NCBI GenBank assembly: GCA_029866215.1
Contig: JARWZU010000066.1
Coordinates: forward strand, 1-64,000
From: Akkermansiaceae bacterium
GTDB taxonomy: Bacteria > Verrucomicrobiota > Verrucomicrobiia > Verrucomicrobiales > Akkermansiaceae
Reading direction: 5' to 3'
DNA length: 64,000 nt
In this document: one piece after another, positions 1 through 64,000 of the stretch
How positions within the stretch are numbered: position 1 is the first letter of the stretch
Layout of the letters: each line of letters opens with the position of its first letter
The notes under the pieces: model-generated
Seen by the model: only the letters and a program-made list of their open reading frames with translations
Database searches by the model: none
What the model was told of the DNA's origin: nothing
Translations under genes and position numbers: made by a program

Positions 1-112
1 ATACCGCGACAGCAAGTTTCTTGTCGGGTGATAGTCCGCCCTTCGTGACGACCCACTCGCCACCAAAGACGTGGCTACTCAGCAAAAGGACCGCAGTGAG
101 GATGTTCCGCAT
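1..112 (-). CDS. Third integron cassette gene (partial), secreted protein
   Basis: The minus-strand reading starts at ATG 112-110 and stays open to the window edge, giving 37 codons. It begins MRNILTAVLLLSSHVFGG, a typical Sec signal peptide (short basic N-region, hydrophobic core, small residues before the likely cleavage site), followed by EWVVTKGGLSPDKK. The start lies about 20 bases after the attC core at 133-140, as expected for a gene-cassette ORF. The rest of the gene lies outside the window and the family is not recognisable. It probably acts in the periplasm or outside the cell. Confidence 0.6.
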   Translation of the reverse strand, partial: MRNILTAVLLLSSHVFGGEWVVTKGGLSPDKKLAVAV

Positions 113-132
113 GGCGAGTGGTGCTGATAGTT

Positions 133-227
133 GGCCGAACGATTCGGATCAGGCGACGGCGAGCGGGAGGCGTCGATGACACGACAGATGCCATACGAGC
201 CGTTGCCTGCATCCGTTTTGTTCGCCC
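133..227 (-). other. attC recombination site of cassette 2
   Basis: Read on the minus strand it starts with R'' GGGCGAAC (227-220) and ends with R' GTTCGGCC (140-133). Between them are inner arms CGGATGCAGGCAACGG and CCGTCGCCTGATCCG, which pair with one unpaired extra G on one side. The unpaired base and outer/inner box order are the hallmark of folded single-stranded attC sites. The site is 95 bases long and begins 9 bases after the stop of the small membrane-protein gene. Confidence 0.85.
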
Positions 228-235
228 TTGGTCGG

Positions 236-508
236 CTATGGATGCTGCTGCTCATAGTGCTTGGCAAGCTGTGGAAGAATCTGCGTCCGGATGATCCATC
301 GAAAGATAAAAAACGATGCAACAGCGCCAAACACAAAACCCGTGATTCCACATGTGATCTGGATGGTTCGGACGTCAATCCCAGCCCCACCGAGAATCGC
401 GCCCAAGATGGCACCCTGAATCGCTCCGATCACCATTCCGGTAATTAAGGCGATGATGGTGTATAGAATGAAGCTCTTCAGGTATCGGATTTCAGGTTCT
501 GTCTGCAT
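236..508 (-). CDS. Small two-helix membrane protein, integron cassette gene
   Basis: A 90-residue protein with a charged N-terminus (MQTEPEIRYLKS). A first hydrophobic helix at about residues 11-42 is rich in glycine (IGAIQGAILGAILGG), and a second lies at about 52-70 (CGITGFVFGAVASFFIF), followed by a basic/polar tail. The Gly/Ala-rich helix resembles glycine-zipper segments of small inner-membrane proteins, but I recognise no family. It fills cassette 2 completely, lying between the TTCGGCCAACTA cassette start and its own attC. Expression would depend on an upstream promoter in or near cassette 1, since no strong promoter is visible. Confidence 0.7.
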   Translation of the reverse strand: MQTEPEIRYLKSFILYTIIALITGMVIGAIQGAILGAILGGAGIDVRTIQITCGITGFVFGAVASFFIFRWIIRTQILPQLAKHYEQQHP

Positions 509-523
509 GGCGTGTTGTTAGTT

Positions 524-651
524 GGCCGAACGTAAAGCACATCCACCACTAGAAGCGGGGGCGGAAGTGGATCGCGGGGTTAGTGTTGTAGTTACGGAAA
601 ATCATGGAAACAGGGCGGCTTCTAGTGGTTGGATGATGCGGCTTGTTAGCC
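524..651 (-). other. attC recombination site of cassette 1
   Basis: On the minus strand: R'' GGCTAAC (651-645), then arm GCATCATCCAACCACTAGAAGC split as GCATCATCC/AACCACTAGAAGC at 637-616, a central spacer, the opposing arm GCTTCTAGTGGTGGATGTGC (556-537) and R' GTTCGGCC (531-524). The arms pair along their length with two extrahelical bases (a T and an A) on one side, as in known attC sites. It begins one base after the stop codon of the lipoprotein gene. Length is 128 bases. Confidence 0.85.
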
Positions 652-652
652 G

Positions 653-1402
653 TTATCGTTGGGGTGCTATGTAGATGGGCGATCGATTATAGGGATTCCC
701 GGCCCCATAAGGATTATTAACGCTATCCGGTGAATACTTATTCCCGTAGCGGCCGTAAGGATTAGAAACTGAGTCTGGATCATACTTATTTGTGCTTAGT
801 CTGCCCAAATACTTCCCGTTGGCGTCGTAGAGTTTTGGAGCATTGGTCGCATAAGGGTTTGTCCACGACTTGTTGCTGTAGCGACTCCCGTATTGGCTGT
901 ATGGATTTATTAGTCCGTCCGCCTTGTAGGGGTTACCAGCACCATATGGATTCGCCAAAGATTTCGGATCGAATTGGCTTCCTGTATATCCTGGAACGTA
1001 AGTGGTCTGTGAATAGCTGGACTTGCGAGCAGAAGTGGTTGACCGTTGGTTGCTCTCCATCATTGCATAGAGCGCAGGCAGCAATCTCTTCTTGTACACC
1101 ATTTGATTGATCGCTCCAGAATTATAGTCGCGAGTCAGTGGCGCAATAAGACTTCCGCGAGCTTCGCGTTCATATTCACGTTGGATCGCTCCAGTGTTGT
1201 AAGGCTTGGTAGGTTCCTCAGGGATTGGCAATAGAGAGATCTTGGTCAGCTCATCGGCATACTGATCTTTAGAGACAAGTCCGACCCGCTTCTGTTCCGC
1301 GAGACGGTATCGCGCCTCCTGCTTCGATGCAACTTTGTTTGTAGCGCACCCGACCAGGGCAAACGCGAGTGCAACCAAGATAGTAGACAAATATGGTTTC
1401 AT
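653..1402 (-). CDS. Repeat-rich lipoprotein, first integron cassette gene
   Basis: A 249-residue lipoprotein. The N-terminus MKPYLSTILVALAFALVGC carries a lipobox with Cys19, so it should be lipidated and probably sit in the outer membrane. Residues about 25-125 are charged and helical (AEQKRVGLVSKDQYADEL). The C-terminal half has repeats built on NPYG/GNPY (SLANPYGAGNPY, DSVSNPYGRYGNKY, DSVNNPYGAGNPY), plus a segment LYDANGKYLGRLS. Comparable NPYG-repeat hypothetical lipoproteins occur in many bacteria (my recollection of the family); their function is unknown. The stop overlaps the cassette 3' end directly before attC. The ATG lies 8 bases from the cassette start with no clear Shine-Dalgarno. 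Confidence 0.85.
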   Translation of the reverse strand: MKPYLSTILVALAFALVGCATNKVASKQEARYRLAEQKRVGLVSKDQYADELTKISLLPIPEEPTKPYNTGAIQREYEREARGSLIAPLTRDYNSGAINQMVYKKRLLPALYAMMESNQRSTTSARKSSYSQTTYVPGYTGSQFDPKSLANPYGAGNPYKADGLINPYSQYGSRYSNKSWTNPYATNAPKLYDANGKYLGRLSTNKYDPDSVSNPYGRYGNKYSPDSVNNPYGAGNPYNRSPIYIAPQR

Positions 1403-1409
1403 TTTTTTA

Positions 1410-1416
1410 GGCTAAC
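1410..1416 (-). other. Core site at the start of cassette 1 (candidate attI side)
   Basis: The minus strand reads GTTAGCC here, 8 bases before the lipoprotein ATG. It is the exact reverse complement of the R'' box GGCTAAC of the attC that ends this cassette, so an excised circular cassette 1 would carry a perfectly paired R''/R' box. This supports 1415 as the cassette boundary and the sequence just above it (about 1416-1500) as the attI side. No other attI features can be identified. Confidence 0.6.
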
Positions 1417-1506
1417 TTGTTGTTTGTCTACAGAACCGGGGGAAAGTGTCGGGCGGCTTAATAGACTCCGGAAGTGAAAGTTTACGTGCGGGATTTTGCA
1501 AGGTTT

Positions 1507-1649
1507 TTCATGTAGGAATTCATGAATATCTGAGCATAAATCGACGGAAATGGAGATTTATGCGCTTATCGGCGTGTTATTCTCCGAAAATGTTCTAGTC
1601 ACAAACCTTCATTTCCGGGGAATAACATGCACATTTGACATGTTATTCT
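1507..1649. repeat. Cluster of four inverted repeats upstream of the intI remnant
   Basis: IR1 is TTCATG/CATGAA (1507-1526). IR2 is GCATAAATC/GATTTATGC (1534-1563). IR3 pairs 1575-1592 with 1610-1627 (18-bp arms, two G-T-compatible mismatches, 17-base loop). IR4 is AATAACATG/CATGTTATT (1621-1647) and shares the middle arm with IR3. The motif TGTTATTC therefore occurs three times in alternating orientation just before the intI start. These could be operators, a REP-like insertion or structured mRNA leader; no known regulator site is recognised. Confidence 0.7.
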
Positions 1650-1662
1650 GCAGACTGGGCCT

Positions 1663-1803
1663 ATGAAACTGATAGAACGGATTCGGCAGGTGCTTCGTCT
1701 CAAGCAATACCGCTTGGGGACGGAGGAGAGCTACGTGGGGCGGTATCGGCAATTTGTGTAGTTTCACGAGTTGCGCCATCCGGGGAAAATGGGGGCGGCG
1801 GAG
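1663..1803 (+). pseudogene. intI: Integron integrase (tyrosine recombinase) N-terminal remnant
   Basis: From ATG 1663 the frame reads MKLIERIRQVLRL, KQYRLGTEESYVGRYRQFV, stop (TAG 1759-1761), then in the same frame FHELRHPGKMGAAE. This matches the N-terminal SAM-like core-binding region of IntI/XerC-type recombinases (pattern: R..LR...Y...TE..Y..W...F..FH..RHP..MG..E). Homology is lost at about 1803, where a 22-bp tandem repeat begins, so the catalytic domain (R..HRH..Y) is missing. One in-frame stop plus truncation make it non-functional. Its divergence from the attC array identifies it as intI rather than another recombinase. Confidence 0.8.
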
Positions 1804-2019
1804 TCGCACCCCGCAACCACACCGATTCACCCCCGCAACCACGCCGATTCACCCCCGCAACCACGCCGATTGACTACCGCATTGGCACCGATTCACCCCC
1901 GCATTGGCGCCAATTCACACCCGCATTGGCACCAATTCACTACCACATTGGCACCGATTCACTACCGCAACCGCACCGATTCACCCCCGCACTGGCGTGG
2001 TTTTCCTCCCGCAGGCGTA
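1800..2019. repeat. 22-bp imperfect tandem repeat array
   Basis: Units of the type CCGATTCACCCCCGCAACCA start at 1822, 1844, 1866, 1888, 1910, 1932, 1954 and 1976, exactly 22 bp apart. A degenerate unit lies on each side (from 1800 and 1998). The variable part is the last third (AACCACG versus ATTGGCA). There are no spacers, so it is a minisatellite, not CRISPR. The period is not a multiple of three, arguing against a coding repeat. It begins at the exact point where integrase homology ends. Confidence 0.9.
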
Positions 2020-2093
2020 CACCACAGCCCCTCTGGCGCACGCATTCTCCTAGCACTGTGAGCCATTGAACTCCGAACACTCAGAAAACTAAA

Positions 2094-2216
2094 ATGATGG
2101 CCGAGACCGATTGCATCATCCAAGGCAGCGCCGGATTTTCCGGCCAGCTCATCGCCACCAAGAAGGCAATCGTCGCCTGGTCACGCTTGATCGATCCTGC
2201 CCTGCCACGCCACTGA
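2094..2216 (+). CDS. Possible 40-residue small ORF
   Basis: ATG ATG at 2094 opens a 40-codon frame beginning MMAETDCIIQGSAGFSG and ending at TGA 2214-2216. It lies between the tandem repeat and the 3' end of the PstS-like gene on the other strand. There is an A-rich stretch before the start but no Shine-Dalgarno, no recognised domain and no membrane segment. It could be a fragment of a gene lost with the integrase, or chance. Otherwise the 1804-2254 gap holds only the repeat. Confidence 0.2.
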   Translation: MMAETDCIIQGSAGFSGQLIATKKAIVAWSRLIDPALPRH

Positions 2217-2254
2217 GCAGCCAGCTCCGATCAAAGGACGAGCCCTCTGTTTGC

Positions 2255-3874
2255 TCAAAGCCCGAGGCGTTTTCTCCACTCCGCCACCTCGTCTGCGGCA
2301 AGCGGCAGCGAGCGGGTGCGCACCATCAGCGTCTGTCCTTGGTCCGATAGCAGGAGGTTCACGATCTCGCGGACCGCTGGCGGGGCTTCTGCAAGACTTG
2401 GGGCCGCCACCACGGCGTACAGTTTCCGCTGAAGGGGGTAGCGCCCCAAATAAATCGTCTCTTCCGTCGCAAATGTCGGCCCGCTGCCATCGGTGGAGGC
2501 AAGCGCGAGCACCTTGACGGGATACCGCCGCGGACCCTGCACCGCGTAGCCGATCCCACCGGCCTGCTCGCTCACGATTTTTTCCACACCGTTGGAATAG
2601 ACCACGTCATGGCGGGCATCGACGTCTGGTCTCCAAGGCCCGCCTCCAAGCGCGATTTCTTGGAACATCCGGCCGGTTCCCCAACTGGGACTCCCACCGA
2701 TCGCCCGCACTTTTTCGTCCGCCAAAGCTCCATCCCGCACCCCGAGATTCCTCCACGTCTCTGCTTTTCCCTCTGCGCCGAACGCGGCCTGCAAGTCTGC
2801 GGCAGAAATTGAGTCCAGCGGATTGCCCTCATGGACCAGCACTTCGATGGCGCTGCGGGCGATCGGGAACTCGATGACCGCATGCCCGGTCCTATCGAAA
2901 TACGCCTGTTTGGCCTCTGCCGACATCCGCATGCTCGCCATCCCAAATTCCGCTTTCTTCTCCGCTCCTGCTTGGTCGGAAAAACACCAATGCACACCGC
3001 TGCTGCCAGTGAAGAACCAATCGAACACCGGCTCCTCTCTCCCCAACGAAAGCATCCGATCGGCGAGCTTGGCGAATTCATAAGTCGTGCCCGAGACCGG
3101 CGCGAACGTAATCCCGCCGGACAAAATTCCCAATGGCCGGTAAACTGGGTAACCCGCCGCCGCGAGCACGGAGGCTCCCACCGTGTTGATTTCCTCCAAA
3201 CTCGGAATCCGGTGGACCCTGACCTTGGAAGCCGCTCCATCCCGGTCGGAAAGCCGGTGGAACTCACTCAGTCGCTCGCCGAGGCGCGCTGCTAGGTCTC
3301 GGTCGGCATCATCGGCGGATTCCACCTCGGCCAAGACTGGCATTAACAATACTTCCCGCACCCGCAAGTCCCCGGACAAGCGCCGCACCACCAGGCGCTT
3401 CGCTGCGGGGTACTTCGCAAGCGGGACGATAAACGTGTCCGTGCCCACCGCTTCGGCATTCGCCTTAATCTCGCCGAACAAATCCAAGGCCAGCGCCCCG
3501 CCCTTCTCGTCGTAGAGCTGCACCGCCAGACTGGATTTCTCGGTCAGGCTGGCGTTCAGGACCAGCGCAACATCGCCGGTGAGACGTTCTCGGTTCAGCG
3601 TGATGTCGAGGCGACCTTTTCCAAATCCTTCCTCCGCGGCCACATTCCAGTCAAAGTTTTTCCCATCCTCGCACGGCACGATTTTACCGCTCTCGATCGT
3701 GGCACGCGCCACGTGCCCCAGCTGTCCGAGATCGGAAACTACTACCTTGCCATCGTCCTCCGGGGAAAACGAAACCGCGGTCACCCCAGCCATCGGCAAC
3801 GACTGCAACTCCGCCAGACACGGCAGTGCAGATAAAACCAACCATACCACGCTCGCGATCCACATCTTTTTCAT
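2255..3874 (-). CDS. PstS-like phosphate ABC transporter substrate-binding protein
   Basis: From ATG 3874 the protein has 539 residues and starts MKKMWIASVVWLVLSALPCLA, a Sec signal peptide. I chose this start over the one 21 codons upstream because the signal peptide begins here. The first ~220 residues are a family-specific beta-rich extension. The C-terminal ~300 residues resemble the periplasmic-binding-protein-like fold of PstS proteins (FTGSSGVHW, FPIARSAIEVLVHEGNPL, GGSPSWGTGRMF, GGIGYAVQGP, YPLQRKLYAVV). It should capture phosphate or a related oxyanion in the periplasm. It lies divergent from the PhoD phosphatase, suggesting a shared phosphate-scavenging role, but no pstCAB genes are next to it. 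Confidence 0.75.
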   Translation of the reverse strand: MKKMWIASVVWLVLSALPCLAELQSLPMAGVTAVSFSPEDDGKVVVSDLGQLGHVARATIESGKIVPCEDGKNFDWNVAAEEGFGKGRLDITLNRERLTGDVALVLNASLTEKSSLAVQLYDEKGGALALDLFGEIKANAEAVGTDTFIVPLAKYPAAKRLVVRRLSGDLRVREVLLMPVLAEVESADDADRDLAARLGERLSEFHRLSDRDGAASKVRVHRIPSLEEINTVGASVLAAAGYPVYRPLGILSGGITFAPVSGTTYEFAKLADRMLSLGREEPVFDWFFTGSSGVHWCFSDQAGAEKKAEFGMASMRMSAEAKQAYFDRTGHAVIEFPIARSAIEVLVHEGNPLDSISAADLQAAFGAEGKAETWRNLGVRDGALADEKVRAIGGSPSWGTGRMFQEIALGGGPWRPDVDARHDVVYSNGVEKIVSEQAGGIGYAVQGPRRYPVKVLALASTDGSGPTFATEETIYLGRYPLQRKLYAVVAAPSLAEAPPAVREIVNLLLSDQGQTLMVRTRSLPLAADEVAEWRKRLGL

Positions 3875-4290
3875 CCCTGAAACATGCCCCCTCCTCGTCA
3901 AATGTAGCAAGAATCTAACCCGTGAAGAATCTGTCACATGACGGGGTCAGGCGTAATTGCGACCGGGCCCCAATGACTCGGCTCTTGTGTGGGAATTTGA
4001 AAAGTGGTGGAGAGTCTTCCTCACCGCGCTCACTCCGTCCGACCGATAGCCGCCGCCACTGAGAAGTTTAATTTCCCGCTCTAATAGCAAGCTGTCAGAT
4101 CCGGAGCTTTCTGGTTTTCTAGTAGGTGTGAGGGTGTGGTATGGAGAGAGGAAGCGGTGAGATAAATTGAAGCTTCCGAACTGAAAGCGCTTGGCTTCAA
4201 TCTGATACGACTCACCTCTTTTACGAACTGACGACATTGTCACATCAACACTGTCGGCATTCACGGCGGATCAACGATGTTGGGTTGCCT
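3875..4290. other. Divergent intergenic region, PstS-like gene / phoD
   Basis: About 416 bases separate the two phosphate-related genes and must hold both promoters. An inverted repeat TGAAGC/GCTTCA lies around 4167-4198. I looked for a Pho box (two TGTCA-type half-sites 11 bp apart). The best candidate, near 4240, has its TGTC half-sites 14 bp apart and so does not fit. No gene is supported here; the open frames on both strands lack coding character. Confidence 0.4.
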
Positions 4291-6543
4291 ATGAAATTAT
4301 TCATCACCCTTACCACCATCATTACCACATGCTCCTTCGCTCTCGCGGCGGAGCCCGCCTTCGTCCACGGCGTCGCCTCTGGCGCTCCTATGGCCGACTC
4401 CATTGTACTCTGGACGCGCGTCACACCTGCGGATGCCAATCCCGTTTCCGTTAGTTGGGAGCTCTCCACGTCATCCAGCTTCACCTCTACCCAAGCAAGC
4501 GGAACCGTGAATGCGGAGTCCGCTAAGGACTACACCGTCAAGGTCATCCCAAGCGGTCTCACCGCAAACACGACCTACTATTTCCGCTTCAGCGTGAATG
4601 GCAGCATCGTTTCCCCTGTCGGAAAAACCAAGACACTTCCCAGCGCGCCTACCAGCCAAGCAAGATTTGCAGTATTTAGCTGCGCCAACATCACCGCCGA
4701 ATACTTCGATGCTTACGCCAAAGCAGCACACGTCGGCGATTACGACGCACTCATCCACGTCGGCGACTACATTTACGAATACGCCAAAGGTGGCTACGTC
4801 GCGGCCGAGGACAACTTCGCAAAATTCGGTTTCGAGCCAGATAAAGAATGTGTTTCCCTGAGCGACTACCGCCTGCGCCACGCCCAGTACAACCGCCAGC
4901 CCAGCCTGCAAACTGCACGTGCCTCGGCGCCGCTGATCTGCATTTGGGATGACCACGAAACCGCAAATGATGCCTACGCCACTGGTGCGCAAAACCACAA
5001 CCCCACCACCCAAGGCACGTGGAATGATCGAGTGGCCGCAGCCCTCCAAGCCTACTACGAGTGGAACCCCGTGCGCGAGCCCGCCAGCGGCAACCGCAAG
5101 GAAGCCTACACCACCTACAACTTCGGTGACTTGCTAGCCCTCCACATCCTAGAAACTCGCCTCGTCGCCCGCGACAAGCAGTTGGAACTCGCCCCCACCA
5201 ACGCAGAAGTCGGCGCCCGCATCATGCAGATCCTCAGCGATCCAGCAGTCACCGGGCAATATGCCAACACCTACCGGCTTACCCCGCCCTCCAGCCCCAC
5301 CGATGTGGCCGGCATCACTGCCTTCAGCACCGCACTCGGGCCTATCGTTTTCAATGAAATGGTCTTCGCTAACGTATCGGCGATGTACGGAGGAAACCGC
5401 AACCTGCTCGGTGCCACCCAACTCGCATGGCTTCAGGGGCAAATGGCCTCATCCAACGCCACCTACCAAGTCCTCGGTCAGCAAGTGCTCATGGGCAACG
5501 TGACCATGCCCGCCGAGCTGCTCATCGAACTGGCGACCAACAATGTCAAGCAAGCCACCGTGACGAAATACGCCACACCCATTTTCAAACTCGCCAACGG
5601 CTATCCGCTCACACCGACCGAGCAGGCTGTCTATGACAACGCCACTCCGCTGCCCTACAATTCCGATGCTTGGGACGGCTACGGCAAAGAGCGCGAGACC
5701 ATCCTCCAAACCGCCTTGGCCCGCAATAAGAAGCTCGTCGTCTTCGCCGGAGACACGCACAACGCCTGGGTCAACCAACTCAAAACCATGTCACCAACCG
5801 AACTTGGCCTCGCTCCACAAGGCACCGTCGCAGGCATCGAACTCGCCACCCCCGGCGTTTCTTCCCCTGGCATTGAGAAATATTTCCCCGGCCAAGATTC
5901 CGTGCTGCGAGACCTCTTCCTCGGCTACAGCCCAGGCATGAAGTTCGCGAACCTCTCCAATCGCGGCTACCTCGATGTCACCTTTACCCACAGCAGCGTC
6001 GATGCGAAATTCTACTTCAGAGAGCGCACCGGCAACGAGTGGAAGATCCAGCCGATCAGCTCAACCGATGCCAAAGCCGTCACCGTCGGCACACCCAGCA
6101 ACACCTCCGAATCGGATGCTGATGCCGACGGCCTCAACGATTGGCGCGAATTCGTTTCCGGCACTTCCGCAACCACCGCCGATAGCGATGCCGACGGTGT
6201 GAACGACAGCAGCGAGTTTGCCAACGTGCTCTTCGGCCTCGATCCTCGCACCCCGAACAACCTCCAAACCGTCCTCGCCGCCACGCAACAACGCGGAGAA
6301 GACGCCGTGGTTGCCGATCCTTCGAGGTTTAACCTCTACGACGACACCAGCATCCAAGACCTACGCGGCAACGGCAACCTCCTCGTCCGTGCTGCCAACA
6401 ACAAAGTCACCCTCAGACTCCCTGTGGAAAAATCCAGCGGCCTTGGAAACTGGGACTCTGCTGGCGAATTGTTCTTAGAACTCGACCAAAGCCAATTCCC
6501 CGGCAAACAGTTCTTCCGCTTCGACTCCGTTCTCGGCGAGTAA
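4291..6543 (+). CDS. phoD: PhoD-family alkaline phosphatase, secreted
   Basis: A 750-residue protein (from ATG 4291). The signal peptide MKLFITLTTIITTCSFALA is followed by AEPAFVHGVASG. An N-terminal Fn3-like PhoD domain covers about 22-118. The metallophosphatase core has FSCAN (Cys131, the position of the iron-binding Cys in PhoD), VGDYIYEY (157-164), WDDHE (219-223) and AGDTHNAW (around 485-492). From about residue 600 come Asp-rich repeats (SDADADGLNDWREF, SDADGVNDSSEF), probably binding calcium, and then a short beta-rich tail. The enzyme releases phosphate from phosphomono- and diesters outside the cytoplasm. The start 18 codons upstream was rejected because the signal peptide begins here. 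Confidence 0.9.
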   Translation: MKLFITLTTIITTCSFALAAEPAFVHGVASGAPMADSIVLWTRVTPADANPVSVSWELSTSSSFTSTQASGTVNAESAKDYTVKVIPSGLTANTTYYFRFSVNGSIVSPVGKTKTLPSAPTSQARFAVFSCANITAEYFDAYAKAAHVGDYDALIHVGDYIYEYAKGGYVAAEDNFAKFGFEPDKECVSLSDYRLRHAQYNRQPSLQTARASAPLICIWDDHETANDAYATGAQNHNPTTQGTWNDRVAAALQAYYEWNPVREPASGNRKEAYTTYNFGDLLALHILETRLVARDKQLELAPTNAEVGARIMQILSDPAVTGQYANTYRLTPPSSPTDVAGITAFSTALGPIVFNEMVFANVSAMYGGNRNLLGATQLAWLQGQMASSNATYQVLGQQVLMGNVTMPAELLIELATNNVKQATVTKYATPIFKLANGYPLTPTEQAVYDNATPLPYNSDAWDGYGKERETILQTALARNKKLVVFAGDTHNAWVNQLKTMSPTELGLAPQGTVAGIELATPGVSSPGIEKYFPGQDSVLRDLFLGYSPGMKFANLSNRGYLDVTFTHSSVDAKFYFRERTGNEWKIQPISSTDAKAVTVGTPSNTSESDADADGLNDWREFVSGTSATTADSDADGVNDSSEFANVLFGLDPRTPNNLQTVLAATQQRGEDAVVADPSRFNLYDDTSIQDLRGNGNLLVRAANNKVTLRLPVEKSSGLGNWDSAGELFLELDQSQFPGKQFFRFDSVLGE

Positions 6544-6562
6544 TCGTTTAATGGAAATCACC

Positions 6563-6597
6563 AACACAGCCATCCTGCGGGGTGGCTGTGTTTTTTA
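6563..6597 (+). terminator. Rho-independent terminator after phoD
   Basis: ACACAGCCA (6564-6572) and TGGCTGTGT (6583-6591) form a perfect 9-bp stem with a 10-base loop, followed at once by a T run (6591-6596). It lies 20 bases after the phoD stop and should end that transcript. Confidence 0.9.
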
Positions 6598-6792
6598 GTT
6601 TTATTTCCCCTGCGATAGAAAATTTGCGAATTCCACGGCAATGAATGGATTTCGGTCGGCGACTCCCCCAAAACCGCCCGAGGAGGGACAAGATTGGCAG
6701 AAGCTGCGAGTTGCATTTCGACGAGGACTGTGCCAATTTGTCGCGCCCGGCCCGGAATCGGGGAACATGCATAGGACTAAAACACGTGATTC

Positions 6793-8019
6793 ATGGCCAC
6801 TCCCGGCAACCGAAAGCCTAAACCCAGCAAGATTAAGGTGAAATCCGGTTTTTTAGAAAAACTGGTGGCAAGGTTGGATCGTGTGGTTCCCGGCGATGTC
6901 CAGCAGATCGTCACCCGCCTGATTCGCGAGAAGGGATTTCTCGAGAAAGTCTTCGAAGCCCTGCACGAGGGGGTCATCATCCTGGACCCGCAAGGGGTCA
7001 TCGGATTCCTCAACCACGCCGCTTGCCAGTTTTTCGGGCTCGATCCAGAACGCGCGACCGGCGAGTTCATTTCCTCCCAAATCCGCGGCCTCGACTGGAT
7101 GCATCTGGGCAAGCCCGGTCGGACGATCAGCCGTGACCTCGAGGTCTTCTACCCTGAAAACCGCTACCTCAACTTCTACCTCGCCCCGATCGATGGCACC
7201 GAGGGAGACCACGAACCCCTCGGCTACGTGATGCTCGTCCGAGACCTCACCAGCACGCGTGCCGAAGCCGAGGAGACCCTCGAGTCCGAACGGCTGAACT
7301 CCCTGACCCTCCTGGCCGCGGGAGTCGCCCATGAAATCGGCAATCCACTAAATTCGCTCGATATCCACCTCCAACTGCTTGGTCGCAAACTGCGCAAGCT
7401 ATCCCCCACCGAGCGTGAGCCCCTCGAGGAAAACCTCGCCACCGCCCGAGAGGAAATCCAGCGCCTCGATTTGATTCTCAAGCAGTTTCTCAATGCCGTC
7501 CGCCCCACCGCGCCCCATCGCGAACGCAAGGACATCCACGCCATCCTCCACGAAACTCTCCGGCTGCTGGAACCGGAACTCGAGGCGCGCAAGGTCGCCA
7601 TCGAGCTCGACCTCGCCAGCTCCCTCCCGCCCGCCTTCATCGACCCCCTTCAATTTCAACAAGTGTTCTACAACCTGATCCGCAATGCGTTCCAAGCGAT
7701 CCCATCCGATCAAGGCCTCGTCACGATCCGCACCCGCGTAAACGACTTCGAGTACATCATTTCCATCGAAGACAACGGGACTGGTATTTCTCCCGAACAC
7801 ATGGGAGCACTCTTCGAGCCCTACCGCACCACCAAACCCTCGGGCTCCGGACTGGGACTTCTCATCGTCAGACGCATCATCCGCGAACACGGCGGCGCCA
7901 TCGCCATCGAAAGCGAGGCCAACCAAGGCACTCGGGTGGTCATCCATTTCCCGCACACGGAACGCCCCGTCCGCCTACTGAGCGCCCCCGAGCCGGCCCC
8001 TGTCATCGATGTGATCTAA
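6793..8019 (+). CDS. PAS-domain sensor histidine kinase (NtrB/AtoS-like)
   Basis: A 408-residue soluble kinase with no membrane segment. A PAS domain spans about 50-150 (ALHEGVIILDPQGVIGFLN). The HisKA motif AHEIGNPLNS places the phospho-acceptor at His180. The HATPase part has the N box YNLIRNAFQAI (Asn around 298), G1 DNGTGIS (327-333) and G2 GSGLGLLIVRRI. The domain order and H-box type match the NtrB/AtoS group that phosphorylates sigma-54 regulators. The next gene, 26 bases downstream, encodes exactly such a regulator, so the two form a two-component system. The sensed signal is cytoplasmic and unknown. Confidence 0.9.
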   Translation: MATPGNRKPKPSKIKVKSGFLEKLVARLDRVVPGDVQQIVTRLIREKGFLEKVFEALHEGVIILDPQGVIGFLNHAACQFFGLDPERATGEFISSQIRGLDWMHLGKPGRTISRDLEVFYPENRYLNFYLAPIDGTEGDHEPLGYVMLVRDLTSTRAEAEETLESERLNSLTLLAAGVAHEIGNPLNSLDIHLQLLGRKLRKLSPTEREPLEENLATAREEIQRLDLILKQFLNAVRPTAPHRERKDIHAILHETLRLLEPELEARKVAIELDLASSLPPAFIDPLQFQQVFYNLIRNAFQAIPSDQGLVTIRTRVNDFEYIISIEDNGTGISPEHMGALFEPYRTTKPSGSGLGLLIVRRIIREHGGAIAIESEANQGTRVVIHFPHTERPVRLLSAPEPAPVIDVI

Positions 8020-8045
8020 TCGACCTTAGCCTCAAAATCCCACCC

Positions 8046-9413
8046 ATGCTGCCGACCCTGCTAATCGTTGAAGATGAACGCGCAACCCGCGAGGGCCTGC
8101 GCAGCGCCTTGGAAGAAGATTTCGATGTCTACACGGCGTCAGGTACCAGCGAGGCCCTGACCATTCTCAAATCCGAGCCAATTCAACTCCTGCTCACCGA
8201 CCTCCGACTTGGCGGGGATTCGGGAATGGATTTATTAGATCACGCTTTGGCAATGCCGCAGCCACCCGTCGCGATCATGATGACGGCTTACGGTTCGGTG
8301 GACACCGCCGTCGAAGCAATGCGCCGAGGGGCTTGGCATTTCGTCACGAAGCCCTTGAATCTGGACGAGGTCGAAATGCAGCTCAAACGGGCGCTCCGCA
8401 GCCAGGTGCTGGAAACCGAAAACCAGCAACTGGTTCAGCAAGTCAAGAAATCCCACAAACTTGACCGCCTGATCGGGAAATCCGCCGCCATCGAACGCGT
8501 CACCGAGCTCGTGCAGCAGGTCGCGCCGACTCGGGCCACCGTCCTCATCGAGGGCGAATCCGGTACCGGTAAAGAAGTGGTTGCTCATACGCTACACCAC
8601 CTGTCTGGCCGCCCCACCGCAAAAATGGTGATCGTCAATTGCGCGGCTCTTTCACCACAACTTCTTGAAAGCGAGCTTTTTGGACACGAAAAAGGCGCCT
8701 TCACCGGCGCCTCCCAACGTCGAATCGGCCGATTTGAACAGGCCGACGGCGGAACTCTTTTTCTCGACGAGATCGGCGAGATCGACGCCGCAACTCAGGT
8801 CAAACTCCTCCGCGTGCTCTCGGAGCGTAGCCTCGAACGCGTCGGGTCAAACTCACCGATCAAAGTCGATGTGCGGGTCATCGCCGCCACGAACAAAAGC
8901 CTGAAAGAACTCGTTTCACGCGGCAGCTTTCGCGAAGACCTCTATTTCCGACTCAATGGGGTCAAAATAGAAATGCCCCCGCTTCGTGACCGAAGGGAGG
9001 ACATCGTCTTGCTCGCAGGGAGCTTTCTCACCGAATTCGCCAAGGAAAATGACCGACCGGTGAAGCCCCTGAGCGATTCCGCCATGCAATCGCTACTCGC
9101 CTACCCGTGGCCCGGCAATGTCCGAGAACTCCGCACTGCCATCGAACACGGCGTCGTGATGAGCAACAGCACCACCATCGAAGCCCTGCATCTTCCCCAG
9201 TTCCTCCAATCGCCAGAGCAATCCCCAACGCATACGGCAACGCCTCCCAAAAACACCCTTGCCGCTGCTTCAGAATTCAATTTGAATGCGCTTGAGTCCA
9301 AAACGATCCGCGCCGCGCTCGCACTCGCCCGAGGCAACCGCACGCATGCCTCGGAACTTCTTGGGCTAAGCCGAAGAACGCTCCAGCGCAAATTAAAGGA
9401 TCTGGGGATCTGA
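8046..9413 (+). CDS. NtrC-family sigma-54-dependent response regulator
   Basis: A 455-residue regulator with three domains. The receiver (1-120) has the acidic pocket E9/D10, phospho-acceptor Asp52 (LLTDLRL) and Lys102. The AAA+ domain has Walker A GESGTGKE (about 169-176), the sigma-54 contact loop GAFTGA (217-222) and Walker [12 protein letters not shown]. The C-terminal Fis-type helix-turn-helix is [19 protein letters not shown]. It should activate sigma-54 promoters when phosphorylated by the kinase upstream. I could not find a convincing -24/-12 promoter in the nearby intergenic regions, so its targets are unknown. Confidence 0.93.
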
Positions 9414-9444
9414 CCAAATCAACGAATTTCACTCCATTCTCACC

Positions 9445-11256
9445 ATGACACCCTCCTCGCAGCTCGACGCTGGCATGATCGTCCGCCGTAGCTTGTTTTT
9501 CTCAGTATTGATCATCCTTACCCTCGGAAATCTTTTCGTTTTATTCAAGGGACTCGATTCGCCTCAGGCAATGGATCAGGCGCAAATCTCACGCGAAATC
9601 GCCCGAGGCAATGGCTTCACCACGAAAATGGTCCGTCCGGTCGCCTACGACCAAGCGCAGCGGTCACAAAACCGCGCGGTTCCTTTCAAGGGATTCGAAG
9701 ACACCTATCACTCTCCCCTTAATCCCCTCCTGAATGCCGCGGTCCTGAAACTCATCGGTGCCGATAAGCCAGATTCATGGCAAATGAAGGACAACGAGAT
9801 GGTATTCCCGCTCGACCGTGTGATCGCCGCGGTTTCCACCCTGTTCTTCCTCATGGCCATCGGCGTGAATTACCTGCTGATTTCCCGAATCTTCGACGCC
9901 AAAATCGCGGGGGTCTGCGCGGTCCTCATGCTGTTTTGCCAGACATTCTGGACGTACTCACTGAGCGGCTTGCCACAAATGCTGATGCTACTGCTTTTTT
10001 CGTGTGGCACTTATTTCGCCTACCGCGCCGTGGAAGCTGCAACCACCGGCCGCCTCGCCGCTGCTCCCGCAATCATCGCTGGCATCTTCTTCACACTGCT
10101 CGCTCTCACCCATTGGCTCACGGTTTGGATCGCGCTCGGCTACATCATCTATGCCGCCATCGCCTTCCGCCCGCGCGGAATCATTGGAATTTCAGTCCTT
10201 GCCCTCATTTTACTGGCCGGCATCGGGCCGATGATTCGCAACAATAACATCACGGGATCGCCCCTCGGAACAGCATTCCTCACCATCTACAACGGCCTTG
10301 GCAATGGCGGCGAAAATGCAGTGATGCGCAACGGTGACCTCGAGACACAGCCGCTTGTCCTCGATGGCCTGCTCTCCAAGATCATCAAAAGCGCCTTGGT
10401 TCAATCCAATGACATCATCCCATTCCTCGGAGGGATCGTCGTCGCACCTCTTTTTTTCATCGCCCTTCTCCACCCGTTCAAACGTACTTCGATTGCAAAC
10501 TTTCGATGGGCAATTCTGCTCATGTGGGTGGGCGCGGCCTTCGGCATGGCAATCTTCGGGATCTCAAAAAACGAGCTCGATGCTAACCAACTCCACCTGC
10601 TGTTTGCGCCGATCATGACGGCTTATGGAGTCGCATTGATCTCGATCCTCTGGAGCCGCCTTGATTTCGTCGCCTCAACCCCATTTTTGCGAAACATGCA
10701 CTTCTACTTTATCATCCCGATCTGCTCCCTGCCCTTGCTGCTAAGCCTGCCCCTCAGCGTTCGCATCGGCCTAGCACTCCGAGATCGTGGCGGCGTCCCA
10801 CACTGGCCGCCCTATTACGCACCGGCGCTGAATAACCTGAAAAAAGGGTTGAAGGGCTACACCACCTCAAAACAAGTGGTCTTCTCCGACCAACCATGGG
10901 CTGTCGCCTGGTACGCCGACAGAATCAGCGTCTGGCTGCCACCGACCTATGCGGAATTCGAAAAACTTGAAACCATCTCCAATGACCTACAAACCCCAGT
11001 GGCAGGCGTGACCATTTCACCCTCATCTCATGGTTCGGGCCCTCTATCAGAAGTTGCCAGCCAATACAGGGACTTCACGATGATGGTTCTCGAGGGAAAG
11101 ACGCTTTATCCCGCAAACGTGACACTCATCGACCGAGATCAAAGAATCCAAGGGGTTGCCAAGCGCTACCCTTACCGAATCCCACTGGTCGGCCCGGACA
11201 TGATTTTCTACAGCAACCGCCAAACTCGCGTATCCGAGACCGATGAACTTCAATGA
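9445..11256 (+). CDS. GT-C type membrane glycosyltransferase (ArnT/PMT-like)
   Basis: A 603-residue protein with about ten hydrophobic segments. The first is at about 15-35 (SLFFSVLIILTLGNLFVLF), followed by a periplasmic loop with DQAQISREIARGNGF, which resembles the acidic catalytic loop of GT-C enzymes such as ArnT and PMT. SPLNPLLNAAVLKLIG fits the second conserved loop segment. The C-terminal ~150 residues are soluble and probably periplasmic. Such enzymes move a sugar from a polyprenyl-phosphate donor to lipid, protein or glycan. The next gene, xseB, overlaps its stop by four bases (ATGA), so they are translationally coupled. The acceptor is unknown. Confidence 0.65.
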   Translation: MTPSSQLDAGMIVRRSLFFSVLIILTLGNLFVLFKGLDSPQAMDQAQISREIARGNGFTTKMVRPVAYDQAQRSQNRAVPFKGFEDTYHSPLNPLLNAAVLKLIGADKPDSWQMKDNEMVFPLDRVIAAVSTLFFLMAIGVNYLLISRIFDAKIAGVCAVLMLFCQTFWTYSLSGLPQMLMLLLFSCGTYFAYRAVEAATTGRLAAAPAIIAGIFFTLLALTHWLTVWIALGYIIYAAIAFRPRGIIGISVLALILLAGIGPMIRNNNITGSPLGTAFLTIYNGLGNGGENAVMRNGDLETQPLVLDGLLSKIIKSALVQSNDIIPFLGGIVVAPLFFIALLHPFKRTSIANFRWAILLMWVGAAFGMAIFGISKNELDANQLHLLFAPIMTAYGVALISILWSRLDFVASTPFLRNMHFYFIIPICSLPLLLSLPLSVRIGLALRDRGGVPHWPPYYAPALNNLKKGLKGYTTSKQVVFSDQPWAVAWYADRISVWLPPTYAEFEKLETISNDLQTPVAGVTISPSSHGSGPLSEVASQYRDFTMMVLEGKTLYPANVTLIDRDQRIQGVAKRYPYRIPLVGPDMIFYSNRQTRVSETDELQ

Positions 11257-11597
11257 GCATGGCGCGCCGAAAATCAAACACGACCGATGGTGAGTCGCCC
11301 CAGCCCACTTTTGAAGAAGCCCTCGCCGGTCTTGAAAAAATCGTCGAGACGATGGAGCACGAACACCTCGCACTCGAAGAACTCGTTAGCCATTACGAAA
11401 AAGGCTCAGAACTCCTTGGCCGCTGTGAATCCATGATCAAAGGTGCTCGCAATCGCATCGACCTTATTACACTCCAAAGCCAAAACGACAATTTGCTGGA
11501 TACCGACCCGCAAAATATGGATGATGCAGGGAATTCCCTCATCACAAATTCACGGGACGATTCCGACGACCAAGATAATGAGATCCGACTCTTCTAG
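11253..11597 (+). CDS. xseB: Exodeoxyribonuclease VII small subunit
   Basis: The 114-residue product carries the XseB signature at about 15-70 (FEEALAGLEKIVETME, LALEELVSHYEKGSELL, CESMIKGARNRI), a two-helix coiled coil that binds the large subunit XseA. Usual length is about 75-85 residues; here an acidic C-terminal tail (DDAGNSL, RDDSDDQDNEIRLF) is added. The start ATG overlaps the upstream stop as ATGA, and the end overlaps dxs by 20 bases. An xseB-dxs neighbourhood is well known in bacteria, usually with ispA between; ispA is absent here. Confidence 0.88.
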   Translation: MSMARRKSNTTDGESPQPTFEEALAGLEKIVETMEHEHLALEELVSHYEKGSELLGRCESMIKGARNRIDLITLQSQNDNLLDTDPQNMDDAGNSLITNSRDDSDDQDNEIRLF

Positions 11598-13470
11598 CCT
11601 ACCCACCGTCGGCCCACTCCTCTCAACGATCCTCTCACCCAGCGATGTCAAACGACTCGCCGATGACGATTTGACCGCTCTAGCAGCAGAGATCCGGCAT
11701 ACCCTAATTGACTCACTTTCAAGAACCGGTGGCCACCTCGGCCCCAACCTCGGAGTGGTGGAATTGTCCATCGCAATGCACCGAGTCTTCTCAACACCAA
11801 AGGATAAGTTTGTGTTCGATGTCTCCCACCAAGGATATGTCCACAAAATGCTTACAGGCCGCGCCAAACAGATCCACACCATCCGCACCTACAAAGGCCT
11901 CAACGGATTCCTGCTCCGCAGCGAGTCAGAGCATGACGCCTACGGCGCAGGCCACGCTGGCACCGCTCTCTCAGCCGCCCTTGGGATGGCCGCAGCCCGC
12001 GACCTCTCTGGCAATGACCACCACATCGTTGCCGTCGCCGGCGATGCCGCATTCACCTGTGGACCGACGCTCGAGGCACTCAACAACATCGCAGAAACCA
12101 CCAAAAAATTCATCGTGGTTCTGAACGATAACGAATGGTCGATCGATAAAAACGTCGGAGCCATCGCCCGTTATTTCAATGCCCTCCAGACGCACTCGGC
12201 CTACGCAACCGTCAGACGCCAAGCCGCAGAGTTCGTCGAAAAAATCGCTGGAAAGGCAGCACGCACCCTCGCTCACAAGGTTGAGGAAGGTGCAAAAAAT
12301 CTATTTTTCCAAAACGTCCTTTTTGAAAAATTCGGACTGCGCTACTTTGGCCCGATCGATGGTCACGACCTACCGCTGCTCGTCCGCACCTTCGAACACC
12401 TCAAAACACTGCACGAACCCGTAGTCCTACACATCATCACCGAAAAAGGCCGCGGCTACCAACCCGCACTCGACAATCCGGGGAAATTCCATGGACTCGG
12501 GACTTATAAAATTGAGGATGGCTCAACCGACTCAACCCTCACTCCAACCTGCTCGGAGATTTTCGGCAGAACCATCACCGATCTCGCAAAAAAGAACCCG
12601 AAGATTGTTGCCATCACCGCAGCAATGCCCGGCGGAACCAAGTTGGAAATCTTCAAAAACGAACTCCCTGACCGCTACTTCGACGTCGGAATCGCTGAAG
12701 AACACGCCGCACTCTTCGCCTGTGGTCTCGCAACCGACGGGTTCAAGCCGTTTCTTGCAATCTACTCGACCTTCATGCAGCGCGCATATGACATGATCAT
12801 CCACGACATGGCCCTGCAAGGACTGCCCGTCCGCCTCTGCATGGACCGAGGAGGTCTATCCGGAGATGACGGCCCAACCCATCACGGCCTGTTCGACATC
12901 GGCTACCTCCGCCATGTACCCGGCATCATTCACATGCAGCCAAAAGATGAAGATGAGTTTGTCGACATGCTCTACACCATGGCGCAATACGATGACGGCC
13001 CATCCGCCATCCGCTTCCCACGAGGCACCATCAAAGGAACCCCAATTAAAGACAACCCACAGCTCCTCGAAATCGGCAAAGCAGAGGTGATCTCCGATGG
13101 CACAGACGTAGCTCTAATAGGCCTCGGCACCCTGTTCGAAATGGCCGAGCGCACTAAAGAAATCCTAGAACAAAAAGGTCTATCGGTCGCGCTCATCAAT
13201 CCTCGCTTCATCAAACCTCTTGATGCTAAGGTTTTGGAGAAATACGCATCCCAATGCAAGGTCGTTTGCACCTTCGAGGATCACGTGATTATGAATGGAT
13301 TCGGCGCCTCAGTCATTGAACACCTGCACACCGCCGGCATTCATACACCCGTCGAACGCATCGGCTGGCCAGACCAATTCATCGAACATGGGAAACCAGA
13401 AGTCCTCAGGGAGCTTCATGGCATCAGCCCTGAACATGCGGCCGCCAAGATCCTCGCTCACTTTCAATGA
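11578..13470 (+). CDS. dxs: 1-deoxy-D-xylulose-5-phosphate synthase
   Basis: A 630-residue protein from ATG 11578 (MRSDSSSLPTVG), chosen because homology to Dxs begins about 20 residues later (ILSPSDVKRLADDDL). It condenses pyruvate and glyceraldehyde-3-phosphate to DXP, the entry to the MEP isoprenoid pathway, using thiamine diphosphate. Conserved parts are GGHLGPNLGVVEL, DVSHQGYVHKMLTGR, NDNEWSI, GIAEEHAALFA (catalytic Glu) and THHGLFDIGYLRH. The ThDP motif reads GDAAFTCGPTLEALNN, with Ala where most Dxs have GDG, so it belongs to a divergent Dxs subgroup. It overlaps xseB by 20 bases. Confidence 0.92.
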   Translation: MRSDSSSLPTVGPLLSTILSPSDVKRLADDDLTALAAEIRHTLIDSLSRTGGHLGPNLGVVELSIAMHRVFSTPKDKFVFDVSHQGYVHKMLTGRAKQIHTIRTYKGLNGFLLRSESEHDAYGAGHAGTALSAALGMAAARDLSGNDHHIVAVAGDAAFTCGPTLEALNNIAETTKKFIVVLNDNEWSIDKNVGAIARYFNALQTHSAYATVRRQAAEFVEKIAGKAARTLAHKVEEGAKNLFFQNVLFEKFGLRYFGPIDGHDLPLLVRTFEHLKTLHEPVVLHIITEKGRGYQPALDNPGKFHGLGTYKIEDGSTDSTLTPTCSEIFGRTITDLAKKNPKIVAITAAMPGGTKLEIFKNELPDRYFDVGIAEEHAALFACGLATDGFKPFLAIYSTFMQRAYDMIIHDMALQGLPVRLCMDRGGLSGDDGPTHHGLFDIGYLRHVPGIIHMQPKDEDEFVDMLYTMAQYDDGPSAIRFPRGTIKGTPIKDNPQLLEIGKAEVISDGTDVALIGLGTLFEMAERTKEILEQKGLSVALINPRFIKPLDAKVLEKYASQCKVVCTFEDHVIMNGFGASVIEHLHTAGIHTPVERIGWPDQFIEHGKPEVLRELHGISPEHAAAKILAHFQ

Positions 13471-13497
13471 TCGCTGAGAATCACGCTAGCAAAGCGC

Positions 13498-14091
13498 ATG
13501 CAAATTAAATCAGCGAAATTCACCCTCAGTGCCCACCAGCTCAGCGCAGCACCCACATGGCACCTCCCCGAATTCGCTTTCATCGGACGCTCGAACGTCG
13601 GCAAAAGCTCGATGATCAATATGCTATCCAACAAGGTTCACCTTGCCAAGGTATCCGCCACGCCCGGAAAAACTAGGCTCCTTAACTTTTTCGTCATGAA
13701 CGAAACATGGAGTCTCGTCGACCTCCCGGGCTACGGATACGCCAAAGTTGCCAAAAGTGAAAAAATCGATTTCACCGAAACGGTCGGCGACTACATCGAG
13801 CAGCGCGAAAACCTCAAACATGTCTTCGTCTTGATCGACTCGCGCTTGACACCACAACGCATCGACATCGACTTCACCGCCTGGATCGCAACCTGCTCCG
13901 TACCATTCTCCTTGGTTTTCACCAAAGCTGACAAGCAATCTCCCGCAAAGACACGTATCACGATCGATACCTTCCTCGCAGCCATGACCGCAGATTTAGC
14001 AACTGCCTCAAACGTGCTTACCAGTTCATCCAAAACCGGAACTGGACGAATCGACGTCCTAAAAGTCATCGAACATCACCTCATCCCTTAG
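13498..14091 (+). CDS. engB: Ribosome-biogenesis GTP-binding protein EngB/YsxC
   Basis: A 197-residue TRAFAC GTPase. G1 is GRSNVGKSS (about residues 30-38), G3 DLPGYGYAK, G4 TKAD and G5 SSKTG. Length and motifs match EngB (YihA/YsxC), which assists assembly of the large ribosomal subunit. It follows dxs by 27 bases on the same strand and ends 11 bases before the convergent Wza-like gene. That gap shows no obvious terminator. Confidence 0.94.
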   Translation: MQIKSAKFTLSAHQLSAAPTWHLPEFAFIGRSNVGKSSMINMLSNKVHLAKVSATPGKTRLLNFFVMNETWSLVDLPGYGYAKVAKSEKIDFTETVGDYIEQRENLKHVFVLIDSRLTPQRIDIDFTAWIATCSVPFSLVFTKADKQSPAKTRITIDTFLAAMTADLATASNVLTSSSKTGTGRIDVLKVIEHHLIP

Positions 14092-14102
14092 GCCCCTTCA
14101 GA

Positions 14103-14768
14103 TCACCAAACGCTCTGCCTAACGTAAATCACGTCATATACCCGAAGATAAAACGGCTGACTCTCCCCACCATTGAGCACATCATTTAGGTTAAGTGGGT
14201 AGCGCTCCATCTGATTCGCCTGATTCCTGACAACTATCACCTGCCGCGGATTCGCAAGTTTAGAAAATCCACCACATTCCATCACCGCCTCAAGAGCAGT
14301 CATCGGACGATCCAATGGGATTTTACCAGGTCGTAGAACCTCCCCAGACACGTAGACACCCGCTGCCGCATTTTCGACCGATACCACTACAGTTGGGTCT
14401 TGAAAATGTGGCTGATAGCGCGCGGTCAACTCTGACTGAAAACCCGAGATGCTTTTCCCGACGGCACGAACGTCGCCAATCGTCGGCAAACTCAGATTTC
14501 CATTGACCTGAATCTTCTGCTTCAAATTCAAATCGGGAGCACCCGAAAACGATACCTTGACCTCATCTCCTGCCGCGAGATTTGCATTCGGAATGGACAT
14601 GGACGCCTCCCTTGGTAAGGGCGGGGAAGAGCTCATCCCACCACATCCGGAGAGAAACAGACTCATGCAAGCATAGATTGGCATGATATAATTTATTGTA
14701 CCAAGCATATTGTCACAGCTTCCACATTCCAACTTATTGGAACATAATTTTTTTGCGAGTTTCTTCAT
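14103..14768 (-). CDS. Wza-like polysaccharide export lipoprotein
   Basis: A 221-residue protein. After a basic N-terminus and a hydrophobic stretch, a lipobox (MSLFLSGC) gives a lipidated Cys at about residue 42. The translational start could instead be the in-frame ATG at 14708 (MLGTINYIMPIY). The polysaccharide-export domain follows (AAGDEVKVSFSGAPDL, QKIQVNGNLSLPTIGDV, then the SLBB-like GVYVSGEVLRPGKIPL and LTALEAV-type MTALEAVMECGGFSK). Such proteins form or line the outer-membrane channel for capsule or EPS. It is shorter than E. coli Wza (about 380) and has one SLBB-like repeat. It is the last gene of the cluster, far from the Wzc-like gene. Confidence 0.85.
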   Translation of the reverse strand: MKKLAKKLCSNKLECGSCDNMLGTINYIMPIYACMSLFLSGCGGMSSSPPLPREASMSIPNANLAAGDEVKVSFSGAPDLNLKQKIQVNGNLSLPTIGDVRAVGKSISGFQSELTARYQPHFQDPTVVVSVENAAAGVYVSGEVLRPGKIPLDRPMTALEAVMECGGFSKLANPRQVIVVRNQANQMERYPLNLNDVLNGGESQPFYLRVYDVIYVRQSVW

Positions 14769-14779
14769 TTATAATTTTT

Positions 14780-15718
14780 TTATTTAATATGATTTTTCTT
14801 CAACGAACGAAAATAATAATTCCTCGGCAAGTTCGATTCAACCGCAAGCCTTTTTAGCCTCGCGATCTGAACCCGATAGCTCATCTCCCATTCTGAGCAA
14901 CCTTCAATAGGCCCTCTAAACATCATCATCAACCGCTGACGAAATCGTAACTTTATCGAAACCACGACCGCTCGAATCCTTGGAAAAACGACTGGTGCAT
15001 GCTCCCAGTGGTACATGATGTACGCAGAGGTCTCCCCAAACCGATTAGCAGCTAACAACCAGTCCGCACGCAACAGTCTCACGACATCTGGGTAGTGAAC
15101 CACAAATGTATCACCCACAGGAGAAATGAGTAGCCCAGCCTCCTCGATCTGCATTCCCAACAATGTCTCCTCACCGAATCCGGATGCGCCAGGCCCTAAG
15201 GCTTCATCAAAACCCCCGATCACTTCAAACACAGAGCTGTGAACACCCATACTCGCCCCAACAAGGGCAGTCTTACCGTCAGCCGGATCGAGGACCTCCG
15301 CCAACCAAGTCCGATGCATCAACCCAAACCATGATCTCACAAGATGAGGAGCCAGCTTGATACGACCTGCCACAGCCGCACAACGCCCTTCAAACAGCGG
15401 CTCCGCCATCCGCTCAAGCCATGACTCAGCAGGCTCAACGTCGTCATCGGTAAACAATAGTACCCGCCCCCTCGCCTTGGCTACGGCAGCGTTCAATGCA
15501 CGACTCTTTCCTGGCAGTGGCACATGCAAGTATTGAATACGAATCCGATCAAGCTTCGTCACCCGCACAACTTCCGCAGCACCTCCAAACGCATCGTTGT
15601 CAGCCAAGATCATCTCGACCTCCCACTCCCCTGGAACCCTCACCAACGCAAACGCTCGCAAAGTCTCTCGCAGCCTCTCCAACCGCCCGCGTGTACAAAT
15701 GATGACAGAACAATCCAT
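14780..15718 (-). CDS. Family 2 glycosyltransferase
   Basis: From ATG 15718 the protein has 312 residues and begins MDCSVIICTRGRLERL, the classical GT-A fold start. An upstream in-frame start would add 64 residues that do not match the family and would overlap the previous gene. Donor-site features are ILADNDAFGG and the DXD motif FTDDDVEP; LVGASMGVHSSVFEVIGGFDE and GFGEETLLGMQIEEAG form the acceptor side. The single-base gap to the upstream glycosyltransferase gene implies co-translation. The transferred sugar cannot be told. Confidence 0.85.
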   Translation of the reverse strand: MDCSVIICTRGRLERLRETLRAFALVRVPGEWEVEMILADNDAFGGAAEVVRVTKLDRIRIQYLHVPLPGKSRALNAAVAKARGRVLLFTDDDVEPAESWLERMAEPLFEGRCAAVAGRIKLAPHLVRSWFGLMHRTWLAEVLDPADGKTALVGASMGVHSSVFEVIGGFDEALGPGASGFGEETLLGMQIEEAGLLISPVGDTFVVHYPDVVRLLRADWLLAANRFGETSAYIMYHWEHAPVVFPRIRAVVVSIKLRFRQRLMMMFRGPIEGCSEWEMSYRVQIARLKRLAVESNLPRNYYFRSLKKNHIK

Positions 15719-15719
15719 A

Positions 15720-16922
15720 TCATCGACCTTCAAGATCGTCGGGCATTCCGCTGATGACCTCCACCATCTCGGCCAGACACGACGAATTAGCAGCCCAAGT
15801 CCAATTGCATTTGAATCGATCCCACGCAAGGCCAGCAAGTTGATCGCCAAATGCGTGATCCTCCAAAACCCTTTGACATGCTCCCTCGAAATCAACGACG
15901 GAATCTGCAATCAAAACCTCATTCCCATTAGTAACGTCGTATCCATAAACCCCCAACTGGGTAGAAACAACCGGACATTTTCGACTAAAAGCAGTGCTAA
16001 CTTTTATACGGGTACCCCCACCCTCAAAGATAGGGACAATCGTCAATGCCCATGTAGCAATCTCATCATCCAATTCGGGAATCCAACCAAGCCCATCCAC
16101 ATTTCTGCAATTCACCCATTCCGGAGAGTCACTATACTTCCCCACAATCCTTAAAGTTAACTCTGGGAAGGATGCAACCAGTCGGGGCCAGACGTAACGC
16201 AAAAACCAGCGCATGCCACTTGCGTTGGGACCGTATTCAAGCGAACCCACAAACCCAATGCGAAGTGGCAAAAATTGCCTGCGCACCGGAACCACGCTCG
16301 GCACATCACACCCATTAGATACCACGTAAACGTTCCCCTCACCACTAAATCGTGCTCGATCCGCAGCGCTACAGACCGCAAGCCCGTCAAACCTTTCACA
16401 AAGCCGCCGCTCATGCCGACGCCAAATCATGTACTGCCGGAACGCCCGAAACCGCCGCACAAACCCATCTGAATTTGCAATTTCATTCCAAGCGACCTCG
16501 CTGGGAATATCATCAATGTCGAGAATCGTCTTTGGCCACCTCCATAGATTAAAGCCATTGGCAACCCGCAATCCATGAACCCAAACCAAATCATACGCAT
16601 TTATTAGCGACTTCAACTCAACCTGATCCTCCGCGCTAGCACTCACCCTGTGGGTATTCAAGTCGTCGGAACCAACCTCAAATTTGATACGACCGAGCAT
16701 ACTCCTGATCGGCCACGGCCAAAATTCAAAAACACGAATTGGCAAAAAATCTTCAGCCGTAGCATTCTCTTGATGCCCATATGCCTCATATGCCCCTGCT
16801 AAAACTAAATGGACATCACCAAACCTGCGAAGCTGCACCATCAATTTTCTCGCACGTAAACGTGCACCATGGTCGGGCCCACAAGGAGCGTGAGAGGTAA
16901 TAAACAAGATCTTCATCAGCAA
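15720..16922 (-). CDS. Family 4 (GT-B) glycosyltransferase
   Basis: A 400-residue GT-B protein. The N-terminal Rossmann half starts MLMKILFITSHAPCGPDHGARLR. The C-terminal half carries LRIGFVGSLEYGPNASGMRWFL, LRIVGKYSDSPEW, VDGLGWIPELDDEIATWALTIVP and the nucleotide-sugar site PIFEGGGTRIKVSTAFSRKCPVVST, as in retaining GT4 enzymes that transfer after long-range assembly. It sits in a run of minus-strand transferase genes in the polysaccharide cluster. The donor sugar is unknown. The ATG at 16922 or 16916 could be used. Confidence 0.85.
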   Translation of the reverse strand: MLMKILFITSHAPCGPDHGARLRARKLMVQLRRFGDVHLVLAGAYEAYGHQENATAEDFLPIRVFEFWPWPIRSMLGRIKFEVGSDDLNTHRVSASAEDQVELKSLINAYDLVWVHGLRVANGFNLWRWPKTILDIDDIPSEVAWNEIANSDGFVRRFRAFRQYMIWRRHERRLCERFDGLAVCSAADRARFSGEGNVYVVSNGCDVPSVVPVRRQFLPLRIGFVGSLEYGPNASGMRWFLRYVWPRLVASFPELTLRIVGKYSDSPEWVNCRNVDGLGWIPELDDEIATWALTIVPIFEGGGTRIKVSTAFSRKCPVVSTQLGVYGYDVTNGNEVLIADSVVDFEGACQRVLEDHAFGDQLAGLAWDRFKCNWTWAANSSCLAEMVEVISGMPDDLEGR

Positions 16923-17022
16923 AGTCGCCCGCTACACAAGCAATCGAACATATAGAAATACGCCAACTGAATACCAAAAACAATTCTACAAGGCAAAACG
17001 AGACCAAACACCAACCTAAGGC

Positions 17023-18048
17023 CTAACCAAGAGGCACCAAAACATCATCGTCGAACCAAGATACTACTAACTCGGGAGAATCTCTTACCCAATGACTGTC
17101 ACCCCTCAGAAGTGCACCTAGATGCTTCCATGCGACTAACTTTCCATCAGCGAGCTGCCCGAGCATAAAAGCTCGACGATGCAACCCCGACCTGCAACTT
17201 CCATACTCACGCAAGTAATCCCTAAGAACACGAGCGCGAGGCACAAACTTCCCAAAGATCTCAACCTGATCACTCTTCCCAATGAAAAGATCGAGCCTGT
17301 CGACCACATCGGCAATCATCTCATCAATCGAGTTTTGATGACTCCTTGAGCCAAGCTGAACACCTGCGGTTGCTTGCTCAGAATGCATTCTCCAGCCACC
17401 CCATGTATCTGGAACATGGATTGTATTAGCGACAAATCCGGCTCTCAAATTCCAATGAAAATCACCTAACGAACCCCAAGTTGACATGTAGCCGCCGACC
17501 CTCTCAAATAACCGCTTCCTTATCAGCATCTGTGTGACTGATGAATAAACATTATTACCGAGCATACACAACACTCCATCAAGTGGAGCAAGCCGCTTGT
17601 GCTTCTCAAGCAGTAGGCTGCCGGTACTCCTCGCGAAAATCGATTCCTCTCGCCACCAATCGTTACAAACACTTCCGTCAGCACTCAATACTCGCATCGG
17701 ACAGTGCGCAATCTCGCAATCAGGGTTTGAATCTAAGGCAACGACCATCTTTCCTAAAAAGTCTGTTGCCATTGTGTCATCACTTGTTGCAATATATACA
17801 AGTTCTCCCTTTGCAAATTTAATTCCTCTATTGAAGTTAGGATAAATCCCATCTGGTGGCGTCTGGATAATTCGAACACGGTCATCCTGGATCCGAAGGT
17901 CTTCAATCATCTGAACTGTTCCATCGATGGAACCACTATCAACAACAATTAACTCCCAGTTATTGTAACTCTGTCCAATAATGCTATTAAGCCTATCAGA
18001 TAAATAACGAACGCTATTTAAGGTCGGTAGGCAGATTGAAACCTTCAT
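17023..18048 (-). CDS. Family 2 glycosyltransferase (WcaA-like)
   Basis: A 341-residue GT-A enzyme starting MKVSICLPTLNSVRYL. It shows the donor-binding ELIVVDSGSIDGTV, the PPDGIYPNFNRGIKFAKGELV segment typical of WcaA-like colanic-acid transferases, and a TSDDT (DXD-like) motif around residue 90. An acceptor-side MLIRKRLFERVGGY follows. It should add one sugar of the repeat unit at the cytoplasmic membrane face. The gap of 100 bases to the next gene downstream holds nothing recognisable. Confidence 0.85.
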   Translation of the reverse strand: MKVSICLPTLNSVRYLSDRLNSIIGQSYNNWELIVVDSGSIDGTVQMIEDLRIQDDRVRIIQTPPDGIYPNFNRGIKFAKGELVYIATSDDTMATDFLGKMVVALDSNPDCEIAHCPMRVLSADGSVCNDWWREESIFARSTGSLLLEKHKRLAPLDGVLCMLGNNVYSSVTQMLIRKRLFERVGGYMSTWGSLGDFHWNLRAGFVANTIHVPDTWGGWRMHSEQATAGVQLGSRSHQNSIDEMIADVVDRLDLFIGKSDQVEIFGKFVPRARVLRDYLREYGSCRSGLHRRAFMLGQLADGKLVAWKHLGALLRGDSHWVRDSPELVVSWFDDDVLVPLG

Positions 18049-18058
18049 AATGATCCAA

Positions 18059-18976
18059 CTATTCTTTTTTGAGGGGGAGAGAGCAAGTGATCTCTGTTAG
18101 CAAGTGGGGACGCCAGAATTCACGATCATACTTTGCCCAAGCGTGGCAACCAAATGGCATCTTTTTTCCTGCCATTTCATAACAAGTCTGAGGCGAGACC
18201 TCGAACCCGAACTGAAGACCTTCTTCAAGAGTTGCTACGCGAAATTCACTTACATATTTAACAGCTTTATCTGACCAGAATTGGTCATTACCTTGTCCAT
18301 AATTTGTAGGGCATCGGCTCTCGTGCCACCCTTCAAGCAGACGGTCCTTTATTCGGATCCATCTAGAATTACCCCGAAACCTCGCAAGCTCAGCCACAAG
18401 CCACAACGGGCAGAATTCACTGAACCATTCATGAATAAGAGTATTTGGCTCAACCCTGTATCGACTAGTGAGTACCTCAATAGCTCGGCTGACACGCAAC
18501 AAACTAAATCCGCCATTTCCAACTCGTGGCACTTCAACCCATGGACTATCCTCACAATTAACCCAAGGTGGACCAATAAAATCAAAATTACCTGAAAACC
18601 ACTTTGACATACTATAATCTAACACAAGACTATCAAGATGGTAGAACAAAATGAAATCATAATCCAAAAACTTTTTGTAAAACCAGATTTTATAAAGTAA
18701 ACGATCATGCAGCGACGGCGAACCGAAATACCTCTTCGCCAGCCCTACAAGCTTGAAGCCTGACGTCGTCAACCTAGTACCCCTAGGAACTAACAAAAAT
18801 TTATCATACTCACCCAGATAGTGGAACAAGTGACGAATTGAAACCTCCTCGTCCGCTGTGAAGTGCTCCCGATCAGACCACGGAACGACCACAGCTACGC
18901 GCTTGCACGCCTTGGTCGTACGCGAAAAAGGCCGATGAAGAGCCTTCACGAATCCAGCAAAACTTTTATTTACCAT
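18059..18976 (-). CDS. DUF5672-family protein, probable glycosyltransferase
   Basis: A 305-residue protein. Residues about 25-200 match the DUF5672 pattern: RVAVVVPWSDREHFTADEE, YDKFLLVPRGTRL, then DFILFYHLDSLVL (a D-x-D-like HLDSLV), FDFIGPPWV and VGNGGFSLLRVSRAIEVL. This last motif matches the GGFSLR box of glycosyltransferases with unknown donor. DUF5672 members are common in polysaccharide loci and are thought to be glycosyltransferases. It overlaps the RmlC-like gene by 11 bases, so translation is coupled. Confidence 0.7.
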   Translation of the reverse strand: MVNKSFAGFVKALHRPFSRTTKACKRVAVVVPWSDREHFTADEEVSIRHLFHYLGEYDKFLLVPRGTRLTTSGFKLVGLAKRYFGSPSLHDRLLYKIWFYKKFLDYDFILFYHLDSLVLDYSMSKWFSGNFDFIGPPWVNCEDSPWVEVPRVGNGGFSLLRVSRAIEVLTSRYRVEPNTLIHEWFSEFCPLWLVAELARFRGNSRWIRIKDRLLEGWHESRCPTNYGQGNDQFWSDKAVKYVSEFRVATLEEGLQFGFEVSPQTCYEMAGKKMPFGCHAWAKYDREFWRPHLLTEITCSLPLKKE

Positions 18977-19508
18977 GTTGCGGTACGATGAATGGCCAAT
19001 CCAGGTCCCGCTGGCTGATCACTGAAACCCTATCAGGCCAAGCAATACCGACCATAGGATCGTCGAAGCGACATCCACACGATTTGTCGCCGTCATAAAG
19101 CCCACCCATAAGGTAAAAAATCTCAGCACCGGCCGACAATGCCAAAGTCCCATGCGCAACAAGCTCAGGCACATACACAGCCAACCCATTTTTAGCGCTC
19201 AACTCTACTCCGAAGTGTCGTAAATAGGTAGCGGACTCAGTCCGCATGTCGATAAGCACATCCCATACCGCCCCCTTAATGCAACGAACCAATTTGGACT
19301 CCCCGGTGCCACGCTTTTGATAATGCATTCCGCGAAGCGTTCCCTTCAGTCGATTGACCGACAAATTCGCCTGGACAGCTTGGAATTGAATCCCAGCTTG
19401 TGCGAACTCTGCAGTGCAATAGGAACGCGCAAAAGACCCGCGCACATCCATCCTCGGCTCTAATTCAACGACGTATGCACCTGCAATCTCAGTAGCCCTA
19501 AAAATCAT
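18966..19508 (-). CDS. RmlC-like (dTDP-)4-keto-6-deoxysugar epimerase
   Basis: A 180-residue cupin of the RmlC family. Visible landmarks are VRGSFARSYCTAEFAQAG, the catalytic His in LRGMHYQ, GAVWDVLIDMR, VPELVAHGTLALS, the Tyr-bearing AEIFYLMGGLYDG and FDDPMVGIAWP. RmlC enzymes epimerise C3 and/or C5 of a nucleotide-linked 4-keto-6-deoxysugar. No rmlA, rmlB or rmlD genes are near, but a CDP-glucose synthase and a sugar C-methyltransferase are, so the substrate may be a CDP-linked ketosugar (inference). The C-terminal region is less conserved than in true RmlC. Confidence 0.75.
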   Translation of the reverse strand: MIFRATEIAGAYVVELEPRMDVRGSFARSYCTAEFAQAGIQFQAVQANLSVNRLKGTLRGMHYQKRGTGESKLVRCIKGAVWDVLIDMRTESATYLRHFGVELSAKNGLAVYVPELVAHGTLALSAGAEIFYLMGGLYDGDKSCGCRFDDPMVGIAWPDRVSVISQRDLDWPFIVPQHGK

Positions 19509-19652
19509 AAGTTCGTGGCAAGCGCTATTCTCATCTCCCTATTGTGTATCACACTTAAATTTATTGATTTATTCTCGCACAAAGATTATCGGTAGCGTAC
19601 CAACCGACCTTACCCTAAACTGCATTCTCCCTAACTCGAAAAATCAGATTAC

Positions 19653-20735
19653 ATGGATAAAAAAGCACCCATCATCCGCGTTGGAGTCATCGGAACTGGC
19701 AAATTTGCAGATGAATGCCACATCCCATGTATTCTGTCACACCCAAATGCTCAGATCGTTGCGGTCTGCGGCGCAAACGCAAAATTGCTAGCAAAGAAAT
19801 ATAGCCTACCTTCAGCGATGAATAATTATCGCGAGCTTTGTGAAAGAGACGATATCGACGCAGTCACAATTGCAAGCGCGAACTCAAACCATCCAGACCA
19901 TGCATTTGCGGCAATGAAAAATAAGAAACATGTGCTATGCGAAAAGCCGCTCGCTGTGTCTGTTACTCAAGCTGAACTCATGGCAAATATTGCATTGAAA
20001 TCAAATAAAATTCATTTTACAGCATTTACATTTCGCTACAATTACGGCGTTCGTTCGCTCCGAACCCGAATTGCAGCTGGTGAAATTGGAACACCATTTT
20101 TCGCACGAGTCCAATATGACCGTTGGGATCGCCTAGCCCCAAGCTCTTCAGAACAACATAGGCACCACCATCAACCATTTGAGCCTGGAATGCTCGAGAA
20201 TCTTGGTTCCCACCTCTTTGACATCAGCCGACATGTCTTAGGTCCTATTGCATCTGTAATCGGCCATACGATGTCCATTCCAAGTTCGGGAACCAAGACC
20301 ACTCCGCCGCTGTCAGGTTCCCATGCACCCGATGATTTAGTGAGTGCATGGATGAGACATACCAACGGTGTGCATGGCCAATTCTTCATCAGCCGCATTA
20401 CTCCACCGTTTGCGCCCCTCGGATATCTCGAGGTGGTCGGCACAGAGGGTGCTCTTAAAGCTTCACTTAGCCGCGGCGGAGTCGATTTCATCAAACGCTC
20501 AACGCCGACCGCTCCAGAGTGGATTGACCTACAGCTGCCTCCAGAGGCCTCCCTTGGAAAACCAACCGCACTGAGAAGGATGATCCATAGCTATTTAGAT
20601 GCCTGTATCTCCGGAAGCCTTGATCCAGATATCGACGCATCATTTAACGATGGGTTGGCCGCTCAGTATGCAATGTCGTCACTCATGGCGTCTCAGGCGT
20701 ATGGGATGTGGACTGAAGTTCGAGCTCCAAGCTAG
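19653..20735 (+). CDS. Gfo/Idh/MocA-family sugar oxidoreductase
   Basis: A 360-residue NAD(P)-dependent dehydrogenase. The Rossmann start is IRVGVIGTGKFADECHIP; the EKP motif CEKPLAV at about residues 95-101 contains the catalytic-region Lys. The C-terminal alpha/beta domain has FTFRYNYGVRSLR and MLENLGSHLFDISRHVLG. Family members oxidise or reduce nucleotide sugars or inositols. It is the only plus-strand gene in the polysaccharide cluster, and its last 53 bases overlap the convergent DUF4910 gene. About 144 bases separate it from the divergent epimerase gene, so it has its own promoter. Confidence 0.85.
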   Translation: MDKKAPIIRVGVIGTGKFADECHIPCILSHPNAQIVAVCGANAKLLAKKYSLPSAMNNYRELCERDDIDAVTIASANSNHPDHAFAAMKNKKHVLCEKPLAVSVTQAELMANIALKSNKIHFTAFTFRYNYGVRSLRTRIAAGEIGTPFFARVQYDRWDRLAPSSSEQHRHHHQPFEPGMLENLGSHLFDISRHVLGPIASVIGHTMSIPSSGTKTTPPLSGSHAPDDLVSAWMRHTNGVHGQFFISRITPPFAPLGYLEVVGTEGALKASLSRGGVDFIKRSTPTAPEWIDLQLPPEASLGKPTALRRMIHSYLDACISGSLDPDIDASFNDGLAAQYAMSSLMASQAYGMWTEVRAPS

Positions 20736-22023
20736 GCTGACTATCTCCGTCTTTCAGAATAATCCCTGCCTCCTCCAAAGCTAACGCTGCACCGACAATT
20801 TCAGGAAATCCAATCTTTGAACGTTCCGCAACCGTTAATAGATCAGTTTTACCATCCGAAAGATTAAGAACCCAAAGCATCGCAAGTTCAAGAAATTTTC
20901 CAGATCGCCCAGCGCCATGCTTGTCATAAAGCCCGACCTTCCCTAGCATAGGCTCACCCATTGGCTTAAGGTTTTTGTAGGTGCAGTTATCGTTAACCAT
21001 CTCAATGGCGCAGGTGGCCATGTTCAATGAGTCTACAAGAGCTGCTGGCGTGATGAATTCCATGTTATCAGCATTTGTATGGTATTCTGGAAACGTGCCA
21101 TGAGGTGAACGAGAGAGGACCCCAACTGGCAAATTAAACCCTAACGAACAATATTGTCGCTCGTCATATCCATAAGGAACAAAATCCACGATTCGCTCAT
21201 TTAGCCCGTTCTGCTGAAAAATATAATTCATCACACGGTCAATGGTTGCATCACTACGACGAGACCGTTTATACGTCGGGTCACCTACATCTCCAACACA
21301 GGTCAGAACCAATCCGTGCTTGATTCGCTGCACGACATTACTGTGTAACGCCAACCAAGTTATTGAACCGATCGTTCCTGGAATAAACAGGAATCGAACG
21401 GAAAATCGCTTCGAATTTGCCAAGAGGTGTCGAGCGAGCGAAACGGCAACAACGATACCAGAAAGATTATCATTTGCTAATGAGGGATGACACACATGGC
21501 AAGAAACCAAAAACTCATCGCTAGTCTGCCCGGGAATAACTAGTTCACCATACGTAAGAGAACCAGCACTTAGTTCAGTGTCGATAAATACTTCATAAAC
21601 ACCGTCTTCTAAAAGATCTAATTTGCGTTGCGTGAGACAAAAACCCCATGAATTATTGTAGTATCCTGTCCGGTATGGGACCCACTCAGGGTTGTCCGGT
21701 AGACTATAAAGATGATGCCGTAGTTCCGAAAGATGCATTGATACCGAAATAGGCTTGCTATAGCCTACGACATGTAGATTGCATTCGGTGAAATCAACAA
21801 CCTTCCGACCATCAGGCCCCTTGATCCAGGCATCCCTGACGTTCCACTCGTCCGGGACGATCCAATCATGAACATGGGTTCCACTGGGAACCTCATGAAT
21901 TTCAATTGGAATCTCGCGTGCTACCCTACGCAAGGTTGTTCGAACTCCCTCCCCTGTGATGCTTCGGCAGATTGGAAACAATTCACCTGCAAGTGCATGC
22001 ATCTGTACCCCCTCATCGATCAT
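20683..22023 (-). CDS. DUF4910 aminopeptidase-like polysaccharide-locus protein
   Basis: A 446-residue protein of the DUF4910/DUF2172 type. An N-terminal LFPICRSITGEGVRTTL is followed by an M28-peptidase-like zinc core: CHVCHPSLANDNLSG (ligand His and Asp), PGTIGSITWL, VGDVGDPTYKRSRR, YDERQYCSLGFNLPVG and PEYHTNADNMEF. The C-terminal winged-helix part is PMLGKVGLYDKHG to the end. Such proteins recur beside CDP-hexose and C-methyltransferase genes in O-antigen loci; their substrate is not established. No signal peptide is visible, so it is cytoplasmic. Its 3' end overlaps the oppositely oriented Gfo/Idh gene. Confidence 0.8.
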   Translation of the reverse strand: MIDEGVQMHALAGELFPICRSITGEGVRTTLRRVAREIPIEIHEVPSGTHVHDWIVPDEWNVRDAWIKGPDGRKVVDFTECNLHVVGYSKPISVSMHLSELRHHLYSLPDNPEWVPYRTGYYNNSWGFCLTQRKLDLLEDGVYEVFIDTELSAGSLTYGELVIPGQTSDEFLVSCHVCHPSLANDNLSGIVVAVSLARHLLANSKRFSVRFLFIPGTIGSITWLALHSNVVQRIKHGLVLTCVGDVGDPTYKRSRRSDATIDRVMNYIFQQNGLNERIVDFVPYGYDERQYCSLGFNLPVGVLSRSPHGTFPEYHTNADNMEFITPAALVDSLNMATCAIEMVNDNCTYKNLKPMGEPMLGKVGLYDKHGAGRSGKFLELAMLWVLNLSDGKTDLLTVAERSKIGFPEIVGAALALEEAGIILKDGDSQPSLELELQSTSHTPETP

Positions 22024-22069
22024 ATGGACACTTCCGAAGAATCAAATTGGTTGCTAGACATCTAGCATA

Positions 22070-23338
22070 CTAATCCAGAACAAGAAGCTCAGGAATGGGC
22101 ACAACAAACTTTCCTCCCCATTCCCTTACCCCCTTCATCTCGGTAATAATCTCATCCTTCAGATTCCATGCAAGAATCAAGACATAGTCAGGTCGAGTTT
22201 CAAATATTCTTTCGGTTCCAAAGATGGGAATTCGAGAACCTGGCATAAAATGGTTTTGCTTGTGGGGACTCTTGTCCACCACATATTCGACTTGATTCGC
22301 AGTAATACCGCAAGAATTGATCAACGTCACACCCTTTGCTGCCGCTCCGTAGCAAACGATTTTTTTCCTAGACACATTAGCCTCATTGACAAACTTTTTT
22401 ATTTTAGATTTAGTCTCCTCAACTTTATAGTTGAATTCGGCGTATGTTCGCATGTCTTCCATCCCAAACCTTCTTTCTTCGCTCAAAACATCACCGACTC
22501 GATCAGACAAATCAAATGCGCCCCCAAATGCGTCTTGATGACATGCAAAAATCCGAAGGGAACCACCATGGGTATCAAGCTCTTCAACGTCAAAAATCTC
22601 TAAACGATGATTCAAGAATATTTTCTTTACCGTTAATAACGACAAATAGGAAAAATGTTCATGATAAATCGTATCGAATTGATTGTACTCTATCAAACGT
22701 TGTAGATGTGGAAACTCAAAGGTGATAACCCCTAAAGGCTTCAGCGCAATGGCCAACCCCGCAACGAAATCGTTAATGTCGGGTACGTGTGCCAGAACAT
22801 TGTTTCCCATCAGTAGATCTGCTGATCGCCCAGATTCTACTAAGTCGATTGCCGCATCCACTCCAAAGAACTTAGGCATACTAGGAATCCCTTTTGTTTC
22901 CCATGCGATCTTAGCAATATTCTCAGCGGGCTCGACCCCGAATACCTTTAGACCCATTTTTTTAAAATGTTGAAGTAGATATCCGTCGTTACTGGCAATT
23001 TCAATAACTTGCGTCGCAGGTCCGTAGCCAAAACGGTCCCTCATCATTTCACAGTATTGGCGAGCGTGGTCGACCCATGATGATGAATAACTACTTAAGT
23101 AGGCATAATTCCCAAAAATGGAATCAGGTGCCTTGAACTGTTCTAATTGCGATAACAAGCACTGACTACACACCCGCACTTTGAGGGGATATGATTCCTC
23201 ACAAATAACAGGCAAATCCATTCTTTGAAAAGAATTTGCGAAAGGTGACATACCTAAATCGCACATTACAAGGCTTAAATCTTCTCTACAAGATCTGCAG
23301 CTTGCTGAATTTATTGTTGCTGTCATCATGTTATACAA
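22070..23338 (-). CDS. Sugar C-methyltransferase (NovU/TylCIII type)
   Basis: A 422-residue protein. The N-terminal zinc-binding domain has CRSC at the start and CSQC near residue 58, with DLGMSPFANSF between. The SAM-binding Rossmann core contains VIEIASNDGYLLQHF and GVEPAENIAKIA, and the catalytic TIYHEHFSYLSLL follows. The C-terminal domain (IVCYGAAAKGVTLINSCGI, YVVDKSPHKQNHFMPGSRIPI) is typical of C-3/C-5 methyltransferases acting on nucleotide-bound 4-ketosugars. It lies downstream of the CDP-glucose synthase gene, implying a branched C-methyl deoxysugar in the polymer. In-frame ATGs at 23329 and 23326 are alternative starts. Confidence 0.88.
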   Translation of the reverse strand: MYNMMTATINSASCRSCREDLSLVMCDLGMSPFANSFQRMDLPVICEESYPLKVRVCSQCLLSQLEQFKAPDSIFGNYAYLSSYSSSWVDHARQYCEMMRDRFGYGPATQVIEIASNDGYLLQHFKKMGLKVFGVEPAENIAKIAWETKGIPSMPKFFGVDAAIDLVESGRSADLLMGNNVLAHVPDINDFVAGLAIALKPLGVITFEFPHLQRLIEYNQFDTIYHEHFSYLSLLTVKKIFLNHRLEIFDVEELDTHGGSLRIFACHQDAFGGAFDLSDRVGDVLSEERRFGMEDMRTYAEFNYKVEETKSKIKKFVNEANVSRKKIVCYGAAAKGVTLINSCGITANQVEYVVDKSPHKQNHFMPGSRIPIFGTERIFETRPDYVLILAWNLKDEIITEMKGVREWGGKFVVPIPELLVLD

Positions 23339-23425
23339 TTATTGTTAGTTATTTAAAAATATCTTAGCACTTATTTTTTGTAACACCTCCCTGCCAGGGT
23401 AAAGGAAGAACTTATCACAGCTATT

Positions 23426-24226
23426 TTATGAAGAATGACTAGGATTAGATCTTTTCCATACGTTCCACGGTTCGGTTCCTTTGGCAATAAGACCCTCCAG
23501 GTGGAACTTGTCTCTTAGAGTGTCCATGGACTGCCAAAATCCCTCATGACGGAAGGCCATAAGCTCTCCAGTTCTCGCAAGCTGTTCTAAGGGTTCACGC
23601 TCCCATGTGGTATCGTCACCATCGATATATGGAATCACGCCGGGCTCAAGGACAAAAAAACCCCCATTAATCCATGCGCCATCACCCTTTGGCTTCTCGG
23701 CAAACGATCCAATGTGCCCGCTCTCAGATTGCAATGAGAAAGCACCAAACCGACCAGGTGACTGAACTGCGGTGAGGGTTGCTAACTTACCGTGTAGCCG
23801 ATGAAAACGAATGCTTTCCGCAACGTTCACATCCGAGACGCCATCACCGTAAGTTAGACAAAATGTCTCACCCCCAAGATACTGCTCGACACGCTTAAGC
23901 CTTCCACCGGTCATTGTGGTTTCACCTGTCTCAACACAGGTTACTCTCCACGGCTCAGAGTTGGATCGATGCACGATTGCCTGATTACCTCTTAAGTCAA
24001 ATGTAAGATCAGAACGGTAGCGGTGGTAATTCGCAAAGAAGTCCTTTATCATGTAACCCTTATAACCACAACAAATTACAAATTCATTAAGCCCATATGC
24101 CGAATATATTTTCATGATATGCCACAAGATTGGCAGTCCTCCAATCTCTATCATTGGCTTTGGCTTGATACGGCTTTCCTCACTAATTCTTGATCCTAAA
24201 CCACCTGCGAATATTACAACTTTCAT
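23426..24226 (-). CDS. rfbF: Glucose-1-phosphate cytidylyltransferase
   Basis: A 266-residue nucleotidyltransferase close to the usual 257-260 residues of RfbF. It makes CDP-glucose from CTP and glucose-1-phosphate. Motifs are [20 protein letters not shown] (nucleotide loop), [52 protein letters not shown] and [11 protein letters not shown]. It supplies the CDP-hexose branch of the cluster. The next step, CDP-glucose 4,6-dehydratase (RfbG), is not encoded anywhere in this window. Confidence 0.93.
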
Positions 24227-24256
24227 AGTATTATGTACTCAACAATACCTTCAATA

Positions 24257-25075
24257 TTATTCTAAACGTTCTAATTTTTGACCGGGTCTTCCTTCGAAAA
24301 CTTTTGCGGGCACCCCAGCAGCTATGGCGTAATCTGGCACACTTTTAGTTACCACCGATCCAGCGCCGATTACTGCTCCCTCTCCTATTGTCACACCGCC
24401 TAATACGGTAACCCCATGGCCCAACCATGCTCCATTCTTAATCAAGATGTTTCCCTTACTCGACAGCCCTTGATTCATGATCGGTTCGCCTCGTTTTGTT
24501 TTATGATCGTAATTATAGAAAGCGCATCTCGGTGCAATTTCGACGTAAGATCCGATACGTATTTCGGAGAGAAATGCGTGAATGTGACACCCTGGTTGAA
24601 TATGTGTACCCACATCGACGAAAATCTCGCCACCCATTCCGGTTTCAATAAAGCTGTCTCCGTAAATATGAACGTGATCCATTAGCTGTATTTTACCACC
24701 TGAACCTGCGTCTTGTATCATTGTCTTATCGCCCAGACAAACATGAGCACCTAGAGCGATCTTAGAGTGCGTAATTACCACATTCGGTGCAATGAACCCG
24801 TGCACACACATTCTGGCAAGAACACTTCTTCCATGATACGGGGTAGTTGTCCACGATGCAATAAATCCGCAAATTCGGCCGAATCCCCTAAAATCCGCAA
24901 TCCTCAGCAATGCACGTAACCATCGATCTTTGGAAAAGATATTTGCCCTGTAAACTTGTTTGCCTATTAAGAGCGCAATCATAAAATAGGGCGACGCTTT
25001 ACGGAAGAAATTTGGATCACATTCGTCACAACCTTCTAACAGCAAGTCGTGCGAATAGCTTTCCGTTAACCCCAA
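24257..25075 (-). CDS. Left-handed beta-helix acyltransferase
   Basis: Up to 272 residues. The C-terminal ~170 residues are hexapeptide repeats (IAPNVVITHSKIALGAHV, MIQDAG, DVGTHIQPGCHI), with the catalytic-type segment FYNYDHKTKRGEPI and the terminal GVTIGEGAVIGAGSVVTKSV, IAAGVPAKV. This matches the LbH family that O- or N-acetylates sugars. The start at 25075 overlaps the GDSL gene by 50 bases. The in-frame ATG at 24982 (MIALLIGKQVYRA) would avoid this and is an equally good choice. It probably decorates a nucleotide sugar or lipid-linked intermediate. Confidence 0.82.
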   Translation of the reverse strand: MGLTESYSHDLLLEGCDECDPNFFRKASPYFMIALLIGKQVYRANIFSKDRWLRALLRIADFRGFGRICGFIASWTTTPYHGRSVLARMCVHGFIAPNVVITHSKIALGAHVCLGDKTMIQDAGSGGKIQLMDHVHIYGDSFIETGMGGEIFVDVGTHIQPGCHIHAFLSEIRIGSYVEIAPRCAFYNYDHKTKRGEPIMNQGLSSKGNILIKNGAWLGHGVTVLGGVTIGEGAVIGAGSVVTKSVPDYAIAAGVPAKVFEGRPGQKLERLE

Positions 25076-27488
25076 GAACTAGAGGAATATAGCAGCTCAC
25101 AAGCTTTGTTCTATCTTGTAGGGCATCAGAACTGAGCACAGATTTTACTATGGGGTTGGCACTCGCATCTTGCCACTGTCCGTTAAGTTCTGTTCCATAC
25201 TCGACCTTGATATCAATCGTAGGGTCTGCTGCACTCGACTCCGACCTTTTATACTGAAACAACAAATAAGGAGCTAGGCCTGCCGTACCATCGGGATCTG
25301 CAATTACGATTCTCCCAACAGGCAGACGCATCTGGTCGTGGCCAGTTGTTGGATCTCCTCCGATTACAAATTCTATAATATCGGAAATATTATCGCCATC
25401 ATTATCACCTAATCCACTTTGTGACAGGGAATTAAGCGCAAGCCATTCATTATAGGTTTGAATGACTGTCTTTGGTAATACTTTAACATTATCAAGAAGC
25501 AGATCACTTACATTCGCTGTAGGCGCGAATAAGCTGCCTGACCTCTCAGAAAAACAAAGGGTTGTCGAAGTTCCATCCGCAACAAACTCGATTTCCTCTG
25601 ATGCCCAAACTGCAGCACCCTCCTGACCGATCATCAAGACAGAATTTGATGAGATCAGTCCGTTTCCAGAGACCTCTACCAACAACTCCTGCTGGCGCGG
25701 GGCCCAGGTTTCACTAACAACAATACCCGTATCAAACGTAAGAATATAGGCAACCCCTGGAATAGTCGCGAAGGTTTGGGATATGCTACCGCCAAATGCA
25801 TCTGACCCCGGATTAAAGAAAACGATTCTTTCTCCATCAGTTGCTGACAACCTTGAATTCCATGAAGTTCCAAGACCAAAAGGCGTTCCACTCACTTGCC
25901 ATCCATCAAGGTTGTAGCCTCCAGCCAAACCGCCAACTAGAGAACCGCTCTCGAAGCTTCCATTAGTTAGAGTCGCAGCTTCTGAAGGCACGACAGTAAT
26001 TGTGATAATTCCTGGCGAAGACTGCGTGGAGCCGTTAGTTACTGTAAAACTAAACAAATCAGTTCCTATGTAACCGGGCTCGGATGAATAGGTGATGTCA
26101 TCACCCGTAGACGTAAGGGACCCGTGACTTGGAACGGTTAAAATCGTAATGTTCTCCGGCTGAGTTATTTGGTCTAACCACCCTGTTAGCTTTAATTTAA
26201 ATTCCTCACCAGTCTTTACAGTGATTGCTTGGGACCTTGCAACCAACGTAGGGTCCTTCGGAGACACGATAAGCCGTACGTTATCTAGAAGAAGATCGCT
26301 ATATTGTGCCGTAGGAGCAACAAGCTCACGTGACTTATCAAGGAAAACTACTGATGTATTGCTGGAATCAGCTGTAAAGTAAACTTGATGTGGGTGCCAT
26401 TGAGCTCGACCATCGTTTCCTCGTAGTTTTACTTCTGTTGACAACAACTCGGAGGAGCCCGATACCGTAACACCCATTGACTGTTGGCGGGGTGCCCAGC
26501 TTTCACTTACAACGATACCGGCATCAAATGACAGCTGGTAGATTGTCCCTGGCACGGTGGAAAAGGTCTGCGAAATGTAACCGTCATAAGAGTTGTCACC
26601 GGCGTTGAAAAAGACGACCTTGGACCCTTCAGTCGTTGATAGCACCGGATTCCATTCCGTCGTCCATCCGGAGGGGCTTCCAAATGTTACCCAACCCTCT
26701 ACTGCATAAGGGCCGTAGGTTAGATCACCAGATGGACCGAACGCGTTTGACTCGAAACCGCCATTCGAGAGCATATTTACTGGATCAATCAAAATGCTGC
26801 CGGTCGCCTCTTTTATTGCTTGGTACCATGCGACCGCCATCTTGTTGTACCCATTGACTGTTGGATGCACACGATCCGCCGTAAGGTCGGATCCTAACAA
26901 CGCACTGTGAAGGTCGGCAATTGAAACATGCCGACCACGGGCAACCTCATCACTCACAAGTGCTGGCAGGTAATCACGTCTGAATTGATCTTGCGCTACT
27001 GCATGGTCATCAGTTCGTAAAAGAAGATTAGATACAAGTATTTTTGAGGATGGACTCTGCATAGCAACTTGTTCAATCAGGGCCTTGAGGACAATACTAA
27101 CAGCTATTGGCTGATCGCCATTCCAGAAATTATTTGTACCAATATCCAAAAGAATAATGTCAGGAGTAAGAACACTTGTGAAGACATTACCCATACTATT
27201 CTGCAGCATTTCGATCGTAGCACCTGGATATCCCTGATGGTCTCTATCGGGGAGACTTCCATTGTTTGGCGGATCAGACAAGGTGCCAACAAAGTCTACC
27301 GCAACTCCGCCGAGGGTAAGTAGATCATAGAGCTTTGATCGGTAGCCGCCGAAAGCTGGAGACCCACTACAACATCCTTGGGTTATCGAGTCTCCCAAAG
27401 GCATAATACGTAACACAGGTTGCTCGCCATGACATGGACTAGCAAGGATACTAAGGAATGCGAATAGATGTGTAAGCTGCTTTTTCAT
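25026..27488 (-). CDS. Secreted SGNH/GDSL hydrolase with duplicated carbohydrate-binding-like domains
   Basis: An 820-residue secreted protein. Signal peptide MKKQLTHLFAFLSILASPCHG. The SGNH domain spans about 26-230: block I MPLGDSITQG (Ser), Gly in HQGYPGATI, block III LDIGTNNFW (Asn), block V DRVHPTVNGY (Asp, His). Two related beta-sandwich domains follow (about 235-405 and 500-660), each with NGGFES/NGSFES, AGIVVSESWAPRQQ / TGIVVSETWAPRQQ and SDLLLDNV, separated by a cadherin-like domain (YIGTDLFSFTV). Near the C-terminus is a calcium-repeat-like DNDGDNISDIIEF. It is probably an extracellular esterase or deacetylase acting on the polysaccharide made by this cluster. Confidence 0.85.
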   Translation of the reverse strand: MKKQLTHLFAFLSILASPCHGEQPVLRIMPLGDSITQGCCSGSPAFGGYRSKLYDLLTLGGVAVDFVGTLSDPPNNGSLPDRDHQGYPGATIEMLQNSMGNVFTSVLTPDIILLDIGTNNFWNGDQPIAVSIVLKALIEQVAMQSPSSKILVSNLLLRTDDHAVAQDQFRRDYLPALVSDEVARGRHVSIADLHSALLGSDLTADRVHPTVNGYNKMAVAWYQAIKEATGSILIDPVNMLSNGGFESNAFGPSGDLTYGPYAVEGWVTFGSPSGWTTEWNPVLSTTEGSKVVFFNAGDNSYDGYISQTFSTVPGTIYQLSFDAGIVVSESWAPRQQSMGVTVSGSSELLSTEVKLRGNDGRAQWHPHQVYFTADSSNTSVVFLDKSRELVAPTAQYSDLLLDNVRLIVSPKDPTLVARSQAITVKTGEEFKLKLTGWLDQITQPENITILTVPSHGSLTSTGDDITYSSEPGYIGTDLFSFTVTNGSTQSSPGIITITVVPSEAATLTNGSFESGSLVGGLAGGYNLDGWQVSGTPFGLGTSWNSRLSATDGERIVFFNPGSDAFGGSISQTFATIPGVAYILTFDTGIVVSETWAPRQQELLVEVSGNGLISSNSVLMIGQEGAAVWASEEIEFVADGTSTTLCFSERSGSLFAPTANVSDLLLDNVKVLPKTVIQTYNEWLALNSLSQSGLGDNDGDNISDIIEFVIGGDPTTGHDQMRLPVGRIVIADPDGTAGLAPYLLFQYKRSESSAADPTIDIKVEYGTELNGQWQDASANPIVKSVLSSDALQDRTKLVSCYIPLVLGVNGKLFARLAVRRL

Positions 27489-27529
27489 TTTTGCCTAATT
27501 TTAATATTACTATAAATATTTTTATACTT

Positions 27530-28501
27530 TTAGAATAATCTAGATTCCATAATGCCAGCGAAACGCTTTGCAAGATGAGCGGCCCCACGTCTTCCAAACC
27601 GATGGACCTTGTCAAAAATACCTAGCCGAGTGCTGGATCCGATGATCATTCGCTGCACAATGGTATCCAACTGCGGGTTTGCAATGCGCTGGACCGGATG
27701 AATCAACGGAAAAGAAATGCAACCTGTTGCAATATTTGCCAATTGACTATTGCTATCAAACGTGTGTGTTGCATCTAGCCCGCATCCGCAATTCGATATC
27801 AGGTTCTGACGAGGGATAAGCGAGTGACCCCCGCGTGACCAACATGCAAGCGCCCACTGGTAATCCCAATAAGAAACATCACCAGCCCTGCGATGCGCAT
27901 CAGTAAGCATCGCAGAGAACTCATTTGCCATCCTAGGGTGCGAGATTGCCTTTCGTAGGACATTGCTGCCTTCAAGATATGGCCAATCTCGGACCGCCAA
28001 GTCATGATATCTCCACGCTCGGCGCCAGGTCGCCCAACCCCAGCAGGAGACTACTTTAGAGAAACTATAGCTGCTTGTGATTGGCAGGGGTTCGCTTGAG
28101 AAGTTTGTGCCGTTGATATGCATCACGCTAGGATCATCAAAGTACCTCTCCAATGTCTCCTCGCAAAAAGTGAAGAATGATGGGTCTGGAAGGCAGTCAT
28201 CTTCAAGAATGATTGCCCGGTCGACCTGACTAAAAACCCAGTCGATCCCAGAGGCTGGGCGAAGACCACAACCAAGGTTAGATTCAGAAAAGGAGCGCCG
28301 GATTTCACACGGCCAATCAATTTGGTCAATAAGACCCCTAGTCGCTGCGCATGCCGCATCTTCACCACTAAATCCAGGGCGTGGACCATCGGCCACCACA
28401 AACAGATTCCGTGGTTTAACGACCGACAGGACATCCAATAACCTCCGTGTATGCTCAGGTCTTCGAAAAATGATCAAGCATACAGGTGTATCCATAGGCA
28501 T
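27530..28501 (-). CDS. Glycosyltransferase-like protein (HlpA-like GT-A fold)
   Basis: A 323-residue protein starting MPMDTPVCLIIFRRPEHTRRL. It shows NLFVVADGPRPG, ESNLGCGLRPASGIDWVF, the DXD-bearing AIILEDDCLPDPSFFTFCEE and SCWGWATWRRAW. This pattern is that of GT-A proteins often named hemolytic protein HlpA-like or glycosyltransferase family 2. The EDDCLP motif should bind the nucleotide-sugar metal. It lies between the ABC exporter genes and the GDSL hydrolase. The true acceptor is unknown. Confidence 0.78.
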   Translation of the reverse strand: MPMDTPVCLIIFRRPEHTRRLLDVLSVVKPRNLFVVADGPRPGFSGEDAACAATRGLIDQIDWPCEIRRSFSESNLGCGLRPASGIDWVFSQVDRAIILEDDCLPDPSFFTFCEETLERYFDDPSVMHINGTNFSSEPLPITSSYSFSKVVSCWGWATWRRAWRYHDLAVRDWPYLEGSNVLRKAISHPRMANEFSAMLTDAHRRAGDVSYWDYQWALACWSRGGHSLIPRQNLISNCGCGLDATHTFDSNSQLANIATGCISFPLIHPVQRIANPQLDTIVQRMIIGSSTRLGIFDKVHRFGRRGAAHLAKRFAGIMESRLF

Positions 28502-28570
28502 CGGTTATCTCTCCTATGATAGGCCCGCTGAATCGAGGCTACTTATCGGGCGTTAACACTCGCAAAGAGG

Positions 28571-29878
28571 CTAAAAAGCCAACGACCCCCGACGCATATC
28601 CGGCGGACTGACGCGCCTCCATCCATGCTCAACTAGGACACACTTCCCCGCCCAACCTTCGTGGTAGCTTTTGCCGCATCCGTAGAAATCACCGTCTAAA
28701 ACTTGGATTGATGCAGCGTCATCGACCCAGTCCTGTGTGCAAGCACCACCACTCGCAATGTAGCTTGTTAATTGATAAGTGCCCATCGTGAGCGGCCATC
28801 GATCCACAACAAACTCGATCTCGCCATCGCCGCTCAACTTCATCAAACGCTTGTCCACCAAGTCAGTTGACAGCACCAAAATCGGCGCAAGGTCTTTCAC
28901 GACTGCAATGCTTATCCTGCAGTCCCTCAATTCAACCGCTGGGTTGGCGGTAAATGCGACGCGAATCCGTACCGTACCACCAGAAAAAACCTCAGACACG
29001 ACAGCCCCGGAACTATCCACAAAATAGACCGAAGTCACCCTTGCATCACCAACCCCTTGACGATCCACCCGATCGACTAATGATGCCTGCGACAGCTTTC
29101 TAGAACTTGCTGCATAGTAATCCAACGCATCCATGGTTTTCCCATCGAAACCAATCTTGCCGCCTTCGAGTAAGATACATCGTCCGCATAGATTTTGTAT
29201 AACGCCAGTTTGGTGGCTAACAAAGAGGACAGTCCTTCCTCCTTTTTTCGATGCCTCTTCCATTTTGCCCAAGCACTTTTTCTGAAAAGCCGCATCGCCA
29301 ACCGCAAGAATCTCATCGACGATGAGAACGTCTGGCTCCAAATGGGCCGCGACCGAAAATGCGAGTCTAACGTACATTCCGCTACTGTAACGTTTAACCG
29401 GGGTATCAATAAATTGCTCGATTTCAGAAAATCCAACAATCTCATCAAATTTCTTTTTTATCTCAGCCCGTCGCATTCCAAGTATCGCTCCATTAAGATA
29501 AATATTTTCTCTGCCACTTAACTCTGGATGGAAGCCAGTTCCGACCTCAAGCAAGCTTGCCACTCGTCCTCGAAGCCGCACCCTGCCTGCTGATGGTTCA
29601 GTGATACGGCTCAGAATCTTTAGCAAAGTGGATTTGCCAGCTCCATTCCGTCCGATTATCCCAACAACCTCACCTTCCTCAATCGAAAAGCTGAGGTCGC
29701 GTAATGCCCAAAAGTGCACGTCCTTTGTTCCTAATTTTATTGCAGCTCCATGCCTCCTCTTAAACGGTGAACGTAGCATATGATCGAGCTTATGCCGGAG
29801 ACCATCACCGTGGAATCTTCCATCTCCTAATTGATAGCGCTTTGAGACACTATCAACGCATATGATTCTATTGCTCAT
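28571..29878 (-). CDS. Wzt-type polysaccharide ABC transporter ATPase with C-terminal binding domain
   Basis: A 435-residue ATPase. Residues 1-250 hold Walker A GRNGAGKST, the signature YSSGMYVRLAFSVA (YSSG replaces LSGG, as is usual in Wzt/TagH/KpsT), and Walker B DVLIVDEILAVGD. The remaining ~180 residues form a beta-rich domain (VFSGGTVRIRVAF, YQLTSYIASGGACT), comparable with the Wzt C-terminal domain that recognises the modified end of the O-polysaccharide. It pairs with the permease gene 17 bases upstream and drives export of lipid-linked glycan across the inner membrane. Confidence 0.92.
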   Translation of the reverse strand: MSNRIICVDSVSKRYQLGDGRFHGDGLRHKLDHMLRSPFKRRHGAAIKLGTKDVHFWALRDLSFSIEEGEVVGIIGRNGAGKSTLLKILSRITEPSAGRVRLRGRVASLLEVGTGFHPELSGRENIYLNGAILGMRRAEIKKKFDEIVGFSEIEQFIDTPVKRYSSGMYVRLAFSVAAHLEPDVLIVDEILAVGDAAFQKKCLGKMEEASKKGGRTVLFVSHQTGVIQNLCGRCILLEGGKIGFDGKTMDALDYYAASSRKLSQASLVDRVDRQGVGDARVTSVYFVDSSGAVVSEVFSGGTVRIRVAFTANPAVELRDCRISIAVVKDLAPILVLSTDLVDKRLMKLSGDGEIEFVVDRWPLTMGTYQLTSYIASGGACTQDWVDDAASIQVLDGDFYGCGKSYHEGWAGKCVLVEHGWRRVSPPDMRRGSLAF

Positions 29879-29895
29879 AGTAATACAGAATAACT

Positions 29896-30708
29896 TTAAA
29901 TCATATCCGCAAACGTCTTCTCAGTCGATCGGAAGTATCGGATTCCCGAGGCAATAATAATAATAATCATCACTGTAGTAAAAATGAGGCTTGGTATAAA
30001 TGGCGCCTCTCCTCCCAAGATGGACCACCTAAAGCCATCTATTACACACACCATCGGGTTCAAAGAGTATATTATTCTCCACTCTTCAGGTATAACTTTG
30101 CTAGAAAAGCCTACCGGCGATACATACAATCCGAATTGAACTACAAATGGAATAATATAACGAAAGTCCCGGTATTTAACCATAAGAGATGAAACCCAAA
30201 GGCCGGCACCCAGCGCGGTTCCGATTGCTAGCATTACAAAGATTGGCAAACATAAAAATGATCGATGAATCGCACATCCATAAAATCCCATAAGACAAAG
30301 AAGGAGAAAAAAGGAAATCAGGAAATCTACTAGACTTGTGATTACGCTACTCACTGGGATAATCATGCGAGGAAAATAAATTTTCGAAATCATTCCTGAG
30401 TTTGCAATAAGGCTGCTGCCAGAATCCGAAAAGGCCCCGGCAAAAAACTGCCATGGTAACATCGCGGAGAAGACGAGTACAGGGTAAGGATCCGAGCCAG
30501 ATGGCATCTTGGCCACCCAACCAAATACAACCGTCAAGACTAGCATCGTCAGCAAAGGCCTAATCACAGCCCAACTAACGCCAATAGCTGTCTGCTTGTA
30601 TCTAACAAGAATGTCTCGCCACGCCAGGAACACAAGTAGCTCGCGATAGCGCCAGAGATCACGCCAGTACTGCCGTTCGATCATCCCTTTTTCGATGACT
30701 ATTTCCAT
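29896..30708 (-). CDS. Wzm-type polysaccharide ABC transporter permease
   Basis: A 270-residue ABC-2 permease. The amphipathic N-terminus RYRELLVFLAWRDILVRYKQ is followed by six hydrophobic segments, with AIGVSWAVIRPLLTMLVLTVVFG as TM1. The YRDFRYIIPFVVQFGLYVSPVGF block near the end is characteristic of the Wzm/TagG/KpsM family. It forms the channel for the glycan with the Wzt-like ATPase. Gene order permease then ATPase is the normal one. Confidence 0.92.
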   Translation of the reverse strand: MEIVIEKGMIERQYWRDLWRYRELLVFLAWRDILVRYKQTAIGVSWAVIRPLLTMLVLTVVFGWVAKMPSGSDPYPVLVFSAMLPWQFFAGAFSDSGSSLIANSGMISKIYFPRMIIPVSSVITSLVDFLISFFLLLCLMGFYGCAIHRSFLCLPIFVMLAIGTALGAGLWVSSLMVKYRDFRYIIPFVVQFGLYVSPVGFSSKVIPEEWRIIYSLNPMVCVIDGFRWSILGGEAPFIPSLIFTTVMIIIIIASGIRYFRSTEKTFADMI

Positions 30709-30749
30709 ATTATAAGGTATTCTAGCTCCGGAAAATCACCCATTGCCGT

Positions 30750-31700
30750 TCATGCACCTATCGCTGGTAAAAGGGTTGGTGCGCATTCTACCCGCGGCCA
30801 ACATAGTCGGCGACGATTCAATTTCTGATGAAACCGTAGTGCCGCCAGCCTGAGTCTTGCAACCCACCGCTTTACCTGGCAGCAATCACGAATTGAGGTG
30901 AGACAGAGAACCTCGATATTTGCTTCATGAAGACACCTGCTGATCAGCGACAAAAGCGCCCGTTCGGAATCTGGTACCCACCTCACACAACGGCTGATGA
31001 CTTGCTGCCAGGCAATCGCGTGACAAAGTTGATCACGCATCGCCGTCACACCAATCCCCAATGTTTCATTATATTTTTTTACTAACTGCCTTTCGTCGAA
31101 TCCCCATGGACCTAGGCAGGCAAGTCTGAACGCAAGGTCATGATCTTCAAGAAGTTTGAGATCTTCGCAGAATCCACCTACCGCCTCAAATGCTGAGCGC
31201 CATATGAGGGCAACCTGGTTGAATAAAATAAATCTCGTCGCGATGACCAGCTCGGGGTTCGTCCAATACCCACGTTCTAAACTGCAGTCGACCCCAGCAA
31301 CGCTAAACGAAGTAGTTTGAGAACCATTTGGATCGATGATCAGGGCATCGCAAATACAGCAAGGCACCTGTTCGCCACTGCGCAGCAGAAGTTCAACTTG
31401 GATCGCAATTTTGTCTGATTCCCAACAATCATCCGAATCAAGAAACGAGAGGAATTTCCCCGTGGCCAACCTTGCCCCAGTGTTCCTCGCGGCCGACGGT
31501 CCCGACTGTTGCTGAGACATCCAGCAAATTCTCTCTCCGTAGGATCCGAGGATTGACGCGGTATCGTCCGTCGAGCCATCATCTACGACAATCAACTCTA
31601 CATCGGGGTAGGTTTGATTCAATACGCTACGAATTGCCCGACCTAGTGTGCTCGATCTATTGTAGGTTGGAATAATGACTGAGACCAAGGATTGTTGCAT
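30750..31700 (-). CDS. Family 2 glycosyltransferase
   Basis: A 316-residue GT-A enzyme. It begins LVSVIIPTYNRSSTLGRAIRSVLNQTY, with VELIVVDDGSTDDTASIL, GPSAARNTGARLATGKFLSFLDSDDCW (DXD) and an acceptor-side RSAFEAVGGFCEDLKLLEDHDLAFRL. The EDHD motif is typical of the inverting GT2 catalytic base region. Its C-terminal 90 residues are basic and Cys-containing. It belongs to the run of minus-strand glycan assembly genes. Confidence 0.87.
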   Translation of the reverse strand: MQQSLVSVIIPTYNRSSTLGRAIRSVLNQTYPDVELIVVDDGSTDDTASILGSYGERICWMSQQQSGPSAARNTGARLATGKFLSFLDSDDCWESDKIAIQVELLLRSGEQVPCCICDALIIDPNGSQTTSFSVAGVDCSLERGYWTNPELVIATRFILFNQVALIWRSAFEAVGGFCEDLKLLEDHDLAFRLACLGPWGFDERQLVKKYNETLGIGVTAMRDQLCHAIAWQQVISRCVRWVPDSERALLSLISRCLHEANIEVLCLTSIRDCCQVKRWVARLRLAALRFHQKLNRRRLCWPRVECAPTLLPAIGA

Positions 31701-31744
31701 TCTAGTTTGTCAGTTAATCTGGGTCATGAAACGCAGTATTCTCT

Positions 31745-33103
31745 TTATATTGTAATCGTGTTTCCATGACGACATCTCGATTCGCCATCCCAATTGGCCT
31801 GGGGCGGCGTGTCACCGGAAGCCCTATTTAATGTGGGCCCACAATCTGATGAGTAAGTTGAACTTAGGATCGCAATGCACAGCCAAAGGTAAATAATCGA
31901 TTGATCAAAATAGGCAACTGATAGTCCTGTGATCGCATGTGCAAACAGAGCGCATCCAATACACCAGACAAAGAATGCCACGGTAATATCCTCAGCCTCG
32001 AAGCGCTTACATGCATTTCCAACCCAGCAAAACGATGTCCACATGATCCATATAAACATTGTCATTCCAAGCAAACCTGCTGTTACTCCAAACCCAATGT
32101 AAACATTAGTGATATCAGTATGATGTGGATCTAAAGCGAAACCCTGATTCGGCATCCAGTGCCTTGTCTCATCGGTTCCGAATGCCCACCATTCAGAAAA
32201 ATGCCTGAAGGTTTGATCAATGAGATACGACCGGTGCCACCCAGTGCTTCCGCCAGAGATATCGATCTTGGAGATTAAATAATATGGTGGCTTTGACATT
32301 GTCAGCATCAGCATAAGATACAGTGCGACTGCGATTTTTTGCATTGCTGGCACGTATCTACGAAACCAGAATAAAAAGGTCGCGCCCAACCCAGCAAGGG
32401 CGCTCATCACGGGTCCGCTTGATGCGCTGGCGAACGTTATTACTAGACAGGCGATGATCCCAAGGACAGCAGCACTGCGACGGCGTCTTATAATTCCGAT
32501 GAACAGGGGTATGCAGGTTGCGCCTACCGTACCCGCAAGAATTGGATGCCTGAAGGGGCCTTGTGCTCGTAACGAGCCCTCACGGATCAGAACATGATTA
32601 GGCACCCCACCAAATGAGGCAAACAGATTTCGTCCCGTAATTTTTTCAGATAGCATCTCTACGGCGATTGGGATCAACAACAATGCGACAATGGAAAGCA
32701 CGTACGTCGCCTCGTTTAGGTTTGCACACCAAATTCGAATCAAAAAGTAAAATAGGGTTTGGTTAAAAACAATCCCACAGGCATACACAACTCCTGCGCG
32801 GGCTTGGTCGTGAAAAACGCTGCATAAAATCACCCACACGCTCCAACCGATCATCAAAAAGTCAATCCGATTCATCTTTCCTAGCAATCTCTCACCCTTG
32901 AGGCAGACCCTAACTACCCCAACGAGAAGAAGCATTCGATAGATGGGCAGCGAGACCTGGCCAACCTTGATTCCTTGTGCCATCGTCATGTAGGTGCATC
33001 CAACTAAGAGAGGTACGACTGCCCATCTGCGTGGCACGATGAGAAGCGCCCCTGCAACGCCAGCAAAAAATATAATAGCCGCTAGGTTCATCCGTTTCGT
33101 CAA
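31745..33103 (-). CDS. O-antigen polymerase/ligase-like membrane protein (Wzy/WaaL superfamily)
   Basis: A 452-residue protein with about 11-12 hydrophobic segments. A large loop at about 170-200 contains LRAQGPFRHPILAGTVGA, the conserved patch of the Wzy_C/O-antigen ligase family, and a second periplasmic loop carries DISGGSTGWHRSYLIDQT and HHTDITNVYIGFG. Wzy polymerises lipid-linked repeat units and WaaL joins the polymer to lipid A or another acceptor. The two cannot be told apart from sequence. Since an ABC exporter is also encoded, a ligase role is attractive (inference). Confidence 0.75.
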   Translation of the reverse strand: MTKRMNLAAIIFFAGVAGALLIVPRRWAVVPLLVGCTYMTMAQGIKVGQVSLPIYRMLLLVGVVRVCLKGERLLGKMNRIDFLMIGWSVWVILCSVFHDQARAGVVYACGIVFNQTLFYFLIRIWCANLNEATYVLSIVALLLIPIAVEMLSEKITGRNLFASFGGVPNHVLIREGSLRAQGPFRHPILAGTVGATCIPLFIGIIRRRRSAAVLGIIACLVITFASASSGPVMSALAGLGATFLFWFRRYVPAMQKIAVALYLMLMLTMSKPPYYLISKIDISGGSTGWHRSYLIDQTFRHFSEWWAFGTDETRHWMPNQGFALDPHHTDITNVYIGFGVTAGLLGMTMFIWIMWTSFCWVGNACKRFEAEDITVAFFVWCIGCALFAHAITGLSVAYFDQSIIYLWLCIAILSSTYSSDCGPTLNRASGDTPPQANWDGESRCRHGNTITI

Positions 33104-33169
33104 AAATTGGGTATCGAGACGATTGTAATTACCTGTGACCTGTGCCGTTTGTTGTGATTGCGTTGAGTC

Positions 33170-34333
33170 TCAACCAATTTCAAAGGACATTACACCATCA
33201 ATTACCCTGTTGATCTCAGACTTCGTGATGCTGTTATAGAATGGGAGGCGTATGATGCGATCGCTTATCGATTCTGCAACTGGACAGTCTCCAGCCCTTG
33301 ACCCAAATTTTGCACCCATACTCGAGAGGTGCAATGGCAGGTAATGAAACGGGCTCGTTATCCTTAAACACTTTAGGTGTTCTATTAGATCCTGCCTCGC
33401 ATCTAATGATGGCATTAGCAAATAATACATGTGATATGCCTGCTCGCAATGCATTGGAACATGCGGTTGTTCTACCCCGCATTCGACGGCCCATTCTCTA
33501 AGGGAATCATCATAATCAATCCACGAGTTTTTACGAATCGCCTGAATCTCGTGAAATGTTTCAAACTGCGCATAGAGGTATGCCGCAAGCAAGTCTGCCG
33601 GGAGGTGGCTTGATCCGATATCAACCCATGTATATTTATCAACCAATCCTCTAAAGAATCGATTTCGATTTGTTCCCTTTTCCCGTATGATCTCTGCCCT
33701 CTCGGTGAAATCTTCGTCGTTAATAAGAAGTGCACCGCCTTCACCACAGTTGAAATTCTTGGTTTCGTGAAAACTTTGTGTCGCCATCGCTCCAATCGCA
33801 CCGAGATTTCGCCCTTTGTATTTACCAAATAGGCCATGCGCGTTGTCTTCCACGACGGGAATTCCATTTCGATTCGCCACACTCATGATGTGGTCCATTT
33901 CACACGCAACCCCAGCATAGTGAACTGGGACGATAGCCTTGGTTTGGCCACTTATGAGGTCCTCTAGGCATTTTTCATCAAGATTTAACGTATCGGGCTT
34001 TACATCGCAGAATACAGGCTTCGCGCCACGAAGTACGAATGCGTTTGCAGTTGAGACAAAGGTGAATGATGGAAGGATTACCTCATCGCCTGGCTGGATG
34101 TTCAACAGCACCGCTGCCATCTCCAATGCATCTGTGCACGAGGTCGTTAACAATGCTCTGGCAACCCCGATTTCCTGCTCGAGGAAACCTTGGCATCTTT
34201 TGGTAAATGAACCATCCCCACAAGTATGTGAATTATCAACCGCTATTTTCATATATGCAAATGAGTTTTTCGCAGCATATGGGCGATTGAATTCTATAAG
34301 CTCAGTTGCGCTAGCATCCTGAATTGTGTTCAT
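33170..34333 (-). CDS. DegT/DnrJ/EryC1 sugar aminotransferase (WecE-like)
   Basis: A 387-residue PLP enzyme close to WecE/RffA, which aminates dTDP-4-keto-6-deoxyglucose to dTDP-fucosamine-type sugar. Motifs: LLTTSCTDALEMAA (PLP phosphate site), PGDEVILPSFTFVSTANAF, IPVVEDNAHGLFG (ring-stacking Asp/Ala-His) and the Schiff-base Lys192 in SFHETKNFNCGEGGAL. YAKWEYK-type C-terminal residues appear as HCEQAYHMYYLLM. It indicates a 4-amino-4,6-dideoxysugar in the polymer. The dTDP-glucose synthase and dehydratase genes needed for its substrate are not in the window. Confidence 0.88.
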   Translation of the reverse strand: MNTIQDASATELIEFNRPYAAKNSFAYMKIAVDNSHTCGDGSFTKRCQGFLEQEIGVARALLTTSCTDALEMAAVLLNIQPGDEVILPSFTFVSTANAFVLRGAKPVFCDVKPDTLNLDEKCLEDLISGQTKAIVPVHYAGVACEMDHIMSVANRNGIPVVEDNAHGLFGKYKGRNLGAIGAMATQSFHETKNFNCGEGGALLINDEDFTERAEIIREKGTNRNRFFRGLVDKYTWVDIGSSHLPADLLAAYLYAQFETFHEIQAIRKNSWIDYDDSLREWAVECGVEQPHVPMHCEQAYHMYYLLMPSLDARQDLIEHLKCLRITSPFHYLPLHLSSMGAKFGSRAGDCPVAESISDRIIRLPFYNSITKSEINRVIDGVMSFEIG

Positions 34334-34434
34334 AATATTTTAGATGGATAGATTATGTCGATTTTAATGGTGTATCCCAGGGTATGCGCAGAGGCGAACC
34401 CTGAGTCATCGAGGATGTTGAACCTCATCGATCG

Positions 34435-35646
34435 TCAGTTGCGTTGATGCGAGTCCATCAGCGGTTTGTGTTGCCTGACCATCCGCTCGTACGCCTTTAC
34501 CATCCTAATTCCCGCTGCCTCCCAAGTGATTTCATCAATGGATTGAAGCGATCTGCTCGTCAGCCTGTTAAGTAGGGTTCGGTCACCATCCACTCGTGAA
34601 ATGTGTTCGGCAAGCGCCGCAGCGTCACCAGCAGGGTGAACAAGTGCATTTTCCTCATGCTCGCAGATTGCACCAGATGCGTCAGATACCAGGAGGAGGC
34701 AGCCAGCGGCCCTTGCATCGTAGGTAACAAGCGCGCTGCCTTCCTCAATGCTAGGAAGGATCAGAACGTCACAATTTCGCATGACCTCCGATAAGTCGCT
34801 CCGGTATCCGATCAATGTTACACTTGGGTGTGATAGTTTGTCGGAAAGGCGCTCCGCATAACCCGGTATGAACTCACCAGCGATCAGGAACCTGCCCGAC
34901 TCGCACGCGCTAGATGACAACCATGCATCCAATGCATAATGAAGCCCTTTCCTTGGAGTGCAAGCTGCTGCGAAGAGAGCAGTTAGGCCGCCGGACTTAT
35001 GATATTCTTCTGAGGATGTGGAGCGAGAGGATTTAAACCCATATTGGAAACGCTCAATTTTTGATGGGTTAATGCCATAATTTACAAACGTCTGCGCAAC
35101 AAACTCAGATGGGCAAAACAGGTAGTCAGCCGCATCATATTCCAATTCCTCCCGTGTTAGCTGCGCTGCATTAAACTCGTGGGAGCTACCATGAGGCATT
35201 TTCATTTCCAATCGCTTACATTCTGCCTGAACCACTTCGTAGGCGTAACGTGTGTGAGCGTTGCAACGCTCTAGAACCGTTGGAATACCTAGCTTGACGG
35301 CGGCCCGGACGGTCTCAAGTGAGCCTAATGCGAATCCATGAACAATATCATACCTGTTGGGGTTCTTGAGCAGCCATCGGGACGTCATCCAATCGTGGAT
35401 CCTGCAGGAACCAATCCTCCCAAATAAACGATAAGGAACTCGGAGCTTCCCACGGCTTAGGGTTGTGTTTACGTGAATGCCTTCCGAGAATTGCTTATGA
35501 AGAACACCGGTGCAGACAGTCACATCGGCACCTGCTGCGCGTATTGATTCAACATGTTCCCAAGCTGCATAACAAATGCCAGTTGCACCAATCTTATGCG
35601 GGAAACTATAGAGGACACGTATTTTATCAACCATGTGACGATCCAT
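34435..35646 (-). CDS. Family 4 (GT-B) glycosyltransferase
   Basis: A 403-residue GT-B protein. The N-terminal half begins KIRVLYSFPHKIGATGICYAA and contains YDIVHGFALGSLETVRAAVKLG and YLFCPSEFVAQTFVNYG. The C-terminal half has LTALFAAACTPRKGLHYALDAW, VTLIGYRSDLSEVMRNCDVLILPSIEEGSALVTYDARAAG, the GT4 donor site (E-x7-E type). An alternative ATG at 35634 gives a 399-residue form starting MVDKIRVL. The 101-base gap to the next gene downstream has nothing recognisable. Confidence 0.86.
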   Translation of the reverse strand: MDRHMVDKIRVLYSFPHKIGATGICYAAWEHVESIRAAGADVTVCTGVLHKQFSEGIHVNTTLSRGKLRVPYRLFGRIGSCRIHDWMTSRWLLKNPNRYDIVHGFALGSLETVRAAVKLGIPTVLERCNAHTRYAYEVVQAECKRLEMKMPHGSSHEFNAAQLTREELEYDAADYLFCPSEFVAQTFVNYGINPSKIERFQYGFKSSRSTSSEEYHKSGGLTALFAAACTPRKGLHYALDAWLSSSACESGRFLIAGEFIPGYAERLSDKLSHPSVTLIGYRSDLSEVMRNCDVLILPSIEEGSALVTYDARAAGCLLLVSDASGAICEHEENALVHPAGDAAALAEHISRVDGDRTLLNRLTSRSLQSIDEITWEAAGIRMVKAYERMVRQHKPLMDSHQRN

Positions 35647-35688
35647 CTTAAGGACAGTGGACGCGGTCTCAATCGGACCAATCTTTAC

Positions 35689-37989
35689 CTATTGCCCAAT
35701 TACCCTCAGGCCCTTTGGTGCAGATGGGCGAACCTCAACGACCCCATGATTTGTCACGGTTTGTGAACCGGCAGTAGCGATGAGAGCCATGTTATTGAAG
35801 GTGGCAAGGTTTGCTTGCTCGGTTCTGAATTGAAAATTTTGTGCTAGTACGACTGGTATCGAGCCATTTGCCGATACAGTCACGCCGTAGGTCTTTGAGA
35901 TCGGATCTACCGAAAGCCTTAAGCTATAGATTACTCCAGGTGCATAGGGATAGTCGATCGCTGACGTATACGCTCCAGCATTCCGCACATCAATTCTGCC
36001 ACTACTATTGAATCTCACGATGCATGCAAGGTCTGAGTAAGCGGCTACAGGTGAAATACCCCCGAGTCCAATCACAGCGTCGATGTTGTTTCCTGAGGCA
36101 ACCATATCAAAGCCATAGGTGAATGGTATTGACTTCGGCGTGAAGTTTACTGAGTTCCATACTGGACTACCAACAACTGCGCCGATAAGGTAGCTACCGC
36201 TTGCGACAGCGCTTGATGCAATACCAGATTTCTGGGCAAATGCTTTGATGGTGGTGTTTATGGGAACCGAGATTGGACCTGTATAAATGGAACTGGTTGT
36301 GGTTGGATCCGTTCCGTCTGAGGTGAATCGAATCGTTGAACCCACAGTTGAACTGCTAAGGGCCACCATTTGTGGCGCACCATATGCACTAGGCACTGGA
36401 TTGAAGACTGGCAATCCTGCACCTATAGCAATGTCTGCCTGAGCTACAGCACTCGTGGTTAAGCCTGCCGCAGAAGCGATTGCCTTGATCGTTGTCGTTG
36501 ATGCAATACTAATTGGGCCGGTATAAGCTATGTCCGACGTTCCAGGTGTATTCCCATTGAGCGTATATCGTATGGTCGCCGAAAGAGTGGGTGTCGAAAT
36601 TGAGACCGCTTGTGGGGTATCAAAACTGCCGCTTGCGGGGACAATTATCGGGGTAACCACAGCATTGCTCGTGGGAGGCGGCACTGCGTTTTGTTTATAG
36701 GCCGCATACATCTCAGCGGTAAAGGTCGTCCCATCCCCTGCAATGGAATGGTATCGCGCCATGTAACCAAATGCTGGGGGGTGATTCCATACATTCTGAG
36801 CACCCATCAAGTATGCTGCCAACCATGGCCCCATCATCCCTGGACCCACCACCGATCGGTACCCAGTGTTCCACGTGCGATTGTCCCAGAACGGCTCCCA
36901 GCGGTGCCTCACGCCCCATTCTGCAATTCCCACGTCCTGCTGGACATAGGTCGATGTCACATATCCAGGGTAGTCCATGTTGACCACACGTCCGACATCC
37001 GCCTGAGTCACGGTGAACGTCTGGGTGTCTTCCTGAAAGATATCAGGATTCTCTGCCATGGACTTAAGGGCTGTGTCATTGAGCATCAGTGCGGCCAATA
37101 CAAGCGGAAGCTTGCGCCCACACTTATGCCCGCCATCGTGATAGAAACCGCCGCCATTTTGTACATACGCATAGATGTCTAGTCCATTCTGCACCATCTG
37201 GATCGCAATTGGCTGCTTATCCGCAAGAGGTTGATTTGTGTTTAGCCAAAGGCCGACCTGCCCGAACTTCATTGCAGTTTCACGACCATATTGTTTATCA
37301 CCATCGGCGGTATTGTCCACCGGTTGAAGGCTATTGCCTGACCAGATATTTGCCCATTCAAACCAAGGAAGGGGCGGCACCTGGGACTGAATCGTAGATT
37401 TCGAGGGCGTCGATGGGACTGATGGGTAGGTCTGCAGTACTCCCCAATTAAGCTGGCTGATATTCCACCTTACCGTGCGATCCGTTCCGAAGATACTTGG
37501 TCGGAAGCTACCAGCGGGCGGGGCAGAACCCAAGACGGTAAGCGCACAAATAGTTTTCAGATAGGTTGGATAGACCCATTGGCTATTCGCCGACACCAAG
37601 ACGTCATTTACCTTAAGAGTGAATGGAAGTGAAAGCGCAACGTTGAGTGATGGCTGGTAGGAGATCGATGGAGTGATCGATGGATGGCTATCGAACCCTT
37701 GGGCAGCATTTGGCGTGGGATTGACCATCGAGCCATGCTGCACCCCATCGACGCTTTGTGTGGGATTCGGGGTGATCCCCGTAATTGTAACAGGACCAAT
37801 CACCCAAGGTTCACCATTGGCGAATGTTCCAGTAGTCCGATCTGCTGAAAAATTCCACGTAATCCCCTTGTAGGTTACGGAGGTAACTGCCTGCAAACAT
37901 GTCACCTGTGTGACGAATCCACATATAAGTAGCAGTGCATATTGATGCCCAAATCTGATACCCATGAAAATAGTGAGAAAGTTTTTCAT
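35689..37989 (-). CDS. Secreted protein with two chitobiase/hexosaminidase C-terminal-type domains
   Basis: A 766-residue protein with an N-terminal hydrophobic segment (YALLLICGFVTQVTCLQA) acting as signal peptide. Residues ~35-450 form an unrecognised domain with several Trp-rich motifs (WFEWANIWSGNSLQ, GRETAMKFGQVGLWLN, GGGFYHDGGHKCGRKLPLVLAALML, VGPGMMGPWLAAYLMG) that suggest an alpha/alpha-barrel glycan-active enzyme. Two CHB_HEX_C-type domains follow: PASGSFDTPQAVSIST...IRYTLNGNTPG and SAYGAPQMVALSS...IRFTSDGTDPT. The C-terminal ~150 residues are beta-rich. In this location it may bind or cut the polysaccharide outside the cell; the catalytic residues are not identifiable. Confidence 0.7.
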   Translation of the reverse strand: MKNFLTIFMGIRFGHQYALLLICGFVTQVTCLQAVTSVTYKGITWNFSADRTTGTFANGEPWVIGPVTITGITPNPTQSVDGVQHGSMVNPTPNAAQGFDSHPSITPSISYQPSLNVALSLPFTLKVNDVLVSANSQWVYPTYLKTICALTVLGSAPPAGSFRPSIFGTDRTVRWNISQLNWGVLQTYPSVPSTPSKSTIQSQVPPLPWFEWANIWSGNSLQPVDNTADGDKQYGRETAMKFGQVGLWLNTNQPLADKQPIAIQMVQNGLDIYAYVQNGGGFYHDGGHKCGRKLPLVLAALMLNDTALKSMAENPDIFQEDTQTFTVTQADVGRVVNMDYPGYVTSTYVQQDVGIAEWGVRHRWEPFWDNRTWNTGYRSVVGPGMMGPWLAAYLMGAQNVWNHPPAFGYMARYHSIAGDGTTFTAEMYAAYKQNAVPPPTSNAVVTPIIVPASGSFDTPQAVSISTPTLSATIRYTLNGNTPGTSDIAYTGPISIASTTTIKAIASAAGLTTSAVAQADIAIGAGLPVFNPVPSAYGAPQMVALSSSTVGSTIRFTSDGTDPTTTSSIYTGPISVPINTTIKAFAQKSGIASSAVASGSYLIGAVVGSPVWNSVNFTPKSIPFTYGFDMVASGNNIDAVIGLGGISPVAAYSDLACIVRFNSSGRIDVRNAGAYTSAIDYPYAPGVIYSLRLSVDPISKTYGVTVSANGSIPVVLAQNFQFRTEQANLATFNNMALIATAGSQTVTNHGVVEVRPSAPKGLRVIGQ

Positions 37990-38118
37990 TTTTACAATAA
38001 TTTATTAAATTTAAAAAAATTAAGCACGTCATCCGAAAGACCTAATTTGGCGGCCTTAATAATCAACAACGTATTTATATCACGTGCTGAAATAATCAAT
38101 GGTTTTGCTAAGATTATG

Positions 38119-39009
38119 TTAATCTTCAGAGCTTCGTAATCTTAGTTCTCTGATGTGTTTAAGGGTTTGAGGTTGCAATGGGCGACGCACTTGAATTTGT
38201 GAAGGTAGATGGTGTAATGCCGATCGCATTGCTTGAAAAAATTTATCGAGGTGGCCCTTACCAGTGGCCTTGCAGAGTTGATATATTGCGCGCGGCAATA
38301 CGTAACAGATCGCATAGCCTACTGGCAGGCAATTTATTGCAAGCAAGATCTGATTGCGTGGCTTAAAATACACTTCTACTAGGTTTCGGTTTGATACTGG
38401 ATTTGCATCGTGAATCACCACAAACTCCGGTGAATAGAGGATATTACGCCCCCGGTCGATCAAACGCCATGCAAGTAGTACCTCTTCATAATGCATGAAG
38501 AAATGCTCTGGGTAGAGGCCTGCGTCCAAAGCGGAATCTTTTCTAAACGCATATGCAGTACCGCTGAAGTAGTCGGTGAAAAATTGCCTTTTTGCATAAT
38601 CGCCCACCGGCCGTGGATGCCACCATCTTTCGGCATCCTCACTCACCCGATCTGGCTTTAGGATACGGAATGCAACGCAGTCTATCTCATCGCGTCGCTC
38701 GAAAAACTCTTCAATCCGCGCGAGGAGTTGTCTATCAGGAATCGTGGTGTCGCTATCCAACCCAAGAATGATGTTGCCAGTAGATGCCACGATTCCACGA
38801 TTTCGTGACACCGCGGGCCCTGAATTGGCGATGTTTTCAATAACGATGGTCGCTGGGTACTCTCTTCGAATTGCATCTACCGTGGAATCATTGGAAGAGT
38901 CATCAATCACTAAAACCTCGAAGGATGCATCCGTTTGTTGATAGATCGTAGAAAGGAGAGCTAAGATTGCATCACATCGATTATACGTTGGAATAACTAC
39001 GCTGATCAT
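38119..39009 (-). CDS. Family 2 glycosyltransferase
   Basis: From ATG 39009 the protein has 296 residues: MISVVIPTYNRCDAILALLS, FEVLVIDDSSNDSTVDAI, GPAVSRNRGIVASTGNIILGLDSDTTIPD (DXD), then FSGTAYAFRKDSALDAGLYPEHFFMHYEEVLLAWRLIDRG on the acceptor side. A GTG at 39033 would add eight residues without homology. Pattern and length fit rhamnosyl- or galactosyl-type GT2 enzymes. An A+T-rich stretch of 129 bases (37990-38118) separates it from the secreted-protein gene downstream and probably holds that gene's promoter. Confidence 0.86.
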   Translation of the reverse strand: MISVVIPTYNRCDAILALLSTIYQQTDASFEVLVIDDSSNDSTVDAIRREYPATIVIENIANSGPAVSRNRGIVASTGNIILGLDSDTTIPDRQLLARIEEFFERRDEIDCVAFRILKPDRVSEDAERWWHPRPVGDYAKRQFFTDYFSGTAYAFRKDSALDAGLYPEHFFMHYEEVLLAWRLIDRGRNILYSPEFVVIHDANPVSNRNLVEVYFKPRNQILLAINCLPVGYAICYVLPRAIYQLCKATGKGHLDKFFQAMRSALHHLPSQIQVRRPLQPQTLKHIRELRLRSSED

Positions 39010-39037
39010 GATCGAGTATTCACAAGTGTTCACTTAA

Positions 39038-40015
39038 TCAGCATATTTCAACCTCATTGGCGTCTGCGCGTGCACCATGATCAGGACCAGGGTAGCCATC
39101 GATCCATTGCTTTCGGGTACGCCAGAGCATCTCCCAGTGATTTCGTGGACTGATTATATTCAAACGGGATCCAATGGATGACGATGCCGCGCGAAGGCAG
39201 GTGCCTAGCCACAATAACGACAAGCCAGACCATCTGGCCATCCCATGCCAATGGGTCCTGACAAGGCATGCTTTCCCCCTATAAAGCAGCAGCATCTTCT
39301 TGCCCAAGGTAGCTGATGACTTACCAACCTCATGAATGATCACTGCATCAGGACAGATCACTGGGCGATATCCTTCCGCTCTCGCCTTGATCGCGAAGTC
39401 AACATCCTCCCCATACATAAAATAGCGCTCATCTAAACCACCCAATTCATCAAAGACCCTACGAGAAACCAGCAGGAAGCATCCAGTCACCACACCCACC
39501 TCCTTAAGGGTGTCACGCAACCAACCCCCGATTGACTCAGGATCCAGCCAACGATTTCCTGGTACAAGCGTCGTGATTCCAGACGCAAAGAGGAACATGC
39601 TCCATAACGAGGGCAAGCCCCAACATGATGACGGTTCCAATGTGCCGTCTGGCTTCAGCGTTCGGCCTCCATAGATGCCATATTGTGGCTCTTTTTGAGC
39701 AAACTCGGTGACGGTTCTAATGGCATCCTTCTCCACAACCGTGTCTGGGTTCAAAAGCAGGACAAAATCGGAATTGGAGTGTCTGACGCCGATATTTACT
39801 GCGGCTGCAAATCCTCGATTTACACCTGATCGAATGAGTTTGACTGATGGGAATAGTCGTTCAACGAGCTCAACAGTGTGATCGCTTGAATCATTATCGA
39901 CCACGATAATTTGTGAAAAGTTCCCAGAGTTTGACGCGTGGACACTGTTTAAGCAAGAGACGATGTTATCTGCCGAGTTGTACGATACAACAACAATGCA
40001 AACCGTGAACCTCAT
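39038..40015 (-). CDS. Family 2 glycosyltransferase (WbbL/rhamnosyltransferase-like)
   Basis: A 325-residue enzyme starting MRFTVCIVVVSYNSADNIV. It shows QIIVVDNDSSDHTVEL, SGVNRGFAAAVNIGVRHSNSDFVLLLNPDTVV (the N-P-D form of DXD typical of WbbL-like rhamnosyltransferases), GVVTGCFLLVSRRVFDELGGLDERYFMYGEDVDFAIKARAEGY (the ED-x-D base). A C-terminal membrane-associated segment (GLSLLWLGTCLRA) follows. Its start overlaps the stop of the upstream acyltransferase by four bases. Confidence 0.88.
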   Translation of the reverse strand: MRFTVCIVVVSYNSADNIVSCLNSVHASNSGNFSQIIVVDNDSSDHTVELVERLFPSVKLIRSGVNRGFAAAVNIGVRHSNSDFVLLLNPDTVVEKDAIRTVTEFAQKEPQYGIYGGRTLKPDGTLEPSSCWGLPSLWSMFLFASGITTLVPGNRWLDPESIGGWLRDTLKEVGVVTGCFLLVSRRVFDELGGLDERYFMYGEDVDFAIKARAEGYRPVICPDAVIIHEVGKSSATLGKKMLLLYRGKACLVRTHWHGMARWSGLSLLWLGTCLRAASSSIGSRLNIISPRNHWEMLWRTRKQWIDGYPGPDHGARADANEVEIC

Positions 40016-40599
40016 AAATTCTTTTTTGTTGTTTTCTTGTCCCGGTAGCCGATCACTCGAGCCGGAATCCCTGCCGCAATCGAGCCGGCCTCAATGTCTT
40101 TGGTAACAACTGCCCCCGCGCCTATAATGCAACCATTGCCGATCGTAACACCTGCGGTAATAATTGCTCGCGCACCAAGCCAGACATCATTCCCAATCGT
40201 TATATTTTTCTCAATCCGGGGCTGATCCCTAAATTTCCCATTACCAGTGTACTGATAATTTGATGCGGTCACGAAGACCCCAGGACCTAGAGACACAAAA
40301 TCGCCGACGGTTATGGTCCCAGATGAGTCGCCTGCCCATAGATAGCAGTGATCCCCTACGTGGCAGTCGTGGCCGATGTCGATTCGAGCGGCATTGCGTA
40401 ATGAGACATTTGGAGCCAATCTTGATCTGGCTCCGATCTGTAGATCTCTCCGTTCGCGAACGTGGCTATATGCATAGTAATGAAGCAGCCGTGCCACATG
40501 CAGGTAGGTCCGAGGATCCACTAGCGACCCAAGAAAACCGCATAATCTGCCAGTTCGGCCAACACATCTAGTTTCATTCCGCATCATCATTAATGCCAA
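40012..40599 (-). CDS. WcaF-like hexapeptide acetyltransferase
   Basis: A 195-residue left-handed beta-helix protein. Residues ~60-185 hold hexapeptide repeats (ARIDIGHDCHVGDHCYLWAG, TITVGDFVSLGPGVFVTASNYQY) with the terminal loop NDVWLGARAIITAGVTIGNGCIIGAGAVVTKDIEAGSIAAGIPARVIG found in WcaF/NodL/LacA-type O-acetyltransferases. The N-terminus is basic and lacks a signal. It probably acetylates a sugar of the repeat unit. It is translationally coupled to the following glycosyltransferase (four-base overlap). Confidence 0.88.
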   Translation of the reverse strand: MALMMMRNETRCVGRTGRLCGFLGSLVDPRTYLHVARLLHYYAYSHVRERRDLQIGARSRLAPNVSLRNAARIDIGHDCHVGDHCYLWAGDSSGTITVGDFVSLGPGVFVTASNYQYTGNGKFRDQPRIEKNITIGNDVWLGARAIITAGVTIGNGCIIGAGAVVTKDIEAGSIAAGIPARVIGYRDKKTTKKNL

Positions 40600-40615
40600 T
40601 CTTTGCTTGCCGAAC

Positions 40616-41092
40616 TTAGTGAAATATAAATTCTCTCACTCCACGCAGTAATGAATCGCTGGCGGATTGGCCAATTTTTCTCGGCGGCTCCAACTCGGAG
40701 ATGCGATCGAGTTGGTTTTCGAGGTCCACTTCATTGAACGCAACGGCCACACCGTGGATTGCCACCATCTTACGCGCAGTCGCCGTCTGATGTTCATTTC
40801 GATGCTCTCCCAAACTCGCCAATTTAGGCATCACGATGAGGGGCTTTCCGTGGTGGAGTGCTGAGAGAATGGTGCCCATTCCAGCATGGGAAATCACAAC
40901 ATCCGCCTGTTGGAAATATCGCGCAAATTCGGGTGGCTCAATAAACTCCACTGCCCGCATTGACTGAGGGCGCCATCCGCCTCTACCAATTTGGGCAACC
41001 ACGTCATTCCTAGCGGTTCGTTGCACCCAATTGTCCACCACCTTGACCAGGCGGTCAAAGGGCCGATCGGTTCCTACTGTGATGAAGATCAT
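40616..41092 (-). CDS. Alg13-like subunit of a two-part glycosyltransferase
   Basis: A 158-residue protein equivalent to the C-terminal half of a GT-B (GT28) enzyme. It begins MIFITVGTDRPFDRLVKVVD and has EPPEFARYFQQADVVISHAGMGTILSAL, the nucleotide-sugar site, followed by GKPLIVMPKLASLGEHRNEHQ. Together with its partner upstream (Alg14-like) it forms a bipartite transferase as in EpsE/EpsF or PssD/PssE systems. Genes overlap by four bases. The partners usually add the second sugar to a polyprenyl-linked unit. Confidence 0.88.
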   Translation of the reverse strand: MIFITVGTDRPFDRLVKVVDNWVQRTARNDVVAQIGRGGWRPQSMRAVEFIEPPEFARYFQQADVVISHAGMGTILSALHHGKPLIVMPKLASLGEHRNEHQTATARKMVAIHGVAVAFNEVDLENQLDRISELEPPRKIGQSASDSLLRGVREFIFH

Positions 41093-41547
41093 ATGACACT
41101 TCCGATGTATCGGGGGCCAGAATCAGACTCCAGATCCGGCCACTGCGTTAGCCAGAGGTGGGCAAATGGCCTAGCATTCAACCCAGACGCTGAGAGCTTT
41201 TCTGCATTTGCAATGCTATCAATCCATACAACACGCGCTCCAAAACACCTACCAAAGACGCATCCAAAGTATCCAGGCGCGGCTCCAGTCGTGACAACCA
41301 CATCAGGCCTGATGCGAAGCACGAGCCAAAAGACCGCCGCTGCCGAACGCAACAAGTTGATCTTGCTCCAACGATTCCCGTCATGGATGAGTGCGAATTC
41401 TGCACCATCGAAATCATTCTCATAGCCTTCTCTAACAGTTGCATAGGTAACTCTGCATCCGGCGAAAGCTGGCTTTAGTCGTAGCAATTGGATCCAATGA
41501 CCACCACCAGATGAAATTGCCAATACCTTAGGCTTTTGGGTCGACAT
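41089..41547 (-). CDS. Alg14-like membrane-binding subunit of a two-part glycosyltransferase
   Basis: A 152-residue protein equivalent to the N-terminal half of a GT-B enzyme. Start MSTQKPKVLAISSGGGHWIQLLRL, with HDGNRWSKINLL, PDVVVTTGAAPGYFGCVFGR and VVWIDSIANAEKLS. This is the Alg14/PssD pattern. A hydrophobic helix at about 73-90 (SAAAVFWLVLRIRPDVVV) may anchor it. The gene ends 3 bases into the next one, so the pair is made together. Confidence 0.88.
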   Translation of the reverse strand: MSTQKPKVLAISSGGGHWIQLLRLKPAFAGCRVTYATVREGYENDFDGAEFALIHDGNRWSKINLLRSAAAVFWLVLRIRPDVVVTTGAAPGYFGCVFGRCFGARVVWIDSIANAEKLSASGLNARPFAHLWLTQWPDLESDSGPRYIGSVI

Positions 41548-41559
41548 ATCAGAATGATT

Positions 41560-43002
41560 TCATGATGCGCCACGGCCAAATAATACCGCGGGAATTGTTG
41601 CAAAAAGGATTTTCAAATCTAGCCATAGTGACCATTTCTCAATGTATTCGTGATCCATCTCCATCCAACGTTCAAATGACACCTGATTGCGGCCGCTTAC
41701 CTGCCAAATGCAGGTCAACCCAGGCATCACTGACAACCGCTTTCGGTAATGCCATTCGTATTTTCTAACTTCCTCAAGTAAAGGCGGGCGTGGACCGACG
41801 AGGCTCATCTCCCCCCGAAGCACATTGAAAAGTTGCGGCAACTCGTCGATGCTTGTCTTCCTCAAATGCCTCCCGAACGTGGTGACTCTTGGATCGTCTC
41901 TGATTTTGAATACAGGGCCGGTCTGTTCGTTTAGATGTTGAATTCCCTTTTTTTGCCGCTCAGCATCGGCAACCATCGACCTAAACTTGAAGAGCCTAAA
42001 TGGGCGTTGGTTGATCCCAACTCGTTCTTGTGCAAATAAAATGGGGCCGCTGCTGGTTACCTTGATTAGGACCGCAGTTACGACCATTACTGGAGACAGG
42101 ACAGCAAGCAATAAGATCGATCCAACAATATCAATTGCGCGTTTAAGCATATGTTGAACTAGAAGTTTTTCCCTAAAAAATGTTAGGATATGATGTTTTC
42201 CTAGCCTTTCGAGCTGCAGCTGACCAAACCACTCGTTTGTTTTTTGATCTGGCACAACCCTTGCGACAATTCCGATATCTCGCGCGCACTGGACGATCTC
42301 CCCGACATCGCTCAGTTTTGCGTTTGAACTAAGGCAGATCATGATTTCGTCAACCCGTCGATCTGACATTATTGATTTGAGCTGCGAAACCGATCCGAGA
42401 GTTGGGTGCTCATGTTGCAAAGTCTGATTTATTGAAGAGGCTGGTGTTGGCTCTTCAGAGACAAAGCCAACCGTCTTGAAGCCAAGAGTAGCGTTTTGAT
42501 TAATTTTTTTCGCGATGTCGATCGCTTGATTATTCGTACCAACAATGAGAATATGGCGCTGATGATCGCCAGATTGGCGGTAGTTTTTCAATAGGACATC
42601 TAGTGAAAATCTGGTTCCAACTCCGACAAGGGAGACAATTCCAAAGAAGCCTGCGATACTCCTGCCGTCATAGCAGCCCTGAAAGACTATACCCGAACCA
42701 GCCGCGAGCAACAATGCAGAGAGGCCGCTAGCAAGAACAATGCCGCGAACCTGGTTTATCAATGGAGACAGGCGGCTCACCTTATAGCCCATGGACTGAT
42801 GGAAGATAGCCACCCAACCTGCTGCGATGGCAAAGATCGCGATGGCATAGGTTACGATCTGCGCCTCATCAAGCGGATCTGCGCCTTGGAAAGAATGCCT
42901 TACTTGCTGAATGTTTGCAGTGCCCGCAGCAGTGGCCCACAAGATTCCTTGGTCGAGTAACCGATAGCCCTTACTCAGCAACTTATAACGGAGACGGATC
43001 AA
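41560..43002 (-). CDS. Polyprenyl-phosphate sugar-1-phosphate transferase (WcaJ-like)
   Basis: A 480-residue enzyme of the exopolysaccharide polyprenyl glycosylphosphotransferase family. The N-terminal part has four hydrophobic segments, then a CoA-binding-like Rossmann domain (HILIVGTNNQAIDIAKKI). The C-terminal catalytic domain has LKRAIDIVGSILLLAVLSPVM, SSGPILFAQERVGINQRPFRLFKFRSM, RKTSIDELPQLFNVLRGEMSLVGPRPP and GLTCIWQVSGRNQVSFERW. It starts the repeat unit by loading glucose- or galactose-1-phosphate onto undecaprenyl phosphate. It follows the Wzc-like gene by 72 bases. Confidence 0.94.
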   Translation of the reverse strand: MIRLRYKLLSKGYRLLDQGILWATAAGTANIQQVRHSFQGADPLDEAQIVTYAIAIFAIAAGWVAIFHQSMGYKVSRLSPLINQVRGIVLASGLSALLLAAGSGIVFQGCYDGRSIAGFFGIVSLVGVGTRFSLDVLLKNYRQSGDHQRHILIVGTNNQAIDIAKKINQNATLGFKTVGFVSEEPTPASSINQTLQHEHPTLGSVSQLKSIMSDRRVDEIMICLSSNAKLSDVGEIVQCARDIGIVARVVPDQKTNEWFGQLQLERLGKHHILTFFREKLLVQHMLKRAIDIVGSILLLAVLSPVMVVTAVLIKVTSSGPILFAQERVGINQRPFRLFKFRSMVADAERQKKGIQHLNEQTGPVFKIRDDPRVTTFGRHLRKTSIDELPQLFNVLRGEMSLVGPRPPLLEEVRKYEWHYRKRLSVMPGLTCIWQVSGRNQVSFERWMEMDHEYIEKWSLWLDLKILFATIPAVLFGRGAS

Positions 43003-43074
43003 AATTGAATGTTCGCTCTAGAGATTGCAACGTTGGGGCTTCGAATGAATGCCTCATCTGCCTGTTCAGTACCC

Positions 43075-45288
43075 TCAGGATAGACTGCTTGAATGGCTTA
43101 GGATGGAAACCTGATTCTTATTAAAAATGCAAGATACCTCCGCGCCGCATTTACGAAGTTCAGCATATCCCCATGCCAACCTGTCCTTTTTGGTTTTTTC
43201 TGCATCAAGAACCAGTAGGACCATGTCCATCATTCCAGCCATTGCAAGCGTCTTGCTTGTTGGGTCGACCACTGGCATATCAAACACAATGTAGTCGAAC
43301 TTGCTCTCTTTAATGGCGGGCAACATCTTATTAAGCTGCACTGAGGTAATGCTCATCCGTGCGCAATCAGCGGGATCATCCGACAACGGTTGATAAACCC
43401 CAGGCGCCACCTGCCGGACATCCTGACTGTCACTCATCAAAAGGGCGCTTCTTAAAGTTGCATCTTGAAGTCCCTCGCGTGCTGATTGAATTTCGATCAT
43501 TGGGCTGATTGAGACAATCAGCACCTTGGTTCCACCAGCGTTCGCGAGGGATTTTGCAAGGCCACTTGCAATCGTCGTTACCCCTGCGCCTCTTGACAAT
43601 CCAGTCACCCCGATGATCTTTGGGTGGTGCGTGACATGGTTTGCCGCAAAGCTAAAGAGAATTCGATCCCTGATTGCTTCAACGTAGTGAAAAATTCCGT
43701 TGGATCGCGGATCATCTTCCATGTTGGCGGCCCCCGTGCCTAACATGGTAGGTGGTTGATTTCGCGAAGTCGCATTGCCAAGAATTCGATTCAAGGTGCC
43801 TTCCATTTTTAGCTTCGGAATTGCAATCAAGAGCGGCAATTGCATCCGATTCTCAATCTCTATGGGCCTCTGGATCCTCCGATCGATCAACAGTTCGATC
43901 ATCAACGCGAGGCCCAATCCAAGAGCAAGCCCACCTCCAGCGAAGCCCATCATGATTTTTTCCGACTTTTTGTCATAGTAGCGGAATGGCCGTGACGGCT
44001 GCTGAACCATGGTGATATTCGGCATCCGTGATGGATCGAGTGCTTGGTCGACACGTGCATTTTTCAGGTTGGTTTCGAGAAGGCGATATTCTGCTTCTTC
44101 CAATTCCTTTTGGCGGGTTAGTTCCTCAATTTGGGCACCAACCGTGTATTGCTTTTGGAACAATTCACTGATTTCATTTAAGTGTGATTGGTAGACATTG
44201 ATTTTCGCATCGATTGAAGCAAGCTTTGCTCGGGAGGTGATGAGGTTCATCTTTACGCCGAGTGGGTCCGGGTCTTTGCCTATCCGCGCTGTAGCGAGGG
44301 ATGGGTAGTTTTGAACCATTTCCCGGATTATCTTCTCATAGGCAGCGACTCGACTGCGATTGAGGCGGAGAAGTTGGTTTCCGTCGGTGAATTTCATTCC
44401 AAGTTCGATTTCTCGCTTATGGAGAAACTCGAGCATCTCTGATGCTGTCTTGTATTCGGCCACAACATCCGGTGACGCTTCAGGCAGGAAACCTCCTGCG
44501 TGTGGGACCGGTTCGGAATGTGAGTCATGGTCTACCTGTTTGCTTAGTTCGTTGAAATTTGCATGTTGCTCAGCAAGTTCAGCCTTCGCATTCATGAGCT
44601 CTTCGATGGTCCGCGCTCGCTGAGAGGAAAGGGCACTTGTTGCATCCGTGAGCGATACAAACCCAGACTCCGTTCTGAGTTTGTCTAATGCCCGCTCCGT
44701 GTTTTGGAGTTTGTCATGAACCTCTTTGTTTTGTTTCGCGACCATATCGAATGCCGCTGCGGAGCGATGGATCTCAAGATGCTTCTCAAAATAGCGATCG
44801 ATCAGTGCTTGGAGCACCCTTCTTGCAATTTCTGGGCTATGGTTATTGTATGTTACTACCAACACGTTCGCGCTTTGTCCGACCGTAACCCCGAGGCCGC
44901 CTGCGATCGCATCCGCTGCATCATCGGGTGAGCCCTTACCGTTTATCCCAGGGAGGAGGTTTTTGGCACCTAGGCGTTCCGCGACATCGCTGGCAAGGTC
45001 AGCACTTCGAATGATTTCGATTTCCGTGTTGATGACGCCTCCTCCAGGGTTGGCATCTGGGTCGCTTTGGGTTTGGTATGGATCGATCGTCCCGCGCTCG
45101 AGGACATAGCGAATTAGGAGTTTTGCTTCTGACTGATAGAATGCTTCGCGTCTGAAATAGGTCGTTACTGCGGCGGCAAGGCCAATCGCTGTAACACCGA
45201 CGATGAGCCACCTGTGCTTTGTCACGACAAAGCACGCATCATCGAAAGTAAATGCAGACTGCACTGGTACATGACTCGGTTTATCCAT
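43075..45288 (-). CDS. Wzc-like chain-length determinant with degenerate BY-kinase domain
   Basis: A 737-residue inner-membrane protein. The Wzz domain starts near residue 10, with TM1 at about 30-48 (WLIVGVTAIGLAAAVTTYF), a long periplasmic coiled-coil region (KQNKEVHDKLQNTERALDKLR, LTRQKELEEAEYRLLETNL), and TM2 at about 440-460. The C-terminal cytoplasmic domain resembles Wzc/CapB kinases but has lost key residues. Walker A reads SRGAGVTTIA where GKS/GKT is expected, Walker A' reads VLIVSISPM instead of an Asp-containing motif, and no C-terminal tyrosine cluster is present. Walker B-like YIVFDMPVV remains. It probably controls chain length without tyrosine-kinase activity. Confidence 0.9.
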   Translation of the reverse strand: MDKPSHVPVQSAFTFDDACFVVTKHRWLIVGVTAIGLAAAVTTYFRREAFYQSEAKLLIRYVLERGTIDPYQTQSDPDANPGGGVINTEIEIIRSADLASDVAERLGAKNLLPGINGKGSPDDAADAIAGGLGVTVGQSANVLVVTYNNHSPEIARRVLQALIDRYFEKHLEIHRSAAAFDMVAKQNKEVHDKLQNTERALDKLRTESGFVSLTDATSALSSQRARTIEELMNAKAELAEQHANFNELSKQVDHDSHSEPVPHAGGFLPEASPDVVAEYKTASEMLEFLHKREIELGMKFTDGNQLLRLNRSRVAAYEKIIREMVQNYPSLATARIGKDPDPLGVKMNLITSRAKLASIDAKINVYQSHLNEISELFQKQYTVGAQIEELTRQKELEEAEYRLLETNLKNARVDQALDPSRMPNITMVQQPSRPFRYYDKKSEKIMMGFAGGGLALGLGLALMIELLIDRRIQRPIEIENRMQLPLLIAIPKLKMEGTLNRILGNATSRNQPPTMLGTGAANMEDDPRSNGIFHYVEAIRDRILFSFAANHVTHHPKIIGVTGLSRGAGVTTIASGLAKSLANAGGTKVLIVSISPMIEIQSAREGLQDATLRSALLMSDSQDVRQVAPGVYQPLSDDPADCARMSITSVQLNKMLPAIKESKFDYIVFDMPVVDPTSKTLAMAGMMDMVLLVLDAEKTKKDRLAWGYAELRKCGAEVSCIFNKNQVSILSHSSSLS

Positions 45289-45333
45289 TTATTGCTCAAT
45301 AAAACTGCCTGGCGAAGACGCCGTCTTGGCGTG

Positions 45334-45347
45334 GTACGCTGCCGCCC
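45334..45347 (-). promoter_or_regulatory. ops-like element in the polysaccharide operon leader
   Basis: On the minus strand the sequence is GGGCGGCAGCGTAC, 45-60 bases before the Wzc-like start codon. The enterobacterial ops core is GGCGGTAGCGTGC (established for RfaH recruitment); this site differs at two positions. It lies in the long untranslated leader of the cluster, the place where ops elements occur. No RfaH/NusG-paralogue gene is visible in the window, so function is uncertain. Confidence 0.35.
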
Positions 45348-45627
45348 TTGGTCGCGTAGGGTCGGGTGACTCTAAAACCTTAGGTTTTTTGGGGTTCTGG
45401 GCATGTACGATCCATGTTCCAACTTCGCACACCTGTTGGCTGCGTAGTGGATTTGTCGATTGCGCATTGGCTGCGCGTTATGAATCGAGGGGGAGAGAGA
45501 AGGGCTGCCGTTTTTGAGCAGGATGAGGTTAGGGGGAAATGCTTTAGGTCAAGGGGGGACTGACGGAAGCCTGCCGATCTGGTCCAGAGTGGTGGTTCTT
45601 TTTGCTATCTAGCTAACTTATATTTTC

Positions 45628-45656
45628 ATAATGCCACCTTTAATTTGTTAGATCAA
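45628..45656 (-). promoter_or_regulatory. Candidate promoter before the polysaccharide gene leader
   Basis: Minus-strand TTGATC (45656-45651) and CATTAT (45633-45628) are separated by 17 bp, an acceptable sigma-70-type pair (each matches 4 of 6 consensus bases) in an A+T-rich stretch. The transcript would start about 330 bases before the Wzc-like gene, giving a long leader with the ops-like motif. The remainder of the 45289-45692 gap contains no supported gene. Confidence 0.3.
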
Positions 45657-45692
45657 ACGAATTTATCTAATTACTTTAGCTTGTTACCTTTA

Positions 45693-46964
45693 TTAAAAAA
45701 TTATTGATATTTCAGCCATAAGCTGTAGTTGCTCCCATCTTGAATTACCTCTATTTAGAGCATATCGAGCATTTGATTTGATTTCGGACCGGCCGTTTAG
45801 AATTCTTTTTTGGTAACCTATGATGATTTCTGAACGGCTATCATCTACAAGTGTGTTGGTTACATTTGCAAGCTGCTCGTAGCCCTGCAGTTCAACGAGC
45901 ACGCCTAGGCTTGCGGTTGATGCGGTGAAATTTCTTATGATGCTTGTGGTGAGTGAAAGATCTTTTACCAAGTAGTTCGTTTGAGTCGCTGATGGTGTCG
46001 TGACGTGCTGAATTGCGCTTTCCCATGTCCATAATGGATTAATTTGGCAGTACGCGGCGAGGTGGCCTGTCAGACCATAACGATGACCATTAAATTCGTC
46101 TTCGGTGTTGGCTTGGTTCCTGCCGATCGATGCGAGAATTTGAACGGTTTCGGCCAATTTGTAGCGTGATTGGATTGATACGGTGCCAATGTCATGGCTC
46201 TCGGTTCCATCCGACCGCATCGTTGAATAGTTAAACGACGGCCCCATGCTGAAACGCTCGTCAGCCGACCAGAAGAATCCCGTCTGGGCATTCATTGTTT
46301 GATATGCTACAAACCCAGGTGCGTCATAAGTCGAGGCGTCATGTGATAGCCCAGCGTAAAGTGATGTTTTTGGTGCGACTTGGTAAGAACCAAGTAATCT
46401 TAAACTTGTTAGACCAGTGGTAACAAATGTTCCTGTTAGGCTGTCGGTTGCAGATGTTGAGTGGTATCGTGCTTCTGTCGTAATGGTAGATTTCGAGCCT
46501 TTGATTTTCGCCATGAATCCTCCCCGGTGGTTAACGCCGTCGAGATCCGAATTCTCCGAGTGAAATCGAACATTTGCTTCGTAGTCAGCTGCGATCGTGA
46601 TTGGCGCACCACCCTCGGGGTCAGAGCCATAATGGATCTTCGGGGACAGCATTGTCGTGAATTCGTCAGAAGGGTGGTGTTCATCGAGGAGAAAATTTGA
46701 GTCGTAAATGGATGTAAGGCTGATGGCAGAGCTAATTTCGCCCTTGATCAGGGATGCTGTGGATGGTCCATGACCCCAGCGCTCGGTGGACATACCGATG
46801 AGCCCAAGATTGGTGGAGGTTGCAAGTTGGCTGTTTAGGGTTGCTGCATCGGCGATTGAACAAGTCGAGATTCCAGCGCTTATGACTGCGATTGCAGATG
46901 TTAGTCGGTGGTGCTGGGGCTGGTTTCGCATTGGGGGAGCGTACGTGTCGATCAATTTGATCAT
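45693..46964 (-). CDS. Outer-membrane beta-barrel protein of the polysaccharide cluster
   Basis: Up to 423 residues. A signal peptide follows either start (46964 or the in-frame ATG at 46931): LTSAIAVISAGISTCSIADA. The mature part alternates hydrophobic and polar residues in many short strands (GEISSAISLTSIYDSNFLLD, TIAADYEANVRFHSENSD, TSLRLLGSYQVAPKTSLYAGL, SEIIIGYQKRIL). It ends with an aromatic terminal strand (LQLMAEISIIF), the signature of outer-membrane barrels. Its place at the head of the cluster, before the Wzc-like gene, suggests that it assists secretion of the polymer, as BBP2_2-type proteins do in other EPS loci (inference). Confidence 0.78.
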   Translation of the reverse strand: MIKLIDTYAPPMRNQPQHHRLTSAIAVISAGISTCSIADAATLNSQLATSTNLGLIGMSTERWGHGPSTASLIKGEISSAISLTSIYDSNFLLDEHHPSDEFTTMLSPKIHYGSDPEGGAPITIAADYEANVRFHSENSDLDGVNHRGGFMAKIKGSKSTITTEARYHSTSATDSLTGTFVTTGLTSLRLLGSYQVAPKTSLYAGLSHDASTYDAPGFVAYQTMNAQTGFFWSADERFSMGPSFNYSTMRSDGTESHDIGTVSIQSRYKLAETVQILASIGRNQANTEDEFNGHRYGLTGHLAAYCQINPLWTWESAIQHVTTPSATQTNYLVKDLSLTTSIIRNFTASTASLGVLVELQGYEQLANVTNTLVDDSRSEIIIGYQKRILNGRSEIKSNARYALNRGNSRWEQLQLMAEISIIF

Positions 46965-47184
46965 TATAGGACTGGGCGTTTCATGTCAATCTGTTTGGTA
47001 TTCGTGGTGCATGTTTTCGGTGGATCATCGGGGTTTCTTTAAGCTTTTGGCTCAATTGCTAATCTAATCAATTTATCGGTTTCGATTTCGCGTCCGGCGG
47101 GTGCCTGATGCAGTGGCTGCATCGATAGCGCATGTTTGGATTATTGATGGCTTGCATGGGAGGTTTCTCACTCTAGATTGGGCC

Positions 47185-47844
47185 ATGAGTTTTCGGCAGG
47201 GCATTTTTCTACGGGCGGCGGTCGTTTTGGCCGTCGTCTGGGGGTGCGTGTGGGGTCTACAGAGTTTTGCGGCGTCGAGAAAGATCACCGCGGACCGGAT
47301 AAGCAAGGAGATCGAGATGGCGAACTTTGCCGATTGGTCTTCGGGCACCATAGAGATTAATTCTGAGGAGGCCCAGCGCCGTGAGGCAGAGATTCGTAGA
47401 TTGGCGGATTTGTTCAATCGTCTTGATTTTCAAGAACGTGAGAAGAACCGTGAAGAACGTGCTGGCGAGAGCTTCTTCCGTAAACTCGCGACTGGCGAGA
47501 AGTCTCTTTTTATTCAGCTTACGGTAGTAGAATCAATGAGTCGGTTCATGGAGTCACTTGATGGAATGAAGCCTCAGCAACGGCGGCAGTTTGTGGAACT
47601 CGGCCTCAAGGAAATCCAGCAAGGGCGGACAAGCGAGGAAATGGCGCGTGCTGATGAGCTCGGCGCGGATTTACTTGATAAGATCAGCCAAGAGGGGATG
47701 CGCGCTTACTTTGAAAAATCGAGTGCCGACACCAAACTTGATTTAGCCCCGCTAATGGAAGCGATGAACGAGACGATGCAGGGGCTGCGAGGCAACGAAT
47801 TCCGGCCCGTTCTTCACAAGAATGATTCCCCTACCCAGCCATGA
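47185..47844 (+). CDS. Membrane-anchored helical protein of unknown function
   Basis: From ATG 47185 the product has 219 residues: MSFRQGIFLRAAVVLAVVWGCVWG is one N-terminal membrane anchor, and the rest is charged and helical (EAQRREAEIRRLADLFNRL, REKNREERAGESFF), likely coiled coil. No family is recognised. An earlier in-frame start (47101) would put 28 residues before the anchor and is less likely. Its stop overlaps the pseudopilin start as ATGA, so the two are coupled. It may be a partner of the pseudopilin or transporter that follow. Confidence 0.75.
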   Translation: MSFRQGIFLRAAVVLAVVWGCVWGLQSFAASRKITADRISKEIEMANFADWSSGTIEINSEEAQRREAEIRRLADLFNRLDFQEREKNREERAGESFFRKLATGEKSLFIQLTVVESMSRFMESLDGMKPQQRRQFVELGLKEIQQGRTSEEMARADELGADLLDKISQEGMRAYFEKSSADTKLDLAPLMEAMNETMQGLRGNEFRPVLHKNDSPTQP

Positions 47845-48353
47845 GGAGGTGCTCAGGATTTTCGCTGGTCGAGTTACTTGTGGTCCTTGGTTTGATTGCT
47901 GCACTTGGCGGGGTTGCATACTCATTCACTCTTTCCGCAGTGGGCAGGTCTCGCGAAGCCGCGTGTGTGAATCATCTTCGATCGCTTGGAGTGAGCCTGC
48001 AAAGCTATCTTCAAGAGCATGGCGACACGATGCCCACACTTGCCGCGGCACGATCTTCGAAGGGCGAGGATGCCGATGTGTTAGACACTGTCCTAGCACC
48101 CTACTCAGGCGGGCCCGATGCGTTCAGGTGTCCTGCTGACAAGAAGGAATTCGATTTGACCGGATCGAGTTATTTTTGGAATTCAACTCAGAATGGGTTA
48201 CGCGTTTCCGAACTTGCGTTTTTCGGGATAAAGGATCGCCCCGACAAGATTCCGTTGATCACCGACAAAGAGGCATGGCACCCCAGTGGCGTTAACCTCC
48301 TTTATGCAGATTTAAGCAGCTCTAGCCAAACTCGATTCGGCATTAGTCATTGA
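47841..48353 (+). CDS. Type II/IV pseudopilin-like protein
   Basis: A 170-residue protein with the class III prepilin leader MRRCSG followed by FSLVELLVVLGLIAALGGVAYS, containing the conserved Glu at +5 of the mature chain. Cleavage and N-methylation by a prepilin peptidase are expected. Typical of PVC pseudopilins are CVNHLRSLGVSLQSYLQEHGDTMP, FRCPADK and the C-terminal HPSGVNLLYADLSSS. It belongs to an operon with a membrane-anchored protein (4-base overlap) and an ABC transporter (11-base gap). The gspE/gspF pair at 56-59 kb could supply the assembly machinery. Confidence 0.85.
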   Translation: MRRCSGFSLVELLVVLGLIAALGGVAYSFTLSAVGRSREAACVNHLRSLGVSLQSYLQEHGDTMPTLAAARSSKGEDADVLDTVLAPYSGGPDAFRCPADKKEFDLTGSSYFWNSTQNGLRVSELAFFGIKDRPDKIPLITDKEAWHPSGVNLLYADLSSSSQTRFGISH

Positions 48354-48363
48354 AATACTCGCC

Positions 48364-49260
48364 ATGCTTGTTGCTAGTGAACTCTCGAAGAAATTTAGTG
48401 GAAAGCCGGCGCTTTCTGGCGTCTCGTTCCATGTGAAACGTGGAGAGATATATGGGTTGCTGGGTCATAACGGGGCAGGTAAGAGCACCTCGCTCGGTGT
48501 GATTCTGGGCATGGTCATGCCCGATTCTGGCGACGTGACGATCGATGGAATTTCGGTTCTCCGTGATCGCTCTCGGGCATTGCGCAAGGTGGGGGCAATT
48601 TTTGAGTCACCTGCGTTTTACGACTACCTGAGTGGTTGGGATAATTTGAAGATTCTAATGAGCTACTCCGGTGGGTTTGATGCCACTGCGGCGCGATCGG
48701 TGGTCGAGCGTGTCGGTCTCTCTCGCAGGATTCATTCCAAGGTCAGAACGTATAGCCACGGCATGCGGCAGCGGCTGGCACTCGCCCAAGCCTTGCTGCC
48801 GGAGCCTGAGGTTTTGCTGTTGGACGAGCCGACGGATGGGCTTGATCCGGAGGGCATCAAGTGGTTTCGTGAATTCATTCTGAAACTTCGGGATGAGCGA
48901 GGCATGACGGTATTATTTAACTCTCATCTGCTTGCCGAGGTCGAGTTGATGTGTGATCGGGTGGCAATTCTCCGTGAAGGAAAGCGGGTTTTTGAAGGAA
49001 GCATCGGCAGCATCCAGGATGACACACGATTTTTTGAGGTCGACTTCGAGCCATGGGGGATTGCCTGTGGTTTGGTGCACAGCGCGGGTGGTGAGGTTCG
49101 CGCAGTGGGACGCATCAGTCTTCCTGCCACCATGGATCCTGCGGGATTGGTTGAGACCTTGGTGCATGCCGGTGTTCGAATCCGTGGTTTCTCGCCGATG
49201 CGGCGCTCATTAGAAGATCTTTACATGGAAATCCTCAACGGCGCGGGTAGCCCTAACTGA
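48364..49260 (+). CDS. ABC-2 type transporter ATP-binding protein
   Basis: A 298-residue ATPase. Walker A GHNGAGKST, signature YSHGMRQRLALAQAL (a diverged LSGGQ), Walker B VLLLDEPTDGLDPEG, H-loop FNSHLL. Length and the C-terminal ~80-residue extension fit CcmA/NatA-type exporters. It works with the permease encoded 12 bases downstream. The transported substrate is unknown; neighbouring genes do not settle it. Confidence 0.9.
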   Translation: MLVASELSKKFSGKPALSGVSFHVKRGEIYGLLGHNGAGKSTSLGVILGMVMPDSGDVTIDGISVLRDRSRALRKVGAIFESPAFYDYLSGWDNLKILMSYSGGFDATAARSVVERVGLSRRIHSKVRTYSHGMRQRLALAQALLPEPEVLLLDEPTDGLDPEGIKWFREFILKLRDERGMTVLFNSHLLAEVELMCDRVAILREGKRVFEGSIGSIQDDTRFFEVDFEPWGIACGLVHSAGGEVRAVGRISLPATMDPAGLVETLVHAGVRIRGFSPMRRSLEDLYMEILNGAGSPN

Positions 49261-49272
49261 AATTTGATCCAT

Positions 49273-50121
49273 ATGCTTTTTTTCCAGCAACTTCGAGGCG
49301 AGCTGCGCAAGCTGTTTGCAAGGCCCAGAACCTGGATGGGCTATGGTGCCTTCATACTCATGGAGGCCGTCATCTTGTTTGTTTATAAATTGGATCGCAG
49401 CCAGCAATTCATGCACGCCATGCTTGAGCGAAATGGATTAGATTTTGGCACCTACTATAGTTCACTAAGCATCACGTTTACGATCATGCTTCTCAGCATG
49501 TTCCTGCTAGGATCGATTTATTTTGCCTTGGTCGCCGGTGATATTGTCGCCAAGGAAAACGAAGACGGGAATCTCCGCATGGTCTTTGCCCGCCCCATCA
49601 GCCGATTGCGACTTCTGCTAGTAAAGTATGCTGCCGTGTCATTCTACACGTTCACGTTTGTTTTTTTTGTTGGAATTTCCGGTTACGCCATGGCTGTTGC
49701 CGCAGTGGGTTGGGAAGGCGGCTTGTTTGTCATGGAACCAAAGATGAAGGTCTTTGCAGCGTACTCGGATTGGTGGGAAGGAGCGGGTCGCTTGGCGATG
49801 TCTGCTGGGGGCATCGGCGTGAGCATGATCACCCTCTCGTCCATCGCCTTCATGTTTTCCTGTTTTAAAATCAAACCTGCCGCTGCGACGATCATCACCT
49901 TGACCATTCTTTTTGTGGACATGATCTTGCAAGGCTTTCCATTCTTTAAGCCCTACGAGAGTTGGTTCATCACTTGGCGCATGAGCGCATGGGTCTTCAT
50001 CATGGAGCAACAAATCTCGTGGCCTAAAATCATTGAGTCCTACGCGTTCCTCTTCGGGCTCAACATCACTTTATTCACACTTGGCTGGATTTCATTCCAG
50101 AGCCGAGATTTCAAAACGTGA
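49273..50121 (+). CDS. ABC-2 type transporter permease
   Basis: From ATG 49273, 282 residues. Six hydrophobic segments are visible (for example FILMEAVILFVYKL, IMLLSMFLLGSIYFALVAGDIV, YTFTFVFFVGISGYAMAVAAVG, ATIITLTILFVDMIL, FLFGLNITLFTLGWISF). The GDIVAKENEDGNLRMVFARPISR loop is the coupling segment of NatB/ABC-2 permeases. A TTG nine bases upstream is a possible alternative start. It ends 7 bases before the convergent M15-like gene. Confidence 0.88.
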   Translation: MLFFQQLRGELRKLFARPRTWMGYGAFILMEAVILFVYKLDRSQQFMHAMLERNGLDFGTYYSSLSITFTIMLLSMFLLGSIYFALVAGDIVAKENEDGNLRMVFARPISRLRLLLVKYAAVSFYTFTFVFFVGISGYAMAVAAVGWEGGLFVMEPKMKVFAAYSDWWEGAGRLAMSAGGIGVSMITLSSIAFMFSCFKIKPAAATIITLTILFVDMILQGFPFFKPYESWFITWRMSAWVFIMEQQISWPKIIESYAFLFGLNITLFTLGWISFQSRDFKT

Positions 50122-50127
50122 AATGGT

Positions 50128-50826
50128 TCACCAGTCGGTGTTGATGCCGCGGGAGTCGATGTGAGTAAAATTCCAGTAACCGCCGACACCACCCTTGAAA
50201 AGCCCGCGCTCGCGGAGGTTCCGTGCGACCGCAGCCACCTTGGACGGGCGCGTTGGAAATTTCACGTCGACTGCCACATTGGCCTGATGCCATGAACCGA
50301 CCTTGGCACCCTCGCAGTGCGCATTGTAAACTGGGCAGCGGTAGGCAGAAACGACCTCAACCTCTTTTACATTCATTTCCAATGCGATGCGGTCTGCGAC
50401 TCGGAGGGTGTAGCCCATCCGCTTCCACCATTTTTTGGGCGGCAGGGTGTTCCAAATCGAGCCTTTGTTCTTGGCGTGTGCCTCGATGACCTGCTGTGCC
50501 GAAATGCTCTTCAGATTGAGGCTGGCGAGGTATCGGGCATATTCCTGCAAGCCGACCCCTTGGGTCCGAGCCCAGTCGGATGGCAGGTCAGGCAAAGTGA
50601 TCGCCCGCGCGGGTGCCAGCGCTTGCGAGGGCTCAGGCCTGCGCGTTTGAGTCTGAATGATCACCCGTGGGCCAGCATTCACGGGTGCTTGGGCCGCGAA
50701 CGCATCGGCTGAGCCCGATGAAGCCAACCACCCGAGTCCCATCAAGCCTAGACCGCTGATGACACTACGGCGGTCGAGCGGTGCGGCTTGATTGACTGGT
50801 CCTATGGGCGGTTGTTGAGAAATCAT
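50128..50826 (-). CDS. DUF882/peptidase M15-like murein endopeptidase with Tat-type signal
   Basis: From ATG 50826, 232 residues. The N-terminus holds DRRSVISGLGLMGLGWLASSG, a twin-arginine-like signal (an R-R pair then a hydrophobic stretch). The C-terminal ~120 residues match YcbK/MepK (DUF882, M15-type zinc peptidases): VVSAYRCPVYNAHCEGAKVGSWHQANVAVDVKF (His and Asp metal ligands) and GGVGGYWNFTHIDSRG (Trp-x-x-x-His). MepK cleaves peptidoglycan cross-links in E. coli; a similar role in the periplasm is likely. A start nine codons upstream (50853) is less likely. Confidence 0.8.
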   Translation of the reverse strand: MISQQPPIGPVNQAAPLDRRSVISGLGLMGLGWLASSGSADAFAAQAPVNAGPRVIIQTQTRRPEPSQALAPARAITLPDLPSDWARTQGVGLQEYARYLASLNLKSISAQQVIEAHAKNKGSIWNTLPPKKWWKRMGYTLRVADRIALEMNVKEVEVVSAYRCPVYNAHCEGAKVGSWHQANVAVDVKFPTRPSKVAAVARNLRERGLFKGGVGGYWNFTHIDSRGINTDW

Positions 50827-51143
50827 GAAACTGAAAGAAGCGAGGGCTGCCAACCGCAGCGAAATTCATGCCGAGGCGTGGAATGGGTGCTCGAAAGTTG
50901 GTGAAGTCCTGTGAAACCAAGCAGGCACGTCCGATGCCGCAAGTAAAAAATCCCCGCAAAGGTCTAATTTAGTGGGAAAATCCTTACATTTTTTCCATTT
51001 CCGCGAGGCAGATGCTTAGGATCGCTGAAATATTTGGGTTTGCAGATGGCCACCCTTGCGACGCCTCCCTCCGCGCCTTCACAATCTGCCATTGCGCGAA
51101 ATCCCGTCTGTTTTTCGGGCGAGTCCCATGCTTCAGTCGCTTC
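50827..51143. other. Divergent intergenic region
   Basis: About 317 bases separate the M15-like gene (minus) and the U32 gene (plus). It should hold both promoters. No tRNA, terminator, repeat or convincing -35/-10 pair was recognised. An in-frame upstream extension of the U32 gene (from 51012) is open but its residues show no family similarity. Confidence 0.4.
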
Positions 51144-53612
51144 ATGCAAGCAAGTGATTGTGACCTGACTCCCGAACTTTTGGCCCCAGCAGGCAACTGG
51201 GATTGCGCCCGGGCAGCGGTCGCGGCGGGAGCAGACGCAATTTACTTTGGATTGCCGAAGTTCAATGCAAGATTGCGGGCGGACAATTTCATCGAGGCCG
51301 ATCTCGAGGAACTCATGGATTTCCTCCATCGCCACGGCGTCAAGGGGTTCATCGCCATGAACACCCTGATCTTCACTCAAGAAATGAGGGCCGCGGAAGA
51401 TCAGCTTCGGCGGATCGCGGCGGCTGGCGTAGACGCATTGATCATCCAAGACCTTGGGCTCGCGAAGCTTGCCCGCGAGGTGGCGCCCAACGTTGAGCTC
51501 CACGCATCGACCCAGATGACCATCACCTCCCCCGATGGCCTCGCCTTCGTTGAGTCGCTCTTTCCCTTGGAGCGTGCGGTGCTTGCACGCGAGCTTTCCA
51601 TCCGGGAAATTGAAAAGTTTCAATCGTCCTCGGTCCACACTCACGCGCCGCTTGAAGTGTTCGTCCATGGTGCACTCTGTGTCGCTTATTCGGGCCAATG
51701 CCTGACCAGTGAGTCCCTTGGCCAGCGCAGTGCCAACCGCGGCGAATGCGCCCAAGCCTGCCGCATGCCTTACGAAATCGTCGTCGATGGAGAAACCCGC
51801 GACCTCGGCCCCGTGCGCTACTTGCTCAGCCCGCAAGATCTTGCCGCCGTAGATCTCATCCCCGACCTGGTCCGCGCCGGGGTGAAATCGTTCAAAATCG
51901 AAGGCCGCCTGAAGTCCCCCGAGTACGTTTCCGCCGTCACCCGCGTCTACCGCAAGGCACTCGATGCCGCCATGGAGGAGAAGGAGTCCACCATCACCGC
52001 CGCCGACCGCTACGCCTTGGAAATGACATTCTCCCGCGGACTCAGCACCGGATGGTTTGCCGGGACCAATCACCCGTACCTCACTCATGGAAAATTCGGC
52101 AAAAAGCGCGGCCCGCTGCTAGGGGAAATCATCGACTGTGGTCCTGGTTGGATCCGGCTAGGCAATCTCACCGGTGTGCCATTCACCGCAGGCGACGGCG
52201 TCGTGTTCGATGCCGGTGAAAACCGCGACCTCGAGCAAGGCGCACGCATTTGGGTGATCGAGGGCGATCGCCTCATTTTCCACCTCACCTACAGCGGCAT
52301 CAACTTCGACCGCATCAAGCCCGGCCACACGCTTTACAAGACATCCGACCCCAAGCTCGACTCGGAACTCCGCCGGTTTTGGCAAAACACCCGACCACCC
52401 GAGAAAAAATCAGCACTCCACCTCGTCGTCTGCGGCAAGCCCGGCGAGCCGATCGAGATCCAGAGCGGCGATTGTGTGGTGCGCAGTGAGATTTCCCTGC
52501 AAGAAGCGGCCAAGCACCCACTCAACACCGAAACTCTCGTCGCTCAACTCGGACGACTGGGCGACTCATCCTTTGAGCTGGGCTCGTTGGATAACCAACT
52601 TGAAGGAAATTGCCACATCGCCGTCTCCACGCTGAACCAACTACGCCGCGCCCTCGTCAAACAGCTGGAAACCGCCGCCGCCATTCGAACGCCACAGCCA
52701 ACGATCACCACCACCTTCCGCGATCTACTGCCAGCCATCCCAAGCACCCAGCCCCAAGCGCCCCAACTCTCCGTCCTCTGCCGCACGCCCGAGCAAGTTC
52801 GCGCGGCCATCGAGTGCGGAGTGGAATCAGTCTACTGCGACTTCGAAGACCCGCGCCGCTACAAAGATGCCGTGGCATTTTTCCGCTCTGAAAATGCAGT
52901 TGCTGGATCTCAAATCCACCTCGCGACGCCACGAATCCTCAAGCCTGGCGAGACCGGATACCTGAAGCTCATCGAAAAGGCCGAGCCCGACGGCCTGCTC
53001 CTCCGCAACCTCGGCGCGCTCCACTACTACCAGCATCGTAGCGACTTGAAAAAAATCGGCGATTTCTCTCTCAACGTCGCCAATCCCATCACAGCAAAAC
53101 TCTTGATGGAAAACGCTGGGCTCGAGCACCTCACGATTTCCTACGATCTCAACATCGGCCAGGTGCTCGAGCTTCTGGCCGGCGCGCCGGTCGACTGGTT
53201 TGAGCTCACGCTACACCAACACATGCCGATGTTTCACATGGAGCACTGCGTTTTCTGCACCTTCCTCAGCAAAGGCACCACCTACAAGGACTGCGGTCGG
53301 CCCTGTGAAACCCACGTCGTTCACCTCCGCGACCGAGTCGGCCAACTCCACCGCCTGCAAGCGGATGTCGGCTGCCGCAACACCCTCTTCAACGGCAAAG
53401 CTCAAACCGGCGCCCGCTACTTCCAACACCTGCGCAACGCCGGCTTGGCGCGGTTTCGTGTCGAGCTGTTAGACGAATCCACCGACGCCACCAAGACCAT
53501 CAGCGCCTACCAAGACCTCCTCAGCGGCAAGTCAGACGCCTTCGACCTCCTCACCGAAGTTCAGGCACTTGAAAAACTCGGTGTCACCGAAGGAACGCTC
53601 GCTGAATTCTGA
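51144..53612 (+). CDS. Peptidase U32 / RlhA-type protein
   Basis: From ATG 51144, 822 residues. The N-terminal TIM-barrel-like domain begins LLAPAGNWDCARAAVAAGADAIYFG and contains the U32 signature ELEVFVHGALCVAYSGQC-like stretch with GQRSANRGECAQACRMPY (two Cys). A second Cys group near the C-terminus (EHCVFCTFLS, CGRPCETH) may bind an iron-sulfur cluster. Length and architecture match YhbU/RlhA-type U32 proteins, some of which hydroxylate 23S rRNA C2501 (E. coli RlhA) or act in tRNA modification (TrhP). Whether this one modifies RNA cannot be told. The start at 51012 adds 44 unrelated residues. Confidence 0.85.
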   Translation: MQASDCDLTPELLAPAGNWDCARAAVAAGADAIYFGLPKFNARLRADNFIEADLEELMDFLHRHGVKGFIAMNTLIFTQEMRAAEDQLRRIAAAGVDALIIQDLGLAKLAREVAPNVELHASTQMTITSPDGLAFVESLFPLERAVLARELSIREIEKFQSSSVHTHAPLEVFVHGALCVAYSGQCLTSESLGQRSANRGECAQACRMPYEIVVDGETRDLGPVRYLLSPQDLAAVDLIPDLVRAGVKSFKIEGRLKSPEYVSAVTRVYRKALDAAMEEKESTITAADRYALEMTFSRGLSTGWFAGTNHPYLTHGKFGKKRGPLLGEIIDCGPGWIRLGNLTGVPFTAGDGVVFDAGENRDLEQGARIWVIEGDRLIFHLTYSGINFDRIKPGHTLYKTSDPKLDSELRRFWQNTRPPEKKSALHLVVCGKPGEPIEIQSGDCVVRSEISLQEAAKHPLNTETLVAQLGRLGDSSFELGSLDNQLEGNCHIAVSTLNQLRRALVKQLETAAAIRTPQPTITTTFRDLLPAIPSTQPQAPQLSVLCRTPEQVRAAIECGVESVYCDFEDPRRYKDAVAFFRSENAVAGSQIHLATPRILKPGETGYLKLIEKAEPDGLLLRNLGALHYYQHRSDLKKIGDFSLNVANPITAKLLMENAGLEHLTISYDLNIGQVLELLAGAPVDWFELTLHQHMPMFHMEHCVFCTFLSKGTTYKDCGRPCETHVVHLRDRVGQLHRLQADVGCRNTLFNGKAQTGARYFQHLRNAGLARFRVELLDESTDATKTISAYQDLLSGKSDAFDLLTEVQALEKLGVTEGTLAEF

Positions 53613-53731
53613 ACATGCGGCGCAGGGGAGCTTCGGCATCCGTCACGGGTTCTCATCTTTGAATCATGGTTCGCCAAGAGAAACCAGATTCTAGGCTTGC
53701 CTCAGTGTGTATCGTGTGTACTTTAACTACG

Positions 53732-53923
53732 GTGATCAGTCGCGACATCATATCCAGACTCAAGGCTGAAGGCTGGGAGATTGTGAATATTCGGGGGTCA
53801 CACCACCAATACAAGCATCTCCAGCGAGGAGGACGTGTCACCGTCCCCCACCCCAAGAAGGACTTCCCGCGCGGCACGTTGCGAAGCATTTTCCAACAAG
53901 CTGAATGGCCTTGGCCACCCTAA
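53732..53923 (+). CDS. hicA: HicA-type mRNA interferase toxin
   Basis: Starting at GTG 53732 the protein has 63 residues, the normal HicA size: VISRDIISRLKAEGWEIVNIRGS, HHQYKHLQ, RVTVPHPKKDFPRGTLRSIF. The double-stranded-RNA-binding-like fold has its catalytic His in GSHHQ. It cleaves mRNA when free and is neutralised by HicB. An ATG at 53666 would add 22 residues (Cys-rich, no similarity), so the GTG start is preferred; either is possible. HicB follows after 5 bases, the usual toxin-first order. Confidence 0.88.
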   Translation: MISRDIISRLKAEGWEIVNIRGSHHQYKHLQRGGRVTVPHPKKDFPRGTLRSIFQQAEWPWPP

Positions 53924-53928
53924 AAACC

Positions 53929-54336
53929 ATGAGATTCCCAATAGTCATCCACAAGGACAACGACTCCGACTACGGTGTCACCGTTCCAGATATGCCCGGT
54001 TGTTTTTCAGCCGGGACCACAACCGATGAAGCCCTCTCGAATGCCATTGAGGCAATTGAATGCCATATCGAAGGCTTGCTGATCGACGGGGACCGGATTC
54101 CCACACCACGGAGCGTCGAACATTATCAGTCAGACAAGAACTTCCGAGGCGGAGTCTGGGCCTTGGTTGATGTCGATGTGTCGAAGCTCTCCGGCAAGGC
54201 GAGGAGAATCAACATCACCCTTCCCGAGCGGATCTTGGCACAGATCGATTCCTTTGCAGCCCTCCATGGCGGCTCTCGCTCGGGCTTGCTGGCGCACGCC
54301 GCCATGGAGTATGTGGCCGCGCACGAATCACGATAA
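53929..54336 (+). CDS. hicB: HicB-type antitoxin
   Basis: From ATG 53929, 135 residues. N-terminal HicB fold MRFPIVIHKDNDSDYGVTVPDMPGC, FSAGTTTDEALSNAIEAIECH binds and blocks the toxin; the C-terminal INITLPERILAQIDSFAALHGGSRSGLLAHAA is a ribbon-helix-helix DNA-binding domain, so the pair should autoregulate. An alternative ATG at 53905 would overlap hicA by 19 bases and add eight residues. The rest of the downstream gap (54337-54578) shows nothing recognisable. Confidence 0.92.
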   Translation: MRFPIVIHKDNDSDYGVTVPDMPGCFSAGTTTDEALSNAIEAIECHIEGLLIDGDRIPTPRSVEHYQSDKNFRGGVWALVDVDVSKLSGKARRINITLPERILAQIDSFAALHGGSRSGLLAHAAMEYVAAHESR

Positions 54337-54578
54337 CGTGAACAAGGCGTCCCGCCGATTCGATTGGCAGGTTGCAACTTCACTCCTGTTTCCGCGCAAT
54401 TCTGATTTCAAGTTCTGCCGATGCATTGCACCAATTTCATCGCTACCGTTTCCAAGGAGAGGCCATGCCCCCCACCCTTCACTCGCCAACCTTCATGACT
54501 ACAAAAATGATTGCTACTTTTTGTCGGAGATACGGAATGCTTTCGCGCCTTTCGCCCTGATCCTTTCCTCCACTCGGC

Positions 54579-55238
54579 TCAAGGTTGCACGAGCATGGCT
54601 TTGCTCTCTGCGGAAAGTTTATCCAGTGGATATTCTACCGTTTTGCCGGATTCCAGCTTCAGCATCACGCTTTTGTCTTTTTTCTCCACCAGCGTAGCGC
54701 GGATGGTTTTGCCCTCGATGTTTGTCCAATCGCGAGGGGTTTCCACTTTAGGCGGAGCGGCGGCCGTTTGGGCAGCATTGGCAGCGGCTAGCGGCTTCAT
54801 CACCGCCGCGACCTTCTCATCCAGCTCCTTGTCCCAGCGCTTGTTGTTGGACATCACGCCGTAGTCCACACCGGTGATGAACTCCAGCTTCGCCGGCTCC
54901 ACCACCGTGATGCGGGGCGTAAAATTGCCGATTTTCGCGGTTTTTGTGATCGCGGCATTCATGCAGGCGACATCGGTGCATTCCGCAAAGGCGTCATCCT
55001 CCACCACCAAGATGTAATCCCGCTTGAGGGCGGAATAGGCCTCCGAGGTTCCCCAGTGCACCTTGGGGCAGGAAGATTTAGAATCAGTCTCGATATAAAC
55101 TAGCGCCTTGCCCTGGGCCTCAGCTGCAGCCCGCGCTTCGTCAAACTGGGAAGAGAGAAAGGAGCCACGCGGCGGCTTAGAATTATCGGCGAGAAGGGGG
55201 AGCGCGAGGGCAAGAAATAGCAAAATTGCGTTTTTCAT
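54579..55238 (-). CDS. Secreted thioredoxin-like protein with SHD1-like C-terminal domain
   Basis: From ATG 55238, 219 residues. Signal peptide MKNAILLFLALALPLLA. The middle (FDEARAAAEAQGKALVYIETDSKSSCPKV) is a thioredoxin-fold pattern with a single Cys at the usual CxxC position, so redox activity is doubtful. The C-terminal ~45 residues DWTNIEGKTIRATLVEKKDK...VEYPLDKLSAESK match the SHD1 (SLA1 homology domain 1) common in PVC bacteria, which may bind peptides. It is probably periplasmic. Role unknown. Confidence 0.72.
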   Translation of the reverse strand: MKNAILLFLALALPLLADNSKPPRGSFLSSQFDEARAAAEAQGKALVYIETDSKSSCPKVHWGTSEAYSALKRDYILVVEDDAFAECTDVACMNAAITKTAKIGNFTPRITVVEPAKLEFITGVDYGVMSNNKRWDKELDEKVAAVMKPLAAANAAQTAAAPPKVETPRDWTNIEGKTIRATLVEKKDKSVMLKLESGKTVEYPLDKLSAESKAMLVQP

Positions 55239-55457
55239 AACCCTGTCTAGCAGCTGCGCCAACTGCGCGTCAAATTCAAACGACGCCTATGCAGTTTCCC
55301 GGCGAAAAGTAAGCTTCTCCCGCAGAATTCGGGTTGGCCGAGGAATACTGGCGACCAGAGGACAACGCGCAGAACCCGCCCTAGAATCCATCATTCCCAG
55401 TCGCTTTCGAGACGGAGCACGTACTCGAGGCTCCAGTTTTGAACCAGCCCCGGGGGC

Positions 55458-56348
55458 TTACTTCCTCGCGGCTTCAGCCAGAGGGTTGGTCACCACATCC
55501 GGAGCTGCTGTTTTAAGGTTCGGTGGGATCACGGCGTCGACATCGCCCGTGGTCCAGCGGATGGCGCCGACGAGGATGTTTTGGAAGGTGGGATTGGTCC
55601 AGACGTCTTCGCGGTGACCAAGTGCGGAGTAGTAAACTCTGCCCTTTCCTTCGGCGCGCGCCCAAGTCGTCGGGTAGTCCGAGCGTTGATACGGCGCGCC
55701 GTCCATCCCCTCGGTCTTGATCACGGTGAGCGCATGGAGGTCTGGGTTGAAATTTTTGAGCGCGTACCATTCTTCCAGGAAAGTGAACTGATCGCCCGCA
55801 GTCTCAAAGCCAGGGAATTTTGGATCGATCACCTTGTTGGTCGCCACTTGTTGGGCCCCGTGCGTGATGAACTCGCCGCCTACGGTGCAGATGTAGGCGT
55901 CCTCGTCCTTGGTCGCATCGAGGCGGCGGTCGGGTGTGCCGGTGGTGTGGAACGTGTCGCTCGCACAATGCAGGCCGATGAAACCCTTGCCGCCTTTGAT
56001 GTAGTCGAACAGTGCCTGCTTGCCCGCCGGGGTCATTGCCGGTTGCTTGTCGGTGCCCGTGGTCAGGAGGTTGCCGGAGGTGTAGAAGATGACGGCATCA
56101 AACCCCGCGAGGTATTCGGGCGAAAACTTTGAGCCATCTTTCGAGAAGACAAACTCCCACGAATGCTTGGCTCCCAACTCGGTGAAGATTTTTTCAGCGA
56201 AGCTCGGTTGGCCTTTTTTCCACGAGATCACGTCGTGTTCGAATCCGCTGGATTTTGAAAAAAACAAGAGCCGATGAGCAGGCGCGGCATGGAGCGAGAG
56301 CGAGAGTCCGAGTCCCAACGCGAGTGCAATTGCAGGTTTTTTAAACAT
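55458..56348 (-). CDS. Secreted ThuA-domain protein
   Basis: A 296-residue protein. Signal peptide MFKKPAIALALGLGLSLSLHA. A class I glutamine-amidotransferase-like ThuA domain follows: HRLLFFSKSSGFEHDVI, FDAVIFYTSGNLL, GKGFIGLHCASDTFH, EWYALKNFNPDLHALTVIKTEG and PTTWARAEGKGRVYYSALGHREDVW. ThuA-domain proteins are involved in sugar (trehalose) use in some bacteria; this family is greatly expanded in PVC bacteria with no fixed function. The reading ends 100 bases before gspF-like gene's end, without a visible terminator. Confidence 0.85.
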   Translation of the reverse strand: MFKKPAIALALGLGLSLSLHAAPAHRLLFFSKSSGFEHDVISWKKGQPSFAEKIFTELGAKHSWEFVFSKDGSKFSPEYLAGFDAVIFYTSGNLLTTGTDKQPAMTPAGKQALFDYIKGGKGFIGLHCASDTFHTTGTPDRRLDATKDEDAYICTVGGEFITHGAQQVATNKVIDPKFPGFETAGDQFTFLEEWYALKNFNPDLHALTVIKTEGMDGAPYQRSDYPTTWARAEGKGRVYYSALGHREDVWTNPTFQNILVGAIRWTTGDVDAVIPPNLKTAAPDVVTNPLAEAARK

Positions 56349-56425
56349 GGAAACAGGTTAGACCATGGCTCCCATCTGACAAGGCCGAAGGTGGGCCTTG
56401 TTCGGCGCGCGGACGTCCGAGCAGG

Positions 56426-57709
56426 TCAGTTCAAGTTAGAGATCGTCTGGAAGATCGAGGTGATCATCAGATAGGCCATGGTGCCGATGAGGCCGGCCAT
56501 GATGATCAATACGATGGGCATCACGAGCGCCATGATCCGTTGGAGGCTCTTGTCGAGCTCCTTGTCGTAGCGTTCGGCTGCGCGCCGGAGCGAATGGTCG
56601 ATTTTCCCGGTTTGTTCACCCACGGAAATCATGTCGATGAGGAGCGGCGGGAAGGCACCATTCCGGACGAGTGCTTTGGAAAACGAGCGGCCGTCACCGA
56701 CCTGAGCGATGACTTGGTCGAGCTCGGTCCGGAGTGAGCGATTTTGCGTGGCGTCGCGTGAGAGCTCAAGCGCCCGGAGCAAGGGAAGGCCATTGCCGAC
56801 CAAGTTGGCCATGGTCTCGAGGAACTGGACGTAGAACCGGCTGGTGATCACGGGTCCGAGCAGCGGCAGCTTGAGCTTGATGCGGTCCCATGCCGGTTTG
56901 TTGGCATCGTTGTCCTTCCATGCCTTGAAGAAGATGCCGCCCGCGATGAGCGAAAGGAGCACGACCAGCCACCACTTGCTTAGGAAGTTGGAAATGGCGA
57001 TCAAGATCGCGGCGCCCAGCGGGATTTTCCCTCCGCTGCTCTGAATCAACGCAGTGAGCTGGGGAATGAGCGTGGTGACAAAGACGATCGAAACCCCGAT
57101 GCCGGCGAGGATCAGGAACGCGGGATAAATCATCGCCAAAATCAAGCGGGCCTGCAATTCGGCGAGCGTCTTGAGGTAGTGGGCCTGGCGCTTCAGGATG
57201 TCGTCAAGGGCGCCAGAAGCTTCACCGGCAGCGGCGAGCGAACAATAAAGCGGACCGAAGCTGGGGCTGACCTTTTTAAGCGCGACTGAGAAATTCACTC
57301 CGTCCCGCACGATGTGCCGGATCTTGTATGAGACCGCCTTGAGGTTGCCAAGTTCTTGGCGGCTTTCCATCGACTTCAGCGCGGGCTCGAGCTGGAGGCC
57401 GGCACTGAGCATGTCCGAAAGCTCCTCGGTGAAGAGGACGACCTCCTGCCGTTTCAATTTGATTTGCCCTTCCGGGATCACGGATTCCTTGGGATCGGCT
57501 GCCGCTCCCTTCGAGCGCTCTGCATCCGCCGCCTTCGACTTGGGCTGCGGTTTTTTCGATGAAACGGTGGCAGCGGTTTCCTTGAGACTGACCGGTTGGA
57601 GGCCCTTGCGGTCCAAGATTCTCAACGCCTCTGGCCGATCCGCCGCATCGATTTCTCCGCTGGTGACGGAACCGTTGGCGGCGAGTGCTTTGTAGGCGAA
57701 AATGGGCAT
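56426..57709 (-). CDS. Type II secretion / type IV pilus inner-membrane platform protein
   Basis: A 427-residue GspF/PilC protein. The N-terminus MPIFAYKALAANGSVTSGEIDA is the classical start, followed by a charged linker. Two GspF domains come next (about 105-230 and 310-425), with EELSDMLSAGLQLEPALKSME, CSLAAAGEASGALDDILKRQA and LLIDMISVGEQTGKIDHSLRRAAERYDKEL, plus three membrane segments. It anchors the assembly ATPase and pilus or pseudopilus at the inner membrane. It follows the ATPase gene by 33 bases. Confidence 0.93.
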   Translation of the reverse strand: MPIFAYKALAANGSVTSGEIDAADRPEALRILDRKGLQPVSLKETAATVSSKKPQPKSKAADAERSKGAAADPKESVIPEGQIKLKRQEVVLFTEELSDMLSAGLQLEPALKSMESRQELGNLKAVSYKIRHIVRDGVNFSVALKKVSPSFGPLYCSLAAAGEASGALDDILKRQAHYLKTLAELQARLILAMIYPAFLILAGIGVSIVFVTTLIPQLTALIQSSGGKIPLGAAILIAISNFLSKWWLVVLLSLIAGGIFFKAWKDNDANKPAWDRIKLKLPLLGPVITSRFYVQFLETMANLVGNGLPLLRALELSRDATQNRSLRTELDQVIAQVGDGRSFSKALVRNGAFPPLLIDMISVGEQTGKIDHSLRRAAERYDKELDKSLQRIMALVMPIVLIIMAGLIGTMAYLMITSIFQTISNLN

Positions 57710-57742
57710 CGGGCGGAAAATCTGAAGTGCTGCGGCGTGGTC

Positions 57743-59479
57743 TTACTCTCCCCCACCGATGTCGGACGAAGTCACGGAGATGACCTCCTCAATGGTCGTT
57801 TCGCCCTTCATCACCTTGTGCCAGCCGTACTCGCGCATCGGCACGTAGCCGTCGCGGATGGCTTGGGTGCGCATCTCGGCAGCCTGGGCGCGGTGGGCGA
57901 CCAATTCCTGCATCGGCTGGGTGATTAAGATGATTTCGTAAATTGCGAGTCGGCCTGAGAAGCCTGTCATCCGGCAGCGATCGCAGCCTTTCGGCGAATA
58001 CACTTGGCCGTCAAGGTGGAGTGGAATGCCGAGGTTGGCGCGGTCCTGCTCGCTGACCTCGCGTGGGACTTTGCAATTTGGGCAAAGCTTACGGACGAGG
58101 CGCTGGGCAAGAAATGCCCGGACGGCGGCGGAAACGAGGAAGGGCTCCACGCCCATGTCGATGAGTCGGCTGATGCCGCCCATGGCATCGTTGGTGTGCA
58201 GGGTGGAGAAAACCAAGTGGCCGGTGAGCGACGCGCGGATGGCGATTTCCGCGGTTTCCAAGTCCCGGATTTCCCCGATCATCACGATGTTCGGGTCGGC
58301 CCGTAAGATCGAACGCAAGGCAGTCGCGAAGGTCAGGCCGATCTCGTTTTTCACGGCGATCTGCATGACACCCGTGAGTTTGTTTTCCACCGGATCTTCT
58401 ACGGTGACGATGCGCCGCTCCGGGTGATTCACCTCCGTCAGGAACGAATAGAGGCTGGTCGATTTTCCTGACCCCGTTGGACCGGTGATCAAGATGATCC
58501 CGTTGGGCATGTGGAGCAACGACTCGATTTTCTTCAGCACGAACGGCTCCATGCCGAGCTTGGCGATGTTGAACTTTTCTTGGTTCAGCAAACGGAGGGA
58601 AACGCTCTCCCCCTCAACCGTCGGGACCGTCGCGACCCGGACGTCGATGGTGGCTCCCTCGAATTGCAAATTGATCCGGCCATCTTGAGGCACTCGGCGC
58701 TCGGCAATGTCGAGGCGGGCCATGATTTTCAGACGGGCGATCACCGAGCTTTGCAGCGCCTTGATGTTCTCGGGCACGGCGATCTCGATCAGGCGGCCGT
58801 CGATCCGATAACGAATCCGAAGGTTCGTGCTCAGTGGTTCCACATGAATATCAGTCGCGCGTTGGTCGAGCGCCTCACGAATGATCTGGTTCACGAATTT
58901 CACGACGCTGGCTTCCTCGTCGTCGTCTTGGTCGATGACGTTGGCCTCATCCTCGCCATTTTCAATCTGGTCGTAGTCGAAATCCCGTCCTTCGAGAATC
59001 TGTTCAAACGTGTCAGCACCAACGCCGTAGAGCCGGCGCAGCGCTTCGTGCAGGCGCTTGCGGGAAGCCATGCACCAGTCGATGGGCAAGATGATTTCCT
59101 GAGCGGCGGCTTGGCGTGCCACCAAATTGAGCGGGTCAAACGTGGCGAGCTTCAAGCGCTTGTGATCGCCCTCACCGGTGATGGCGACGGGCAATAACCG
59201 GTGCCTCAGCGCCAGACGCGGGCCGCAAGCGTCACGCAACGGCAAGGGAACTTCGGCGACCGGGATGATGTCGAGCCACTCGATTCCCAGCTCGCTCGCC
59301 AATTCCGCCATGTAGCTTTCCTCGTCCACCACGCCCGAATCGAGCACATCATCGATGGGCGACCGCTGGCGCTGGACCGCGCTGATCAGGACATCATTGA
59401 GCAAGGCAAGGTCCTCGCATCCAGTGCGGCGGGCAGGTTCGATCAAAAGCTGGGTCATGGGCGGCGCACGTCTTGTCAA
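57743..59479 (-). CDS. Type II secretion / type IV pilus assembly ATPase
   Basis: A 578-residue GspE/PilB protein. The N-terminal T2SSE_N domain is at about 30-150. The ATPase has Walker A GPTGSGKST, the Asp box EDPVENKLTGVMQ, Walker B ILRADPNIVMIGEIRDLETAEIA, and the His box STLHTNDA. A tetracysteine zinc motif is present (CPNC...CDRC). The start could be the ATG eight codons in (59458, MTQLLIEPARR). It powers assembly of a pilus or pseudopilus; the only pseudopilin in the window is at 47.8 kb. Confidence 0.94.
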   Translation of the reverse strand: MTRRAPPMTQLLIEPARRTGCEDLALLNDVLISAVQRQRSPIDDVLDSGVVDEESYMAELASELGIEWLDIIPVAEVPLPLRDACGPRLALRHRLLPVAITGEGDHKRLKLATFDPLNLVARQAAAQEIILPIDWCMASRKRLHEALRRLYGVGADTFEQILEGRDFDYDQIENGEDEANVIDQDDDEEASVVKFVNQIIREALDQRATDIHVEPLSTNLRIRYRIDGRLIEIAVPENIKALQSSVIARLKIMARLDIAERRVPQDGRINLQFEGATIDVRVATVPTVEGESVSLRLLNQEKFNIAKLGMEPFVLKKIESLLHMPNGIILITGPTGSGKSTSLYSFLTEVNHPERRIVTVEDPVENKLTGVMQIAVKNEIGLTFATALRSILRADPNIVMIGEIRDLETAEIAIRASLTGHLVFSTLHTNDAMGGISRLIDMGVEPFLVSAAVRAFLAQRLVRKLCPNCKVPREVSEQDRANLGIPLHLDGQVYSPKGCDRCRMTGFSGRLAIYEIILITQPMQELVAHRAQAAEMRTQAIRDGYVPMREYGWHKVMKGETTIEEVISVTSSDIGGGE

Positions 59480-59595
59480 CTAAATGCCAGCCCAGCGCAA
59501 TCTTGTCTCTCTAAAATTCAAGAATCGCCCGAATTTGCCTGAAACTCTCATCCGCAGTTTGTCCGCAAACTTGGCTGGATGCGGCCACCGGTTCG

Positions 59596-61989
59596 TTACG
59601 GCTTGGTGAGCTTCGCGCGTTGGCCGGGATTGAGCGTGAGGGAAATGGTGTCCGCTGAGGTTTTGATGGAATGCTCGGTGGCTTTGCCGAGTGCTTGGCC
59701 CTCGGCCGTGGTGAGGGTGAGTTGCCAGCTTCCGGGTGCGAGTGAGACGAGAAGCGGCTTGCTTGAGGCCTTGCGGCAGGCGATTTCAAGGGACTTGGGT
59801 TTGGCCGTTACATCGAGCACACTGTTCTGCACGGCGATGCGGGTGACGGTGAGAGATGGCCATTTCGTGGGTAAGCGCGGCTCGATGTGGAAGCCTCCGG
59901 GCTGCGGGGTGAAGCCGAGAAATCCGTAGAGCATCACCTGGGGTAGCAGCACACTTTCAAAGAATTCTTTGTCCATGCCCAAGCCACCGGGATGGTCGCC
60001 GCCTTGCAGAGTACCGCGCTGCGGGTCTGCTTTGTAGTAGGCTCGGTAGCCACCGGCGGCTTGGACTTCCGCAAACCAGTCGGTGATTTTTTCCAAGCGC
60101 GACCATGCATCGTCCGGCCCGCTGACTTGGAGGCGGGACATGAGGTCGTAAAAGGAAAACCCAAGGACCGCACCGCCGTCCTGAATTTGGTAGCCCCAAG
60201 GAATGGATTCCGGGTTCGGCCAGGCCCATTCGTAACATTCGATGTTCCGGCGGGTGGTGGCGCGCGGGGCGAAGCGCCAGTGGTAGATGTCTGCGCCGGT
60301 CGAGGTGTCACCGGCGATTTCCCGCTGGCCGGAGACCCAGTCCATGATGGACTTGGCCTGGGTGGCACTGGCGAATCCGTAGCGGATGGCTTCAAGATTC
60401 AAGAAGGTGAAGCCGTAGTCATGGGGGGTTCCGGTGCTGTCGATCCAGCCGATGAAGCGGCCGTCCTTGGCATTCCAAAACTTCTTGGAGCCCTCACTCT
60501 GGAGTCGGGAGACGTCGGATTTGAGGGAAATCACCCGGTCTGGCATGGCGGGAAGTTTCCACTCCGGGTGGCGGGTGATTTGATCTTCTAACTCGCAGAC
60601 GCGCTTCAGCGCGTGGAAGAGGGTGATGGTGAGGAAGGCGTCTTGACCGCCGAAGGGGAGGAGGTCCCAGTAGTTGTTGCCAACACCTCTGCCACGGAAA
60701 ATCGTTTTTTTGCCATCCGCGCCGAGGGCGAATCCGGGGCGGCCGTCGTGTCCGACCCATGGGACGACGGCTAAGCCGTTTTCCTTCAGGCCGAATTCAC
60801 GCACGGCGTAGTCGGTGGCCAGACGGATGCGGGAGAGATTTTGCCGGAGGAATTCCACATCGGTGGTCCAGTCGAAATAGTCCACGCAGCCTTCGAGCCA
60901 ATGGGGGTTATTCACGGGATGGCGCGTGTCAACGGCGGTGTGCAGGGCGCGGAAGGTGATTTTCCCAGGGCCGTTATTTCCGAAACTGATCCGCAGCTTG
61001 GTGATTTGCCCCTGCCACTGCGGGTGCCGGTAGGTTGGGATCATCGTCACGCTGCGGGCATCACCCGGCGCGGAAGGCCGTGAGCTGAACTCAATGCGCC
61101 GGGATGGGTCGAAATCCGGCGCGGTGGTGGTGGTCCACTCGAGGAAGGGCTTGGAATCAGCAGGCAGCGTACCGTCCCAATGAAAGGCGATAAACGGGCT
61201 GACGAGAGAATCCACATTCATCGCCGGGCAGGTGAGGGTGGCCTGATTTCCCAAAGCAAGTTTCAGCCCCGCATTCGGCTGGTGCCCGGTGACGGTGATG
61301 GCCGTAGATCCCCAAGCGGCAAGCGAGGTGAACAAGGGCAGCTTCAAGTTCGCCGCATACGGATCGCCCGTGTGTGAGAATAACCAGCCAGCACCATGAG
61401 CCTGCCTCCAAGTGGGAAAGGGCCACCCGTCGTCATGAGCATGGCCACGGTGTTGATGGGTGGTCACGTAACCTTCCGCATCGATCTTGAGCGTTAGGAG
61501 TGCATCTCGGTAGTATTTCCGCATTTTCTCCGCACTTTCTTTTTCTCCGAGGGCAGGCCAGAGAACGGAGGGCAGGAGATAGGGTTTTTCAAAAGTGACC
61601 CGCAGCATGGGACTGTGGTGGAGGCGAAATAAATCACGCAGCCGGTTGAGGGACTCTTGATGCTCGGGGACGATGAACTCGGGAAATGCATCGGCGCGCT
61701 TGGCGATCTGCTCCGGCGTGGCGCTTGAAAGATTGGCGCCTACGGGAATGGCTTTTAATTGTTCATCCGTGATGCGGACGACATCGGCATTTTCAAAACC
61801 ATAGGACTTGAAAATTTCCATGTTGGGAATGCCGTAACGCACGCCACCGCGGACGGTGAAAACGCCGCCAGAGCCCTGAATGAGTGACCCATCCTTCATC
61901 GGAACCGGGAGGGTTTCTGCTGCGGTGAGAATCGTGGTGGCGAGGGCCAAGGGCAAGAGGGTGGCGAGAAGCAAATTTGTTTTAACCAT
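59596..61989 (-). CDS. Secreted six-hairpin glycosidase-like protein with IPGxG-type leader motif
   Basis: From ATG 61989, 797 residues; signal peptide MVKTNLLLATLLPLALATTILTA. Residues ~30-80 are a small motif (DGSLIQGSGGVFTVRGGVRYGIPNMEIFKSYGF, ENADVVRITDEQLKAIPVG) that resembles the LIKGSG..RRWIP..F..G segments found in cell-wall proteins. The main part is rich in Trp and shows an (alpha/alpha)6-barrel pattern (HQHRGHAHDDGWPFPTWRQAHGAGW, WVGHDGRPGF, NYWDLLPFGGQDAFL, ECYEWAWPNPESIPWGYQIQDGGAV). It ends in a beta domain. It should cleave or bind glycans outside the cytoplasm; the GH family and catalytic acids are not certain. Confidence 0.75.
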   Translation of the reverse strand: MVKTNLLLATLLPLALATTILTAAETLPVPMKDGSLIQGSGGVFTVRGGVRYGIPNMEIFKSYGFENADVVRITDEQLKAIPVGANLSSATPEQIAKRADAFPEFIVPEHQESLNRLRDLFRLHHSPMLRVTFEKPYLLPSVLWPALGEKESAEKMRKYYRDALLTLKIDAEGYVTTHQHRGHAHDDGWPFPTWRQAHGAGWLFSHTGDPYAANLKLPLFTSLAAWGSTAITVTGHQPNAGLKLALGNQATLTCPAMNVDSLVSPFIAFHWDGTLPADSKPFLEWTTTTAPDFDPSRRIEFSSRPSAPGDARSVTMIPTYRHPQWQGQITKLRISFGNNGPGKITFRALHTAVDTRHPVNNPHWLEGCVDYFDWTTDVEFLRQNLSRIRLATDYAVREFGLKENGLAVVPWVGHDGRPGFALGADGKKTIFRGRGVGNNYWDLLPFGGQDAFLTITLFHALKRVCELEDQITRHPEWKLPAMPDRVISLKSDVSRLQSEGSKKFWNAKDGRFIGWIDSTGTPHDYGFTFLNLEAIRYGFASATQAKSIMDWVSGQREIAGDTSTGADIYHWRFAPRATTRRNIECYEWAWPNPESIPWGYQIQDGGAVLGFSFYDLMSRLQVSGPDDAWSRLEKITDWFAEVQAAGGYRAYYKADPQRGTLQGGDHPGGLGMDKEFFESVLLPQVMLYGFLGFTPQPGGFHIEPRLPTKWPSLTVTRIAVQNSVLDVTAKPKSLEIACRKASSKPLLVSLAPGSWQLTLTTAEGQALGKATEHSIKTSADTISLTLNPGQRAKLTKP

Positions 61990-62043
61990 ACAGAGGGGAA
62001 GCGAAGTTGTTGTAGTCCGCACCAGAACGAACCTAGCTGCCAA

Positions 62044-62284
62044 GATCTTACAGTTATTTCACAAAATATTTCCGGATGACTTGTAAAATGATGCAAAAAC
62101 CATCGTGCAACTTTCCTTGTCCGAAGTGCCGAAGACGTCCACCAGGCTGCCTATTTTCTCGGCGGCGGGAGGTTCCTAAACCAGCCGTTGGGCCGACCCG
62201 GCGTACCTCCAGAAGCCTTGGCGAAGCCGGATGTGAACTTACACAAAAATTTTGACACCCTTATTTGGACCCGCCACCAGCCCC
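62044..62284. other. Intergenic region without supported gene
   Basis: The ~240 bases upstream of the glycosidase-like gene have A+T-rich promoter-like sequence near 62050-62100. They also hold an inverted repeat GGAGGT...ACCTCC around 62169-62211. No gene or RNA is recognised. It leads into a 21-bp tandem repeat. Confidence 0.3.
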
Positions 62285-62452
62285 CCTCCGTAATCGACAC
62301 TTAAGCCTCCGTAATCGACGCTTAAGCCTCCGTAACCGCCACTTAAGCCTCCGCAATCGGCACTTAAGCCTCCTTAATCGACACTTAAGCCTCCGTAATC
62401 GACACTTAAGCCTCCGTAATCGACACTTAAGCCTCCGTAACGACCGGCCAAT
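62285..62452. repeat. 21-bp tandem repeat array
   Basis: Eight units of CCTCCGTAATCGACACTTAA plus G start every 21 bp at 62285, 62306, 62327, 62348, 62369, 62390, 62411 and 62432 (last one partial), with a few substitutions (for example CGCCACT, CGGCACT). There are no unique spacers. The period is a multiple of three, so both strands stay open and encode 7-residue repeats (R-L-K/C-R-L-R on one strand), but these lack a credible start or signals and are not annotated as a gene. Confidence 0.9.
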
Positions 62453-62534
62453 CCTCGATCTCATCCTGCGACATGGCAGAGGCTTCAGCCGCAGCAATCT
62501 ATCCCGTTTCCGCCAGTTTTACCTCGCTTACCCA

Positions 62535-62559
62535 ATTGGTGCGACACTGTCGCACCAAT
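62535..62559. repeat. Perfect 25-bp palindrome
   Basis: ATTGGTGCGACA, a central C, then TGTCGCACCAAT: 12-bp arms with no mismatch. It could be an operator for a dimeric regulator, or the stem of a short hairpin or REP-like element. It lies 241 bases before the phosphodiesterase gene start. No T-run follows on either strand, so it is not a simple terminator. Confidence 0.85.
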
Positions 62560-62799
62560 CTGATTCTTGACTCGTTGATTTCTGCCTCAGAGGCGGCGGC
62601 GCTTTTTCGTTTTCTGATGGCGGTGAAGTTCAGGGCGACGGTTTTTTCAGCGAAACGAAGGCCGCATGGACGTTGCCACTACCCCGAAATCAACTTGCCA
62701 AAATTACTGAGTTATCATTCATCTACGGCGTAACTAACGAATAGTGGGTTAGCGAGCTTCCATTTTTACCACTTTCAACCCGAAAACCTCATCCTCACC

Positions 62800-64000
62800 G
62801 TGTCCAGCTCACCACCTCGCAAAGTTCTTCTCGTCGGCTGGGACGCCGCCGACTGGAAAGTCATCCACCCACTGCTCGACGCCGGGAAAATGCCCCACCT
62901 CGCCCGCTTCCTTGAGCGCGGCGTCATGGGCAACATTGCCACCCTCCAGCCCGCGCTCAGCCCCACGCTGTGGACCTCCATCGCCACCGGCAAGCGCCCT
63001 TACAAGCACGGCATCCTCGGCTTTTCCGAGCCCGATCCGGTCACCGGCGGCATCCGCCCCATCACTAATCTCTCGCGCAAGACCAAGGCGATCTGGAACA
63101 TCCTCAACCAGGAGGGGAAAAACACCATCACCGTCGGCTGGTGGCCGTCCAACCCCGCCGAGCCGCTGTCCAAGGGCGTGATGGTCTCCAACGACTACCA
63201 GCAAGCCCACGGCAGCAATACCTATGAGCCGGAAAAATGGCCGCTCAAGCCGGAAACCATCCACCCCGAGCGACTCGTCCGCCATCTCAAGGACCTGCGC
63301 TTCCACCCGGCGGAGCTCACCGAGGACGACCTGCGCCCCTTCCTGCCCGGCCTCGATGGCATGAGCCGCGAGGACCTCGACAAGGCGGAGAAAGACCCGC
63401 GCGTCCAGTCGCTCGCCAAGATCATCGCGGACTGCACCAGCATTCACTCCGCCGCCACCGCGCTGATCCAGAACGAACCGTGGGACCTGATGTGCGTGTA
63501 TTACGATGCCATCGACCACTTCGGCCACGCCTTCATGAAATACCACCCGCCGCAGCGGCCGCAGGTGAGCGACTGGGACTTCCAGGTCTTCAATCACTGC
63601 GTGGAAATGGGCTACCTCTATCATGACGCCATGCTCGGAACCCTCCTGGACCTCGCCGGTGAGGACACCACCGTCATCCTCATGTCCGACCACGGCTTCC
63701 ACCCGGACGACCTGCGCCTGAGTAACATCCCGCGCGAGCCCGCCGGCCCGGCGGCCGAGCACCGCCAGTTCGGCATCTTTGCCGCCATGGGCCCCGGCAT
63801 CCGCAAGGACGAGCGGGTCTTCGGTGCCAGCCTCATCGACATCTGCCCGACCCTGCTCCACCTCTTCGGCCTGCCGGTGGGCGAGGACATGGACGGCAAG
63901 GTGCTGCTGGACATTTATGAAAACCCGCCCGCCGCCATCCAGCGCATCCCCAGCTGGGACGCGGTGCCCGGCGACCACGGCATGCACCCGCCGGACAAGC
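62800..64000 (+). CDS. Alkaline-phosphatase-superfamily phosphodiesterase (partial, 5' part)
   Basis: GTG 62800 opens a frame that runs off the window after 400 codons. It starts [22 protein letters not shown]. The metal-binding Asp is in GWDAADW, the nucleophile Thr in [20 protein letters not shown], further metal ligands in [12 protein letters not shown] and [10 protein letters not shown], and a last DHGMHP before the edge. This is the type I phosphodiesterase/nucleotide pyrophosphatase family. PVC members of this group are long and often carry C-terminal TPR repeats (family knowledge). No signal peptide is visible. A long minus-strand frame opposite it is a codon-usage shadow. Confidence 0.88.

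Follow-up and report, generated by a model that had tools for sequence, protein, structure and literature searches.

Chromosomal integrons commonly lose intI, and such a loss is usually taken as the end of the array's life. Clusters of attC sites that have no complete intI nearby (CALINs) usually have no attI head either, a trait that lies outside their formal definition. Mobilisation in trans is said to be possible for CALINs (PMC12444791, PMC9668308), and integrons are already known in Verrucomicrobiota (PMC8618304). In Xanthomonas, one intI lesion usually goes with one array (PMC12444791), and class 2 integrons with a truncated intI2 have arrays that seldom vary (PMC8876359).

The window analysed here (64,000 bases; bases 1-64000 of contig C3 in a 3.03 Mb genome of 88 contigs, 97% complete) carries an integron at its left end, where position 1 is the contig end and no biological border. 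As in the sedentary chromosomal integrons of Vibrio and Xanthomonas, intI is divergent from attI and the array, the attCs of the genome are closely related and the cassettes are of unknown function. Unlike them, this integron has its intI dead in cis, and the genome has several attI heads, two of which are copies of one dead head. In the class 2 integron, where intI2 has a TAA at codon 179, a stop codon likewise kills the integrase and leaves attI and cassettes in place, but the array rarely varies there, whereas here it differs between species with a common lesion. The inactivated intI genes of Xanthomonas are also chromosomal, sit on an ancestral platform and carry stop codons or deletions; the rule of one array per lesion that is usual for them (PMC12444791) does not extend to the present case. 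Finally, with at least two attCs (10 on contigs C3 and C6) and no complete intI nearby, the array is a CALIN by definition, and to that extent the sequence-only reading was right in calling it CALIN-like. Its retained attI sets it apart from an ordinary CALIN: the attI core (1414-1435) and the start of intI are still there, so that incoming cassettes could be inserted at a true attI and not at attC alone. It is unusual to find dead heads in duplicate with attI preserved, a single conserved and live IntI, and different arrays behind a common lesion, all together.

With a probability of about 0.68, we regard the window locus as a platform whose own integrase is dead, whose attI and array have been kept, and on which an IntI encoded elsewhere, most likely on contig C86, still acts in trans. 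The local intI is dead, with a TAG at codon 33 and everything past codon 47 lost, and attI and the attCs would remain usable. IntI made from C86 would then recombine the attI and attCs of the dead platform in trans. We infer the identity of the enzyme, its action on the attI of C3 and the ongoing exchange alike.

The dead gene is represented by its first 47 codons on the plus strand (1663-1803); the remainder is missing. The translation reads MKLIERIRQVLRLKQYRLGTEESYVGRYRQFV*FHELRHPGKMGAAE, with the in-frame TAG of codon 33 at 1759-1761. The N-terminus, and only this part, matches the integron-integrase models NF011946 (E 1.2e-7) and TIGR02249 (E 2.4e-6), as well as a SAM-like N-terminal domain. 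With the complete C86 IntI the remnant shares 62% identity (E 4e-17); against the remaining tyrosine recombinases of the fetched contigs its matches are at chance level (E>=4). The intI remnant with its TAG, described from the letters alone, is thus real, and this comparison came out for an integron origin and against a better fit to a recombinase of the XerC type. Likewise, the integrase was said to be cut off at a tandem repeat, and its homology does end at about 1803, shortly before a degenerate 22-bp repeat at 1809-1991 (assigned to no strand). The unit of this repeat recurs at the right end of contig C19. Degenerate 21-22-bp tandem repeats with differing units are seen at integron ends and elsewhere (L062 right end; L042 ~1360-1710; L060 1-150; L064 440-705; window 62285-62444), and the unit found on C86 is dispersed over at least 5 contigs of the sister species G135. 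No complete intI is present on C3, and the head lacks the functional intI in cis that belongs to a complete integron.

On the other side of the remnant lies a minus-strand region (1414-1662) that comprises attI and the intI/cassette control region and is homologous in C48, C86, G135:C240 and G160. It includes the attI core (1414-1435, minus strand), and the cassettes join it at 1410-1416 (GTTAGCC on the minus strand), exactly where homology among the five heads begins. In this way attI lies next to intI and cassettes are joined at the G^TT point, as expected of an integron. The attI and its exact junction add to the sequence-only reading, which did not name an attI. The core, AACTTGTTNTT..CTAC, occurs at four sites in the genome (C3, C48, C86 and C38). 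Between C86 and C3, attI is 77% identical over its first 39 nt, where the head is most conserved; this moderate likeness counts against service by the C86 enzyme. A sigma-70 scan of the head gave one 9/12 match at 1430-1401 on the minus strand, with 2 sites against 0.6 (sd 0.8) expected, and we give it no weight. Inverted repeats, with arms GCAGATTTACGCGC..GCGCGTAAATCTGC and GAATAACATG..CATGTTATTC, are found just upstream of intI on C86 (L042:2921-2954) and in the window (1620-1648); they are possible candidates for regulator sites.

The array begins with two complete cassette ORFs, both on the minus strand and divergent from the plus-strand intI, as had been noticed. Cassette 1 (653-1402) encodes 249 aa with a lipoprotein-like N-terminus and repeated NPYG motifs and belongs to no Pfam family; cassette 2 (236-508) encodes a small membrane protein of 90 aa in which DUF6861 is below cut-off. 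The third ORF (1-140, minus strand) runs off position 1 and is completed on contig C6 as a 205-aa protein with a signal-like N-terminus. Each complete ORF is followed by an attC on its own strand: 525-651 (127 bp) for cassette 1 and 134-226 (93 bp) for cassette 2. The second of these resembles one attC of C86 (87%) and one of C6 (84%). Both have extra bases on the 5' arm. Such extra bases are usual for integron attCs. The two palindromes had been taken for attC-like sites pending a covariance search, and they passed it. A covariance model (R2) built from 16 attCs, without the two window sites and their close copies, picked out exactly these two among the 64 kb of the window, at E 5.5e-24 and 2.2e-4 and ahead of a next match at E 0.69, and a genome-wide search with model R1 gave E 2.6e-25 for the first. 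Moreover, 20 attCs from this genome and its relatives share one consensus fold, with 87.5% of cells paired, a covariation score of 0.411 (0.122 after shuffling) and 14 pairs changed on both sides. Folded attCs thus stand at the cassette ends and are oriented away from attI, as they are in integrons. A genome-wide search at E<=0.05 gives 41 attCs, and searching the fetched loci raises the number to about 46, on contigs C3, C6, C39, C86, C84, C48, C59, C13, C38, C19, C73 and C24. Rfam gave zero matches across the window. The verrucomicrobial host suggested earlier agrees with the labels, Akkermansiaceae and Akkermansia sp., of two relatives with the same attI.

Extension past position 1 shows how far the array goes. 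Bases 1-141 of the window repeat the final 141 bases (right end) of C6 without a difference, an exact overlap that probably stems from a de Bruijn assembly with k=141. C6 adds 8 attCs, which brings the array to 10 or more cassettes with lengths of about 390-1305 bp. The ORFs are mostly small, with signal-like or membrane N-termini as judged by eye, and Pfam found no family above cut-off in the cassettes, with one weak PQQ-like repeat. Cassettes resembling toxin-antitoxin genes, also named by eye, are a HigBA-like pair in G135 (L048:11240-11860) and a ParE-like gene with a partner on C59 (L064:2840-3340).

Four contig ends fall inside arrays: the one shared by C3 (left) and C6 (right), C6-left, C39-right and C84-right. 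Each of them, window position 141 included, is at most 4 nt away from a cassette crossover. Read in the direction of the array, the 141-mers at these ends start with C|GTTCGGC (C3/C6) and AC|GTTCGCT (C84) and end with CGTTC (C6) and CGTTCG (C39). The left end of C59 lies in an internal duplication and was left out of this count. For cassettes of ~720 bp we estimate the chance of a random end falling so close at about 0.0125, and that of four out of four at about 2e-8. Read simply, the assembled DNA contains the same cassettes beside different neighbours, the window array included. A strain mixture or an old duplication could instead provide the two contexts of one cassette.

We considered whether the window's array has its distal end on C59. 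An intact rhodanese gene stands behind the last attC of this contig, and 55 bp from the 3' end of that gene are repeated beside the window integron (2169-2223, plus strand); against this link, non-cassette DNA is present on C59 and its left end is the internal duplication. The intact gene is directly past the last attC (L064:4361-4500). The 55-bp copy marks a rearrangement that joined the integron to the neighbouring chromosome.

A search of the genome for a complete intI, which had been proposed from the sequence, yields two. The C86 gene encodes 317 aa (396 bits to TIGR02249). Aligned with the Vibrio integron integrase of known structure (2a3v), it matches over the full length and retains the catalytic R, K, HxxR, H and Y. 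Compared with its homologue in G160 it has a dN/dS of 0.067 and is under strong purifying selection. A complete conserved IntI and a matching attI, as action in trans would demand, are therefore present in the same genome. The second gene, on C84 (L043:2037-3431; 464 aa, 331 bits), has about 110 extra residues ahead of its SAM-like domain (115-186). Open frames of 410-500 aa recur among the IntI matches of the family, and the long form on C84 looks like a separate IntI type. Its head has no attI core of the type found on C3, C48, C86 and C38.

Two further heads have attI but no intact intI of their own. The head on C48 duplicates that of C3 (90% identity) down to the TAG, but has different cassettes. 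Direct repeats, 92% identical over 311 bp (L040:11385-11695 and 15640-15950) and representing the tail of a large gene, flank the C48 integron; they suggest a route by which the dead head was transferred or duplicated. C38 (L060:1-540) is 87% like C86 on either flank of intI, with 1.06 kb containing intI and its promoter cleanly deleted and with attI and two attC-bearing cassettes kept. A decayed intI with an in-frame TAG beside 60-bp attCs is also seen in a third species of the genus (L051; G141:C5:205739-206113).

In G135, a DNA search finds no integron in the neighbourhood orthologous to that of C3; rhodanese and sulfatase genes occupy the site instead. Therefore C3 cannot be compared there, and the argument between species uses the C48 copy. 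Its orthologue is G135:C240, with a left flank 93% identical over 3.4 kb, a head 91% identical over 662 bp and a right flank 90% identical over 1.2 kb plus 94% over 0.4 kb. The two loci share the TAG and are both truncated after codon ~36, and their homology breaks off exactly at the attI crossover. At attI, C48 has an HNH-type cassette, and G135 has a small membrane protein followed by the HigBA-like pair (by eye). The three dead heads are about equally distant from one another (9.5-10.6% over 347 bp). Against action in trans, the G135 assembly shows no complete C86-type IntI, and only a frameshifted long-type intI is seen in it. Since the lesion comes from the common ancestor and the cassettes differ, at least one site-specific exchange at attI postdates the lesion. 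Together with the assembly break points, these array differences indicate that cassettes moved after the death of intI. Thus, of the earlier description of the locus as a relic, the dead intI in cis stands, and immobility, if meant by the word, is not supported.

Frozen arrays are nonetheless the usual outcome of intI loss: the same lesion goes with mostly identical arrays in Xanthomonas (PMC12444791), and class 2 integrons with truncated intI2 vary seldom (PMC8876359). The array might accordingly have been built under a live intI and stayed unchanged since, the differences between C48 and G135 going back to polymorphism or deletion before or around the decay. We consider this unlikely, since C48 and G135 inherited one lesion (the TAG, the truncation and the synteny are shared) and yet have different cassettes exactly at attI, and the assembly break points fall on cassette crossovers, with the window array among them. 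Homologous recombination by RecA between the duplicated heads or between similar attCs would explain changes without any integrase. The C3 and C48 heads, ~89-90% identical over 347 bp, could swap arrays in this way, and several attCs are 87-93% identical between loci. However, a crossover in the head would swap whole chromosome arms, and synteny holds on both sides of G135 and C48; the branch points, moreover, lie 1-4 nt from the G^TT crossover and not anywhere across the attC homology. RecA is for these reasons a still poorer candidate. Activity in trans from the long-type IntI of C84, a complete enzyme (331 bits) with its own array and attCs of the same family as the window's, is very improbable, given a head that lacks the attI core of the other loci and an intI remnant that matches this IntI at chance level only.

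The reading of the window locus as a dead platform served by the C86 enzyme can be carried one step further. The genome might contain a distributed integron, in which one live integrase works on several scattered attI platforms (C86, C3, C48 and C38), and the three platforms without an intI of their own still gain, lose and reorder cassettes. We put forward this wider proposal, taken as a whole, tentatively and at somewhat less than even odds. If one integrase keeps orphan attI platforms active, intI pseudogenes would be poor guides to the death of an array. If true, the cost of carrying an integrase would also be uncoupled from the benefit of many arrays. The species pair with one lesion and different cassettes makes the idea directly testable.
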